A DNA stretch of 42,365 nucleotides from Bathymodiolus heckerae thiotrophic gill symbiont (GTDB lineage: Bacteria > Pseudomonadota > Gammaproteobacteria > PS1 > Pseudothioglobaceae). Location of the stretch: contig NZ_FQTP01000005.1 in the NCBI RefSeq assembly GCF_900128515.1, positions 1 through 42,365 on the forward strand, written 5' to 3'. This document shows, in pieces, positions 1 through 42,365 of this stretch. Every line of letters begins with the position of its first letter. Within the stretch, counting starts at the first letter, position 1. The position numbers and the translations under genes were made by a program. The notes under the pieces were generated by a model that was not told the origin of the DNA, did no database searches, and was given only the letters and a program-made list of their open reading frames with translations.

Positions 1-1228
1 CTGCATCCATCACCCCTGCGTGAGCAACGGCACTCATAATGCCCCAGGTGGTTAGCCAGAGCATGGAACCCACCATAAACTTTAAAGCTTTACTCCATAG
101 TGAAGTGACTAGGAATAAGGTTAAAAACGGTATTAATCCAAGGATAATAGCGGTCATGATTGACTTATTAGCTGATAAAGTGGATTGTTCAGCGGCAATA
201 GCACCCATACCTTGTAAGGTAAGTTGACGACCAATAAGTGATTCAGTGGCAGCACTTGGATCAGATTCATTCAACTCTTGCAAAATTGAGCTGGCCACTA
301 AAGACTCTCTCACTAGATTAGGTGCAGAAGTTGAGCTGCTGCCAAATAGTTTGTTGCCCTGTCCCGTTAAATTGTAACAAGCTTGTTTTTGGGCTGAATC
401 GGTAATGTCGTATTGCGCTTGCTTACAAAGTTCATCTACCTCAGCATTAAAATTAGATAGTACTAATTGTGGCTTAAGTACATTGTTCCAAGCTTCAGTG
501 CAAGTCATATTAGTGTATTGGCCATTAGTGCCACGCATATTTAGCCACCAACCAAGGTGAACCCACTCTGTCAATACACCAGAAGGAGAATTAACACCAG
601 TGCGAAGTTCTTGCTCGTTGGTAAGACCAAGGCTTGGTACTGCCATACTAAGTGATCCACATTCTTTAGTATAGGTACGAATGTCTTCTTTGAGGTATCT
701 TTTCTTAGAGTTTTTACCTGCTTTGACGGCTGACAAGAACATTTCAAAATTAACGCCGCCTGCATTTTTAGAATATGGGTAAGCACTAGCGGTATCGGTG
801 ATTTCAACCATTTTTCGCTCAATGATGTTAGTCATACCTGCGATTAAAACAATGGCTTGTGGCACACCTGGTACCGATTCAGTTTTGTTTTTAACAGGAT
901 CATAAACATGAATCGTTGCCGTAGCAAAAAATGATGACAACAATACTGCACCGATAATAGGTGGAATGATAAAAGATTGTGGCCTAGAGCTGCCAATTCC
1001 TTCAGTCAATGGTTTAATTAAGAATCCATTTGATAATGCGATTAACATGCCTAGTGCAGCGGTAGCACCGAAGAACATCCTGTAATCTGAATCACTAAAA
1101 ATTAATGCCAGGCGCTTAAAAGCATTTGCAATGGTAGGCATGCCACCTGGCGCGTAATATTCCATATCTATGGCCAGTACACTGGTGGTGATCATTGAAA
1201 GGCAAATTAAGGCTAGTAGTTTTTTCAT
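1..1228 (-). CDS. traG: TraG N-terminal domain, mating-pair stabilisation protein (partial, runs off left edge)
   Basis: The frame from the ATG at 1228 stays open to the window edge (409 codons), so only the N-terminal part is present. It begins with a signal-like hydrophobic segment (MKKLLALICLSMITTSVLA), then has membrane stretches near residues 45-60 and 80-100 and a Cys-containing periplasmic section. Another hydrophobic stretch (AIILGLIPFLTLFLV) appears near residue 370. This arrangement and its place directly after traH, 12 bases away, match F-type TraG, an inner-membrane protein that acts in pilus assembly and stabilises mating pairs. Family assignment rests on domain layout and gene order. 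The C-terminal periplasmic part cannot be assessed. Confidence 0.85.
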   Translation of the reverse strand, partial: MKKLLALICLSMITTSVLAIDMEYYAPGGMPTIANAFKRLALIFSDSDYRMFFGATAALGMLIALSNGFLIKPLTEGIGSSRPQSFIIPPIIGAVLLSSFFATATIHVYDPVKNKTESVPGVPQAIVLIAGMTNIIERKMVEITDTASAYPYSKNAGGVNFEMFLSAVKAGKNSKKRYLKEDIRTYTKECGSLSMAVPSLGLTNEQELRTGVNSPSGVLTEWVHLGWWLNMRGTNGQYTNMTCTEAWNNVLKPQLVLSNFNAEVDELCKQAQYDITDSAQKQACYNLTGQGNKLFGSSSTSAPNLVRESLVASSILQELNESDPSAATESLIGRQLTLQGMGAIAAEQSTLSANKSIMTAIILGLIPFLTLFLVTSLWSKALKFMVGSMLWLTTWGIMSAVAHAGVMDA

Positions 1229-1240
1229 AATGTTGTTGTG

Positions 1241-2587
1241 TTATTTAGAGGTAGTAAAATGCTTATTAAATTGAATAGTGTTATTAACTTCCTTAGTTAG
1301 CTCAGAGCGTGCCTTACGGATAGCGCCTTGCAACAGTAAAGCATTTTGCTTAAGCTTTTCAACTTTGAGTAGCACGGGAGTAACTACCACAACCTCACAG
1401 CTTGATGTGCTAGCACCATTATTACCTTGCGAGGCTTGCGCACTGGCAACACGCGTTAACTCATATATTGAACTGATTAGATCTTCAACTATGGCATATG
1501 CCATCATTCGCGCAATAATATCTTTATAAGTCGCAATAAATGAGTCTTGAATGCCTTCATCAATAGCATATCTAAGAGCATTAAAAATATTAAAAGGTAA
1601 GGCGTTTAAGAATTTCAATTCATTCGCTGAAGGTGATGATTTGGTTTTCATTTTTTGTGCAATTGAGGTTAAGTGGGTTTCAACTGTGGTTAATAACGCT
1701 CTATCGCCAGCAGTAGTGCAACTGCCACTAACAGGTTTAATTTTCCCTTGCCCCAAAATAATATCATCAATCTTGGTAACGTCTTGATTTTCACAGGCTC
1801 CGATCATACGACTGGTGAACTGCTTATCACTATAACCAATAATAACGTCACCTAGATAGGCACGCATATAATCAGCGTATTGCCCTAAACCTTTACTATC
1901 AGCAACATGCTTTAGCACAGAGCCATTAGTGGTAAATATCGATTTAAATTTTGCTGAACAGCCTTTAACACTATCTTTTTGTTCGTTAATTGTCTTGCCA
2001 TCATTAGCGCGTTGTTGCTCTTTTGAGTTGGTGTAGTTTTTAGCACCAGAATTATCAGCCGAGAGTTTTGAATCAAATAATGAATAAATTTCACTAAGAC
2101 CGCCTGATTCGCCCTCAAATTTACCTTGAGCAGCGCTTACCGCTTCTTTGGCAATTGCACACTCAGATATTTGCATATCATTAAGATCGTTAATGAGTGC
2201 CTCGAATTCTTTAACAGTTGAAGAGATTTCAGGAGCCATAGTTTTTAAAGCTAAGTCAAATGCCACAGCAGGTGCCATTTGAATCGCACGCTGGAGTTTT
2301 TGCATGAGATACTCTGGATCCATGAAGCTCACACCACCCAGGAATAAATCAATACCACCACAACCGCTTTTTAGTCGTGGCTTAGAAACGCTAAATAAAT
2401 ACTCATTACTTTGGCGATAACGCGCTGAATAACTACCGCCATTAAAATAACCACGCTTTTGCCCTTCAAAATAACTCGGACCCGAGCTGGTTGATTGATC
2501 TACCCAATCGTCCATCCAACCTGCATTAACATTGACTGATAGAGATAATATAATAATATATATATTAATATAGTATTTGTTATTCAT
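1241..2587 (-). CDS. traH: TraH, F-type conjugal pilus assembly protein
   Basis: This 448-residue protein starts with a signal peptide ending near NVNAG. It then shows the TraH pattern: a Gly-rich early region with SARYRQ and CGGIDLFLGGVSFMDPEYLMQKLQ, followed by a long helical section and a Cys-containing C-terminal half. F-type TraH is a periplasmic or outer-membrane-associated protein needed for pilus extension together with TraF, TraW, TraU and TrbC. The gene lies between an unknown membrane protein and traG. Its leader is nearly the same as those of trbC, traU and traW, which is unusual. Confidence 0.92.
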   Translation of the reverse strand: MNNKYYINIYIIILSLSVNVNAGWMDDWVDQSTSSGPSYFEGQKRGYFNGGSYSARYRQSNEYLFSVSKPRLKSGCGGIDLFLGGVSFMDPEYLMQKLQRAIQMAPAVAFDLALKTMAPEISSTVKEFEALINDLNDMQISECAIAKEAVSAAQGKFEGESGGLSEIYSLFDSKLSADNSGAKNYTNSKEQQRANDGKTINEQKDSVKGCSAKFKSIFTTNGSVLKHVADSKGLGQYADYMRAYLGDVIIGYSDKQFTSRMIGACENQDVTKIDDIILGQGKIKPVSGSCTTAGDRALLTTVETHLTSIAQKMKTKSSPSANELKFLNALPFNIFNALRYAIDEGIQDSFIATYKDIIARMMAYAIVEDLISSIYELTRVASAQASQGNNGASTSSCEVVVVTPVLLKVEKLKQNALLLQGAIRKARSELTKEVNNTIQFNKHFTTSK

Positions 2588-2600
2588 GATATTTATCCTT

Positions 2601-3242
2601 TTAAAATAATTTAATTACGCCTTCAATAAAGCCTGCTAGAGCAAAACCAAATCCAATTAACGTTAGGTACTGTTGGCGCTTAAGCTTCTTGTTATGTATT
2701 TTTGACATTGCTTGTGTTTCATATATCAGCACTTGCCATAATGTTTGAGTAGATCGATTACTATCGTCAATTTTAGAAAGTGTTTGAATTGCATTAGACA
2801 AACTCTTATCAAAATCAATAAATTGAAGTTGTTTTTTGTGTTGTTCAATATAGCCATTAACCGTTTGCATCTCTTCTTCATCGTCACATATAACAAGCAA
2901 TCTATAAAGAATTCTCTCTAGTTGTTCATTATCCAAATAACGCAACTTAGCAAGCTTGGCTACATGCTGATAACCAATACCTTGTTTTAATTTTGTTTTT
3001 ATAATGTTAGCGAATAAAATTCTTTTTATATAATCTACAATTCCAAATAACAAATAAGCATATAACATACCAACAAAGGCAATTGATCCAAGCGTAGCAA
3101 CAGCCGACAATAAATACTTATATTCCATAGCAGCCTCTTTTTCAACATTAAAGAGATAAATGTTACCCACCAGCATTAGCAAGAACAAAATAAGCATAAA
3201 CTCAGTAAATAGTCTATTGTTCGACTTATCAGCAAACATCAT
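2601..3242 (-). CDS. Three-helix membrane protein of unknown family (copy 1)
   Basis: I do not recognise a named family. The 213 residues contain two hydrophobic segments near residues 12-30 and 42-70, a long soluble helical middle, and a final hydrophobic segment (LTLIGFGFALAGFIEGVI) at the C terminus. The same layout and length occur in the 216-residue protein at 15796-16446. Local matches between the two include a basic stretch after the second membrane segment, GYIEQ against GYIKEF, and the region leading into the last membrane segment. The start codon overlaps the traI stop by 4 bases, so the two are translationally linked. A role in the transfer apparatus is inferred only from position. 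Confidence 0.7.
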   Translation of the reverse strand: MMFADKSNNRLFTEFMLILFLLMLVGNIYLFNVEKEAAMEYKYLLSAVATLGSIAFVGMLYAYLLFGIVDYIKRILFANIIKTKLKQGIGYQHVAKLAKLRYLDNEQLERILYRLLVICDDEEEMQTVNGYIEQHKKQLQFIDFDKSLSNAIQTLSKIDDSNRSTQTLWQVLIYETQAMSKIHNKKLKRQQYLTLIGFGFALAGFIEGVIKLF

Positions 3243-6200
3243 CTTTCTAGCTCCACAGGTTTTGATTGCTCGCGCTCTAATTCTTTAATGTTAGCTGTGT
3301 TCATTGTTTGGTCTTTACTAGACGTAGTTTGTCCTTGCTCAAGCGTTAGATCCTTAGTCTTAACATTCAGCCTATTTTTCTCTACATGAATCCTAATTTG
3401 ATCCTGGTAGTTTTGCTTCATTTTTACATTGGTGGTTTTGTCGTACATGTTAAGCATGGTTGGTGACTGGGTTTTTCTAAACTCTGACTCGAGTTTTTTA
3501 GCTTGCTCAGGATCTAGCACTTTAATGTAATCATCAGCCTTGTCTCTAAGTTGTGCTTGTTGTATTTGCCTAGCTTCATCACTGGTTGCATGACCTTGTT
3601 GTTTAGCTAGAATGTCGTCAATTTTTAATAATCTACTATCTGTTACCTGCTCCATAGAGGATGACTTCTCTCCCGTGTTAGTGAGCAGCTGTCTTTGTAT
3701 TTTGTCTTTGTCATCGGTAAAGATAATGGCTTCATGTTTGGCACGTGAAATCTCTACATAAAAAGCTTGCTGGTTAGACAGCTCTGAGCGCCAAGACTCA
3801 AGGTTAATCAATACCTTATCAGCTGTTTGTCCTTGTGCCTGGTGAGCGGTTAGACAATAAGCATATTCCCAATGTTTGTTACTAAAATCTTTGAGGTTCA
3901 TGGTTTTAATATCACCCGTAGCGGTATCAACATACTTAACGCTTTTAGAGAGCTCGTTAATCTTTAAGATTTTTAGCTTCTCATTGGTTCTACGAGTATC
4001 GCTGTTATCTTTGCTGGATTTGGCACGTCGCCAAAATAGGGTTTCACCTTCGCGCAGTTCGCGCTTTTGCTCAGTGTATAGCTCAACACCACTCGAGGCA
4101 ATCTCTTTAGGGTTCCAGATAATATCCTTGCCTTTTGGACTTAATAAAGTTAGTTGGTTAGAGTCATGATTAATGGATTTAATTTTTAGGTAGCTACCTT
4201 TATCAATACCTAATTTCTTATAGTTTCTATTAAAGCGAACAATGTTGTTTTTTAAATAGTTAAAGGATTTGGTTTTGGCTTCAATAGTTAGATTTTTATT
4301 AATCAGATTAGTTGCTTGAATAGTTTTTTTGCCCAATATGCCTTCTTCAATAAACCCATCTCTAACGTGATTGTTAATTGAGTCTCGATCCTCATTGGCA
4401 GGCACTAAAATTAGAGTTTTGTCTTGCTCTTTACTACCCATTGATAGATAAGTATTGGCCATGATTTCACGCCTTAATACGGGCTCGTCCTGTCCGTGTT
4501 TATCCTTGACTTCAATAATATTTTTATTGATCTTCTCAAACGCACCAGTAACATCGCCCTTAGTGGCCGAGTAAACCGCCTGCTTAAGTTCAATATTTTT
4601 TTGCCTGATAATCTCATTCATTTCAACCGTCTGCAGACCGTATTTTTTATCTTGGCTAATGGTAAATGGCTTACCCGCTTCAATGCCTGATAATTGCTTA
4701 GAGTCGCCTAATAAAACTACTTGTGCATCACGTTTGGTTGCCAATTTAGTGATGGCTAAAGCTTGTTTGGTGGAGATGAAACTTGACTCATCCACCAGCC
4801 AAATTTCTTTTTGTTTTACTTCAGGCGTGTTTTGTTCGAGTTGAGTGTCTTTTGCATGGTTATTTGATTTTGATTGGTTAAGTTCAATCAAGCCTTGTTT
4901 TAAAAAACTTTGCAGTGTTTGTGACTTAACACCAGTTTCATTTTGCAAAATATTTGCAGCCGAGCCACTGGGCGCCATGCCAATAATTTTGTAGTTATGC
5001 TTGTCTGCTTGTTCTTTAACCTCTTCTAACATAAAGGTTTTGCCAGTACCTGCTAGGCCATTAACATTGATAAATCTATCTTTGGTTGTTAGGATTGCTT
5101 TAGCAGCATTAAGCTGGCCCTTAGTAAATATGTTTTCACGCTTTAGACTGGTATCGTTTGTAATGATTGACTCAACGCGCTGTCTTCCTTCACGCATGAT
5201 CTTAAGGGTTAGTTTTTCTTGTTGTATGAGTTCAGGTGTGGTGTAGGCTCTTTTATCGATGGATTTTGGCTTATTGTCCAAGATCATAACCTCAGCGGTT
5301 TTGGCGTGCAGCAACTCACCTTGTTTAACCTTGTCATCAATAGCATTTTTGATTAGATGAGGATCAGTATCACCCAATGAGCTGACAATTGCCTCGCGTG
5401 CAATATCAATGGTTTTAAATACCGCTTCATTTTCTGACAGGTGACGAATTGCACTACCAACAGATTCGGCTGCCACCAACTCTCTTTGTTTTATTTGTTC
5501 AGATGTGTGCGGTGTTTGTTTTACAACTTCTTTTGAAAGTTTAACCATCTCGTCAATCGCCTTATCTCCAAAGTCCTCTTTCCATAATGTTTGTTTTTCA
5601 TGATGCGAGAGCTCTTCTTTTTGCGGGCGTGTGGCCAGTGATGAATATTGTGCAGCCAAAGCACCACTTACACCTTTAAGCTTCATATCTTCAACAATGG
5701 CTTGTCTGCGCTTGCTAGCCTGATCAATAATATCCTTATCAACGCCTTTAATATCAAATGTACCATTGTCATTTAGCTCTACTTCAAAGCCTAATTCTTT
5801 AACTTGATTAGCAAGGTGTGATTGATACATGGCACCCATGAGCATTTTGTGCTCGTACAACACTGGAGAGTCTAACGATCTAAGTGCGCCGTTATGCCCT
5901 AGCGTTGCATTAAGAACAGCAGCATGAGTGTGCAGTTGCGGGTCTTTTTCACGTGAGATGTCATGGCGATATTTAGCGGCGATCATATTATTAGTTTGCT
6001 GGAACTCGATCTTGTCACCCATTCTAAAGCGAGAGCCAATAAGGTTATTTTCAAGATAGTTAAGCGCAAAATCAACCGCTTTATCGTGCGCTTCAACCAG
6101 GCGTGTATCTTTGGCCACTAGCGCTAAAAGTGAGACTGATTTGGGCGCACTAAAAGTGTGATCCCAGCCAGGATGATGCTCAAGTTTGCCGTCTTTCATA

Positions 6201-6394
6201 CGACCCAGCTCAACTTCACCAAACCTACCTTTAAGCATCGCATCAAACTTATCATTATCAACACCGCCTTCAAGGCCGAGTTGTTTAGCGCCTTTACCAA
6301 ACCATTGGCCTGCATCCTCTTCACCTTTAACGTAATAGTTATCACGAGCAAGATAGCCTGAGCCTGAAGTGGATATTTTAGCAATTGATAACAT
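3239..6394 (-). CDS. traI: TraI, MobF-family conjugative relaxase with SF1 helicase
   Basis: The enzyme nicks the transferred strand at oriT and unwinds the plasmid. Near the N terminus Y14 and the pair Y20/Y21 are the candidate nucleophiles, and H144, H155 and H157 form the metal-binding triad (DPQLHTHA). The helicase half carries Walker A GLAGTGKT (K452), Walker B LVDESS, the GDSKQL motif, the late motif TAHQAQGQT and the final SRAKHE motif, as in RecD-like SF1 helicases. At 1,051 residues it is much shorter than F TraI (about 1,756) and nearer to TrwC-type proteins. It sits directly after traD, with the stop and start overlapping as TAATG. Confidence 0.95.
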   Translation of the reverse strand: MLSIAKISTSGSGYLARDNYYVKGEEDAGQWFGKGAKQLGLEGGVDNDKFDAMLKGRFGEVELGRMKDGKLEHHPGWDHTFSAPKSVSLLALVAKDTRLVEAHDKAVDFALNYLENNLIGSRFRMGDKIEFQQTNNMIAAKYRHDISREKDPQLHTHAAVLNATLGHNGALRSLDSPVLYEHKMLMGAMYQSHLANQVKELGFEVELNDNGTFDIKGVDKDIIDQASKRRQAIVEDMKLKGVSGALAAQYSSLATRPQKEELSHHEKQTLWKEDFGDKAIDEMVKLSKEVVKQTPHTSEQIKQRELVAAESVGSAIRHLSENEAVFKTIDIAREAIVSSLGDTDPHLIKNAIDDKVKQGELLHAKTAEVMILDNKPKSIDKRAYTTPELIQQEKLTLKIMREGRQRVESIITNDTSLKRENIFTKGQLNAAKAILTTKDRFINVNGLAGTGKTFMLEEVKEQADKHNYKIIGMAPSGSAANILQNETGVKSQTLQSFLKQGLIELNQSKSNNHAKDTQLEQNTPEVKQKEIWLVDESSFISTKQALAITKLATKRDAQVVLLGDSKQLSGIEAGKPFTISQDKKYGLQTVEMNEIIRQKNIELKQAVYSATKGDVTGAFEKINKNIIEVKDKHGQDEPVLRREIMANTYLSMGSKEQDKTLILVPANEDRDSINNHVRDGFIEEGILGKKTIQATNLINKNLTIEAKTKSFNYLKNNIVRFNRNYKKLGIDKGSYLKIKSINHDSNQLTLLSPKGKDIIWNPKEIASSGVELYTEQKRELREGETLFWRRAKSSKDNSDTRRTNEKLKILKINELSKSVKYVDTATGDIKTMNLKDFSNKHWEYAYCLTAHQAQGQTADKVLINLESWRSELSNQQAFYVEISRAKHEAIIFTDDKDKIQRQLLTNTGEKSSSMEQVTDSRLLKIDDILAKQQGHATSDEARQIQQAQLRDKADDYIKVLDPEQAKKLESEFRKTQSPTMLNMYDKTTNVKMKQNYQDQIRIHVEKNRLNVKTKDLTLEQGQTTSSKDQTMNTANIKELEREQSKPVELER

Positions 6395-8421
6395 TAGCCT
6401 CCCTTGCCAAGCATGATATTAGCGTTCATGGTGGGTTTGATTTTTGCCTTAGAGCCTGCACTTGTGTCTGTATCTTGATTAGGCTTACCTTTGCCAATAT
6501 CTGGTTTTTTACTAGCGTCAAGTCCCAAGTCTTGTTGGGCGCTAGTATTTGTCAGTTTTTCTTCAGTTGGAATCTGCTCAGTAACGTGCGATGGAATCTC
6601 TTCTAAATTGGCTTCATCAAACAAATGCAAATCAGCACTCGAACTTTCTTGTGTTGCATCACCCTCCTGAGTACTGCCTTCGAGCATGTAAAGGTGATCA
6701 GTTTTGGTGCTAGCAATAAAGCCAGGTACTTGCTGTTTAGTTGATTTAAACAAAGACTGTTTAAAACTCACCACAGGATAATCACCTGGCAGGCGATAAA
6801 AACCGTGCAGGTTTTCAAGATTAAGGATTTGGGTCGGTAGTACCAATTCTCTTAGTTTCTCAGTTTCAGTGATAGAAACAGAGTCACGCATGGTGTGTGC
6901 GCCCATAGAGATGTTTTCACTGGCAGTTTTAATCTCTTCACGCCCTAGCTGGTCTGAAGCGTGTTGCGCATTATATTGATCGTTAGATCTAAAAAATATT
7001 TTACTGGCAGTGAGATCAGAGAGTGTTTTAGCGCCTTTATCGCCATATATTGCTTCGACTTTGGAATAGCTTTGATATCCTAGTACCACACAACCGCCAT
7101 ATTTACGTGATTCAGCAAGAATTTTTTCTAAAGATTTAAGCTTTTGCAAACTAGGAAGCTCATCAATAATCAACCATATCCTTCTAGCGCGATCCTCGCC
7201 AAGGTTCATTAGACTTGAGGCAAATGTATCAACCCAACAACTAATCAGAGGCCTTATTACTTCATGCTGATCAGCAATTGAGGTGATGAATACAAAGCCT
7301 TGATTATTGTCTTCATTTTTAACCCAATTACGAATACTAAAGTCTCCTTTCTGATTGGTTAAAAACTTAAAACTTGATAAATAAGATGACAATGTGGCCC
7401 TAACACTTAGCGCTGTTTTTTGAGCACCATCAGAAAAAAGAATAGCCGATTCAGTATCTTTAACTAACTTTGCAACTTCTCCCAAAGATGAGCTTAAAAG
7501 CTTATCAAACAATAGTTTAGTAGAATAATTACCACTCTCTTTGAGTTTTCGAGCAACATTTGCAAATAAAGATCGTGCAGCCTGCGTCCAAAAAGGATCA
7601 TTGACACCGCCTTCAGCTTCTGGGATAAGTGAAGCGGCAATATCGTCATAATGATAAACCTCTTGCACTTCATTCCAAATACTCCAATTAGGAGATCTAT
7701 CATCCAACGGATTTAAAATAACGTCTGTTGACTCATCATAAAAATCAGTAATAAACTCAGTTGATGATGAATAAATAATCGCTCTATCACCCCGAGATCT
7801 AATATCTCCAATCAGTGATTTTAGTGTTTGTGATTTACCCGTGCCAGGAGCGCCAGAAATTTCAAAGTGGATAGTTTCAGTATCTTTGATCGTTGGCACA
7901 ACACCTAGTGCTAAGTCTTTATTGAGGTGTTTTTTCTTAAGGTGTTTTTTAAAGGCTTTGTTGTCCAGTATGGCACCACCACGCATAAACTTATCAGACT
8001 GCTCTATCTTGCCTCGACGACGAATATAGCTACTGATTAAAAAATAGATTAACACATTGAGTATTAACGCTTGAATCAGTGCAATAACAGTGATTGATTC
8101 AAACTGTTTACTGGCTTGAATGAAGTTCTTAGAGCTAACCACTTGAGCGTGTTTAAACTTAAAATCACGGTTGTTGTAGTTGACATGATTTATGCTCTCA
8201 GGCACTATTTCAACCATAAAGCTTGAGTAGTAATAATTGAGTGCCAATTTACGTTGAGAAACGTTGGTATTGCTAACAACATAAAACAACACATATATTA
8301 TTGACACTGTTAACGAGACCAAAGCAACACGTTTGGCAATTTGTTTAAACATGCGAATGTTATGATCAACAATCTGTCCACCTCGAAGCCAGTTCTTAAT
8401 GTTTGAATGACGCTTACTCAT
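6394..8421 (-). CDS. traD: TraD, type IV coupling protein ATPase
   Basis: TraD links the relaxosome to the secretion channel and pumps the DNA strand. Two N-terminal membrane segments are visible (about residues 30-50 and 105-125), with a periplasmic loop between them. Walker A GAPGTGKS falls near residue 196, Walker B is IWLIIDELPSL, and the FRSND and LGREE stretches typical of this family follow. I chose the ATG at 8421, giving MSKRHSNIKNWLRGGQ, because related proteins begin this way and because it overlaps the upstream stop codon; an in-frame ATG at 8433 has no ribosome site. The last 110 residues are polar and low in complexity, and probably contact the relaxosome. Confidence 0.93.
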   Translation of the reverse strand: MSKRHSNIKNWLRGGQIVDHNIRMFKQIAKRVALVSLTVSIIYVLFYVVSNTNVSQRKLALNYYYSSFMVEIVPESINHVNYNNRDFKFKHAQVVSSKNFIQASKQFESITVIALIQALILNVLIYFLISSYIRRRGKIEQSDKFMRGGAILDNKAFKKHLKKKHLNKDLALGVVPTIKDTETIHFEISGAPGTGKSQTLKSLIGDIRSRGDRAIIYSSSTEFITDFYDESTDVILNPLDDRSPNWSIWNEVQEVYHYDDIAASLIPEAEGGVNDPFWTQAARSLFANVARKLKESGNYSTKLLFDKLLSSSLGEVAKLVKDTESAILFSDGAQKTALSVRATLSSYLSSFKFLTNQKGDFSIRNWVKNEDNNQGFVFITSIADQHEVIRPLISCWVDTFASSLMNLGEDRARRIWLIIDELPSLQKLKSLEKILAESRKYGGCVVLGYQSYSKVEAIYGDKGAKTLSDLTASKIFFRSNDQYNAQHASDQLGREEIKTASENISMGAHTMRDSVSITETEKLRELVLPTQILNLENLHGFYRLPGDYPVVSFKQSLFKSTKQQVPGFIASTKTDHLYMLEGSTQEGDATQESSSADLHLFDEANLEEIPSHVTEQIPTEEKLTNTSAQQDLGLDASKKPDIGKGKPNQDTDTSAGSKAKIKPTMNANIMLGKGG

Positions 8422-8686
8422 TATCAATTCCATGAGTTTGTTTGTAATGATCTGCCGCCTGTTTAATCTTTACATAGTCCTCTTCTGAACCAACTAAACT
8501 TCGTAAAATCATCATGCTTTCAACGGCTAAATCCAAAGATAAATTGGCTTTAGTGTCTAATCCTTGATTAATCAACTCTCTCAATATAATAGTCCTTGCA
8601 ACAGTCTTTTTTTCGGCAAGCGCCTCTACAGCTCGAATCTCATCAAGCGTTAATCTGATTGTAATTTTTTCTGTTAATGTTGTCAT
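8414..8686 (-). CDS. Ribbon-helix-helix protein encoded before traD
   Basis: The first 45 of 90 residues fit a MetJ/Arc-type ribbon-helix-helix fold: a short strand (KITIRLTLDE), a helix (IRAVEALAEKK), and a second helix beginning with a small turn (VARTIILRELINQGLD). The remainder is helical and acidic. The start codon overlaps the traF stop by 4 bases, and its own stop overlaps the traD start. Such proteins often bind oriT (TraY, TrwA, NikA types) or act as repressors. A relaxosome accessory role is an inference from its place beside traD and traI. The family cannot be named further from sequence alone. Confidence 0.75.
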   Translation of the reverse strand: MTTLTEKITIRLTLDEIRAVEALAEKKTVARTIILRELINQGLDTKANLSLDLAVESMMILRSLVGSEEDYVKIKQAADHYKQTHGIDNE

Positions 8687-9534
8687 TGTTGTTTGTTGGT
8701 AGGATCCATGCCTGTGCCAATATCACGCTCATTAGTAAAGAATTGGGCTGGAGTGATTTCTTTTTGAATATAGCGCACGCCGCGATAAACACTCTCTTTA
8801 AAGGCTGGCAATGAAGTGGCGCCAAATGCGACAGGAATCCATTTTTTAGTGCGCTGATTAACCAGGATAACACTGGGTGTTTGCTTGACGTTAAACTTCA
8901 GTGCAAGCATTGGATTTTTGCTCAACTCAACAGTTTTAATTTCATAGTTAAATTGGTTTAAAAATTGACTTAATACTGCATCTTGAACACGACAATATTC
9001 ACAGGTTTTTGATGTGAAATATAACAACCCATAACTTCTAGCAGACTTACCAATATAATCATCCATTGCGCGTGCGCGTTGGTTAAATTGTGATTGCTTG
9101 CCTGCATTGGTAATTGGCAGCTCATCTGCTAAAGATAGGTTAGGATTCATTTGGTTAACCAGTCCTACTACTGCGGCGTATGCGGCTGATTTTTTTCTGG
9201 CAACATCTTGAATGCGTAATGCTTCAGACACATCTTTTGGTGCTAGCGTATGAACGGCGTGTTTACGCCACTGAACCAAAAGTACTTTAATTTGATCAGG
9301 ATGTAGTTTCATCAATACTTCGGTTGATGGCAGTGAGCTGGGTGCTTTAGGTGCCTTAGGTAATACTATTGTCTCAACAGGTTTGATAGGCTGAACCTCA
9401 TCATTCCAATAGCCTCGCTTGCCTGTTTCTGAATCGTAATTAACAGCTATTGTATTAGCACTTATTAGTAACAATAAAGTGGCACTAATATTAGAGAACT
9501 TAAGACGGTTGTTAAAATGGCAAGTCATCGTCAT
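8683..9534 (-). CDS. traF: TraF, thioredoxin-fold conjugal pilus assembly protein
   Basis: This 283-residue exported protein has a hydrophobic leader (about residues 16-30), a Pro-rich stretch and the TraF sequence YDSETGKRGYWND. Its C-terminal thioredoxin domain contains C178-E-Y-C181 and the cis-proline signature KQTPSVILV. F plasmid TraF has this fold but lacks a CxxC, so this copy could be redox active, as in other F-type relatives. The start overlaps the end of ssb by 23 bases. Together with the DsbC-like protein at 25.4-26.2 kb it would supply disulfide chemistry for the Cys-rich proteins TraU, TraN and TraH in the periplasm. Confidence 0.9.
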   Translation of the reverse strand: MTMTCHFNNRLKFSNISATLLLLISANTIAVNYDSETGKRGYWNDEVQPIKPVETIVLPKAPKAPSSLPSTEVLMKLHPDQIKVLLVQWRKHAVHTLAPKDVSEALRIQDVARKKSAAYAAVVGLVNQMNPNLSLADELPITNAGKQSQFNQRARAMDDYIGKSARSYGLLYFTSKTCEYCRVQDAVLSQFLNQFNYEIKTVELSKNPMLALKFNVKQTPSVILVNQRTKKWIPVAFGATSLPAFKESVYRGVRYIQKEITPAQFFTNERDIGTGMDPTNKQQ

Positions 9535-9949
9535 CTTCCATGCTAGTGTTACTTATGTTTGATTCTGGCACTGTTAGCTTGGGATCTTGCGGTTGTGTTT
9601 GCACCTGGTCATCTTTTTTATCCAGCATTTGCAGTATGCCTTGATAGCCAGATACAACAACCTCACCAATCCAACGATCAACATTGTCTTTAGTATCAAA
9701 GTATTTGCGCGTTGTTAGTTTGCCTTCAACCAAAACATGAGATCCTTTGGTTAAATGCTTAGAGGCAATCTCAGCCAGCTTGCCAAAAATCACCACGCGA
9801 TGCCATTGGGTAGTGGTTTGTTTATTACCGCCTTTGTCTCGATAATGCTCATTAGTAGCAATATTAAGATTGGCTATTGCTTCGCCTGATGATGAATATT
9901 TAAGCTGTGTATCAGCACCTAGGTGTCCGATTAAAGTTACTCTATTCAT
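9512..9949 (-). CDS. ssb: Single-stranded DNA-binding protein
   Basis: The 145 residues form an OB fold beginning MNRVTLIGHLGAD, with the conserved WHRVVIFGKLAEIA and KGSHVLVEGKL segments. A short linker leads to an acidic tip, MEDDDDLPF, which is the standard site for docking SSB partner proteins. Plasmid-borne ssb genes coat transferred single strands and help establish the incoming copy. The start codon overlaps the stop of the 48-codon reading frame upstream (ATGA), and the 3' end overlaps traF, so it lies in the middle of the transfer operon. Confidence 0.97.
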   Translation of the reverse strand: MNRVTLIGHLGADTQLKYSSSGEAIANLNIATNEHYRDKGGNKQTTTQWHRVVIFGKLAEIASKHLTKGSHVLVEGKLTTRKYFDTKDNVDRWIGEVVVSGYQGILQMLDKKDDQVQTQPQDPKLTVPESNISNTSMEDDDDLPF

Positions 9950-10092
9950 TTTGTTATTCTCCTTTTAATAAAACATTGATCAATACTTGGATTAAATGTT
10001 CTTAATACTTGCAATATGGAGCCAAAATACTCACGACGTGTGCGTCCGCATTGTTGGTTTTTATTACAATTTAAATTACTACATAATGTCAT
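9946..10092 (-). CDS. 48-residue Cys-rich microprotein coupled to ssb
   Basis: A strong ribosome site AAGGAG lies seven bases before the ATG at 10092, and the TGA overlaps the ssb ATG. The product starts MTLCSNLNCNKNQQCGRTRR. Cysteines at 4, 9 and 15 with a fourth at 40 could bind zinc or form disulfides; there is no signal peptide. The C-terminal half is basic and helical (FGSILQVLRTF). Nothing in it identifies a known family. Translation is supported by the ribosome site and the exact ATGA coupling, which fills an otherwise 160-base gap in a tightly packed operon. Confidence 0.6.
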   Translation of the reverse strand: MTLCSNLNCNKNQQCGRTRREYFGSILQVLRTFNPSIDQCFIKRRITK

Positions 10093-10109
10093 TTTTTTAC
10101 TCCTTGCTA

Positions 10110-10931
10110 TTAATTATTAGATTCATAATTGCTTTGATACAACTGCTCAAGTTTTGTAAGTTTGGTGGCTTCAGCCAATTCTCGAATCATGTACTTAAGG
10201 GGCGCAAGCCCTGTAAATCTATGAACACCTTGTGCATTGACAATATCAGTATTACCTTCAGAACAATAACCGCCGCCACTTAACTCATCCACATATACAA
10301 GTGTTGGTACTTTATTAATGCCGTAGCGATTAAACAGCACTGGATCAATATTAATTTTTGTGTTGTAATTTTTACAGCTGATATTTATACAGCTTTCATT
10401 CTTGACGATGATTGATTTAATATAGGCCATGGTTGGTTGCATCTTTTTGGCACCACCAATAAAACCACGCATAACCATCTGTGCGTTAGGATATTTAACA
10501 AGATCTTTAGCATACTGTCGCATTTTTGTTTTTGGTATAGATGACGAGACAAATAAATACAGGCGGTGTCCTGAAACACTTGGTTTAACTTGATCGTCAA
10601 CCTCTAGTGTTTTATTCAAACCTTTAATGAGTTGCGATTGTTTAAATTTCCAAGCACTATTACGAACGGTTTTATTAAGCAGCTCGTCCACCGCCACATG
10701 ATTTTTTTGTGCTCGATGTTCTAATACTTGAGACAGTTGTTTGGCTTTATTTTTTGTTACTTGGTCAATCGTAGGCAGTTTAATATTAAGCGCTTCAATC
10801 CTTGATTTTGAGACGGCTTGTTTTGCCAGCTCTCTCATCTCATTGCTGATTTCAGGCAGAGTGATACCAGTGGCCATCACTGTGCTTGATAGCAATAATA
10901 TAATAATACTTATATTAAAATATATTTTCAT
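10110..10931 (-). CDS. trbC: TrbC, F-type conjugal pilus assembly protein
   Basis: The 273-residue protein has a signal peptide (MKIYFNISIIILLLSSTVMA), a helical middle, then a TrbC domain resembling a thioredoxin fold: LYLFVSSSIPKTKMRQYA, NAQMVMRGFIGGAKKM and the late KVPTLVYVDE. In F-type systems TrbC is a periplasmic protein that cooperates with TraW during pilus assembly. Here it sits between a DUF2726 gene and the microprotein-ssb pair, rather than beside traW as in many F-like operons. The leader is nearly identical at the DNA level to those of traU and traW. Confidence 0.9.
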   Translation of the reverse strand: MKIYFNISIIILLLSSTVMATGITLPEISNEMRELAKQAVSKSRIEALNIKLPTIDQVTKNKAKQLSQVLEHRAQKNHVAVDELLNKTVRNSAWKFKQSQLIKGLNKTLEVDDQVKPSVSGHRLYLFVSSSIPKTKMRQYAKDLVKYPNAQMVMRGFIGGAKKMQPTMAYIKSIIVKNESCINISCKNYNTKINIDPVLFNRYGINKVPTLVYVDELSGGGYCSEGNTDIVNAQGVHRFTGLAPLKYMIRELAEATKLTKLEQLYQSNYESNN

Positions 10932-10936
10932 TTAAT

Positions 10937-11473
10937 TTAATTATTGCCTTGTAATTTTCGTTGTGTAGTTTCACTAAATTGCCCTAATAGATCACTTACA
11001 AAATAATGACGTGTGGCTTTGATCTCAACAAGTTCAATATTGGCTGAAGCGTAGGCTTTACGAATAAATTTATCCCTATCCTGTCTATCTTTGCGATTGT
11101 GTGATTTGTCATTAAGCTCAATCACAGACACCACTGAATAATCATGTTTATCGACAATGACAAGATCTACATGTTTTTGACTTATTTTCGAAAATGCAGA
11201 CCACCATTTTTTACGATTGGAATTTTTCTGAATTGCTGGCTTTAGAATATCGGCAACTCTTATTTTTCCATAAATGGCTAAATTAGGATTAATTACAACT
11301 TGCTCTAAAACCTTTAATAGATTGATTTCTGCTTTTGTAAAGATTGCCTGTTGTTTTTGATATTGATAAGTATTGCCAGCTTGAACAAACCCTGATGAAA
11401 ACAACATAATAGCAATAACGACAATCAGTGTCGCTACCCAAATGATGTGCATTTCTTTAAATAATTCAAACAT
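10937..11473 (-). CDS. Membrane-anchored DUF2726 protein
   Basis: An N-terminal membrane helix (IIWVATLIVVIAIMLFSSGFV) is followed by a soluble domain with the DUF2726 pattern: an early LLKVLEQVV helix, the DLVIVDKHDYSVVSVIELNDKSH stretch, then RDKFIRKAYASANIELVEI. DUF2726 resembles restriction-endonuclease-like folds, in which the D and the ExxD positions would be catalytic, so a nuclease role is possible but unproven. The membrane anchor and the position between traU and trbC suggest it works at the inner membrane with the transfer apparatus. Confidence 0.75.
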   Translation of the reverse strand: MFELFKEMHIIWVATLIVVIAIMLFSSGFVQAGNTYQYQKQQAIFTKAEINLLKVLEQVVINPNLAIYGKIRVADILKPAIQKNSNRKKWWSAFSKISQKHVDLVIVDKHDYSVVSVIELNDKSHNRKDRQDRDKFIRKAYASANIELVEIKATRHYFVSDLLGQFSETTQRKLQGNN

Positions 11474-11494
11474 AAACTTATCCTCTCCTAGCTA

Positions 11495-12478
11495 TTAAAA
11501 TGAATATCCAACACAACACTTAACCTTCCTAAACACCATCCACGAATAATTACCGCCACCAATGATTTTGTTTTTACCTTGAGTCCAACCAATTCCTGTC
11601 ATACCAATAGGACGACAAGCATCGTCCTTTACTGGTCGCATGAGTTGTAATTTATAGTGGTCTTTTTTCCAAATAGGTGTATAAACACTACCGCAAGCAT
11701 CAACACCAGGGTCAAGTAATAATCCAGTTCGTCCCATCATGTAAATACTTCTTGCAGCGATACCTGCGTTAGCTTGAACACGATCAGTTGCGCCAATGGT
11801 TCCTGTAAATGGATAGGCATTGCCCCACGATCCCATACACCAAAATAGATGATTAATTGGACTACCTGTTGCAGCTGCTACAGAATCAGCGGCACAGGCT
11901 AATTGAGCCACAGGATTGCCAAACACTAAAGCCTCAGGATTGAGTAGTAATGCTAATACAGGGTCGTTCCAATTTGGCAACAATTCACTCATCATAGCTA
12001 TGTCAAACTGAGTATCTTCTTGGCAAGGCAAGTCGGTAAACATGTCAAGAATTGCCCATACTGGAAACTTGTAATAGTGCATTTGTGCAAATAGTTGTTC
12101 ACGCGAGCCATTGCCACCAATGGATTGAGTGCCGTTACTCATTCCTGGAGATGGATTAGAGAGTTGTGTACCAATAGCATTCATACACCATGCATCTCTT
12201 ACAGTGTCGATTACTCGTGCAGGCTCCCAAAATGACACGCTAATACCGATTGTTGGATTAGAGCTGCCACAAACGCAAATAGAATCACCAATACCTTCAT
12301 CACCCAGACTTTGTCCGTCACCCATTTCAACAACGCCACCAATTGATATTGGAAAAATACATTGCCAATTAACTTCGGTTGGAATAGATAAGAAACTATC
12401 AGAACAACTACCTGCATAAGCCTTGGAGCCGAACGTGGCTAGTAATATAATAATACAAATATTAAAATAGGTTTTCAT
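11495..12478 (-). CDS. traU: TraU, F-type conjugal transfer protein
   Basis: This 327-residue exported protein has a signal peptide ending SKAYAG and a Cys-rich mature part. Recognisable TraU stretches include CVCGSSNPTIGISVSFWEPAR, the CMNAIGTQL region, LNPEALVFGNPVAQLACAADS, FWCMGSWGNAYPFTG and the closing WTQGKNKIIGGGNYSWMVFRKVKCC. TraU is periplasmic and more important for DNA transfer than for pilus growth in F. The start overlaps the traW stop as TAATG. The many cysteines fit with the CxxC proteins encoded in the same operon. Confidence 0.95.
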   Translation of the reverse strand: MKTYFNICIIILLATFGSKAYAGSCSDSFLSIPTEVNWQCIFPISIGGVVEMGDGQSLGDEGIGDSICVCGSSNPTIGISVSFWEPARVIDTVRDAWCMNAIGTQLSNPSPGMSNGTQSIGGNGSREQLFAQMHYYKFPVWAILDMFTDLPCQEDTQFDIAMMSELLPNWNDPVLALLLNPEALVFGNPVAQLACAADSVAAATGSPINHLFWCMGSWGNAYPFTGTIGATDRVQANAGIAARSIYMMGRTGLLLDPGVDACGSVYTPIWKKDHYKLQLMRPVKDDACRPIGMTGIGWTQGKNKIIGGGNYSWMVFRKVKCCVGYSF

Positions 12479-13077
12479 TACAAATCACTCCTTGGTGCGA
12501 ATGTTTGAATTAAAAACTTATCACCTTCTTGACTAATGATTGCAGGCACTGTCTTAACGCCTAATCTCTTGATGGCATCTTTAGTTAATAAAAAAGCACG
12601 CTTTCCTGTTTGCTTGATGAATGCTCTAGCATCCATATTGACAATTAATAAGGTGTCATCTGCACTAACCAAAGAGGAGGAGCTAGATACCGTTTGCAGA
12701 TGACGAGGTGAGCCCAATACAATGAGTTGATTAGGCATGGTGGTATATTTGAGTGGGTTAAATTTAAATCCTTTTGGATATAAAATTTTGCCATTTTTAT
12801 CTTTAACCTCAAACGGCAATAACGTAATTGGTGTGTGATAATATGAGCCATCCTCTTTGGAAATTGGCAGACGCACAACCTCTTGAGTAAACTTCATGTC
12901 TTTTTGCAGCTCTTGCCAATTGACTTGGTTAGCTTTTTTCTTAATTTCAGCTAATAAGTTAGGCTCAACAATATCAAAAGTCTGTCCTTTGGCAAGATTA
13001 ACTGCTTGTGTGGCAGTGCATACAAGCAATAATATAATAATATTTATGTTTTTATAGTATTTGATTAATTTAGTCAT
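12478..13077 (-). CDS. traW: TraW, F-type conjugal pilus assembly protein
   Basis: The 199 residues start with a signal peptide sharing the NINIIILLL core of three other tra leaders. The mature protein contains ISKEDGSYY, YPKGFKFNPLKY and the C-terminal FLLTKDAIKRLGVKTVPAIIS, which fit TraW: a periplasmic protein that acts with TrbC in assembling the F pilus. The gene overlaps the end of the upstream TraN-like gene by 4 bases and abuts traU. The order traN-traW-traU differs from F, where traN follows trbC. Confidence 0.88.
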   Translation of the reverse strand: MTKLIKYYKNINIIILLLVCTATQAVNLAKGQTFDIVEPNLLAEIKKKANQVNWQELQKDMKFTQEVVRLPISKEDGSYYHTPITLLPFEVKDKNGKILYPKGFKFNPLKYTTMPNQLIVLGSPRHLQTVSSSSSLVSADDTLLIVNMDARAFIKQTGKRAFLLTKDAIKRLGVKTVPAIISQEGDKFLIQTFAPRSDL

Positions 13078-14492
13078 TTCTGTATCTGCCTATAATAATC
13101 CTCGACACCTTGAGTAATGTTTTGCTGGATGAGTGATGTGCTTTTAGCTTGAATATCTCCATAGTACTCACTCATATCGATACGGCTAAAATCTAATGAT
13201 TGGAACTGATCAGGTGTAAACCCACCACAAGATGGTGACTCGGCACTACCCCAATCCATACCCATTTGCTCTCTGCCTTGCTCTTGAATAATACGACCCA
13301 GCTTTGAATTAAAACAACAGTGGGATTCGGATTTAACAACACAGCCAACCGATGGCCATTTTTTTGAGCAATAAGTGCCTACAAAATGGCAATATCCTGA
13401 GCCTTTTAATATGGCAGCTTCAGTATCTTGCTGACCGCAGGCTACAAACTCTGTCACAACACTTATTGCAATAGAAATAGCGATAGTAGTAGGATCTACA
13501 CCAAAACTACTAATAGCGCCTTCAGCCGCCCAAGAAGCGCCTGTTGCTGCCAATTCTGCACCAGCGCCAGAGGCTATCAATGAGGAGTATTCTGCATAAG
13601 CGGCCAACACCATCTGCTGTGTTGCTTTCATTGCCTGATCTCTCACAATAGAGCTTGCAAGACTACCCATTGAGTCATTAAAAACTACGTCTGTATCTTT
13701 ACAGCAGTTTTTAGTCAGTCCTGATTTTTTACAAGACAGGTTTCGACCACTGAACATTAATGCTTGATCCGTACAAGCGCCTTGTGCCGTTCGATTGCCA
13801 TCATCAAGTGTTACTACTGACGGCGGAGTAACCTCTTCAGCAGGTGTTGTATCCAGATCAATACATTTGTTTGGTGAGCATTGTTGTATGCCGTTGTTAT
13901 TGATGCAAGAGTTTCCTGCTATAGGGCATGCTGGAGAATTTTCAGTACAGATTCCAATAGAATTGCTAATCATCTCAACTCCATATCTATCCATATCATA
14001 TGGATTTCTTCGAACTCTTTCCCAAATTTCTTTTTTTACATAGGTGGTGCCATCAACAATAACAAAGTTTGGTGGGGTACCGTTGCCAGACTCTCGAACA
14101 AAAGGAAGATTATTAAGATTGATATATAGCTCCCATGTATCTCGTAGATCAGAACGCCAATGTTCTTGACGATAATATACAAAAGTGGATTGCCATTGAC
14201 GACTTAATTCTGTCGATGTTGAGCCGCCACAACCAAAAGAACATGAAGCATAAGACTCATACTTCTCATTATTAATATCACATTGATATTTGATATTACA
14301 ATTTATCGCACCAATCGAACAAAACTGCTCCGATCCAATTTGAGTGCAACTTGAAGTTTCGCCTGAGCTATCTAGCACACCATTACCATCTAGGTCTTGT
14401 CCGCAGACAAAATTACTTGCGAGTGTGTTTATTGGAATTAACCAAATAACTCCAATAATAAAAAATAAAGATTTTTTAAAGTTTCGACTCAT
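13074..14492 (-). CDS. traN: TraN-like mating-pair stabilisation protein, C-terminal TraN half
   Basis: The last 200 of 472 residues carry the TraN signature: CHFVGTYCSKKW, then HCCFNSKLGRIIQEQG, and GFTPDQFQSLDFSRIDMSEYY. An earlier NCCKD block also fits TraN. The N-terminal 200 residues (signal peptide, Cys-rich, one CGQDLDGNG segment) do not look like the usual TraN N-terminal half. That half seems to lie in the separate protein at 16469-18388. TraN is an outer-membrane protein that contacts the recipient cell and decides mating specificity. The gene overlaps the lipoprotein gene before it by 17 bases and traW after it by 4. Confidence 0.82.
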   Translation of the reverse strand: MSRNFKKSLFFIIGVIWLIPINTLASNFVCGQDLDGNGVLDSSGETSSCTQIGSEQFCSIGAINCNIKYQCDINNEKYESYASCSFGCGGSTSTELSRQWQSTFVYYRQEHWRSDLRDTWELYINLNNLPFVRESGNGTPPNFVIVDGTTYVKKEIWERVRRNPYDMDRYGVEMISNSIGICTENSPACPIAGNSCINNNGIQQCSPNKCIDLDTTPAEEVTPPSVVTLDDGNRTAQGACTDQALMFSGRNLSCKKSGLTKNCCKDTDVVFNDSMGSLASSIVRDQAMKATQQMVLAAYAEYSSLIASGAGAELAATGASWAAEGAISSFGVDPTTIAISIAISVVTEFVACGQQDTEAAILKGSGYCHFVGTYCSKKWPSVGCVVKSESHCCFNSKLGRIIQEQGREQMGMDWGSAESPSCGGFTPDQFQSLDFSRIDMSEYYGDIQAKSTSLIQQNITQGVEDYYRQIQK

Positions 14493-15096
14493 TTGCTTGT
14501 TGTGCCAAACGTGTTAAATATTCAGTTGAGTATTTAACAACTTGGCTTATTTTAAAAAACTCAGGCGAAGTAGATACATCAACTTTATTTGTTAATAAGT
14601 CTGTATAAGTTATTTGGTATGTACTACCTGTAAATAGCCCCTCATTAGCTAACCCACCACTAGTATATGGTTCAACTTTTAACAAGATGCCATCTGCTTT
14701 AGGATTTGCGTAATTAATCTTTGTTCCTTGTTTGTCGCTATCCTTATTAGCAACAACATAGCAGTCATACTGGATCTTTAAAGTCTGAGTATCTTCTTTA
14801 AAAGAGTCACATATCTGTTTAGATCTTGCCTCGCCCATAATATTGGCCAATCCTTGATTGTCATGATCCATATTAAAACTAACATAGATAGATTTTTTAC
14901 CTACCAAGCCGTCATCAATCAAACCAAAATCATCGTCTGAAAACCACGTTCTGATTTTATCCGCGCCAACATCACTAATAATGGTTCTAGCAATATCTTC
15001 CCCTGTTACCCTCAAAATTTCGCCAGCACAACCTTGTAAAAGAAGTGCACTTAGTGCGATTGCTGATAGTGTTATTTTTGTACTTTTGTTTTTCAT
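14476..15096 (-). CDS. Predicted lipoprotein of unknown function
   Basis: A basic start and hydrophobic run lead to a clear lipobox, LLQGC, with the lipidated Cys at position 23. The mature 184 residues have no motif I recognise; they are mixed in charge and contain two further cysteines (KQICDSF and YDCYVV). Asp directly after the Cys, which would retain the protein in the inner membrane, is absent (CAG), so outer-membrane sorting is likely. The 3' end overlaps the TraN-like gene by 17 bases. A surface or mating-contact function is inferred only from the neighbouring TraN-like genes. Confidence 0.75.
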   Translation of the reverse strand: MKNKSTKITLSAIALSALLLQGCAGEILRVTGEDIARTIISDVGADKIRTWFSDDDFGLIDDGLVGKKSIYVSFNMDHDNQGLANIMGEARSKQICDSFKEDTQTLKIQYDCYVVANKDSDKQGTKINYANPKADGILLKVEPYTSGGLANEGLFTGSTYQITYTDLLTNKVDVSTSPEFFKISQVVKYSTEYLTRLAQQANESKL

Positions 15097-15102
15097 TGTT
15101 TT

Positions 15103-15213
15103 TTACCTGTTGTTAAATTGCCTTAAATTATCTGCTATACAAGTTAGGTCTTGCGTAGCCTGTTTGAATGATTGTTTCTTATTTTGAGCATGTGTACCAA
15201 TTGATTGCGTCAT
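15103..15213 (-). other. Short reading frame repeating the C-terminal tail of the TraN-like gene
   Basis: A 36-codon frame overlaps the end of the second lipoprotein gene. Its QSFKQATQDLTC stretch matches QSLRQAAQDLIC at the C terminus of the 639-residue TraN-like protein ending at 16469. At the DNA level 28 of 37 aligned bases agree between the region around 15135-15172 and that around 16490-16526. It looks like a leftover gene end from a duplication or rearrangement. It could still be translated, but no good ribosome site precedes its ATG. Confidence 0.5.
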
Positions 15214-15784
15214 CCCAGATTAAAAAGCCGTTGCTTTTTAGGCGGATTTGGATCTTGCCACTATCTTCAATAAATCTTTCGGTGTAGCCAACTTCATCCT
15301 GATGACCTTGATTAACTTTACAGATTTGAGTGCCAACTTTAATTACCTCGTTGTAACTATCTTCATGTCGTGCAAAATCCTTCATCTGCTTTAGGTGTTT
15401 TTTGCCATAAGATAGACTGTAGTAAATACCATCACGAAACTCCCAATTTGGATGAAACTCATAATGTTGTTTTCCACAGCCATATCTATCACTTTCACAC
15501 ATTGCAAAGAACTCGTCAGCTGACTTAGGCTTGTGCCAAATATAATCATCAAAGTCAGTATCACGAATATTAAAATAACCCAGCTCTTTGTATCGCTCAT
15601 TAGAGCAGACAATACCTCGAATGCCACAAGCGTCATCTAACTTTGCATGAAGTGGCTTAAGTACGCTGCGGTTAAACTTGCCTGCGGCTTCATTGAGTGT
15701 ATCGATCGGTCCACAGCTTTGCATGAGTGCAGCGCTTAGTACGAGTGTTGTTAGTTTTAGTGTTGTTTTGGTTTTTCGTTGCAT
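15179..15784 (-). CDS. Predicted lipoprotein of unknown function
   Basis: The 201-residue product has a basic N terminus, a hydrophobic segment and a lipobox (ALMQSC, Cys24). The mature part is rich in aromatic residues and contains at least five more cysteines in short contexts such as DDACGIRGIVC and CESDRYGCG, suggesting disulfides. I do not recognise a family. It lies between a membrane protein of unknown family and the first lipoprotein gene, within the block that separates the two TraN-like genes. Entry exclusion, surface contact or channel support are all possible and undecided. Confidence 0.75.
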   Translation of the reverse strand: MQRKTKTTLKLTTLVLSAALMQSCGPIDTLNEAAGKFNRSVLKPLHAKLDDACGIRGIVCSNERYKELGYFNIRDTDFDDYIWHKPKSADEFFAMCESDRYGCGKQHYEFHPNWEFRDGIYYSLSYGKKHLKQMKDFARHEDSYNEVIKVGTQICKVNQGHQDEVGYTERFIEDSGKIQIRLKSNGFLIWDDAINWYTCSK

Positions 15785-15795
15785 GGTTTTCTCCT

Positions 15796-16446
15796 TTATG
15801 GTTGATAAATTGAATAAACTGACAAATAAATGCCGACCAGTCCTACAAAAAGTGAGGCTGCTGATAAATGCTTTTGTGTTCTTAAAGGTTTTTTATTAGT
15901 GTCAACAAGTTTTTGGGTATCGGCAATAATCGTATTGATAAGCTCATTGTCAACCTTGGCAGATTTAAGTATTTTGATATTTCTGCGTATGTGCTCTGGC
16001 AGTCTCTCTATTGGAAATTCTTTAATATAGCCCTGTATTGTTTTTTTATGCTTTTCTATTTTTTGATCCTTGCCAATCAACACCTTTGAATAGATTTTCT
16101 CAATGCAAACAACTAAATCAGTATGTGTTAGATTTTTGGACTTTGTTAAATTTACAATATCTCTGTATTCTGGCTGAGAATGAATAACGACCTTTTTTAA
16201 TAAATTAATAAAAAAATATCGATGAATCGCTCTCATTAGATCTCGCAACATATAGGCGTAAGTTATCACCAAAAATGCTACATATATGAATAAAAAAGAT
16301 CCTAGTAATATTGCCTGATTTACCATCGTTATATCTCCTTGCTGTTTTAGATAAAAAACAAAGATATTAACAAACAACATAAGAATAATTGTAGAAACAA
16401 ATATAATTTTTACAAATGACTCTGATATTAAGTATGGCTTATTCAT
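15796..16446 (-). CDS. Three-helix membrane protein of unknown family (copy 2)
   Basis: This 216-residue protein shares topology with the one at 2601-3242: two early hydrophobic segments (about residues 10-32 and 45-68), a charged helical middle, and one C-terminal membrane segment (SLFVGLVGIYLSVYSIY). Aligned blocks include a basic run after segment two, the GYIKEF site and an ADTQK/YETQA block 25 residues before the last helix. Identity is low by eye but consistent along the length. The gene starts 22 bases after the end of the TraN-like gene. Function unknown. Confidence 0.7.
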   Translation of the reverse strand: MNKPYLISESFVKIIFVSTIILMLFVNIFVFYLKQQGDITMVNQAILLGSFLFIYVAFLVITYAYMLRDLMRAIHRYFFINLLKKVVIHSQPEYRDIVNLTKSKNLTHTDLVVCIEKIYSKVLIGKDQKIEKHKKTIQGYIKEFPIERLPEHIRRNIKILKSAKVDNELINTIIADTQKLVDTNKKPLRTQKHLSAASLFVGLVGIYLSVYSIYQP

Positions 16447-16468
16447 GTCTAATTTCCTATAAATCCAT

Positions 16469-18388
16469 TCAAAACGATTGCGGACTGCCAGTCGTACAGA
16501 TTAGATCCTGTGCGGCTTGTCTGAGTGATTGCATCATAGTTGAGGCTGTGCCAAATTCATTAAGGCATGAACACTGGGTAATCACTTGTTCGCCTTGTTC
16601 GTTTGGACAAATGCTTTGGTTTTCACCCGTGCATTTACGATAAAGTGTCTCCCATTCCTGTCCTGTTTTACTGCTAACTGGGCCTTGTCCTGAGACGCTG
16701 ACTTTATCCTTGATGCGTTTAGTTTTACAAGCATTGCTACAGCTACTGATTTTAATATCGGGCAAGTCAAATGTAGCTGAGGTGGTAACACCATCAACAA
16801 TATCACTATAACCCTGAGTTGTAGCTGAATCTTGAACACTAGCATTGCGCGCTATTGCCTCATCAAAATTTAAATCAATATTCGTCTTACATTCATATTC
16901 TCGATCAACACGCCACCAGTTGCGCTTAAGATTTAGATCACAACTATCGCCACCAACTTGTCTTTGAGTAGCAATAGGTGTCTTACCTGTTGGATGGTAG
17001 TTTTTATAAGTCTGCACACCATCAATGGTTTCATTTTTTAAAGTGCATTTTTTATCTTGCTCAACTGTTTCACAAGAATTTGATAGCCACTCTTGATCAA
17101 GTGCACACGACTCATCAACGAAAACCTGTGCATAAGCATAACCTTCGCCACCACCTGAAATTTGCACATCAACTGTAAAATCAATTTTTCCCTGCTGTTT
17201 AATTAAATTAGTAAAGTTAGTATTGGGTGAGGTATTCCACGAAGTAGACCATTCACATCGAGATCCACTTGGTATGGTTTGGCCATCCCAGTTAGGATAT
17301 GGGTGTGCATAGATTTTTTGATTATTGGCCGCAACTCTAATCCAGTCATCCCAGCGAGCATTAACCAGTGTTGCCTGAGATATGCGCTCAGGCATATTAA
17401 CAAAGAAAGATACCTTTTGGTGTTGAACATTGCAATGTCCGTCCCAATAGTTATCACCTACTCTACCGAGCACCAATTCTAAGCAACCATCACCCGCACA
17501 ACGGTGAATGCCACCTGTGCCACCGTTATAACTAATAATATCTTCTAGCTGAATGTTTTGATAACTGGTATGACGCGCAATCGAACAGCTTTTTGAAGTG
17601 GTGATAGACTTTTTAGCCGCAGGCGAATTAGCAATTAACTGATAAACACCGTCTGTATTATTAGCCAAACTGCTAGATTCACTCTCTATATTTTGTGGAT
17701 TTTGATAATAACTGGCCATCTGTGTGGCATTACCATCGCCACAACCAACAAGTTTTTGACCATAAAATCGTGCAATTGGACCTGTAGTTTGTGCGCCACT
17801 AATCTGATACTGCGGATTGTTTTTTGCTAAAGCGATGGCGGCACTTGAGCCAAGATCCGAAACAATTGAAGATATAATGCGTGTTGATTTAGATGTATCA
17901 CCACATGATCCATTAATACAATAGCAACCGCCAAGATTGCCAATACCTGTCTCAATCAAAGATAGATTGTCGTTTTGAGCATCCCATTTGTAGCCAGAAC
18001 AGTTATCCCACGTTCCAGCATCACAGCTAATCAGTCCTGTTGTGCAAATGCCACTCACTGGCTTTGGAAAATTCTGAACTTGATCAATATTCCCATCAAG
18101 ATCCTTATCTCTTGAGAACTGCAATAAAGATAGATCGCCACTTGTTCCCGCTTGAGCGAATACTTGTAAAAAAGCATTAGAGGTTGGGCAAGATAAATTA
18201 ACATCAAACGTGGTGCCGTTTGGTGTGCTTATCTGCTCATTGCCTAACGTTGGATTCATATATCCACTGGCAAAATCTTTAGCATTAGTTGGAATACCTT
18301 GAATTGACTGCGCTGTAAACTCTTGCACACTAATTGTTGGTGTGGCAAGTGCATTTAAACTCAGCAAAAATAAGGCAATCAGTTTCAT
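16469..18388 (-). CDS. TraN-like exported protein, N-terminal TraN half
   Basis: The 639 residues begin with a signal peptide (MKLIALFLLSLNALA) and are rich in Cys, Gly and Asn. The middle and end resemble the N-terminal half of TraN: paired CEWSTSW and CALDQEWLSNSCE segments, CTLKNETIDGVQTYKNYHP, then NWWRVDREYEC. The C-terminal TraN signature is missing here but is present in the 472-residue protein at 13074-14492. The start overlaps the traC stop by 4 bases. It is probably a periplasmic or outer-membrane component of mating-pair contact. The TraN relationship is moderately sure; the split is an inference. Confidence 0.7.
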   Translation of the reverse strand: MKLIALFLLSLNALATPTISVQEFTAQSIQGIPTNAKDFASGYMNPTLGNEQISTPNGTTFDVNLSCPTSNAFLQVFAQAGTSGDLSLLQFSRDKDLDGNIDQVQNFPKPVSGICTTGLISCDAGTWDNCSGYKWDAQNDNLSLIETGIGNLGGCYCINGSCGDTSKSTRIISSIVSDLGSSAAIALAKNNPQYQISGAQTTGPIARFYGQKLVGCGDGNATQMASYYQNPQNIESESSSLANNTDGVYQLIANSPAAKKSITTSKSCSIARHTSYQNIQLEDIISYNGGTGGIHRCAGDGCLELVLGRVGDNYWDGHCNVQHQKVSFFVNMPERISQATLVNARWDDWIRVAANNQKIYAHPYPNWDGQTIPSGSRCEWSTSWNTSPNTNFTNLIKQQGKIDFTVDVQISGGGEGYAYAQVFVDESCALDQEWLSNSCETVEQDKKCTLKNETIDGVQTYKNYHPTGKTPIATQRQVGGDSCDLNLKRNWWRVDREYECKTNIDLNFDEAIARNASVQDSATTQGYSDIVDGVTTSATFDLPDIKISSCSNACKTKRIKDKVSVSGQGPVSSKTGQEWETLYRKCTGENQSICPNEQGEQVITQCSCLNEFGTASTMMQSLRQAAQDLICTTGSPQSF

Positions 18389-20862
18389 TTATTTAATCCT
18401 CTCTTAGAGGCGAATTTTTCTAAAACTTCGTCAATTGGCAGGCCTTCGTCTATATAAGAATCAATCTCTGCAACTTCGTTAGCATCAGTGGTTGCAACCG
18501 CATAACCATACTCTCCAAGCATTAATCTAGAGACACCAACACCGCCTGGAGTGTCCATAAAGATCTCGCTATAATGCGGACGGTTGGATTTAATGCCTTT
18601 GAGCAATTTGGCACTAAAATCATCTAAAGTGATTACACCTTGTTTTAAAGCTTTTTCATAGTCGCCACTTTCAAGATAGAATTTAAAAGCGGCATTGTTA
18701 TTCATCACCTCTCCAACACGGCCAAATAATTGTGTGTCTAAAATTGATTGGAATATCGTACCGAATGATCCGTTATATTTACGCGCACGACGATAGCCAT
18801 CCTCCACCACTTTAGCAAGACGTTGCGACGATCCAAACATGAATGCTACCTCATCAAAGATAGATATTTTCTTTTCACTGCGATCGCCCTGGTACATTTC
18901 TTGAGTCATCATGTTAATCATCTGCAATGAGACAACTTTCATCAGTGCTGGCTTAGAACTGAGTGATTCTAACTCAAGTACAACAAACGGGTTATCTTGC
19001 CAAGTGTTTTCACTCTCGCTATTGAATAAATAGCCATATTCACCTTTTGAAGTAAACTCACATAAAGTAAAAGCCATTTCTTTGGCGCGATTATATAACG
19101 ATTCTGGAATTGCTGTTTTATTATTAGAAAATTCATTTAAATTGTTTAAATAATGCTGGATAAAATCAATACTATCTTTAACAATACCGCGTGCTACAGC
19201 CTCTTTTACAGCGTGCATAAGTAGCCCTGTTTCCTCACCTGTAAGTTTGCCATCCTCGGTATTTGAATACACCATCTCGCCAAGTACCATGGTGATGGTT
19301 TCAAGATCATGCTCTTTATCTACCTCATCATAGTCATCATTATTTAACTCTTCATATTGTTTATTTAGATTGTGTGGTGTTTGGAACGGGTTAAGGTTAA
19401 TGCTGTTATCAGCAATATCAATATAAACACCATCAAACAAACTGGCTATTTTTTTATAGCTGCCGCCAATATCGTTGATTCTAATTTTTGCACCAGCAGC
19501 AAAATAATTCGCAAGCAAATGAATAATTAAAAACGACTTGCCCGATCCTGAATTTGCACAACATAAAAAATTATGATTATTAGCGCCTTTTGAATATAAA
19601 TCCAACCCTTGTACCTGTCCTTTTCTACCAACAAATGGCACAATAGGCAAGCCAAACCCTTTGTAGTCTGCTTGAATTGGCAATTGAGCCGCGATAGACT
19701 CGCTTTTAGCAATAAAGTGACGATCCAAAAATCCAATGTTTCTATTTTTCTTACCCAAATATAGACCAAATGGTAAAGACTGTAAAAACACAATGTGCTT
19801 AATGGTGTTTTCTTGCTGCATCAAAAAGCCTTGCGCTTCCCATAGGCGAATAGCTTTAGTGCTAGAGGCTGACAGTTCATTTTCAGAATCAGAAAAAATC
19901 ACCATAGACGGTATAAATTTCAAATAATGGTCTTTGTTAATACCCTTTACTGCACTATCCAAAATAGAAATCCGATCAGCAATATTATTTTTTTGCTTGG
20001 CACCCATTCTTTGAAGATTTGCCATTTCTGATTTAAGTTGCAATTCACGGCTCACCTTATCTAATAAAATATTACATGACCAAATAAAACGTGAAGATAT
20101 TTGATTCATGTCTCCCATGCCGCCTTTATATTCACCCGTTAATTGACTGATTTGTTCACTGGTTAATCCTTCTTTATTCATCTGATCAGGAAAAGTTTTA
20201 GGCGTAATAACACTAATAAATTCATCATTAATTTTGATAAACTTTTTATGACTAAAGTCGATGGTAGTGTCAGCAAAAATAGCTTGTTTTGCAATTGGCT
20301 TCAACTCATCATAATGGGTTTGATTGTTTTTTGAGCCATTGAGAAGTTGACGTGCTAGTGATAGTAATTGCGAAGGATCGGCAACACTAGGATTTAATCC
20401 TGCGCCCGCCAGAGCTTCTGTAAACGCCGATATAGACATTTTATCCAGACTATTTTGAGTCTTTAACGCAACAAATAAACGAAAGTTTTTTAATTTATTA
20501 CCCTTGGTTTTGGCTTGATACTTATCTGGATTTTGTAAAAACTTTGTGTGATAATCGCTCATTTTTTGCGTCAAAGGTGTTTGCCTAATGTCACCTGCTT
20601 TAACCTGATCGCAATGATTAGTGATATTGGTATCAGCAAATAAAATAAACTGTAATACTGCGCCTTTGCCATAATCTTGCTTGATCATTGATGTCAGTGT
20701 ATTAATAGATTTATCACCTGAAAAATACAGTGAAGAACACTCAAATAAATAACCATGAGTATCATCCGTATTGATAAATACTTGATTATCAGTGTCATAA
20801 GCAAGCCAAGGCAGATAGTCTGACAATTTGTCACGTTGTAAGTCTGAGTTAAATTGTTTCAT
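18385..20862 (-). CDS. traC: TraC, VirB4-type conjugation ATPase
   Basis: TraC powers pilus assembly from the inner membrane face. The 825-residue protein has the TraC N-terminal domain (DYLPWLAYD, DNQVFINTD), then Walker A ANSGSGKS with K442 and Walker B KISIFDEVAFM. The RRARKYNGSFGTIFQS stretch and the TPGGVGVSRLMLGE-type C-terminal region follow. The length is normal for F-like TraC. The gene follows traV closely and overlaps the TraN-like gene by 4 bases. Confidence 0.96.
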   Translation of the reverse strand: MKQFNSDLQRDKLSDYLPWLAYDTDNQVFINTDDTHGYLFECSSLYFSGDKSINTLTSMIKQDYGKGAVLQFILFADTNITNHCDQVKAGDIRQTPLTQKMSDYHTKFLQNPDKYQAKTKGNKLKNFRLFVALKTQNSLDKMSISAFTEALAGAGLNPSVADPSQLLSLARQLLNGSKNNQTHYDELKPIAKQAIFADTTIDFSHKKFIKINDEFISVITPKTFPDQMNKEGLTSEQISQLTGEYKGGMGDMNQISSRFIWSCNILLDKVSRELQLKSEMANLQRMGAKQKNNIADRISILDSAVKGINKDHYLKFIPSMVIFSDSENELSASSTKAIRLWEAQGFLMQQENTIKHIVFLQSLPFGLYLGKKNRNIGFLDRHFIAKSESIAAQLPIQADYKGFGLPIVPFVGRKGQVQGLDLYSKGANNHNFLCCANSGSGKSFLIIHLLANYFAAGAKIRINDIGGSYKKIASLFDGVYIDIADNSINLNPFQTPHNLNKQYEELNNDDYDEVDKEHDLETITMVLGEMVYSNTEDGKLTGEETGLLMHAVKEAVARGIVKDSIDFIQHYLNNLNEFSNNKTAIPESLYNRAKEMAFTLCEFTSKGEYGYLFNSESENTWQDNPFVVLELESLSSKPALMKVVSLQMINMMTQEMYQGDRSEKKISIFDEVAFMFGSSQRLAKVVEDGYRRARKYNGSFGTIFQSILDTQLFGRVGEVMNNNAAFKFYLESGDYEKALKQGVITLDDFSAKLLKGIKSNRPHYSEIFMDTPGGVGVSRLMLGEYGYAVATTDANEVAEIDSYIDEGLPIDEVLEKFASKRGLNK

Positions 20863-20871
20863 TTTTTAGCC

Positions 20872-21384
20872 CTACTTGAATAAATTAAGTGAATTTGATG
20901 GTTGCTGATTAGGCGCATATCCGTCCAGCGTCCAGCGTGGCAACTCTTCAATATAGTAAATGTGGCGCGCCTCATTCCAAACTTTTGAATCATTAGATCG
21001 GTACGGTAGAATCAACACTCTTTGCACTACTGCTGGCGCTAAAATTGGCATCTCTTTTTGGTCAACTAGTTTTTGCATTTTTTGATAAATGGCAGATTGG
21101 TAAGACTCTTTGTCAGCTTTAGAAGATCTAAGTTTTGATATATCAGCTATTTTGTCGTTGTTAGCACTCCAAAACAAATTATCAGTAGCATCTTCAACTT
21201 CTCCATTAACTTTTTTACCACCTTGATCAATACCAGTTATTGCTTCTTCGTAAGCTTTGTCAATAGGTAGGCACTTTCCTAAATTATTAAATTTACAAGA
21301 TGATTCTTCCTGGTAAGGCATCACCGAACAACTTTGAACAAGTAGTGTCGTTAATACCATAATGGCAATATTTAAATGTTTCAT
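20872..21384 (-). CDS. traV: TraV, outer-membrane lipoprotein of the transfer channel
   Basis: TraV is the VirB7-like lipoprotein that anchors the TraK-TraB core to the outer membrane. The lipobox is LVQSC with Cys19, and it is followed by the TraV pair of cysteines in CKFNNLGKC and the AYEEA segment. The remaining residues include RVLILPYRSND and end in a Pro/Asn-rich tail. The gene starts directly at the traB stop, and traC follows after nine bases, which is the standard traB-traV-traC order. Confidence 0.9.
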   Translation of the reverse strand: MKHLNIAIMVLTTLLVQSCSVMPYQEESSCKFNNLGKCLPIDKAYEEAITGIDQGGKKVNGEVEDATDNLFWSANNDKIADISKLRSSKADKESYQSAIYQKMQKLVDQKEMPILAPAVVQRVLILPYRSNDSKVWNEARHIYYIEELPRWTLDGYAPNQQPSNSLNLFK

Positions 21385-22548
21385 TTATAGATCCTGTAGT
21401 TTAAGTTCAACCAATTCAGTAATAACAACTGATAATCGTTTAGCGGCACCCACTTCAATAACAGGTGAAGACTGCTTGGCTAGTTGTAGAAATAATGAGC
21501 GTATGTCTTTTGCCCCTGAAGAGATACCACCACCTAGTGCAGCATCAGACAAGTTATCTCTAGGTGTGGTATTGACTTGTCCTAGAGAAGACACACTTGT
21601 AGTTTGTGCAGCATTTGTTAGTGCGCCACCAATACCTTCAAACACACCAGCTAGTACACTTCTTGCCAATAATGACCCTGCTCGATGAATAGGCTGGCCT
21701 TTGATACCGCGTTTACCATCTCCATCTTGAACGTAGCCCTTAATTTTTTCAAAAATAACACTTTTTCCAGCAATATCAATACAACTCAAACTCACAAGTT
21801 TGGCATCAACTCTATGGGTTGCAAGATTGCCATAACCCTCTGCAACCACAAAACAACCCTTAAGATTAGCTTTAACTTCATTAGGCAATACCGCAGGTGC
21901 TTGTACACGTATCATCATCGGTTCTGGCGTGTCATTTGTACCTTCAATAGTCATTGCGTCCATTCCTGTAAGTAGGAATCCTGTCATAAAACTCGGTGTA
22001 AGTTTAAATACTCTTTTTTTTTGATTTTCAATATCGGTCGTTGCCTTACTGGTTGTTAGTTTTTCATAAGACTCATGCACGATGCCACCTATCCATTGTG
22101 GTTGCATATTGATAAGTGGCTGATTGCCAGAGTCTTGAAAGCTTTGTATTGGCGACCCTCTTGCTGGTGGTGGTGGAAAAGACGCGCTTTCAGAGTTTGA
22201 AAATGTTTTAGTATCTGAATTGTCAATAATATCATTGGCATTAGACATGGTTGCAAACTCAAACATTTTTTTCAAATCTTGATTGGCTTTTTGAGTTTCT
22301 TTAAGTGTGGCTTTTAATTCATTCAACTCATCAGTCATATCATTTTCAAAAATTTCACCATTGGTGATTTGAACACTTGATATTTGTTTTTTATCCTGCT
22401 CGATTGTTGTTTTAACAATCTCCTCACTTTGAGTTCCCCATGCTATGTAGAAAATCAATATAATAGTTAAACCTACACCTAACTGCTTTAAACGCAATTG
22501 TTTGGTTTTGTCTAAATTTTCAAAATTGGCTTTAATATCCTCAAACAT
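21385..22548 (-). CDS. traB: TraB, VirB10-type channel scaffold protein
   Basis: The 387-residue protein has one membrane helix (about residues 24-40), a coiled-coil stretch (ELNELKATLKETQKANQDLKK), a Pro-rich linker, and the TrbI/VirB10 domain. Visible TraB features are the FKLTPSFMTGFLLTGMDA start of the barrel, EPMMIRVQAPAVLPN, KGCFVVAEGYGNLATHRVDAKLVSLSC and the IKGYVQDGDGKRGI segment. TraB spans inner to outer membrane and joins TraK and TraV. It lies between traK (1 base) and traV. Confidence 0.95.
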   Translation of the reverse strand: MFEDIKANFENLDKTKQLRLKQLGVGLTIILIFYIAWGTQSEEIVKTTIEQDKKQISSVQITNGEIFENDMTDELNELKATLKETQKANQDLKKMFEFATMSNANDIIDNSDTKTFSNSESASFPPPPARGSPIQSFQDSGNQPLINMQPQWIGGIVHESYEKLTTSKATTDIENQKKRVFKLTPSFMTGFLLTGMDAMTIEGTNDTPEPMMIRVQAPAVLPNEVKANLKGCFVVAEGYGNLATHRVDAKLVSLSCIDIAGKSVIFEKIKGYVQDGDGKRGIKGQPIHRAGSLLARSVLAGVFEGIGGALTNAAQTTSVSSLGQVNTTPRDNLSDAALGGGISSGAKDIRSLFLQLAKQSSPVIEVGAAKRLSVVITELVELKLQDL

Positions 22549-22549
22549 A

Positions 22550-23281
22550 CTAATTTCCTCTATCTAAAACAAGATGTAAATACGTGTAGTTTTTAGCTTT
22601 ATTCAACTGCTGATCATCTAATGAAATCGCTCTAATATTCCCAGATCCAAGCTTGGTATTAATAAAATCTTTTTCACTTAGACTGGCCTCTTTATTTGAA
22701 GTTATTACAAAGCGTTTAATTTGATAATTCGTGCCAGCAACATTGGTTTCATTGAGCAGCTTAAGCTGTAGATCGCCTAAGTAGATTTTTTCATCTAAAC
22801 TGATCTTTTGATTGAAAGACTGGTCACGTGATTGTTTAATTAAGTCCAGCAACACTTGCTCATTGGATTTATTTTCATTGCTTGTTTTATTGCTTTTGGC
22901 TGTAATTTTTAGCTCTGGCAATTGCAACTGAATAACCTGAGTTTCCATTGGCTGTGGATCTAACACCAGCTGATAATATTCGTCTGCACAAATAATGCCG
23001 AAACTTACTTTAGCACTAATAATCTTGCGCTCAACACCATCATCTAATTGCTGAAAATTAATAATTGTATTTTTATTATTTTTATGTGTTGTGTGAATCA
23101 ATCCAGTACCTGCAACATAATCTACTGCACTAATTTGACCGTGTACACATTTGAGTCGTGTCATATCCGTACTTGATACAGGTACTACAGTCGTAATCTC
23201 TGGCATCACCACAATGGCTGAAGCGTTATTCATTAAAACGTACAGTAGCCCAATTCCAATGATTGTCTTGATGTTATTCAT
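22550..23281 (-). CDS. traK: TraK, VirB9-like secretin component of the transfer channel
   Basis: I start this gene at the ATG at 23281: it gives a good signal peptide (MNNIKTIIGIGLLYVLMNNASA) and has AAGGAAG ahead of it inside the end of traE, whereas an upstream in-frame ATG at 23338 yields an unlikely leader. The mature protein, about 220 residues, has the TraK layout of an N-terminal beta domain (VVPVSSTDMTRLKC) and a later segment with NTKLGSGNIRAISLDDQQL. TraK forms the outer ring with TraB and TraV. It overlaps traE by 8 bases. Confidence 0.88.
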   Translation of the reverse strand: MNNIKTIIGIGLLYVLMNNASAIVVMPEITTVVPVSSTDMTRLKCVHGQISAVDYVAGTGLIHTTHKNNKNTIINFQQLDDGVERKIISAKVSFGIICADEYYQLVLDPQPMETQVIQLQLPELKITAKSNKTSNENKSNEQVLLDLIKQSRDQSFNQKISLDEKIYLGDLQLKLLNETNVAGTNYQIKRFVITSNKEASLSEKDFINTKLGSGNIRAISLDDQQLNKAKNYTYLHLVLDRGN

Positions 23282-23837
23282 AGTTTTCTTCCTTAATTGA
23301 AGTAATAGTAAACAGCGCATTGTCAATACGATAACCAATGGTTAGTGTTTTTCGTTGTGGCTGCTTTTTGCCTGAGTTTGTCCATCTGGTTGCACCACCC
23401 TTAATAAAGATTTGCTGCGTTTTACGATTAATATCTGTTTTAGTGACATTAAATGTATAAGCATTTCGACTATAACGTTGTATTTGCGTAGCCTCATCTT
23501 TTAACTGCTGCTTGATTGACTCGTGGCTTGATGGATGTACCAGTTCTAATAATTTGGCAAAATTTAATTTAACATTTGACGGGGTGACATTATTTTTAAG
23601 TTGCGCAGCGTACAAACCAAAATCAACCAAATACTCATCACTAGCATCCACACTTGAGACCCAAAACTGACTGGATTGATTTAGGGTTTTGACGATAATT
23701 TTTTCATTATTTTTAATCGATTCAATAGAGCTGTAATTAAAAATACTAATCAGTAAAAACACCACGAAACTTCCGCGCAGTAGATTGACTTCTTGCTTCT
23801 TTAGTGCGTTAGTCGTTTGTAATAAATTTAAATTCAT
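23274..23837 (-). CDS. traE: TraE, VirB5/VirB8-like pilus assembly protein
   Basis: The 187-residue protein has a single membrane helix near residues 20-38 (LRGSFVVFLLISIFNYS) and a periplasmic domain with the TraE pattern: VSSVDASDEYLVDFGLYAAQL, then a C-terminal TLTIGYRIDNALFTITSIKE. TraE is an inner-membrane protein needed for pilus assembly and lies between traL and traK as in F and SXT-like elements. The gap from traL is only three bases. Confidence 0.92.
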   Translation of the reverse strand: MNLNLLQTTNALKKQEVNLLRGSFVVFLLISIFNYSSIESIKNNEKIIVKTLNQSSQFWVSSVDASDEYLVDFGLYAAQLKNNVTPSNVKLNFAKLLELVHPSSHESIKQQLKDEATQIQRYSRNAYTFNVTKTDINRKTQQIFIKGGATRWTNSGKKQPQRKTLTIGYRIDNALFTITSIKEENYE

Positions 23838-23840
23838 ATT

Positions 23841-24104
23841 TTATTGTTTAAAGTAAAGTGTTTTGGCGCTTGGGTACATGCTTACATTGTCCATTTGAAC
23901 CGAATAAAGCAAATGCCTTAAAAATCCTCTAGATCTTTGTTGCTTGGTTTTGTAATAGACAATGAATAAAGGCACTGTAATCCATAGCGTTGAAAAAGAA
24001 ACGTAAAGCGCCAAGGAATAAACAATCATCAACATCGGTATATCGTCTGCATCAAGTCCCAGCACTCGATGTTTTGAGTGTAGCTCGTTTGAAAAATAAT
24101 ACAT
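23841..24104 (-). CDS. traL: TraL, small inner-membrane conjugation protein
   Basis: The 87-residue product has an LDADDIP motif and one hydrophobic hairpin (MLMIVYSLALYVSFSTLWITVPLFIVYY), followed by KTKQQRSRGFLRHLLY and a short tail ending PSAKTLYFKQ. This is the standard TraL form, a VirB3-like inner-membrane protein. The gene is two bases after traA and three before traE. Confidence 0.9.
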   Translation of the reverse strand: MYYFSNELHSKHRVLGLDADDIPMLMIVYSLALYVSFSTLWITVPLFIVYYKTKQQRSRGFLRHLLYSVQMDNVSMYPSAKTLYFKQ

Positions 24105-24106
24105 TC

Positions 24107-24445
24107 TTATAAAAACGAAGTAACCATGCCAAGAGAGGTTGTTACAGTGTCTAGTTTTGCACCGATAAACGCAGCAACTAATGTTGTTCCAGCAATAACA
24201 TAACTACCTTTCATAGCAGCAACAGCCGCACCAAGTGTCATAGCAGCACCAACGGCAAAGCCTACACCACCTTTTGAGAGTTTATTAATCACCACATCAT
24301 AAGCATCGTATAAAAAATCAGTTGTGGCTGTTGGCGCTGTAAATGCACTCGCATCAACACTGGCCAACATTAAGGTAGCACCTAAAGCAATGTAACCTTT
24401 ATTATTGTTTAAAAATTGGTTTGTTTTTTGTAGTTGTTTTTTCAT
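24107..24445 (-). CDS. traA: TraA, F-type pilin precursor
   Basis: The precursor has 112 residues with a long leader typical of F pilin. A cleavage site is likely after DASA (residue 34), leaving about 78 residues, close to the 70 of F pilin. The mature part has two hydrophobic helices separated by a short basic loop (AAMKGSYVIAG). It is polymerised with phospholipid into the sex pilus. The ribosome site AGGAAA lies ten bases before the start. The 97 bases before the gene may hold the main tra promoter, but I see no convincing promoter hexamers. Confidence 0.88.
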   Translation of the reverse strand: MKKQLQKTNQFLNNNKGYIALGATLMLASVDASAFTAPTATTDFLYDAYDVVINKLSKGGVGFAVGAAMTLGAAVAAMKGSYVIAGTTLVAAFIGAKLDTVTTSLGMVTSFL

Positions 24446-24542
24446 TTTATTGTTTCCTGTAAGGTTTATTTTTTTGGTTATCTAGCCTCATCAAAAAAGA
24501 CTATCTTTAATCATTCTTGATAAAATCCAAATTCGTTATTGT

Positions 24543-24818
24543 TTATTTGTTAACAGTTTCTTTAAGTTGTTTGCCCGCTTTAAAAGCAGCAACCTTAGAG
24601 GCTTTGATTTGAATCTCTACACCTGTTTGTGGATTACGCCCTGTACGAGCTGCTCGATCTCTGACTAAAAACGTGCCAAAGCCGATAAGCTGCACACTTT
24701 CACCTTTAGACATTGCACTTGTAATAGTACTGGTTGTTGCATTAAGCGCCTTGCCTGCATCTGCCTTGGTTAAGCCTGTTTGCGTTGCGATTGCTTCTAT
24801 TAAATCTGATTTGTTCAT
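24543..24818 (-). CDS. hup: HU-family histone-like DNA-binding protein
   Basis: The 91-residue protein is a standard HU/IHF fold: [22 protein letters not shown], the [15 protein letters not shown] core, the RNPQTGVEI arm tip whose proline intercalates into DNA, and [11 protein letters not shown] at the end. It lies between a small exported protein and the pilin gene. On conjugative elements such proteins can compact the plasmid and assist oriT or origin folding, or reduce the burden on the host. Confidence 0.96.
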
Positions 24819-24851
24819 TTTGTTTTCCTTGTTATTGTTACTGATTGTGTT

Positions 24852-25163
24852 CTAGTTAATTGGTCGCTTAAACCATAAGCTCTTTAAACCATCTTGCCCA
24901 GTAGGCTCATCGTGTATGTACTCCCATCCAAGCTTACCCATCTCATTTAGTCGCTTGGTTTTGGTTTTATTCACCCAAATCTTGATGTCTCCAAAGCTCT
25001 GACGTCTGTCCACATCTTCTTTTTCATATTTTTCAAATATCTTAATGACAATATATTCATATTTTTGCAATGCGTTAGCAGTTGTACTAGTCATACCAAG
25101 TGTTAGTAAAACCACCCCTGTTGCTAGCGTTTTTTTGATGTTTTTTCTATTCATTTTCATCAC
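24852..25163 (-). CDS. Small exported protein, DUF4177-like
   Basis: A signal peptide (cut near ANA, residue 31) precedes about 70 residues with the pattern KYEYIVIKI, a charged middle, LNEMGKLGWEYI and a final WFKRP. This resembles DUF4177, a small domain of unknown function often ending in FKR. No cysteines are seen in the mature part. The gene stands between a 42-codon gene and HU and may mark the beginning of the pilin-proximal operon. The biological role is unknown. Confidence 0.65.
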   Translation of the reverse strand: MMKMNRKNIKKTLATGVVLLTLGMTSTTANALQKYEYIVIKIFEKYEKEDVDRRQSFGDIKIWVNKTKTKRLNEMGKLGWEYIHDEPTGQDGLKSLWFKRPIN

Positions 25164-25222
25164 TCCTTTTGTTGTTAAAATATCCGTCTGTATCTATTTA
25201 AAAAATATTACTTATACCTAAA

Positions 25223-25351
25223 TCAAACTTCGATGTTGCTTACTTCTAAAATTTGCTTAATAAAATTAGCATTATTCGGCTTATCTTTTAATTGATCTAG
25301 AATGTAATCTAAATTGCTTTGATGATATTCATCTATGCTGTAGTCACTCAT
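25223..25351 (-). CDS. 42-residue acidic microprotein behind dsbC
   Basis: The ATG at 25351 is preceded at nine bases by AGGAG, which lies inside the last codons of the DsbC-like gene. An ATG three codons upstream is too close to that site. The product begins MSDYSIDEYHQSNLDYILDQ and ends with a predicted helix (NFIKQILEVSNIEV). It has no signal peptide or cysteine. I see no known family. The ribosome site and direct coupling to the upstream stop codon support translation. Confidence 0.5.
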   Translation of the reverse strand: MSDYSIDEYHQSNLDYILDQLKDKPNNANFIKQILEVSNIEV

Positions 25352-25352
25352 A

Positions 25353-26234
25353 TTATTCATCTCCTGTTATTTGGTTCTGTTTAGTACTCTCTTGAGAGGT
25401 GTTAAGCTTTGCTCTAACAATCTGATCAAGCTTGGCTTGGTTAAATCCTTGGATCACTTGCCCATCAATCACCAAGGTTGGTGTTGCTGATATACCAAAT
25501 GACTCCGAGATTGATTCGTGCTGTTTTAAACGATCCTTACCTTCATCGCAATCTAGCATGTCTGCATAGCTAATCGTGCCTTTAAGAACCTGCGATAGAG
25601 CTTCATGAGTATCTACATTGGTTTGATCATCTTTAGCTACACAAAGTACGTGTACCGCCTCTTTATGTGCATTTGGATGAAGTGAAGCAATCGGTGTCAT
25701 CACTACTTTACGAGTGAATAAGTCTTTGCCGTTATTAGCTTGTTGATACTGCGCATTCTTGGTATCAGCCCACTCACTAAATCGTTGACAAAACGGACAA
25801 TCAGGATCGGTAAATTCAATGATTTCAATTGGACCGTTGCCAATGACTAGTGCACTTGATACATCTAACTTGGCTGTTCGTTTGGCTTGCCACTTAAGGC
25901 GAGTTTGTTCAGACAGTGATAGTCCGTTTTTGTCATAGATTTCGCCAAAGAATATTAACTCCTGATCAGGATTAAAATAAACCACCTGGTTGCTAATTTC
26001 AGCTTGCCATAAACCGTCCATGATTGACGATTCAAGATTGGTAAATGTTGTTTTAGCAAAAGTAGCTTTTAGTTTTTCTGCAATCAGATCTTGTTGTGCT
26101 TGTTGCTTGGTTTGGTTCATCTGTTCAATTACGTCTGCATTGGTTATTAGCTGCTTTGCATTGGCGGTCGAATACGCACCCGCTGTTGCTAGTACGATCA
26201 CGCTTGAAATTAATGTATTTTTAAGTTGCTTCAT
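25353..26234 (-). CDS. dsbC: Periplasmic DsbC-like thiol-disulfide isomerase
   Basis: This 293-residue exported protein has a signal peptide ending TANA, an N-terminal region with a DsbC-type domain (VVYFNPDQELIFFGEIYD), and a thioredoxin domain with C146-P-F-C149 and the cis-proline stretch ISATPTLVIDG. DsbC-like enzymes correct disulfides in the periplasm. F-type elements often carry one to fold the Cys-rich TraN, TraU and TraH. A polar C-terminal tail of about 15 residues may be disordered. Confidence 0.92.
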   Translation of the reverse strand: MKQLKNTLISSVIVLATAGAYSTANAKQLITNADVIEQMNQTKQQAQQDLIAEKLKATFAKTTFTNLESSIMDGLWQAEISNQVVYFNPDQELIFFGEIYDKNGLSLSEQTRLKWQAKRTAKLDVSSALVIGNGPIEIIEFTDPDCPFCQRFSEWADTKNAQYQQANNGKDLFTRKVVMTPIASLHPNAHKEAVHVLCVAKDDQTNVDTHEALSQVLKGTISYADMLDCDEGKDRLKQHESISESFGISATPTLVIDGQVIQGFNQAKLDQIVRAKLNTSQESTKQNQITGDE

Positions 26235-26264
26235 TGTTGTTTTCCTTTGTTTTGTTTGTCATTT

Positions 26265-26477
26265 TTATTTCTCTTCTATACTTTCGTCTAGTGCACTCAT
26301 ATTCAATTTAACATCATCATTAATCCATTCAAACTTACCAGTATCGGTGCTGTACTGTGCACAAGCAGTGGTTGCAGCTTGTTTTTGAAAATTGTTAGTG
26401 GCTATTTCTGTACCAAGCATAAAGCCACCTAAACCAATTATCAGTGCAGCTATAACAAACGCAAGAAGTTCATCCAT
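26265..26477 (-). CDS. Small single-membrane-span protein
   Basis: The 70 residues begin with one membrane helix (LLAFVIAALIIGLGGFMLGTEIA) followed by a soluble part containing ATTACAQYSTDTGKFEWIND, a pattern common in small phage and plasmid membrane proteins of unknown function, and an acidic tail (DESIEEK). The gene lies two bases after the preceding one and 30 before dsbC, within the element. No function can be given. Confidence 0.6.
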   Translation of the reverse strand: MDELLAFVIAALIIGLGGFMLGTEIATNNFQKQAATTACAQYSTDTGKFEWINDDVKLNMSALDESIEEK

Positions 26478-26479
26478 AA

Positions 26480-26788
26480 TTAAAACCCTCTCTCAATTTT
26501 TGATCCATCTGGCAAAGTAATAAATCTGCCTGATAAATCCTGTTGATTATTAACTACCTTATTCTTTTGGGTTTTGGTCTGTACTGGCGCAAATATCCAA
26601 ATACCGTTTTTGTTAATTATTTCAAATTCTGAAGTTTGATTAACTTTTTTATTGTGCTGGATGGAATTAGCCTGTACAAAGTGCGCCTGCTGCTCTTTGT
26701 CTTTAACAAGCGGCTCAACACCTTCAAGAGTTGTATCCGAACTCTGCAAAAGCCAAAATCCACCAATAAGAAGCAACAATTCAGTCAT
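26480..26788 (-). CDS. Small protein with N-terminal membrane anchor
   Basis: The product, 102 residues from the ATG at 26788 (a GTG at 26791 is also in frame), starts with a short hydrophobic helix (TELLLLIGGFWLL). The rest is hydrophilic and contains FEIINKNGIWIFAPVQ and a closing GRFITLPDGSKIERGF. The ATG lies within a small hairpin whose loop holds the GAGG ribosome site (26787-26812). I do not recognise it. It may be an accessory protein of the transfer apparatus by position. Confidence 0.55.
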   Translation of the reverse strand: MTELLLLIGGFWLLQSSDTTLEGVEPLVKDKEQQAHFVQANSIQHNKKVNQTSEFEIINKNGIWIFAPVQTKTQKNKVVNNQQDLSGRFITLPDGSKIERGF

Positions 26789-26838
26789 CACCGTGCCTCA
26801 TTAAACACGGTACCTTCAAGCGCTTAATCAATACTGTA

Positions 26839-27582
26839 TTAACTTGCATAACAACCAATCTTTTTTGCTTTTTGTTTATCAGCCTTCTTGTCAATATCAA
26901 CCTTTAATCCAACACTTTCTCCATAATGATGGCCCGCTTCCCATCCAGCATAATTTTCAGTAGACCCTTGATTAATGGTTACAGCATTAAACGTAATGCT
27001 ATTTTCAGAAAAATAACCTTCTAACAAGTCATTTTCTTGCTTGTATAAAGTATTCAAAGCAGGTAGGGTGCCACCACTTTCTGTTTCTATATTTTGATTT
27101 TCAGCCTCTCGTTTTAACATTCTTGCTCTTTTGGCAATTGTTAGTGAAGTGGAATTTCTGAAACTAGCTATGTATGACTTGTCTTGCTTCCCATAATGAG
27201 AATAAGAGTCGCCCTTAGATTGTGCGTCAATTTTTGCGATAATAGTTTTTAATAAAGACACCACATAAAACCTATTGGTATCTTTGCCATACACTGTATA
27301 GCGTATTTCTGTTCTTGAAATACTTAAAGACGAAACTTTACAAAAATACAGTTTTGCGACATCAAAAACAAAGTTCTTAATGAATGGTAGTCCTGGTGCG
27401 TAGAAGATATCTTTATCTACTGTTTCTACCTCAGAGGCTTCAACACCAATATCAGAAATATTAAGATTGTGCTCTGCTAACAAACTTAATAACCTTCTTT
27501 GAGCAATAGCAGCTTCATACTCATTAGAAGAGCTAGACATTGCAAGATATTTTTCTAATTTGCTTTTGATTTTTTTAATCAT
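26839..27582 (-). CDS. DUF2786-domain protein
   Basis: The first 45 of 247 residues match the DUF2786 pattern (IKSKLEKYLAM, EYEAAIAQRRLLSLLAEHNL). The rest is a second domain with VYGKDTNRFYVVSLLKTII, a basic middle and a region ending GWEAGHHYGESVGL, as seen in plasmid and phage DUF2786 proteins. These are common next to replication genes and their function is unknown. The gene starts just after an inverted copy of the origin iteron at 27597-27621, so Rep binding could control it. Confidence 0.8.
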   Translation of the reverse strand: MIKKIKSKLEKYLAMSSSSNEYEAAIAQRRLLSLLAEHNLNISDIGVEASEVETVDKDIFYAPGLPFIKNFVFDVAKLYFCKVSSLSISRTEIRYTVYGKDTNRFYVVSLLKTIIAKIDAQSKGDSYSHYGKQDKSYIASFRNSTSLTIAKRARMLKREAENQNIETESGGTLPALNTLYKQENDLLEGYFSENSITFNAVTINQGSTENYAGWEAGHHYGESVGLKVDIDKKADKQKAKKIGCYAS

Positions 27583-27595
27583 AATTATTTTTTAT

Positions 27596-27621
27596 GTGCA
27601 CAGCTTCCGCCCAGGTTGCAC
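27596..27621 (-). repeat. Inverted iteron copy between rep and the DUF2786 gene
   Basis: Read on the minus strand this is the iteron core with one change (CCTGGGCGG in place of CCTAGGCGG). It lies in opposite orientation to the repeats upstream of rep, and 14 bases ahead of the DUF2786 start codon. It also has a palindromic partner, GTGCAC at each side. It may bind Rep, act in plasmid handcuffing, or serve as an operator. Confidence 0.75.
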
Positions 27622-27627
27622 ACCCTG

Positions 27628-28689
27628 TTATTTGTGCACATATTTTTTGCCTGTTTGTTTATGAAGAATGCCTAATAGGAAAGCCATATTGCTGCTATTT
27701 ATCTCAGCAGGGTCTTTCTCCTGAATATTGCTAAACGCCATTTTTATTTCATCCTGAGTGTATTGTCTTAAAATGTTTGAAGTTGCTCTGCCTTTAATTC
27801 CAATGCTCATCATTAGCGCAATTACAGCATTATCAGTGGTTGGCTGCTCATTAACCACCTTGACCACCTTAACCACCTTAACCACCTTAACTGGCGTTAT
27901 TTCAAAATGATATCCTGCTGTTTTGTTACTGATTTTGATAATATCAACAATAACTTGAATATCTCCATAGGCATTTATCTGTTTACATTTACTTTTTAAG
28001 CTTCGAGTTAGTGCTGTGCTGGTTAGTTGGTTTTCACTAGGAAAATGAAGATGGTTTCTGATTGCTTGAGTCGTTATTTCAAATACACCATATTTTTTAT
28101 TTTTGTTCCAGTCTTTTTGGTTTTTAGGAAAGGCTTTTTCCCATTTTTTTAGTAGCATGAACAAATCGTAAATTTCATTAGTTTTGCATTTTAATAACGG
28201 TGTTTTTTCAACCGAAACATAGTTAGGCTCTCCAAATCTATTAACTTCAGTATTAATAAAATTAATAAAATCCTGATTAAGACGAATACGCGTTTGGCCG
28301 CGATATTTTTCTCTTCGGATCGCCGAAACAATTGATATATCCGTATCATCAAATGGCATATTTTGCTGAAAAGCACGATAAAAATTATTCTTTTTAATAT
28401 CAGCAACAATTGCTGACATGGTTTCTTCTACGCCTATTTTTTTAGATTTAATCATTGGATGGTTGTTTAAAAAATCCTCATCTTTGATATAAAAATTTTG
28501 ATTGGCCGTTAGTTTTTTGGACGATCTAATTTTTTCATAAGCAAAACTCCAAAATCTTCTTGTGTTTATATTTTGAAAATGACACTTTGCTGCTGCAAGT
28601 GCAGTCGCAATAAAATATTTATTGATTTGTTTACTTTCGAAAACAAAGTTAAGTTCTCCTTGTTTTTCTTGCAAAGCAAAATTAGGCAT
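27628..28689 (-). CDS. rep: Replication initiator protein (iteron-type Rep)
   Basis: The 353-residue protein is called Rep because it lies directly beside the only iteron array in the window, is basic, and has a pattern of two helical DNA-binding modules: an early FFWSFAYEKI/RRFWSFAYEK block, a middle IYDLFMLLKKW block and the ITTQAIRNHLHF helix-turn region. A VKVV run of four 9-base units separates this from a helical C-terminal domain (DEIKMAFSNIQEKD). No catalytic residues are expected in such proteins. The ribosome site AGGAG lies nine bases before the ATG. An iteron at 28746 sits over the likely promoter, which would allow self-repression. Confidence 0.65.
   Translation of the reverse strand: MPNFALQEKQGELNFVFESKQINKYFIATALAAAKCHFQNINTRRFWSFAYEKIRSSKKLTANQNFYIKDEDFLNNHPMIKSKKIGVEETMSAIVADIKKNNFYRAFQQNMPFDDTDISIVSAIRREKYRGQTRIRLNQDFINFINTEVNRFGEPNYVSVEKTPLLKCKTNEIYDLFMLLKKWEKAFPKNQKDWNKNKKYGVFEITTQAIRNHLHFPSENQLTSTALTRSLKSKCKQINAYGDIQVIVDIIKISNKTAGYHFEITPVKVVKVVKVVKVVNEQPTTDNAVIALMMSIGIKGRATSNILRQYTQDEIKMAFSNIQEKDPAEINSSNMAFLLGILHKQTGKKYVHK
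27853..27891 (-). repeat. Nine-base tandem repeat inside rep
   Basis: Four units of AACCACCTT (one unit differs by one base) encode the linker VKVVKVVKVV. The array is in frame, so copy-number changes by slippage would lengthen or shorten the linker between the DNA-binding core and the C-terminal domain without breaking the gene. Confidence 0.9.
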
Positions 28690-28745
28690 TTTTTATACTC
28701 CTAAACATTGTTATTAAAGTTATTCTATTGTTATAGTTATAGGGT

Positions 28746-29086
28746 GTGCAACCTAGGCGGAAGCTGTGCAAGTAAAATAAATTTGATAAAAACGCTTTAA
28801 TAATGACACTTGTAGCGCTTATTTTTCTTAAAATAGTGATGTTTTTTAAGTGTAAAAAGCAGGTTTTGAATGCAAGTGAGGCGGAAGTTTTGTGCAACCT
28901 AGGCGGAAGTTTTGTGCAACCTAGGCGGAAAAGTGTGCAACCTAGGCGGAAGCTGTGCAACCTAGGCGGAAGCTGTGCAAGCAATATAAATATTAAGCGC
29001 TTAAGGCTATTAGAGCAAGGATTAGTTTTTGCATTTTTACTACCAAGTGTGCAACCTAGGCGGAAGCTGTGCAAGTTGTACGGAAC
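28746..29086 (+). repeat. Iteron array, candidate origin of replication (oriV)
   Basis: The unit TGTGCAACCTAGGCGGAAG occurs at 28745, 28891, 28913, 28934, 28954 and 29048, with degenerate copies at 28871 (tgcaagtgaggcggaag) and 29068. Within the main cluster the spacing is 20-22 bases, i.e. two helical turns, so Rep molecules would sit on one face of the DNA. The stretch 28980-29045 between copies is AT-rich and could be the melting region. A near-perfect DnaA box (one mismatch, TTATCCATA) lies at 29214-29222. Together with rep this is a standard iteron-regulated origin. Confidence 0.85.
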
Positions 29087-29156
29087 GCCTAAAACACTGC
29101 CTATTAAAGAGATTTTAAGATTTTTTAGGGGTGTATAAAAGAGTTTTTCAAACGCA

Positions 29157-29192
29157 AAAATACACTCAAAACCATTGTTTTGAGTGTATTTT
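29157..29192. other. Perfect 16-bp hairpin between the iterons and the tRNA gene
   Basis: The arms AAAATACACTCAAAAC and their exact complement surround the four-base loop CATT. It has A runs on one side and T runs on the other, so it could end transcripts from either strand. It could also be part of the origin or an oriT-like hairpin. No gene overlaps it with any confidence. Confidence 0.7.
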
Positions 29193-29264
29193 GATTTAAA
29201 TATTTGAATAACTTTATCCATAAAATCCTTAAATTAATAAAAATTTGTATGAATAAAGTAAAAG

Positions 29265-29300
29265 TTAAACTATAATAAAGTCTGTTTTACAATAGTTTAA
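29265..29300 (-). terminator. Possible terminator after tRNA-Phe
   Basis: Nine-base inverted arms, ATAGTTTAA and its complement, start a few bases beyond the tRNA CCA end, followed on the minus strand by a T-rich stretch. The stem is AT-only with a loop of 18, so it is weak. Confidence 0.4.
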
Positions 29301-29303
29301 ATG

Positions 29304-29379
29304 TGGTGGCCGCACCTAGAATTGAACTAGGGACACAGGGATTTTCAATCCCTTGCTCTACCAACTGAGCTATGCGGCC
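29304..29379 (-). tRNA. pheT-like tRNA: tRNA-Phe (anticodon GAA)
   Basis: The 76 bases fold into a cloverleaf with a 7-bp acceptor stem (GGCCGCA with TGCGGCC), a D arm with GTTGGTAGA, an anticodon arm AGGGA-TTGAAAA-TCCCT giving anticodon GAA, a T arm containing TTCAATT and an encoded CCA end. Its 3' end faces the conjugative element, the usual orientation when an element has integrated at a tRNA 3' end. Confidence 0.97.
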
Positions 29380-29391
29380 ATAAAAGTCAGA

Positions 29392-29400
29392 ATTATACCA
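29392..29400 (-). promoter_or_regulatory. Extended -10 promoter of tRNA-Phe
   Basis: On the minus strand TGGTATAAT provides a consensus -10 with the TGn extension, 12 bases before the 5' end of the tRNA. A good -35 is not visible, as is common for extended -10 promoters. Confidence 0.55.
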
Positions 29401-29425
29401 ATAAAAACAACCTTAAAACTAAAAA

Positions 29426-30385
<960 letters not shown>

Positions 30386-30452
30386 TTATACTTATACACA
30401 GACTAAAATCAGCCTTTTAGATACAGACATTATAAAGCAAGCGCAAATCCCC

Positions 30453-32717
30453 TTGAAAAAAAATACCACCATAAAATCCAAAAAAAACTTGAACAAACCG
30501 CGCACAAAAGCCAGTAGTGAAATTCTGTTTATTTCTTTGGTGGCAATTGGTCTGGTTTATTTAGCGGCACTATTTACTCATTCAGTCCATGAAACCCCTT
30601 TGTCTGGTGACATTGCACTTGATAGCTCAGTAGCCAACTTCGCTGGTATTTTTGGTGCTTATTTAAGTGATATCTCGCTATCTATTTTTGGCTATAGTGC
30701 TTATATCATTCCTATTTCTCTGGTTTGGCTGGGCTGGCGCATCCATAAAAATGCTGAACAACGCACTTCAAACAAATCTTTGGTGTTTATTCGCACGCTT
30801 GCGCTGCTCGTATTAATCGCTTTTAGTAGCGCTTTTCTTGCCCAAAATTTTGCCAATATTGGTGCTTCTGGCGGCGATCTTGGTATTAGCATGCATGATT
30901 ATTTTGGCGTTTTGTTTGGTGGCACTTCATTGATTATTTACTTGAGCATCATGATGATCAGCTTTAGTGTTGCCACAAGCGCCTCTTGGATTAATATTTT
31001 TTCTTCTACCGGTGAATTTTTAGCCACTTTCTTCGCCAATCTTAAACAAAAACGCGCACAAGCCAAACTCAACAAACCGACTATTAACAAACCTGATGTT
31101 GTTGACAAAGTTAAAGAGTCCAAATTTAAAAAAACCAAGAAAATTAACAAGCCTGCATCATCCAACTTATTTAATACAGGTGCAGTTGCCGGATTGCCGG
31201 ATCTTGATTTGTTGGACGAGCCAGTCGTCAACACTCAAGGATTTTCTGAGAAAGTTTTAGAAGACATGTCACGCCAAGTTGAGCTCAAACTTAAAGATTT
31301 TGGCTTTGAGGTTAATGTCACAACTGTAACGCCTGGGCCAGTTATTACCCAATTTGAACTCTCCCTTGCGCCAGGCGTTAAAGTTTCACAAATCATCAAC
31401 CTAAGCAAGGATTTGGCTCGCGCACTGTTAGTAGAAAGCGTGAGAATTGTAGATGTAATTCCTGGCAAGCCGGTGATCGGACTAGAAATTCCTAACGAAT
31501 CTAGAGAGATGATCGGCCTTAAAGAAGTGCTTGCTTCACAAGAATTTGCAGCTTCAAAATCAACCTTAAGTATGGGGCTTGGCAAAGATATTAATGGCAA
31601 GCCGGTGATTGCAAATTTAGCAAAAATGCCGCACTTACTCGTGGCTGGTGCAACTGGAATGGGTAAGTCGGTTGGCCTTAACGCGATGATTTTAAGTGTG
31701 CTTTACAAGGCCAAACCTGAAGATGTACGCATCATCATGATTGATCCAAAAATTGTTGAATTGGCTATTTATGCCGACATTCCGCACCTATTAACACCAG
31801 TCGTCACTGACATGAACGAAGCCGCTTCAGCGCTTTGGTGGTGTGTGAATGAGATGGAACGTCGTTATGCGCTATTGGCTAAATTTGGTGTGCGCAACAT
31901 TGATGGCTTTAACGATAAGCTTAAAAAATTCAGAGATAAAGGCGAGCCATTATTAGACCCTAGTTTTAATAAAAATACTGCAGAAGAAGGCGAGAAAGCA
32001 CCAGAGCTTGATACTCTGCCATTAATCATGCTGGTGATTGATGAATTTGCTGATATGCTTGGCGCCCTAGCCCAAGAAGATCGTGCTAAAGCTAAACGTG
32101 TTGAAGCATTAATTGTACGCTTGGCACAAAAAGCACGTGCTGCAGGTATTCATATTATCATCGCCACACAGCGCCCAAGTGTTGATGTAATTACTGGCTT
32201 AATCAAATCTAACGTACCAACCCGTATTGCCTTTAAGGTATCTTCCAAGGTTGACTCACGCACCGTTCTTGATCAAGGTGGTGCCGAGCAGCTGTTAGGC
32301 ATGGGTGATATGCTCTACATGAGTCCTGGCATGTCACACCTTGTCCGTGTGCATGGCGCTTTTGTAGATGATGATGAAATCTTGCGCGTGGTCAATTTCT
32401 TAAAAGAAAATTCTGAAACCAACTACCTTGATGGCATTCTTAATGCGCATAGCGAATCACAAGATTCACATGAGTCATCAACTGGCGCCAAATCAGTTGC
32501 TACGGGTGAAATGGATGCACTATATGACGAAGCAGTACAAATCGTTACCTCATCAAGAAGAGCCTCTATTTCGAGCTTACAGCGTCGTATGCGCATTGGT
32601 TATAACCGCGCTGCACGCATCATTGAAGACATGGAGGCCGCAGGCGTTGTTAGCACCATGAATAGCGCTGGTAATCGTCAAGTGTTAGCGCCAGAGCCAA
32701 TTAGTACTGATGGTTAA
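30453..32717 (+). CDS. ftsK: FtsK, DNA translocase of cell division
   Basis: FtsK couples the septum to chromosome unlinking. The 754-residue protein has four N-terminal membrane helices within the first 200 residues, a short basic linker, then the motor: FEVNVTTVTPGPVI, Walker A GATGMGKS with K405, Walker B IMLVIDEFADML, and RPSVDVITGLIKSNVP. The C-terminal gamma winged helix (SISSLQRRMRIGYNRAARIIEDME) reads KOPS-like sites. Translation seems to start at TTG 30453, with no in-frame ATG upstream. The linker is short compared with E. coli FtsK. It overlaps lolA by 8 bases. Confidence 0.96.
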   Translation: MKKNTTIKSKKNLNKPRTKASSEILFISLVAIGLVYLAALFTHSVHETPLSGDIALDSSVANFAGIFGAYLSDISLSIFGYSAYIIPISLVWLGWRIHKNAEQRTSNKSLVFIRTLALLVLIAFSSAFLAQNFANIGASGGDLGISMHDYFGVLFGGTSLIIYLSIMMISFSVATSASWINIFSSTGEFLATFFANLKQKRAQAKLNKPTINKPDVVDKVKESKFKKTKKINKPASSNLFNTGAVAGLPDLDLLDEPVVNTQGFSEKVLEDMSRQVELKLKDFGFEVNVTTVTPGPVITQFELSLAPGVKVSQIINLSKDLARALLVESVRIVDVIPGKPVIGLEIPNESREMIGLKEVLASQEFAASKSTLSMGLGKDINGKPVIANLAKMPHLLVAGATGMGKSVGLNAMILSVLYKAKPEDVRIIMIDPKIVELAIYADIPHLLTPVVTDMNEAASALWWCVNEMERRYALLAKFGVRNIDGFNDKLKKFRDKGEPLLDPSFNKNTAEEGEKAPELDTLPLIMLVIDEFADMLGALAQEDRAKAKRVEALIVRLAQKARAAGIHIIIATQRPSVDVITGLIKSNVPTRIAFKVSSKVDSRTVLDQGGAEQLLGMGDMLYMSPGMSHLVRVHGAFVDDDEILRVVNFLKENSETNYLDGILNAHSESQDSHESSTGAKSVATGEMDALYDEAVQIVTSSRRASISSLQRRMRIGYNRAARIIEDMEAAGVVSTMNSAGNRQVLAPEPISTDG

Positions 32718-33285
32718 ATGGTTGTCGGTATTGGCCGTTTGCTATTCAAGCTTGAGTACCGCCAGTAATGAATTTAGTGCTTTTTTTAATTCATTTGAAT
32801 CACTCAGCGCCAACTTCAGTCAACAAACCTATAGCAATACTGGTGCGGTGCTAGCCAACACCTCTGGTAGTTTAAAATTTAAACGTCCTGCACAGTTTAT
32901 TTGGCAAACCGATCTACCTTTTGAGCAAACATTATTATTAACCGATAATGAATTATGGCTGGTTGATTATGAATTAGAACAAGCCAGCATGCGCTCTACT
33001 GAGGCGTTAAAAAATACACCACTATATTGGCTCATTAATCGCCCTGATCAGCTCGATACACTACCTAGTTTTACAGATAGTCAACAAGGTGTTCGCTGGT
33101 ATAGCACGCAACAAGACGATACTTTAAGTTTTGGTTTTGTGGATAAAAAATTAGCTGCAATCAAGCTCAACAATCGATTGGATCAGCAAATTTTGGTATC
33201 TTTTAGTAAGCTAAAAATAAACCCTAGCTTTAAACAAAATACCTTCAAATTAACACTTGGTGCAGATTTTGACGTGATTAGATAG
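32710..33285 (+). CDS. lolA: LolA, periplasmic lipoprotein carrier
   Basis: LolA takes lipoproteins from LolCDE to LolB. The 191-residue product starts with a signal peptide (cut near STA), then shows the LolA pattern: FNSFESLSANFSQQTYSNTG, GSLKFKRPAQFIWQTDLPFEQTLLLTDNELWLVDYELEQAS and the late FKLTLGADFDVI. The gene follows ftsK as in many gammaproteobacteria. Its product would serve the two lipoproteins and TraV of the element as well as host ones. It meets hemN tail to tail with an 8-base overlap. Confidence 0.93.
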   Translation: MVKWLSVLAVCYSSLSTASNEFSAFFNSFESLSANFSQQTYSNTGAVLANTSGSLKFKRPAQFIWQTDLPFEQTLLLTDNELWLVDYELEQASMRSTEALKNTPLYWLINRPDQLDTLPSFTDSQQGVRWYSTQQDDTLSFGFVDKKLAAIKLNNRLDQQILVSFSKLKINPSFKQNTFKLTLGADFDVIR

Positions 33286-33952
33286 TTTTTGAAAACTGGG
33301 TTTTACTGCTGGCTAAATAAGCATCAAATACCATGCAAATATTACGAATTAACAGCCTGCCTTTTTCCATCACTTTGATTGAATATTCGTCCAATTGCAA
33401 AAGCCCATCTTCGTGCATTTCGCCAAGTGCTGCCAACGAATCTGAAAAGTAATCATTAAAACGAATGTCGAACTCATTTTCGACTTTGGCAAAATCCAAC
33501 TCAAAATGACAAATTAAATCCATAATCACTGCACGTCTGATTTTGTCATCGTCGTTAATTAACTGGCCTTTGATCACTGGCAACTCCCCAGCCTCAATGC
33601 GCTGATAATATTGCTCAATATTTTTCTCATTTTGAGAAAAACTATCACCAACTTGGCCGATAGAGCCAAGTCCTAAGCCAACAATATCACAATCTGCATG
33701 CGTTGCACAACCTTGGAAATTACAATACAAATGCCCTTCTTTTTGAGCAACGGCCAAAGGGTTTTCAGGCAAAGCAAAATGATCCATGCCAATATAAACA
33801 TAACCCTGATCCAATAAAAAATCCATTGAATATTGAAAAATGGCTAGCTTTTCATCGGCACTTGGCAACTCTAAAACATCAATACGGCGTTGCGGCTTAA
33901 ACAGCTCTGGCAAATGCGCATAATTAAGCAATGAAATTCGATCAGGTCTTAT
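33278..33952 (-). pseudogene. hemN: Truncated hemN, C-terminal half only
   Basis: The readable part matches the C-terminal half of oxygen-independent coproporphyrinogen III dehydrogenase: LNYAHLPELF, YIGMDHFALPENPLAVAQKEGHLYCNFQG, and the closing KGRLLIRNICMVFDAYL. Homology continues a little upstream of the nominal TTG start (33931) as RPDRISL, then ends at an in-frame TAA at 33953-33955. The first half, holding the radical-SAM CxxxCxxC cluster, is absent, so the protein would be inactive. The sequence upstream belongs to another gene. The intact gene usually has about 455 residues, against 217-224 here. Confidence 0.88.
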
Positions 33953-34286
33953 TTAATATTTTACTTTTTTCAACCTTAAATTCTTCTTTTGAAATAGCAT
34001 CAGATTCTAGAAGATCTTTTAACTTCTCTAAGCGTACTAAATCACTATTAGCATCTATCAACTCTAATTTTCCATTTTTATAAGATTTATGTGCAAGAAT
34101 TGCAAATATTATAGCGAATATTATAGATGGAAGAGCGACAAGCGTTAATATACCATACACAATGGTTCTTGTTTTCCAAGTATTGGCAGGATCGTTGCTA
34201 TTTTTAATATTTTCGATTTCTTTCTTAAATAAAATAAAGATGCCATAAAAAATAACACCTATCAGCACAAGTTTTATAAATTCCAT
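33942..34286 (-). CDS. Small membrane protein with C-terminal SHOCT domain
   Basis: Two hydrophobic helices (residues 5-20 and 44-66) are followed by a short linker and RLEKLKDLLESDAISKEEFKVEKSKIL, the short C-terminal SHOCT motif found in many oligomeric membrane proteins. Its stop codon lies inside the hemN remnant, and the last few codons may therefore derive from that junction. It follows hisE on the same strand by 17 bases. The function is unknown. Confidence 0.7.
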   Translation of the reverse strand: MEFIKLVLIGVIFYGIFILFKKEIENIKNSNDPANTWKTRTIVYGILTLVALPSIIFAIIFAILAHKSYKNGKLELIDANSDLVRLEKLKDLLESDAISKEEFKVEKSKILNKT

Positions 34287-34303
34287 TGTATTTTTCTTAT
34301 TTA

Positions 34304-34621
34304 TTAGTTATTTCTATTGGCTTTTTCTTCTAAACCAGACAAGCCAAAACGCCTGGATAATTCATTTGTTATTGCGTCCACTTCTATCCCTTTAAGGCGA
34401 AGTAATACCAATGTATGAAACCAAAGATCTGCCACTTTGTAGATGATTTTATCATTGATGTCGTCTTTAGTCGCCATAATTACCTCGGCAGCTTCCTCGG
34501 CAATTTTTTTCAAAATCTCATCCTCTCCCTTGGCGTATAAAGAGGCAACATAAGACTCATCCGCCTTAGCGGCTTTTCTTTGTTCTAAAACATCCTCTAA
34601 TTCTTTTAATACACTATCCAT
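34304..34621 (-). CDS. hisE: HisE, phosphoribosyl-ATP pyrophosphatase
   Basis: HisE removes pyrophosphate from PR-ATP, the second step of histidine synthesis. The 105-residue protein shows the MazG-like fold: [30 protein letters not shown], with the acidic metal-binding residues in EEAAE, then [20 protein letters not shown]. It overlaps hisI by 8 bases. In enterobacteria the two are fused as HisIE; here they are separate. Confidence 0.96.
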
Positions 34622-34994
34622 AAATCTCTTTTGGGTCTTTTAATACTTCGGCAACGCTCGCCCAGTTATTACCATTTAATTTTTGAAAAAAGCAAGATTT
34701 TCTGCCTGTGTGGCAAGCAATACCACCGACTTGCTCTACTTTAAGCAGGATAACATCATTATCACAGTCGGTATAGATTTCTTTGATTTTTTGCGTGTGT
34801 CCTGATTCTTCGCCCTTAAACCACAATTTTTTACGCGTACGAGAATAATAAACCGCTTGTTGCTTTTCAATGGTTAAAGATAAAGATGCTTGATTCATCC
34901 AAGCAAACATCAAAACTTCGCCCGTTACAAAATCTTGGGCGATGGCTGGTATCAGCCCCTTCTCATCAAATCGAATTTTCTCTAATGCACTCAC
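34614..34994 (-). CDS. hisI: HisI, phosphoribosyl-AMP cyclohydrolase
   Basis: HisI opens the purine ring of PR-AMP, the third step of histidine synthesis. The 126-residue protein carries [42 protein letters not shown] and the zinc-binding [10 protein letters not shown]. Start and length are normal. The gene is divergent from the nuclease gene over a 54-base gap. Confidence 0.97.
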
Positions 34995-35048
34995 TGAGTA
35001 TTAAAATATAATAAAATGATTGATTTTACCGCTAGTTTGCGACTTTGA

Positions 35049-35522
35049 ATGAAATTATTTTTTCTGTTATTTTTGTTGGTAAGTAACGCCATTGCTATTG
35101 ATAGTTTTACGCTAAATAGCGAAAAAACCTTGTATATTGTTGATGGCGACAGCGTGAGCGTGCAAATGCGTATTGCGGGTATTGACACACCAGAAATCAC
35201 CCAGCCATGCCAAAAAATACAACACCAAACTATCGATTGCGGTCGGCTGGCAGAAGGTTATTTAAAAAAACTGCTAAGTACCACTTCTGGAAAATTACTC
35301 ATCACCCCGATTGCAATTGATCATTATCAACGCATTTTAGTGCGTGTTTACAAGGGTAATACTGATATTGGAAGGGCGATGGTAGAGTTGGGTATGGCAT
35401 TTTCTTATAAAAACACTTATCGTCAAGAAGAGGGTTCGGCTAAGTCAAAAAAACTGGGTTTTTGGGGTTTCTATAAGCCGCCCATCAAGCCGTATCAATG
35501 GCGTAAGGCAAATCGTCGTTAA
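35049..35522 (+). CDS. Exported thermonuclease-family nuclease (SNase-like)
   Basis: The 157-residue product has a signal peptide (MKLFFLLFLLVSNAIA) and an SNase fold: YIVDGDSVSVQMRIAGIDTPE supplies the Asp and first Arg of the active site, and DHYQRILVRVY the second Arg. The closing KKLGFWGFYKPPIKPYQWR matches the family. It would cut DNA or RNA outside the cytoplasm, for defence or nutrient use. Four cysteines are visible in or near CQKIQHQTIDCG, a likely disulfide. It is convergent with gor. Confidence 0.88.
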   Translation: MKLFFLLFLLVSNAIAIDSFTLNSEKTLYIVDGDSVSVQMRIAGIDTPEITQPCQKIQHQTIDCGRLAEGYLKKLLSTTSGKLLITPIAIDHYQRILVRVYKGNTDIGRAMVELGMAFSYKNTYRQEEGSAKSKKLGFWGFYKPPIKPYQWRKANRR

Positions 35523-35527
35523 TCCCT

Positions 35528-36859
35528 CTAGCGCATAGTGACCAATTCTTCTGCACTGGTTGGATGAATGGCAATCGTATCATCGAAGTCTTTTTTGGTT
35601 GCACCCATCTTAATAGCCACCGCAAAACCTTGTAACATTTCATCAGCGCCGTGCCCCATAATATGACAACCCACCACCTTTTCGTTATCGCCTGTACAAA
35701 CCAGCTTTAGTGCAGTGGTGGTTTTGTGATCAAGCAAGGTATCTGCCATTGGGGTGAATTCTGATTTATACACCTTTACCTTTTTACATTGCTCATTAGC
35801 CTCATTCTCGGTGAGTCCAATCGTGCCAATCGGTGGATGTGAAAACACCACGGTGGCAATATTGTTGTAATTTAGGTGTCTATCAGGCATATTGTTATAA
35901 AGCCGGTCAGACAGCCTTCTGCCAGCTGCAATTGCCACAGGTGTGAGAGGCGCCCGACCTGTGGCATCACCAAGTGCAAAAATATTGTCAATATTGGTAG
36001 CTTGATATTTGTCCGTTGGAATAAAGCCTTTTTGGTCGCATTTTATACCTGCATTTTCTAGACCTAGGTGTTGCGTCATTGGGTTTCTTCCAACTGCCCA
36101 AATAATTTCATCAAACCCAGAAAACTCACCTTTGTTGGTAACAAGGGTTTTGTTGTTGGTAACTTTGTTAATTTGTGAGCCGTGATGAATGGTAATACCA
36201 TGCGCTGTGTAGTCTTTATCAAGCGCAGTTTGAATCATTGAATCGAAACCTCTGAGTAAGGTATCTGCTCTGCCAAAAATCGCCACTTCTGAGCCAAGTG
36301 CATTTAATACGCCTGCCAATTCAACGCCAATATAACCACCGCCAATCACCGCTACTTTTTTGGGCAATGTTTCTAATGCAAAAAAACCATCAGAAGTAAT
36401 ACCATATTCAGCACCTTCAATATGCGGCATAGCAGGCTCACCACCGGGAGAAAGTACAATATGTTTGGCCGTATAAGTCTCACCATTTACACTCACCGTA
36501 TTTTTATCTACCAACTTGCCAAAGCCATGAATATAATCAATGCCCAGTTTTTCCAAATAGCCGTCATACCAAGTAGTAATGCCTTTGATGTAATTATCAC
36601 GCCCTTGTTTAAGTTTTTCCCATGAAAAGTTCTTAACATCAACTGCAAACCCAAACCCCTGTGCGTTGTTAATTTGCGTAGCGGCATTAGCTGCAAACCA
36701 CATCACTTTTTTAGGCACGCAACCCACATTTACACAAGTACCACCCATAGTTTTTACCTCAATAACGAGGCATTTTTTGCCATACTCTGCTGCCCGTTCT
36801 ACTGCCGATAGCCCGCCACTGCCTGCGCCAATTGCTATCATATCGTAATGTTTTGTCAT
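35528..36859 (-). CDS. gor: Glutathione reductase
   Basis: The enzyme reduces oxidised glutathione with NADPH. Features: FAD site [13 protein letters not shown], the redox pair in [13 protein letters not shown], the NADPH site [11 protein letters not shown] and the C-terminal HPTSAEE carrying the active-site His-Glu pair. I start at the ATG at 36859 because GGAG lies seven bases ahead; the upstream in-frame ATG at 36871 sits at the tail of a terminator. The gene is last in the antioxidant cluster, directly after the intrinsic terminator behind the EncFtn gene, so it depends on readthrough or a promoter inside that gene. Confidence 0.95.
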
Positions 36860-36871
36860 TTTTTTCTCCAT

Positions 36872-36895
36872 AAAAAAAGGGCTCTCGCCCCTTAT
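36872..36895 (-). terminator. Intrinsic terminator between EncFtn and gor
   Basis: On the minus strand GGGC and GCCC arms close a GAGA (GNRA) tetraloop, with extra A-T pairs below and seven T residues after. It begins six bases after the EncFtn stop. The gor ribosome site directly follows its T run. Confidence 0.85.
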
Positions 36896-36900
36896 TGGGT

Positions 36901-37185
36901 TTAGTGGGTAATTGGCTTATCAGTAAAAAGATAGTCTTTTAACTCTTTATCAAAAGCTTTATCTTTGCGTCTAATCCACTCTAAAACCATCGCTGCGTGT
37001 TCTTTTTCCTCATCGCGATTATGTCTTAAAATCGCCGATAACTCATCATCTTGACACGCATCAATGCGCTGATTATACCAATCAACCGCCTCTAATTCCT
37101 CCATTAGCGAAACAATTGTTTTGTGCATATCCTTAGTCGCTTGGGTTAAATTTTCCTCTGCTTCGTGGTAACCTTCGTTTGCCAT
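36901..37185 (-). CDS. EncFtn-type ferritin-like protein without an encapsulin neighbour
   Basis: The 94-residue protein resembles the encapsulated ferritin EncFtn from Rhodospirillum rubrum over its length. [17 protein letters not shown] and [19 protein letters not shown] supply the ferroxidase residues: E30, E60 and H63, with W36 and Y37 next to them (E32, E62, H65, W38 and Y39 in that protein). EncFtn makes a ring decamer that oxidises Fe(II) and needs an encapsulin shell to store it. Here the C terminus ends at PITH with no visible encapsulin-targeting peptide, and no shell gene is adjacent. The gene sits 11 bases behind catalase. Confidence 0.88.
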
Positions 37186-37196
37186 ATTTATCTCCT

Positions 37197-38657
37197 TTAT
37201 AAGTCTTTCATTATAGTTTTTATACGATGAGCATAATCACTATCTGCCTTATTAAATTGAGCAAGCATTTCTTGTTGTACCTCTGCTGTTGCCTGTGATA
37301 AACCTTCAGCAATTGTGGTGGTAAGTTGAGATTTTTGCGACTCATTCATTAACCTAAATAAATCACCTGCTTGTTGATAATAATCCTCTACTTCAACCGT
37401 ATCAAAACGATTTATCCAAGCATTTTTTTCAACAGGCATTGCAGGTTCTGCGAATATAGGTTTTGGTTTTGGTGCACCGTCATTGATTTGATTATTAGGA
37501 TAAAAATTCACTTTATCAGTTTGAATTTTGTCGCCACCAACAGGACACATTCCTGCCATCTTACCATCTCTTTGATAGTGATTAACAGGACATTTTGCAG
37601 CATTCACAGGGAGCTGATTAGCGTTAGCACCAACACGATAACGATGAGCATCTGGGTATGCTAATAACCTTGTTTGCAACATTTTGTCAGGTGAAGTGCC
37701 AATACCGGGGACTAAATTACCAGGAGAAAAGCAGGCTTGTTCAGTTTCAGCAAAGTAATTTTCAACATTACGATTGAGTTCAAGTTGCCCAACTTCAATC
37801 AGTGGAAAATCTGCGTGTGACCAAACTTTGGTTAAATCAAAAGGATTGAGATGATAATTTTTAGCCTTATCTTCACTCATCATTTGCACACTGGCTGTCC
37901 AACTTGGAAAGTCCCCTTTATCAATTGCATTAACTAAATCTTCTTGTGCGCCAAATGGACATGTTTTTGCAGCCTCGTCATTGGTTAAGTTTTTAATTCC
38001 TTGATTGGTTTTAAAGTGCCATTTAAACCAAGTTCTTTCGCCTTGCTCATTCCAAAAACTAAAGGTATGCGAACTAAATCCGTGCATATGTTGATAACTA
38101 GCAGGAATACCTCTGTCCGACATTAAAATTGTAATTTGATGCAATGATTGCGGATGATTTGCCCAAAACTCAAACATTGCTGCTGGGTCAGGCAAATTTG
38201 TTTTTGGATTTTTCTTTTGTGAATGAATAAAATCAGGAAAATTAATACCATCACGCAAAAAGAAGACAGGCGTATTGTTGCCTACCATATCATAATTACC
38301 TTCACTCGTATAAAACTTTAAGGCAAATCCGCGAGGATCTCTAGCATAATCACTAGAATCTTGTCCGCCGCCAACCGTTGAAAATCGTGCAAATACTTCA
38401 GTTTGTTGACCAACTGTTTGTAAAAAATTAGCAATGGTTTTATCCTTTAATGATTTTGTAACAGTAAATGTGCCATAAGTACCCGTGCCTCTAGCATGAA
38501 CTACTCGCTCTGGAATTCGTTCACGATTAAAATGGGCTAATTTTTCAAAAGTGTAGTGATTATCAAAGGTTAATGCGCCTCTCTCGCCTACTGTAATACT
38601 ATTATTGTCGTCTGCAACTGGCGAACCTGTTGCGTTGGTTAAAGTCTTTTTGTTCAT
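37197..38657 (-). CDS. katA: Haem catalase
   Basis: Catalase splits hydrogen peroxide. The product has 486 residues from the ATG at 38657, chosen because AAGGAG lies eight bases ahead; a longer frame from 38702 overlaps DUF3501. The catalytic His is in RVVHARGTGTYGTF, the Asn in NNTPVFFLRDGI, and the haem-ligand Tyr in RLLAYPDAHRYRVGAN. The C-terminal part is short, so it is a small-subunit clade enzyme. No signal peptide is seen, so it acts in the cytoplasm. It follows the DUF3501 gene by 25 bases and precedes EncFtn by 11. Confidence 0.96.
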   Translation of the reverse strand: MNKKTLTNATGSPVADDNNSITVGERGALTFDNHYTFEKLAHFNRERIPERVVHARGTGTYGTFTVTKSLKDKTIANFLQTVGQQTEVFARFSTVGGGQDSSDYARDPRGFALKFYTSEGNYDMVGNNTPVFFLRDGINFPDFIHSQKKNPKTNLPDPAAMFEFWANHPQSLHQITILMSDRGIPASYQHMHGFSSHTFSFWNEQGERTWFKWHFKTNQGIKNLTNDEAAKTCPFGAQEDLVNAIDKGDFPSWTASVQMMSEDKAKNYHLNPFDLTKVWSHADFPLIEVGQLELNRNVENYFAETEQACFSPGNLVPGIGTSPDKMLQTRLLAYPDAHRYRVGANANQLPVNAAKCPVNHYQRDGKMAGMCPVGGDKIQTDKVNFYPNNQINDGAPKPKPIFAEPAMPVEKNAWINRFDTVEVEDYYQQAGDLFRLMNESQKSQLTTTIAEGLSQATAEVQQEMLAQFNKADSDYAHRIKTIMKDL

Positions 38658-38682
38658 TTCTATCTCCTTTTTATTAAAAAAA

Positions 38683-39282
38683 TTAATGACACCGCTCCAC
38701 ATTGTTTTTAAAATCCAATGCTAGCAGCTCTTTCTGTGCTAATGATAATATTGTTGTGCTTTGATAATTAGCATGATTGGCAATAATTTCAACTTTGGCA
38801 GTATGAAAATCTTTTATCATTGTTGCGTTTAATTCAAAACGCATAAAATGCACAGACGAGGTTTTATCTTCGGTTTGCCTCTCTAAATCTTCATTACAAA
38901 TTGCAAAAACTTTTTGATGATTGCCAATTTGGAAGTAAATATTTTTTTCAATGTTAAGTAATTGGCTCAATTTTTGTTTGCGTTCAACTTCATTGCTGTA
39001 TTCTAATATCATTGTGGCTTTTAAATTATTACCTGTTGGAATGAGCGGATTATAAGTATCTAATTCTTCTTGAATTTCTGCTACTTCAAAAATCTTTTCA
39101 ATGCGTAACATTTCTTGAATTTGATATTGAATGGTTTGTTGGTTTTCAAATAATAGGCGAATACTCTCACCAAGCATTACACTTCTATTTTTTCTAATCG
39201 CAATGACTTCTGTTCTGAACTCATTGCGTTTTTTTGCATAATCTTCAGGAGATAATAAATCATTTTTTGTTAATATTTTCAT
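38683..39282 (-). CDS. DUF3501 family protein
   Basis: The 199 residues show the DUF3501 layout: LSPEDYAKKRNEFRTEVIAIRKNRSVMLGESIRLLFENQQTIQYQIQEMLRIEKI as an early helical block and a later FMRFELNATMIKDF. This family is repeatedly found next to rubrerythrin and Fe-S oxidoreductases like the one upstream, and its job is unknown. The start codon overlaps that gene by 4 bases. It is probably a cytoplasmic partner of the oxidoreductase. Confidence 0.85.
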   Translation of the reverse strand: MKILTKNDLLSPEDYAKKRNEFRTEVIAIRKNRSVMLGESIRLLFENQQTIQYQIQEMLRIEKIFEVAEIQEELDTYNPLIPTGNNLKATMILEYSNEVERKQKLSQLLNIEKNIYFQIGNHQKVFAICNEDLERQTEDKTSSVHFMRFELNATMIKDFHTAKVEIIANHANYQSTTILSLAQKELLALDFKNNVERCH

Positions 39283-40577
39283 AGTCTGTATTTTTGTTTA
39301 AGTAAGGTTATTGGATGGATTGATGGCACTTTATCTTCATTAATATGTGCGATATGATTGCCTGCCATCACACAATCGCTAACAATATAATCGGTTTTTT
39401 CGGTAACTTTTTTAGCAACAGGTTTGCCGATTTTTACGGCAAACTCATAACTGTGTTTTTTTACCCCATAAGTACCATCATGCCCAGAGCATCGTGTCGC
39501 AAGATTGAGTGTAATATCAGGAATTAAAGATAGAATTTTCTTAGTTTTAGTGCCAATATTCTGGACTCTTTGGTGGCACGCCATATGGTAAAGCACCTCG
39601 GTCTCTTGATTTTCAAAATCAGTATTTAATACGCCTTTATCATTTAAGAAATCTAAATATTCGAAAGGATCAACAAAAGCATTGGCAATTTTTTGAATAT
39701 CTTTATCTGCTGGTAGCATCATTGGCAATTCATTTTTAAACATCAGCACGCAAGAAGGAATTGGTGCCATAATTTTATAACCCTGATTAACTGCGTCTAA
39801 TAAGATTGTTTTATTTTGTTGGGCGTAATTCATCGCACTTTGAATATCGCCTAATTCTAATTTTGGCATACCGCAACATTGCGTTCTTTGTAATAATTGC
39901 ACAGCAACTTCATTGTGTTGCAACACAGCCACCAAATCAGTAACAATTTGTGGGTCATTGTGTTGCCCATAACAGGTGATAAAAATAGCAACTTTGTAAT
40001 CACTTTGTACGGTTTTGTGTTCGCTTGATAATTTGCTTAATAATTTAGTTGCAGTTTTATTATGATATTTAGGAATAAGTGCTTGAGGATGAAGCTTTAA
40101 CAGTTTTCTAACCCAATTAAAGTCATTCATTTTATTAACAATTTTTGCTAGTTTTAACGAACTAACCATTTTACCAACCAATTGAGGTGAGGCTAATAAT
40201 TGGTTGGTAATACTGGCTCCTTTTTGCTTAAATTGCACAGCTTTAGCGCGCAACATCAAATGCGGAAAGTCAATATTCCATTCATGTGGTGGTGTATAAG
40301 GGCATTTGGTCATATAACATAAATCACATAAGAAACATTCATCTACCACTTTTTGATAATCTTTTTTATCAACACCATCAACCTCCATCGTTTTGGAATC
40401 ATCCATCAAATCGAATAATACTGGAAAAGATTGACACAAACTAACACAACGCCGACAACCATGGCATAAGTCAAAGACGCGCTCCATTTCATTGTGTAAT
40501 AATTCTTCATCATAAAATGAAGGGTTTTGCCAATCTAATGGGTGACGCGTTGGGGCTTGTAAATTACCTTCTTGCAT
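39279..40577 (-). CDS. Two-cluster [4Fe-4S] oxidoreductase with CCG domains (GlpC/HdrD-like)
   Basis: The 432-residue protein has two ferredoxin motifs near the N terminus, CHGCRRCVSLCQSFP and CFLCDLCYMTKCPY. Two cysteine-rich (CCG) domains follow, marked by CYGQHNDP with QCCGMPKLELGD and by MACHQRV with CSGHDGTYG. Such proteins pass electrons from a flavoprotein or quinone to a partner. Between rubrerythrin and DUF3501 it is probably the electron source for peroxide reduction; that role is inferred from gene order. The sequence is soluble, with no clear membrane helix. Confidence 0.85.
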   Translation of the reverse strand: MQEGNLQAPTRHPLDWQNPSFYDEELLHNEMERVFDLCHGCRRCVSLCQSFPVLFDLMDDSKTMEVDGVDKKDYQKVVDECFLCDLCYMTKCPYTPPHEWNIDFPHLMLRAKAVQFKQKGASITNQLLASPQLVGKMVSSLKLAKIVNKMNDFNWVRKLLKLHPQALIPKYHNKTATKLLSKLSSEHKTVQSDYKVAIFITCYGQHNDPQIVTDLVAVLQHNEVAVQLLQRTQCCGMPKLELGDIQSAMNYAQQNKTILLDAVNQGYKIMAPIPSCVLMFKNELPMMLPADKDIQKIANAFVDPFEYLDFLNDKGVLNTDFENQETEVLYHMACHQRVQNIGTKTKKILSLIPDITLNLATRCSGHDGTYGVKKHSYEFAVKIGKPVAKKVTEKTDYIVSDCVMAGNHIAHINEDKVPSIHPITLLKQKYRL

Positions 40578-40595
40578 GGTATTTCTCCTTTTAAT

Positions 40596-40655
40596 GAGTC
40601 TATTGATTACTAATATTTATACAAAGGTCTCAAAATATTAGTAATCAATAGACTC
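40596..40655. other. Long perfect inverted repeat between rbr and the Fe-S oxidoreductase
   Basis: Two arms of 23 bases, beginning GAGTCTATTGATTACTAATA and exactly complementary to each other, enclose a 14-base loop. In the rbr transcript this gives a long stable hairpin 18 bases before the start of the next gene. It is not followed by a T run, so simple termination is unlikely. It might protect the 3' end of a processed rbr message or hold a protein site. Confidence 0.85.
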
Positions 40656-40689
40656 TTATAAATGAGGTAAAAAATTACCCCATTTATAA
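40656..40689 (-). other. Second hairpin directly behind rbr
   Basis: Fifteen-base arms (TTATAAATGAGGTAA and its complement with one mismatch) enclose AAAA. The hairpin begins four bases after the rbr stop and abuts the longer repeat at 40596-40655. Together they fill almost the whole gap between rbr and the next gene, pointing to RNA processing or attenuation of the operon. Confidence 0.75.
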
Positions 40690-40693
40690 AAGC

Positions 40694-41107
40694 TTATAAG
40701 TTATCTAATGCTTTTTGAAAACGATTAGCGTGTGAGCGTTCTGCTTTGGCTAATGTCTCAAACCAATCAGCAATTTCATCAAATCCTTCTTCTCTTGCAT
40801 CTTTAACCATTCCTGGATACATATCAGTATATTCGTGTGTTTCGCCTGCAATGGCAGCCTTTAGATTATCAGCAGTCTCGCCAATCGGAAGACCTGTTGC
40901 TGGATCACCCACTTCTTCTAAATACTCCAAATGTCCGTGTGCGTGTCCCGTTTCACCTTCAGCGGTTGAACGAAAAACAGCCGCCACATCGTTACAACCT
41001 TCAATATCTGCTTTTGCCGCAAAATAAAGATAACGGCGATTTGCCTGAGACTCTCCTGAAAAAGCATCTTTTAAGTTTTGCTCTGTTCTACTGTTTTTTA
41101 ATGACAT
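40694..41107 (-). CDS. rbr: Rubrerythrin-type di-iron peroxidase without rubredoxin domain
   Basis: Rubrerythrins reduce hydrogen peroxide at a di-iron site. The 137-residue protein has the ligands E19, E50/E52, H55, E89, E92, E123 and H126 in the usual contexts (TAEGETGHAHGHLEYL, ETHEYTDMY, KAERSHANRF). It stops after the four-helix bundle, so the C-terminal rubredoxin domain is missing and electrons must come from another protein, probably the Fe-S oxidoreductase encoded next. It has its own ribosome site, AGGAGAG. Confidence 0.95.
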   Translation of the reverse strand: MSLKNSRTEQNLKDAFSGESQANRRYLYFAAKADIEGCNDVAAVFRSTAEGETGHAHGHLEYLEEVGDPATGLPIGETADNLKAAIAGETHEYTDMYPGMVKDAREEGFDEIADWFETLAKAERSHANRFQKALDNL

Positions 41108-41132
41108 ATTTTCTCTCCTATTATTTAATGAA

Positions 41133-41147
41133 TTAACTGTCAGTTAA
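41133..41147. promoter_or_regulatory. Palindromic site in the rbr leader
   Basis: TTAACTG and CAGTTAA form a perfect palindrome around one T, 26-40 bases ahead of the rbr start codon and downstream of the likely promoter. It could be an operator for a repressor. Confidence 0.5.
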
Positions 41148-41175
41148 GCCTCCATAAAATGAAAACTTAAATGAT

Positions 41176-41204
41176 ATTATAATGAGCAAAGTTATTAAGT
41201 AAAA
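41176..41204 (-). promoter_or_regulatory. Likely promoter of the rbr operon
   Basis: On the minus strand a perfect TATAAT lies at 41181-41176. A weak -35 (TTTACT) is 16 bases upstream, at 41203-41198. This would place transcription start near 41169 and a leader of about 60 bases containing the palindrome at 41133-41147. Confidence 0.5.
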
Positions 41205-41217
41205 CGAATAATATTGG

Positions 41218-41248
41218 TTGTAATAATCGTAAAAAACGATTATTACAA
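41218..41248. promoter_or_regulatory. 31-bp perfect inverted repeat between rbr and the LysR/OxyR remnant
   Basis: The arms TTGTAATAATCGT and their exact complement flank AAAAA. It ends on the A of the remnant's ATG and lies 37 bases upstream of the rbr -10. This is where a divergent regulator would bind to control both itself and rbr. Confidence 0.65.
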
Positions 41249-41457
41249 TGCCTTTAATTAAAAATCTGTATTATTTATTAGTATTAAAGCAACATCCGCA
41301 TTTTTCCAAAGTGGCAAGTGCGTGTTTTGTTAGTCAATCCACTTTAAGCGCAGGGGTTAACAAATTAGAACAGGATAATTGGTTGAGCGAACCAATAATG
41401 TTTTATTCACCCCTTTAGGGGAAGTTACTTAAATATATGGATAAAATCATGGCTTGA
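41248..41457 (+). pseudogene. Remnant of a LysR-type regulator gene, OxyR-like
   Basis: The first 40 codons read as a LysR helix-turn-helix: MPLIKNLYYLLVLKQHPHF, then SKVASACFVSQSTLSAGVNKLEQ. This resembles OxyR, whose equivalent is HFRRAADSCHVSQPTLSGQIRKLE. After that comes a TAG at 41416-41418, but the frame continues as GKLLKYMDKIMA, which fits the end of the LysR DNA-binding domain, before a TGA at 41455-41457. A few residues before the stop seem to be missing too. The sensing domain is gone. The gene diverges from rbr as an oxyR-like regulator would. Confidence 0.7.
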
Positions 41458-41480
41458 ACGCATAATTTGACAGTCCTTGA

Positions 41481-41516
41481 ATTCAGCCACTACGCTAATT
41501 GGCTGAATAATTTTTT
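41481..41516 (+). terminator. Intrinsic terminator on the plus strand
   Basis: ATTCAGCCA and TGGCTGAAT pair over a 10-base loop, followed by AA and six T residues. It lies 24 bases past the regulator remnant, as expected for the end of its former transcript. The deletion of the regulator's C-terminal part would then have removed DNA between the remnant and this terminator. Confidence 0.75.
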
Positions 41517-41529
41517 AGACTATTTCAGC

Positions 41530-42123
41530 CTATTTGTTGGGCTTAAAGGTTAATACAAAATTAACTGCCGCCTTATTGGAAAGACTTAAGCCACCGACGG
41601 TGTTAGCTAAGTTAACTAAATTTTCAGCAGGAATTTTATAATCATCAGTATTAACAATTATTGGCTGCATAGAGGTAATTAAAAGTCTATTTCTATAAGT
41701 TTTAGCAACCATAATATTTAATTTTATCTTTTTGGTGGTGCCATAGAGTTCTAAAGTAGCAGGTATTTCCATTTTTCTATAATAAGATATTGACTTTATT
41801 TTATTCATATCTATTTTTGCTTTAATAGTGGCTTTAGGAAATTTTACTATTTTAAAAAACAATTCTTCTATTCTAGTATCTCTTATTCCTATTTTTGTAT
41901 CAATACTATTCAAATCAATACTTATCTCCACATCGCCCGAGTCAGATATTGTTCCCTGTGTATTTTTAAAAACAGCAGGCTCAACTACATATTGTTTTTT
42001 TATAGTGCTGAAATTCACTATTGAATTATGGCTATCAACACTATATTTGGTGCCTGCAAACGCACTATTAAACCCTACAATTAATAGCAATGAAGATACT
42101 GTAACTATCTTATTTAAACTCAT
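41530..42123 (-). CDS. YceI-family periplasmic protein
   Basis: The 197-residue protein has a signal peptide (cut after AFA) and the YceI pattern of a lipocalin-like barrel: KYSVDSHNSIVNFSTIKK, ISDSGDVEISIDLNSIDTKIGIRDTRIEELFF, FPKATIKAKID and IPATLELYGTTKKIKLNI. YceI proteins bind isoprenoid-type lipids such as quinones. The gene stands alone with its own promoter, and its 3' end faces the plus-strand terminator. A good ribosome site, AGGAG, precedes the ATG. Confidence 0.88.
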   Translation of the reverse strand: MSLNKIVTVSSLLLIVGFNSAFAGTKYSVDSHNSIVNFSTIKKQYVVEPAVFKNTQGTISDSGDVEISIDLNSIDTKIGIRDTRIEELFFKIVKFPKATIKAKIDMNKIKSISYYRKMEIPATLELYGTTKKIKLNIMVAKTYRNRLLITSMQPIIVNTDDYKIPAENLVNLANTVGGLSLSNKAAVNFVLTFKPNK

Positions 42124-42150
42124 ACTTTTCTCCTAAAGATTCATCATAAA

Positions 42151-42178
42151 ATTATCAAACTCACTAAAACCATTGTAA
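42151..42178 (-). promoter_or_regulatory. Possible promoter of the YceI gene
   Basis: On the minus strand TTACAA and GATAAT stand 16 bases apart, 28 bases before the start codon. Both hexamers are one or two bases off consensus. Confidence 0.4.
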
Positions 42179-42224
42179 GTTTAACTATACTTGCTTAATT
42201 ATAACAAATAAAATAATTAAGTAT

Positions 42225-42365
42225 GGGTCATGACAACTCAAGCATATTTAAAATCATGTTAAAGTACCGTTATGAAAGTAAAAAAACAAGTATGTAAATC
42301 GTTCCCGTATTTCAGAGAAGAAATTTAGAGAAATAATTAAGTATTTTTCTGGTGATATGCTTTGA
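42225..42365 (+). pseudogene. 5' fragment of an IS1595-type insertion sequence, frameshifted
   Basis: From the ATG at 42272 the frame reads MKVKKQVCKS and soon ends, but removing one A from the run of seven A residues gives a frame with KYVNRSRISEKKFREIIKY, which resembles the start of IS1595-family transposases as I recall them. That corrected frame ends at TGA on the last bases of the window. The GGGTCATGACAACTC stretch at 42225, about 47 bases ahead of the ATG, could be the terminal inverted repeat. The family name is from memory and the fragment is short. Confidence 0.45.

Follow-up and report, generated by a model that had tools for sequence, protein, structure and literature searches.

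What use can a cell have for a ferroxidase that encloses no cavity, and where does its Fe(III) go? These questions are raised by a small gene in a 42,365-nucleotide stretch of DNA from the Bathymodiolus heckerae thiotrophic gill symbiont, which we analysed as a whole and refer to as the window. An earlier note on this DNA had presented the gene product, an EncFtn-family ferritin with neither a targeting peptide nor an encapsulin gene beside it, as something of an anomaly. We find instead a standard member of a published class, the s-FLPs (shorter ferritin-like proteins), with 525 relatives in our scan and with shells almost absent from the genomes that encode it. The genes that accompany it here or in its relatives, namely those for catalase, peroxiredoxin, rubrerythrin and glutathione reductase, provide a testable hypothesis for its role. 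The features of the window that bear on this hypothesis are the following.

40694..41107, minus strand: rubrerythrin of 137 residues, aerobic type, no rubredoxin domain (PF02915, E=1.2e-29)
40652-40693: terminator-like hairpin after the rubrerythrin gene
39279..40577, minus strand: RFO (PF02754, E=1.1e-11)
38683..39282, minus strand: DUF3501 protein, third gene of the aerobic-type rubrerythrin cluster (PF12007, E=2.2e-64)
37197..38657, minus strand: haem catalase (PF00199, E=4.9e-172)
36901..37185, minus strand: s-FLP, EncFtn-family protein of 94 amino acids without a targeting peptide (PF22277, identity to 3k6c, AlphaFold2 monomer)
36876..36893, minus strand: terminator-like hairpin with a T tract, between s-FLP and gor
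35528..36871, minus strand: glutathione-disulfide reductase, gor (NCBIfam NF004776 and TIGR01421, both above cut-off)

The open reading frame at 36901-37185 (minus strand) is a real gene, and a chance reading frame is excluded. On the minus strand the order is rubrerythrin, RFO, DUF3501, catalase, s-FLP and glutathione reductase, and the profiles bear out the catalase and glutathione reductase neighbours, with no shell gene, that had been described before; both are on the same strand as s-FLP. Catalase and s-FLP are 11 bp apart, and s-FLP has a ribosome-binding site. A good ribosome-binding site (AAGGAGATAGAAATG) precedes the catalase start at 38657, the start at 38702 in the list of open reading frames being too early. 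The genes directly upstream of katA-sFLP-gor, rbr-RFO-DUF3501, make up the aerobic-type rubrerythrin cluster described in PMC5114695, and in the parts of that paper that set out the cluster no EncFtn gene is mentioned as a member; in some other genera s-FLP is located inside the cluster. Because a terminator-like hairpin precedes gor, expression of gor may depend on read-through, and hairpins of varied sequence (GGGGC-loop-GCCCC-T(n)) are found at the same site in relatives (L005, L006, L008, L009 and L029). Similarly, given the hairpin after rubrerythrin, a single transcript across all six genes is not established. A scan of the window for sigma-70 promoters found 18 compared to 21.5 expected.

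The possibility that the contig is a chimera from another family member was considered and rejected. The ftsK gene on the same contig is single in the genome and nearest to the same genus (87%, 85%, 84% and 83% identity, compared to 70-83% for other genera, in this one single-copy gene), and by this measure the contig looks native to its genome. Elsewhere in the window, at 28682-29221, both strands are open and a unit like ASFRLGCT / NLGGSCVQPRRK is repeated, which suggests a short repeat array and no gene.

The protein belongs to the EncFtn family by several measures. The Pfam EncFtn-like profile PF22277 matches it with E=3.8e-42 and 142.4 bits (gathering score 27) over profile positions 2-85 of 85, and it scores 125.3 bits with NCBIfam TIGR04535 (encapsulin-associated ferritin-like protein), barely above the cut-off of 125; the Pfam Ferritin profile PF00210 gives no match to it at E<=0.01. 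The nearest solved structure is that of NE0167 from Nitrosomonas europaea (PDB 3k6c), with 72% identity over residues 1-94. An AlphaFold2 model of the monomer (pLDDT 93.9) has TM scores of 0.89-0.93 to the 3k6c chains, superposes on the 3k6c and 5da5 subunits at 1.0-1.3 A, and contains the helices of a half-ferritin fold, at residues 15-43 and 47-74 with a short third helix at 76-85, on which E30, E60 and H63 are located.

The reading frame ends in LFTDKPITH followed by the stop codon, in agreement with the previous description of a protein that stops right after PITH without a targeting peptide, and it contains no tag motif. In the 2024 review of these proteins (PMC11202242), s-FLPs are described as mainly bacterial, decameric proteins with no apparent targeting peptide, and NE0167 (Ne-EncFtn, 3k6c) is the type of the class. 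The window protein has the features of the class, namely a length of about 95 residues, no long disordered C terminus, no tag and a tail of the form LFTxKPIAH, and it has neither feature of the FLP-TP cargo proteins, which are a C-terminal targeting peptide and an encapsulin gene in the locus or genome. Judged by its sequence, it is an ordinary member of the published but functionally uncharacterised s-FLP class, type NE0167/3k6c. NE0167 itself is similar end to end (95 residues compared to 94), is likewise untagged and has the same fold; it differs in a tail of PIAH plus one residue, compared to PITH here, and in a leucine at position 36, where the window protein and nearly all relatives have tryptophan. 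The 3k6c structure, which is apo and unpublished, was deposited with ten chains, and on the strength of the identity to it a decameric ring with a ferroxidase site at the dimer interface is likely for the window protein as well. The tagged counterpart Rru_A0973 from Rhodospirillum rubrum (Rru-EncFtn, 5da5, FLP-TP) shares the EncFtn fold, the E/E/H site, the entry glutamates and ~61% identity in the core, but it is an encapsulin cargo with a tail of ~45 residues carrying a GSL-type tag, whereas the window s-FLP has neither such a tail nor a shell.

The ferroxidase residues E30, W36, Y37, E60 and H63 are all present under the numbering proposed in the earlier note and are conserved in alignments. 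E29 and E32, the counterparts of the entry-site residues Glu31 and Glu34 of R. rubrum EncFtn, are present as well. Among 89 aligned s-FLPs there is no variation at E29, E30, E32, Y37, E60 or H63, and W36 is found in 88; the same six are invariant, and W36 nearly so, in an alignment of 41 sequences that takes in tagged, untagged and more distant short EncFtn members. The tail LFTxKPIxH is nearly invariant as well (F87 in 88/89, I92 in 84/89 and H94 in 86/89), and no GSL-type tag is found among 102 s-FLPs. The suggestion that the untagged proteins form a separate clade stands in that the s-FLPs cluster and all 102 lack a tag; it does not extend to a single clade, as the tree of s-FLPs and tagged FLPs is built on 97 columns, its long branches meet and its root is uncertain, and it carries no weight for one origin.

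Two further groups of EncFtn proteins were noted in the course of these comparisons. One (L123-L127) is a second short, untagged group, 54-58% identical, with the sequence SSDxLHAPRERLS..., whose genomes contain no PF04454 encapsulin. The other (L128-L131, from the 6-7 Mb genomes of genus g141) is a divergent EncFtn-like group, 37-40% identical, with the sequence GFDQYHEPPEEL..., in which H63 is retained in an altered context and there is no GSL tag; two of its four genomes contain an encapsulin gene far from the EncFtn-like gene, and the other two contain none.

The lack of a shell gene at the locus extends to the whole genome. In this assembly (1.92 Mb in 258 contigs, 99.91% complete, 3.77% contaminated) no encapsulin is detected by PF04454 at E<=10 or by the SrpI-like profile PF19307 at E<=1, which rules out a hidden encapsulin of these two families. 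A scan of genome contigs yielded 525 stretches that encode s-FLP relatives, the best 80 of which are mostly from Gamma- and Betaproteobacteria, with some from Alpha- and Zetaproteobacteria. None of the 17 genomes of the Thioglobus-like family with an intact or broken s-FLP contains an encapsulin above the cut-off (there are two sub-cut-off matches). Among other s-FLP genomes from the contig scan, PF04454 detects one in 1 of 50 and in 2 of 29; an even sampling of the phylum added 13 s-FLP genomes, none of them with an encapsulin. The sets overlap slightly (G060 is G028 and G093 is G017, with identical coordinates), which leaves ~105 distinct s-FLP genomes, with an encapsulin in three and none by PF04454 in ~102. 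Two of the three exceptions (L107 and L156) have their own tagged FLP directly upstream of the shell gene, ending in ...PTIGTLKEQST and ...LTLGSLKPERR, respectively; the third (L157) has only part of a shell gene, interrupted by an internal TAG, and its 3.4 kb locus contains no FLP. Both GSL-tagged proteins from the phylum draw (L121 and L122) also adjoin a shell, as does every tagged FLP that we found. The review leaves the encapsulation of s-FLPs open, and this survey answers most of that question: hardly any s-FLP genome has a shell, and where the shell is complete it is accompanied by a different, tagged ferritin. The automatic name "encapsulin-associated ferritin-like protein" is consequently misleading for the s-FLP class.

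The gene neighbourhoods of the relatives repeatedly point to peroxide defence. Loci of the Thioglobus-like family read catalase-sFLP-GR or PrxGrx-sFLP-GR (GR, glutathione reductase), and several of them include a divergent gene annotated by similarity as LysR/OxyR-type. Outside the family we find rubrerythrin-RFO-sFLP-DUF3501 at L034, L055 and L058 (a rubrerythrin gene is also present at L045), RFO-sFLP-DUF3501 at L060, L086 and L116, KatA-sFLP at L052, and sFLP-Prx5-GR at L077 and L098. DUF3501 is found within 6 kb of s-FLP at 7 of 91 loci, where a rough reckoning for a single-copy gene gives an expectation of a fraction of a percent. Most s-FLP genes outside the family nevertheless stand alone: ~80 of these 91 loci have no adjoining peroxide-defence gene, and there are 137 singletons among the neighbour sequences. 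Where neighbours recur outside the family, they are often genes of peroxide defence. To what is published on the class our analysis adds that its genomes almost never encode a shell, that the tail is conserved even where there is none, and that peroxide-defence genes recur beside its genes.

OxyR of E. coli switches on katG and gor together with dps, whose product reduces the amount of iron available for Fenton chemistry (PMC8115020). The composition katA-sFLP-gor is that of katG, dps and gor with s-FLP standing for Dps, for which a soluble anti-Fenton ferroxidase is the best explanation. We therefore consider it probable that s-FLP is a soluble, shell-free ferroxidase ring, which would be induced by peroxide, would keep Fe(II) low under peroxide stress and would fill the place of Dps in the E. 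coli OxyR regulon. The proposed likeness is one of function, namely less free Fe(II) beside catalase and glutathione reductase under H2O2 stress; Dps forms a closed cage of 12 subunits, in which iron is stored, and makes use of H2O2, whereas EncFtn forms an open ring without a cavity, and there is no family-level homology between them. The literature on OxyR and ferritin in symbionts yielded nothing on s-FLP.

The mechanism that we propose is as follows. Like NE0167, s-FLP would form an open ring of ten subunits, and each of the five dimer interfaces would hold a di-iron ferroxidase site. Fe(II) would pass E29 and E32 on entry, would be oxidised at E30, E60 and H63, and would exit as Fe(III) at the outer surface of the ring. 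Since such a ring encloses no cavity and no shell is available in the cell, storage of an iron mineral by s-FLP should be impossible. The protein would rather withdraw Fe(II) from the Fenton-reactive pool, with the co-encoded catalase and rubrerythrin destroying H2O2 and glutathione reductase restoring thiols. Detoxification of Fe(II), which the earlier note had considered in place of storage, thus appears to be the best reading of this protein. The EncFtn of R. rubrum oxidises Fe(II), binds 10-15 irons per decamer and does not mineralise iron without its shell; the shell-less protein precipitated iron and aggregated in vitro, and EncFtn has no peroxidase activity (PMC5012862). It follows from the lack of peroxidase activity that H2O2 may not be the oxidant used by s-FLP, and from the aggregation that a free ring would have to pass its Fe(III) on to some receiver.

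In the symbiont genome PF00210 matches the window rubrerythrin and nothing else, so that neither Ftn nor Bfr nor Dps is detected, and cage ferritins are likewise undetected in relatives with an intact s-FLP (G004, G047, G037 and G057). A PF00210 protein of the Ftn/Bfr/Dps type is encoded in 23 of the 26 s-FLP genomes that lie outside the family or at its edge, which indicates that replacing Dps is not the general role; s-FLP as a class-wide stand-in for missing cage ferritins is accordingly rejected, although it holds for the genome of the window. More tentatively, and as a possibility for the class as a whole, s-FLPs may be widespread shell-independent ferroxidases that were repeatedly recruited to peroxide-defence operons, with the ring replacing Dps in marine sulfur oxidisers that are free of cage ferritins and the PIxH tail serving ring function or a partner and not targeting.

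The co-encoded proteins also allow the ring to be read as an iron chaperone or local buffer, which binds few irons and supplies haem synthesis for catalase, rubrerythrin or Fe-S proteins encoded alongside. The window does encode haem, di-iron and Fe-S proteins together, the iron capacity of EncFtn rings is low (PMC5012862), and the separate store in most s-FLP genomes leaves a transfer role free. We consider this unlikely, however, since the partners are interchangeable (at L002, L009, L021, L064, L077 and L098 catalase is replaced by a thiol peroxiredoxin, which is independent of iron), most loci have no conserved partner gene, and the ferroxidase site does not vary. The delivery of iron to neighbouring haem or di-iron enzymes, which had been suggested for this locus, finds no specific support where the partner may be a haem catalase, a thiol peroxiredoxin, a rubrerythrin or none, and this variation makes a dedicated metallochaperone for one enzyme unlikely. 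The presence of Ftn/Bfr/Dps-type proteins in the 23 genomes mentioned above would also fit a general role unrelated to peroxide, in which s-FLP oxidises Fe(II) and hands Fe(III) to bacterioferritin or another sink. We regard such a role as quite improbable, given that the symbiont and the four relatives with an intact s-FLP have no protein of this type and that bfr, bfd and ftn do not appear among the clusters of immediate neighbours.

Two further readings were weighed. In one, s-FLP is under weakened selection in this lineage and even the intact copy does little, which would be in keeping with a second, frameshifted copy in the same genome, with broken copies in relatives (G020, G023, the second copy of G017, G039, G049, G054 and G058) and with nine sampled congeners in which no copy is detectable. 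The window copy is intact, retains all active-site residues and a ribosome-binding site and lies 11 bp behind catalase, all of which makes this very unlikely. In the other, the LFTxKPIxH tail is an unrecognised targeting peptide for an undetected shell. The tail is indeed nearly invariant and is given as a putative targeting peptide in Table 2 of PMC11202242, and our shell searches covered PF04454 and, in the symbiont genome, PF19307, whereas encapsulin-like shells also include the rare families 3 and 4. Near-invariance of a tail in cells without a shell argues against targeting, and with PF04454 shells missing from ~102 of the ~105 s-FLP genomes, SrpI-like shells undetected in the symbiont, no GSL-type tag and a separate tagged FLP wherever the shell is complete, we give the cargo reading hardly any credence.

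The ferroxidase role proposed for the window copy coexists with decay of other copies. The second copy of the symbiont (G000:C9:24654-24906; L002 1483-1768, L004) carries one extra base after codon 45, which splits the gene with an immediate stop and may reflect decay or an assembly error. It lies between PrxGrx (a peroxiredoxin-glutaredoxin fusion) and a second glutathione reductase, 86% identical to that of the window, with a divergent LysR/OxyR-type gene at the same locus, and PrxGrx-linked copies with early stops occur also in G023 and G017 (=G093). In genus g2 of the family, represented by complete single-contig genomes of 1.0-1.5 Mb, several s-FLPs are broken and some are absent, while that of G001 is intact. 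Together with the congeners mentioned above (0 of 9 with a detectable copy), the broken and absent copies indicate that s-FLP is dispensable in several lineages. At L015, L017, L018, L019 and L020 (g2) and at L009, L021 and L064, s-FLP has stops or indels and the adjoining glutathione reductase is intact; the catalase beside the broken s-FLP is also degraded at L015, L018 and L020.
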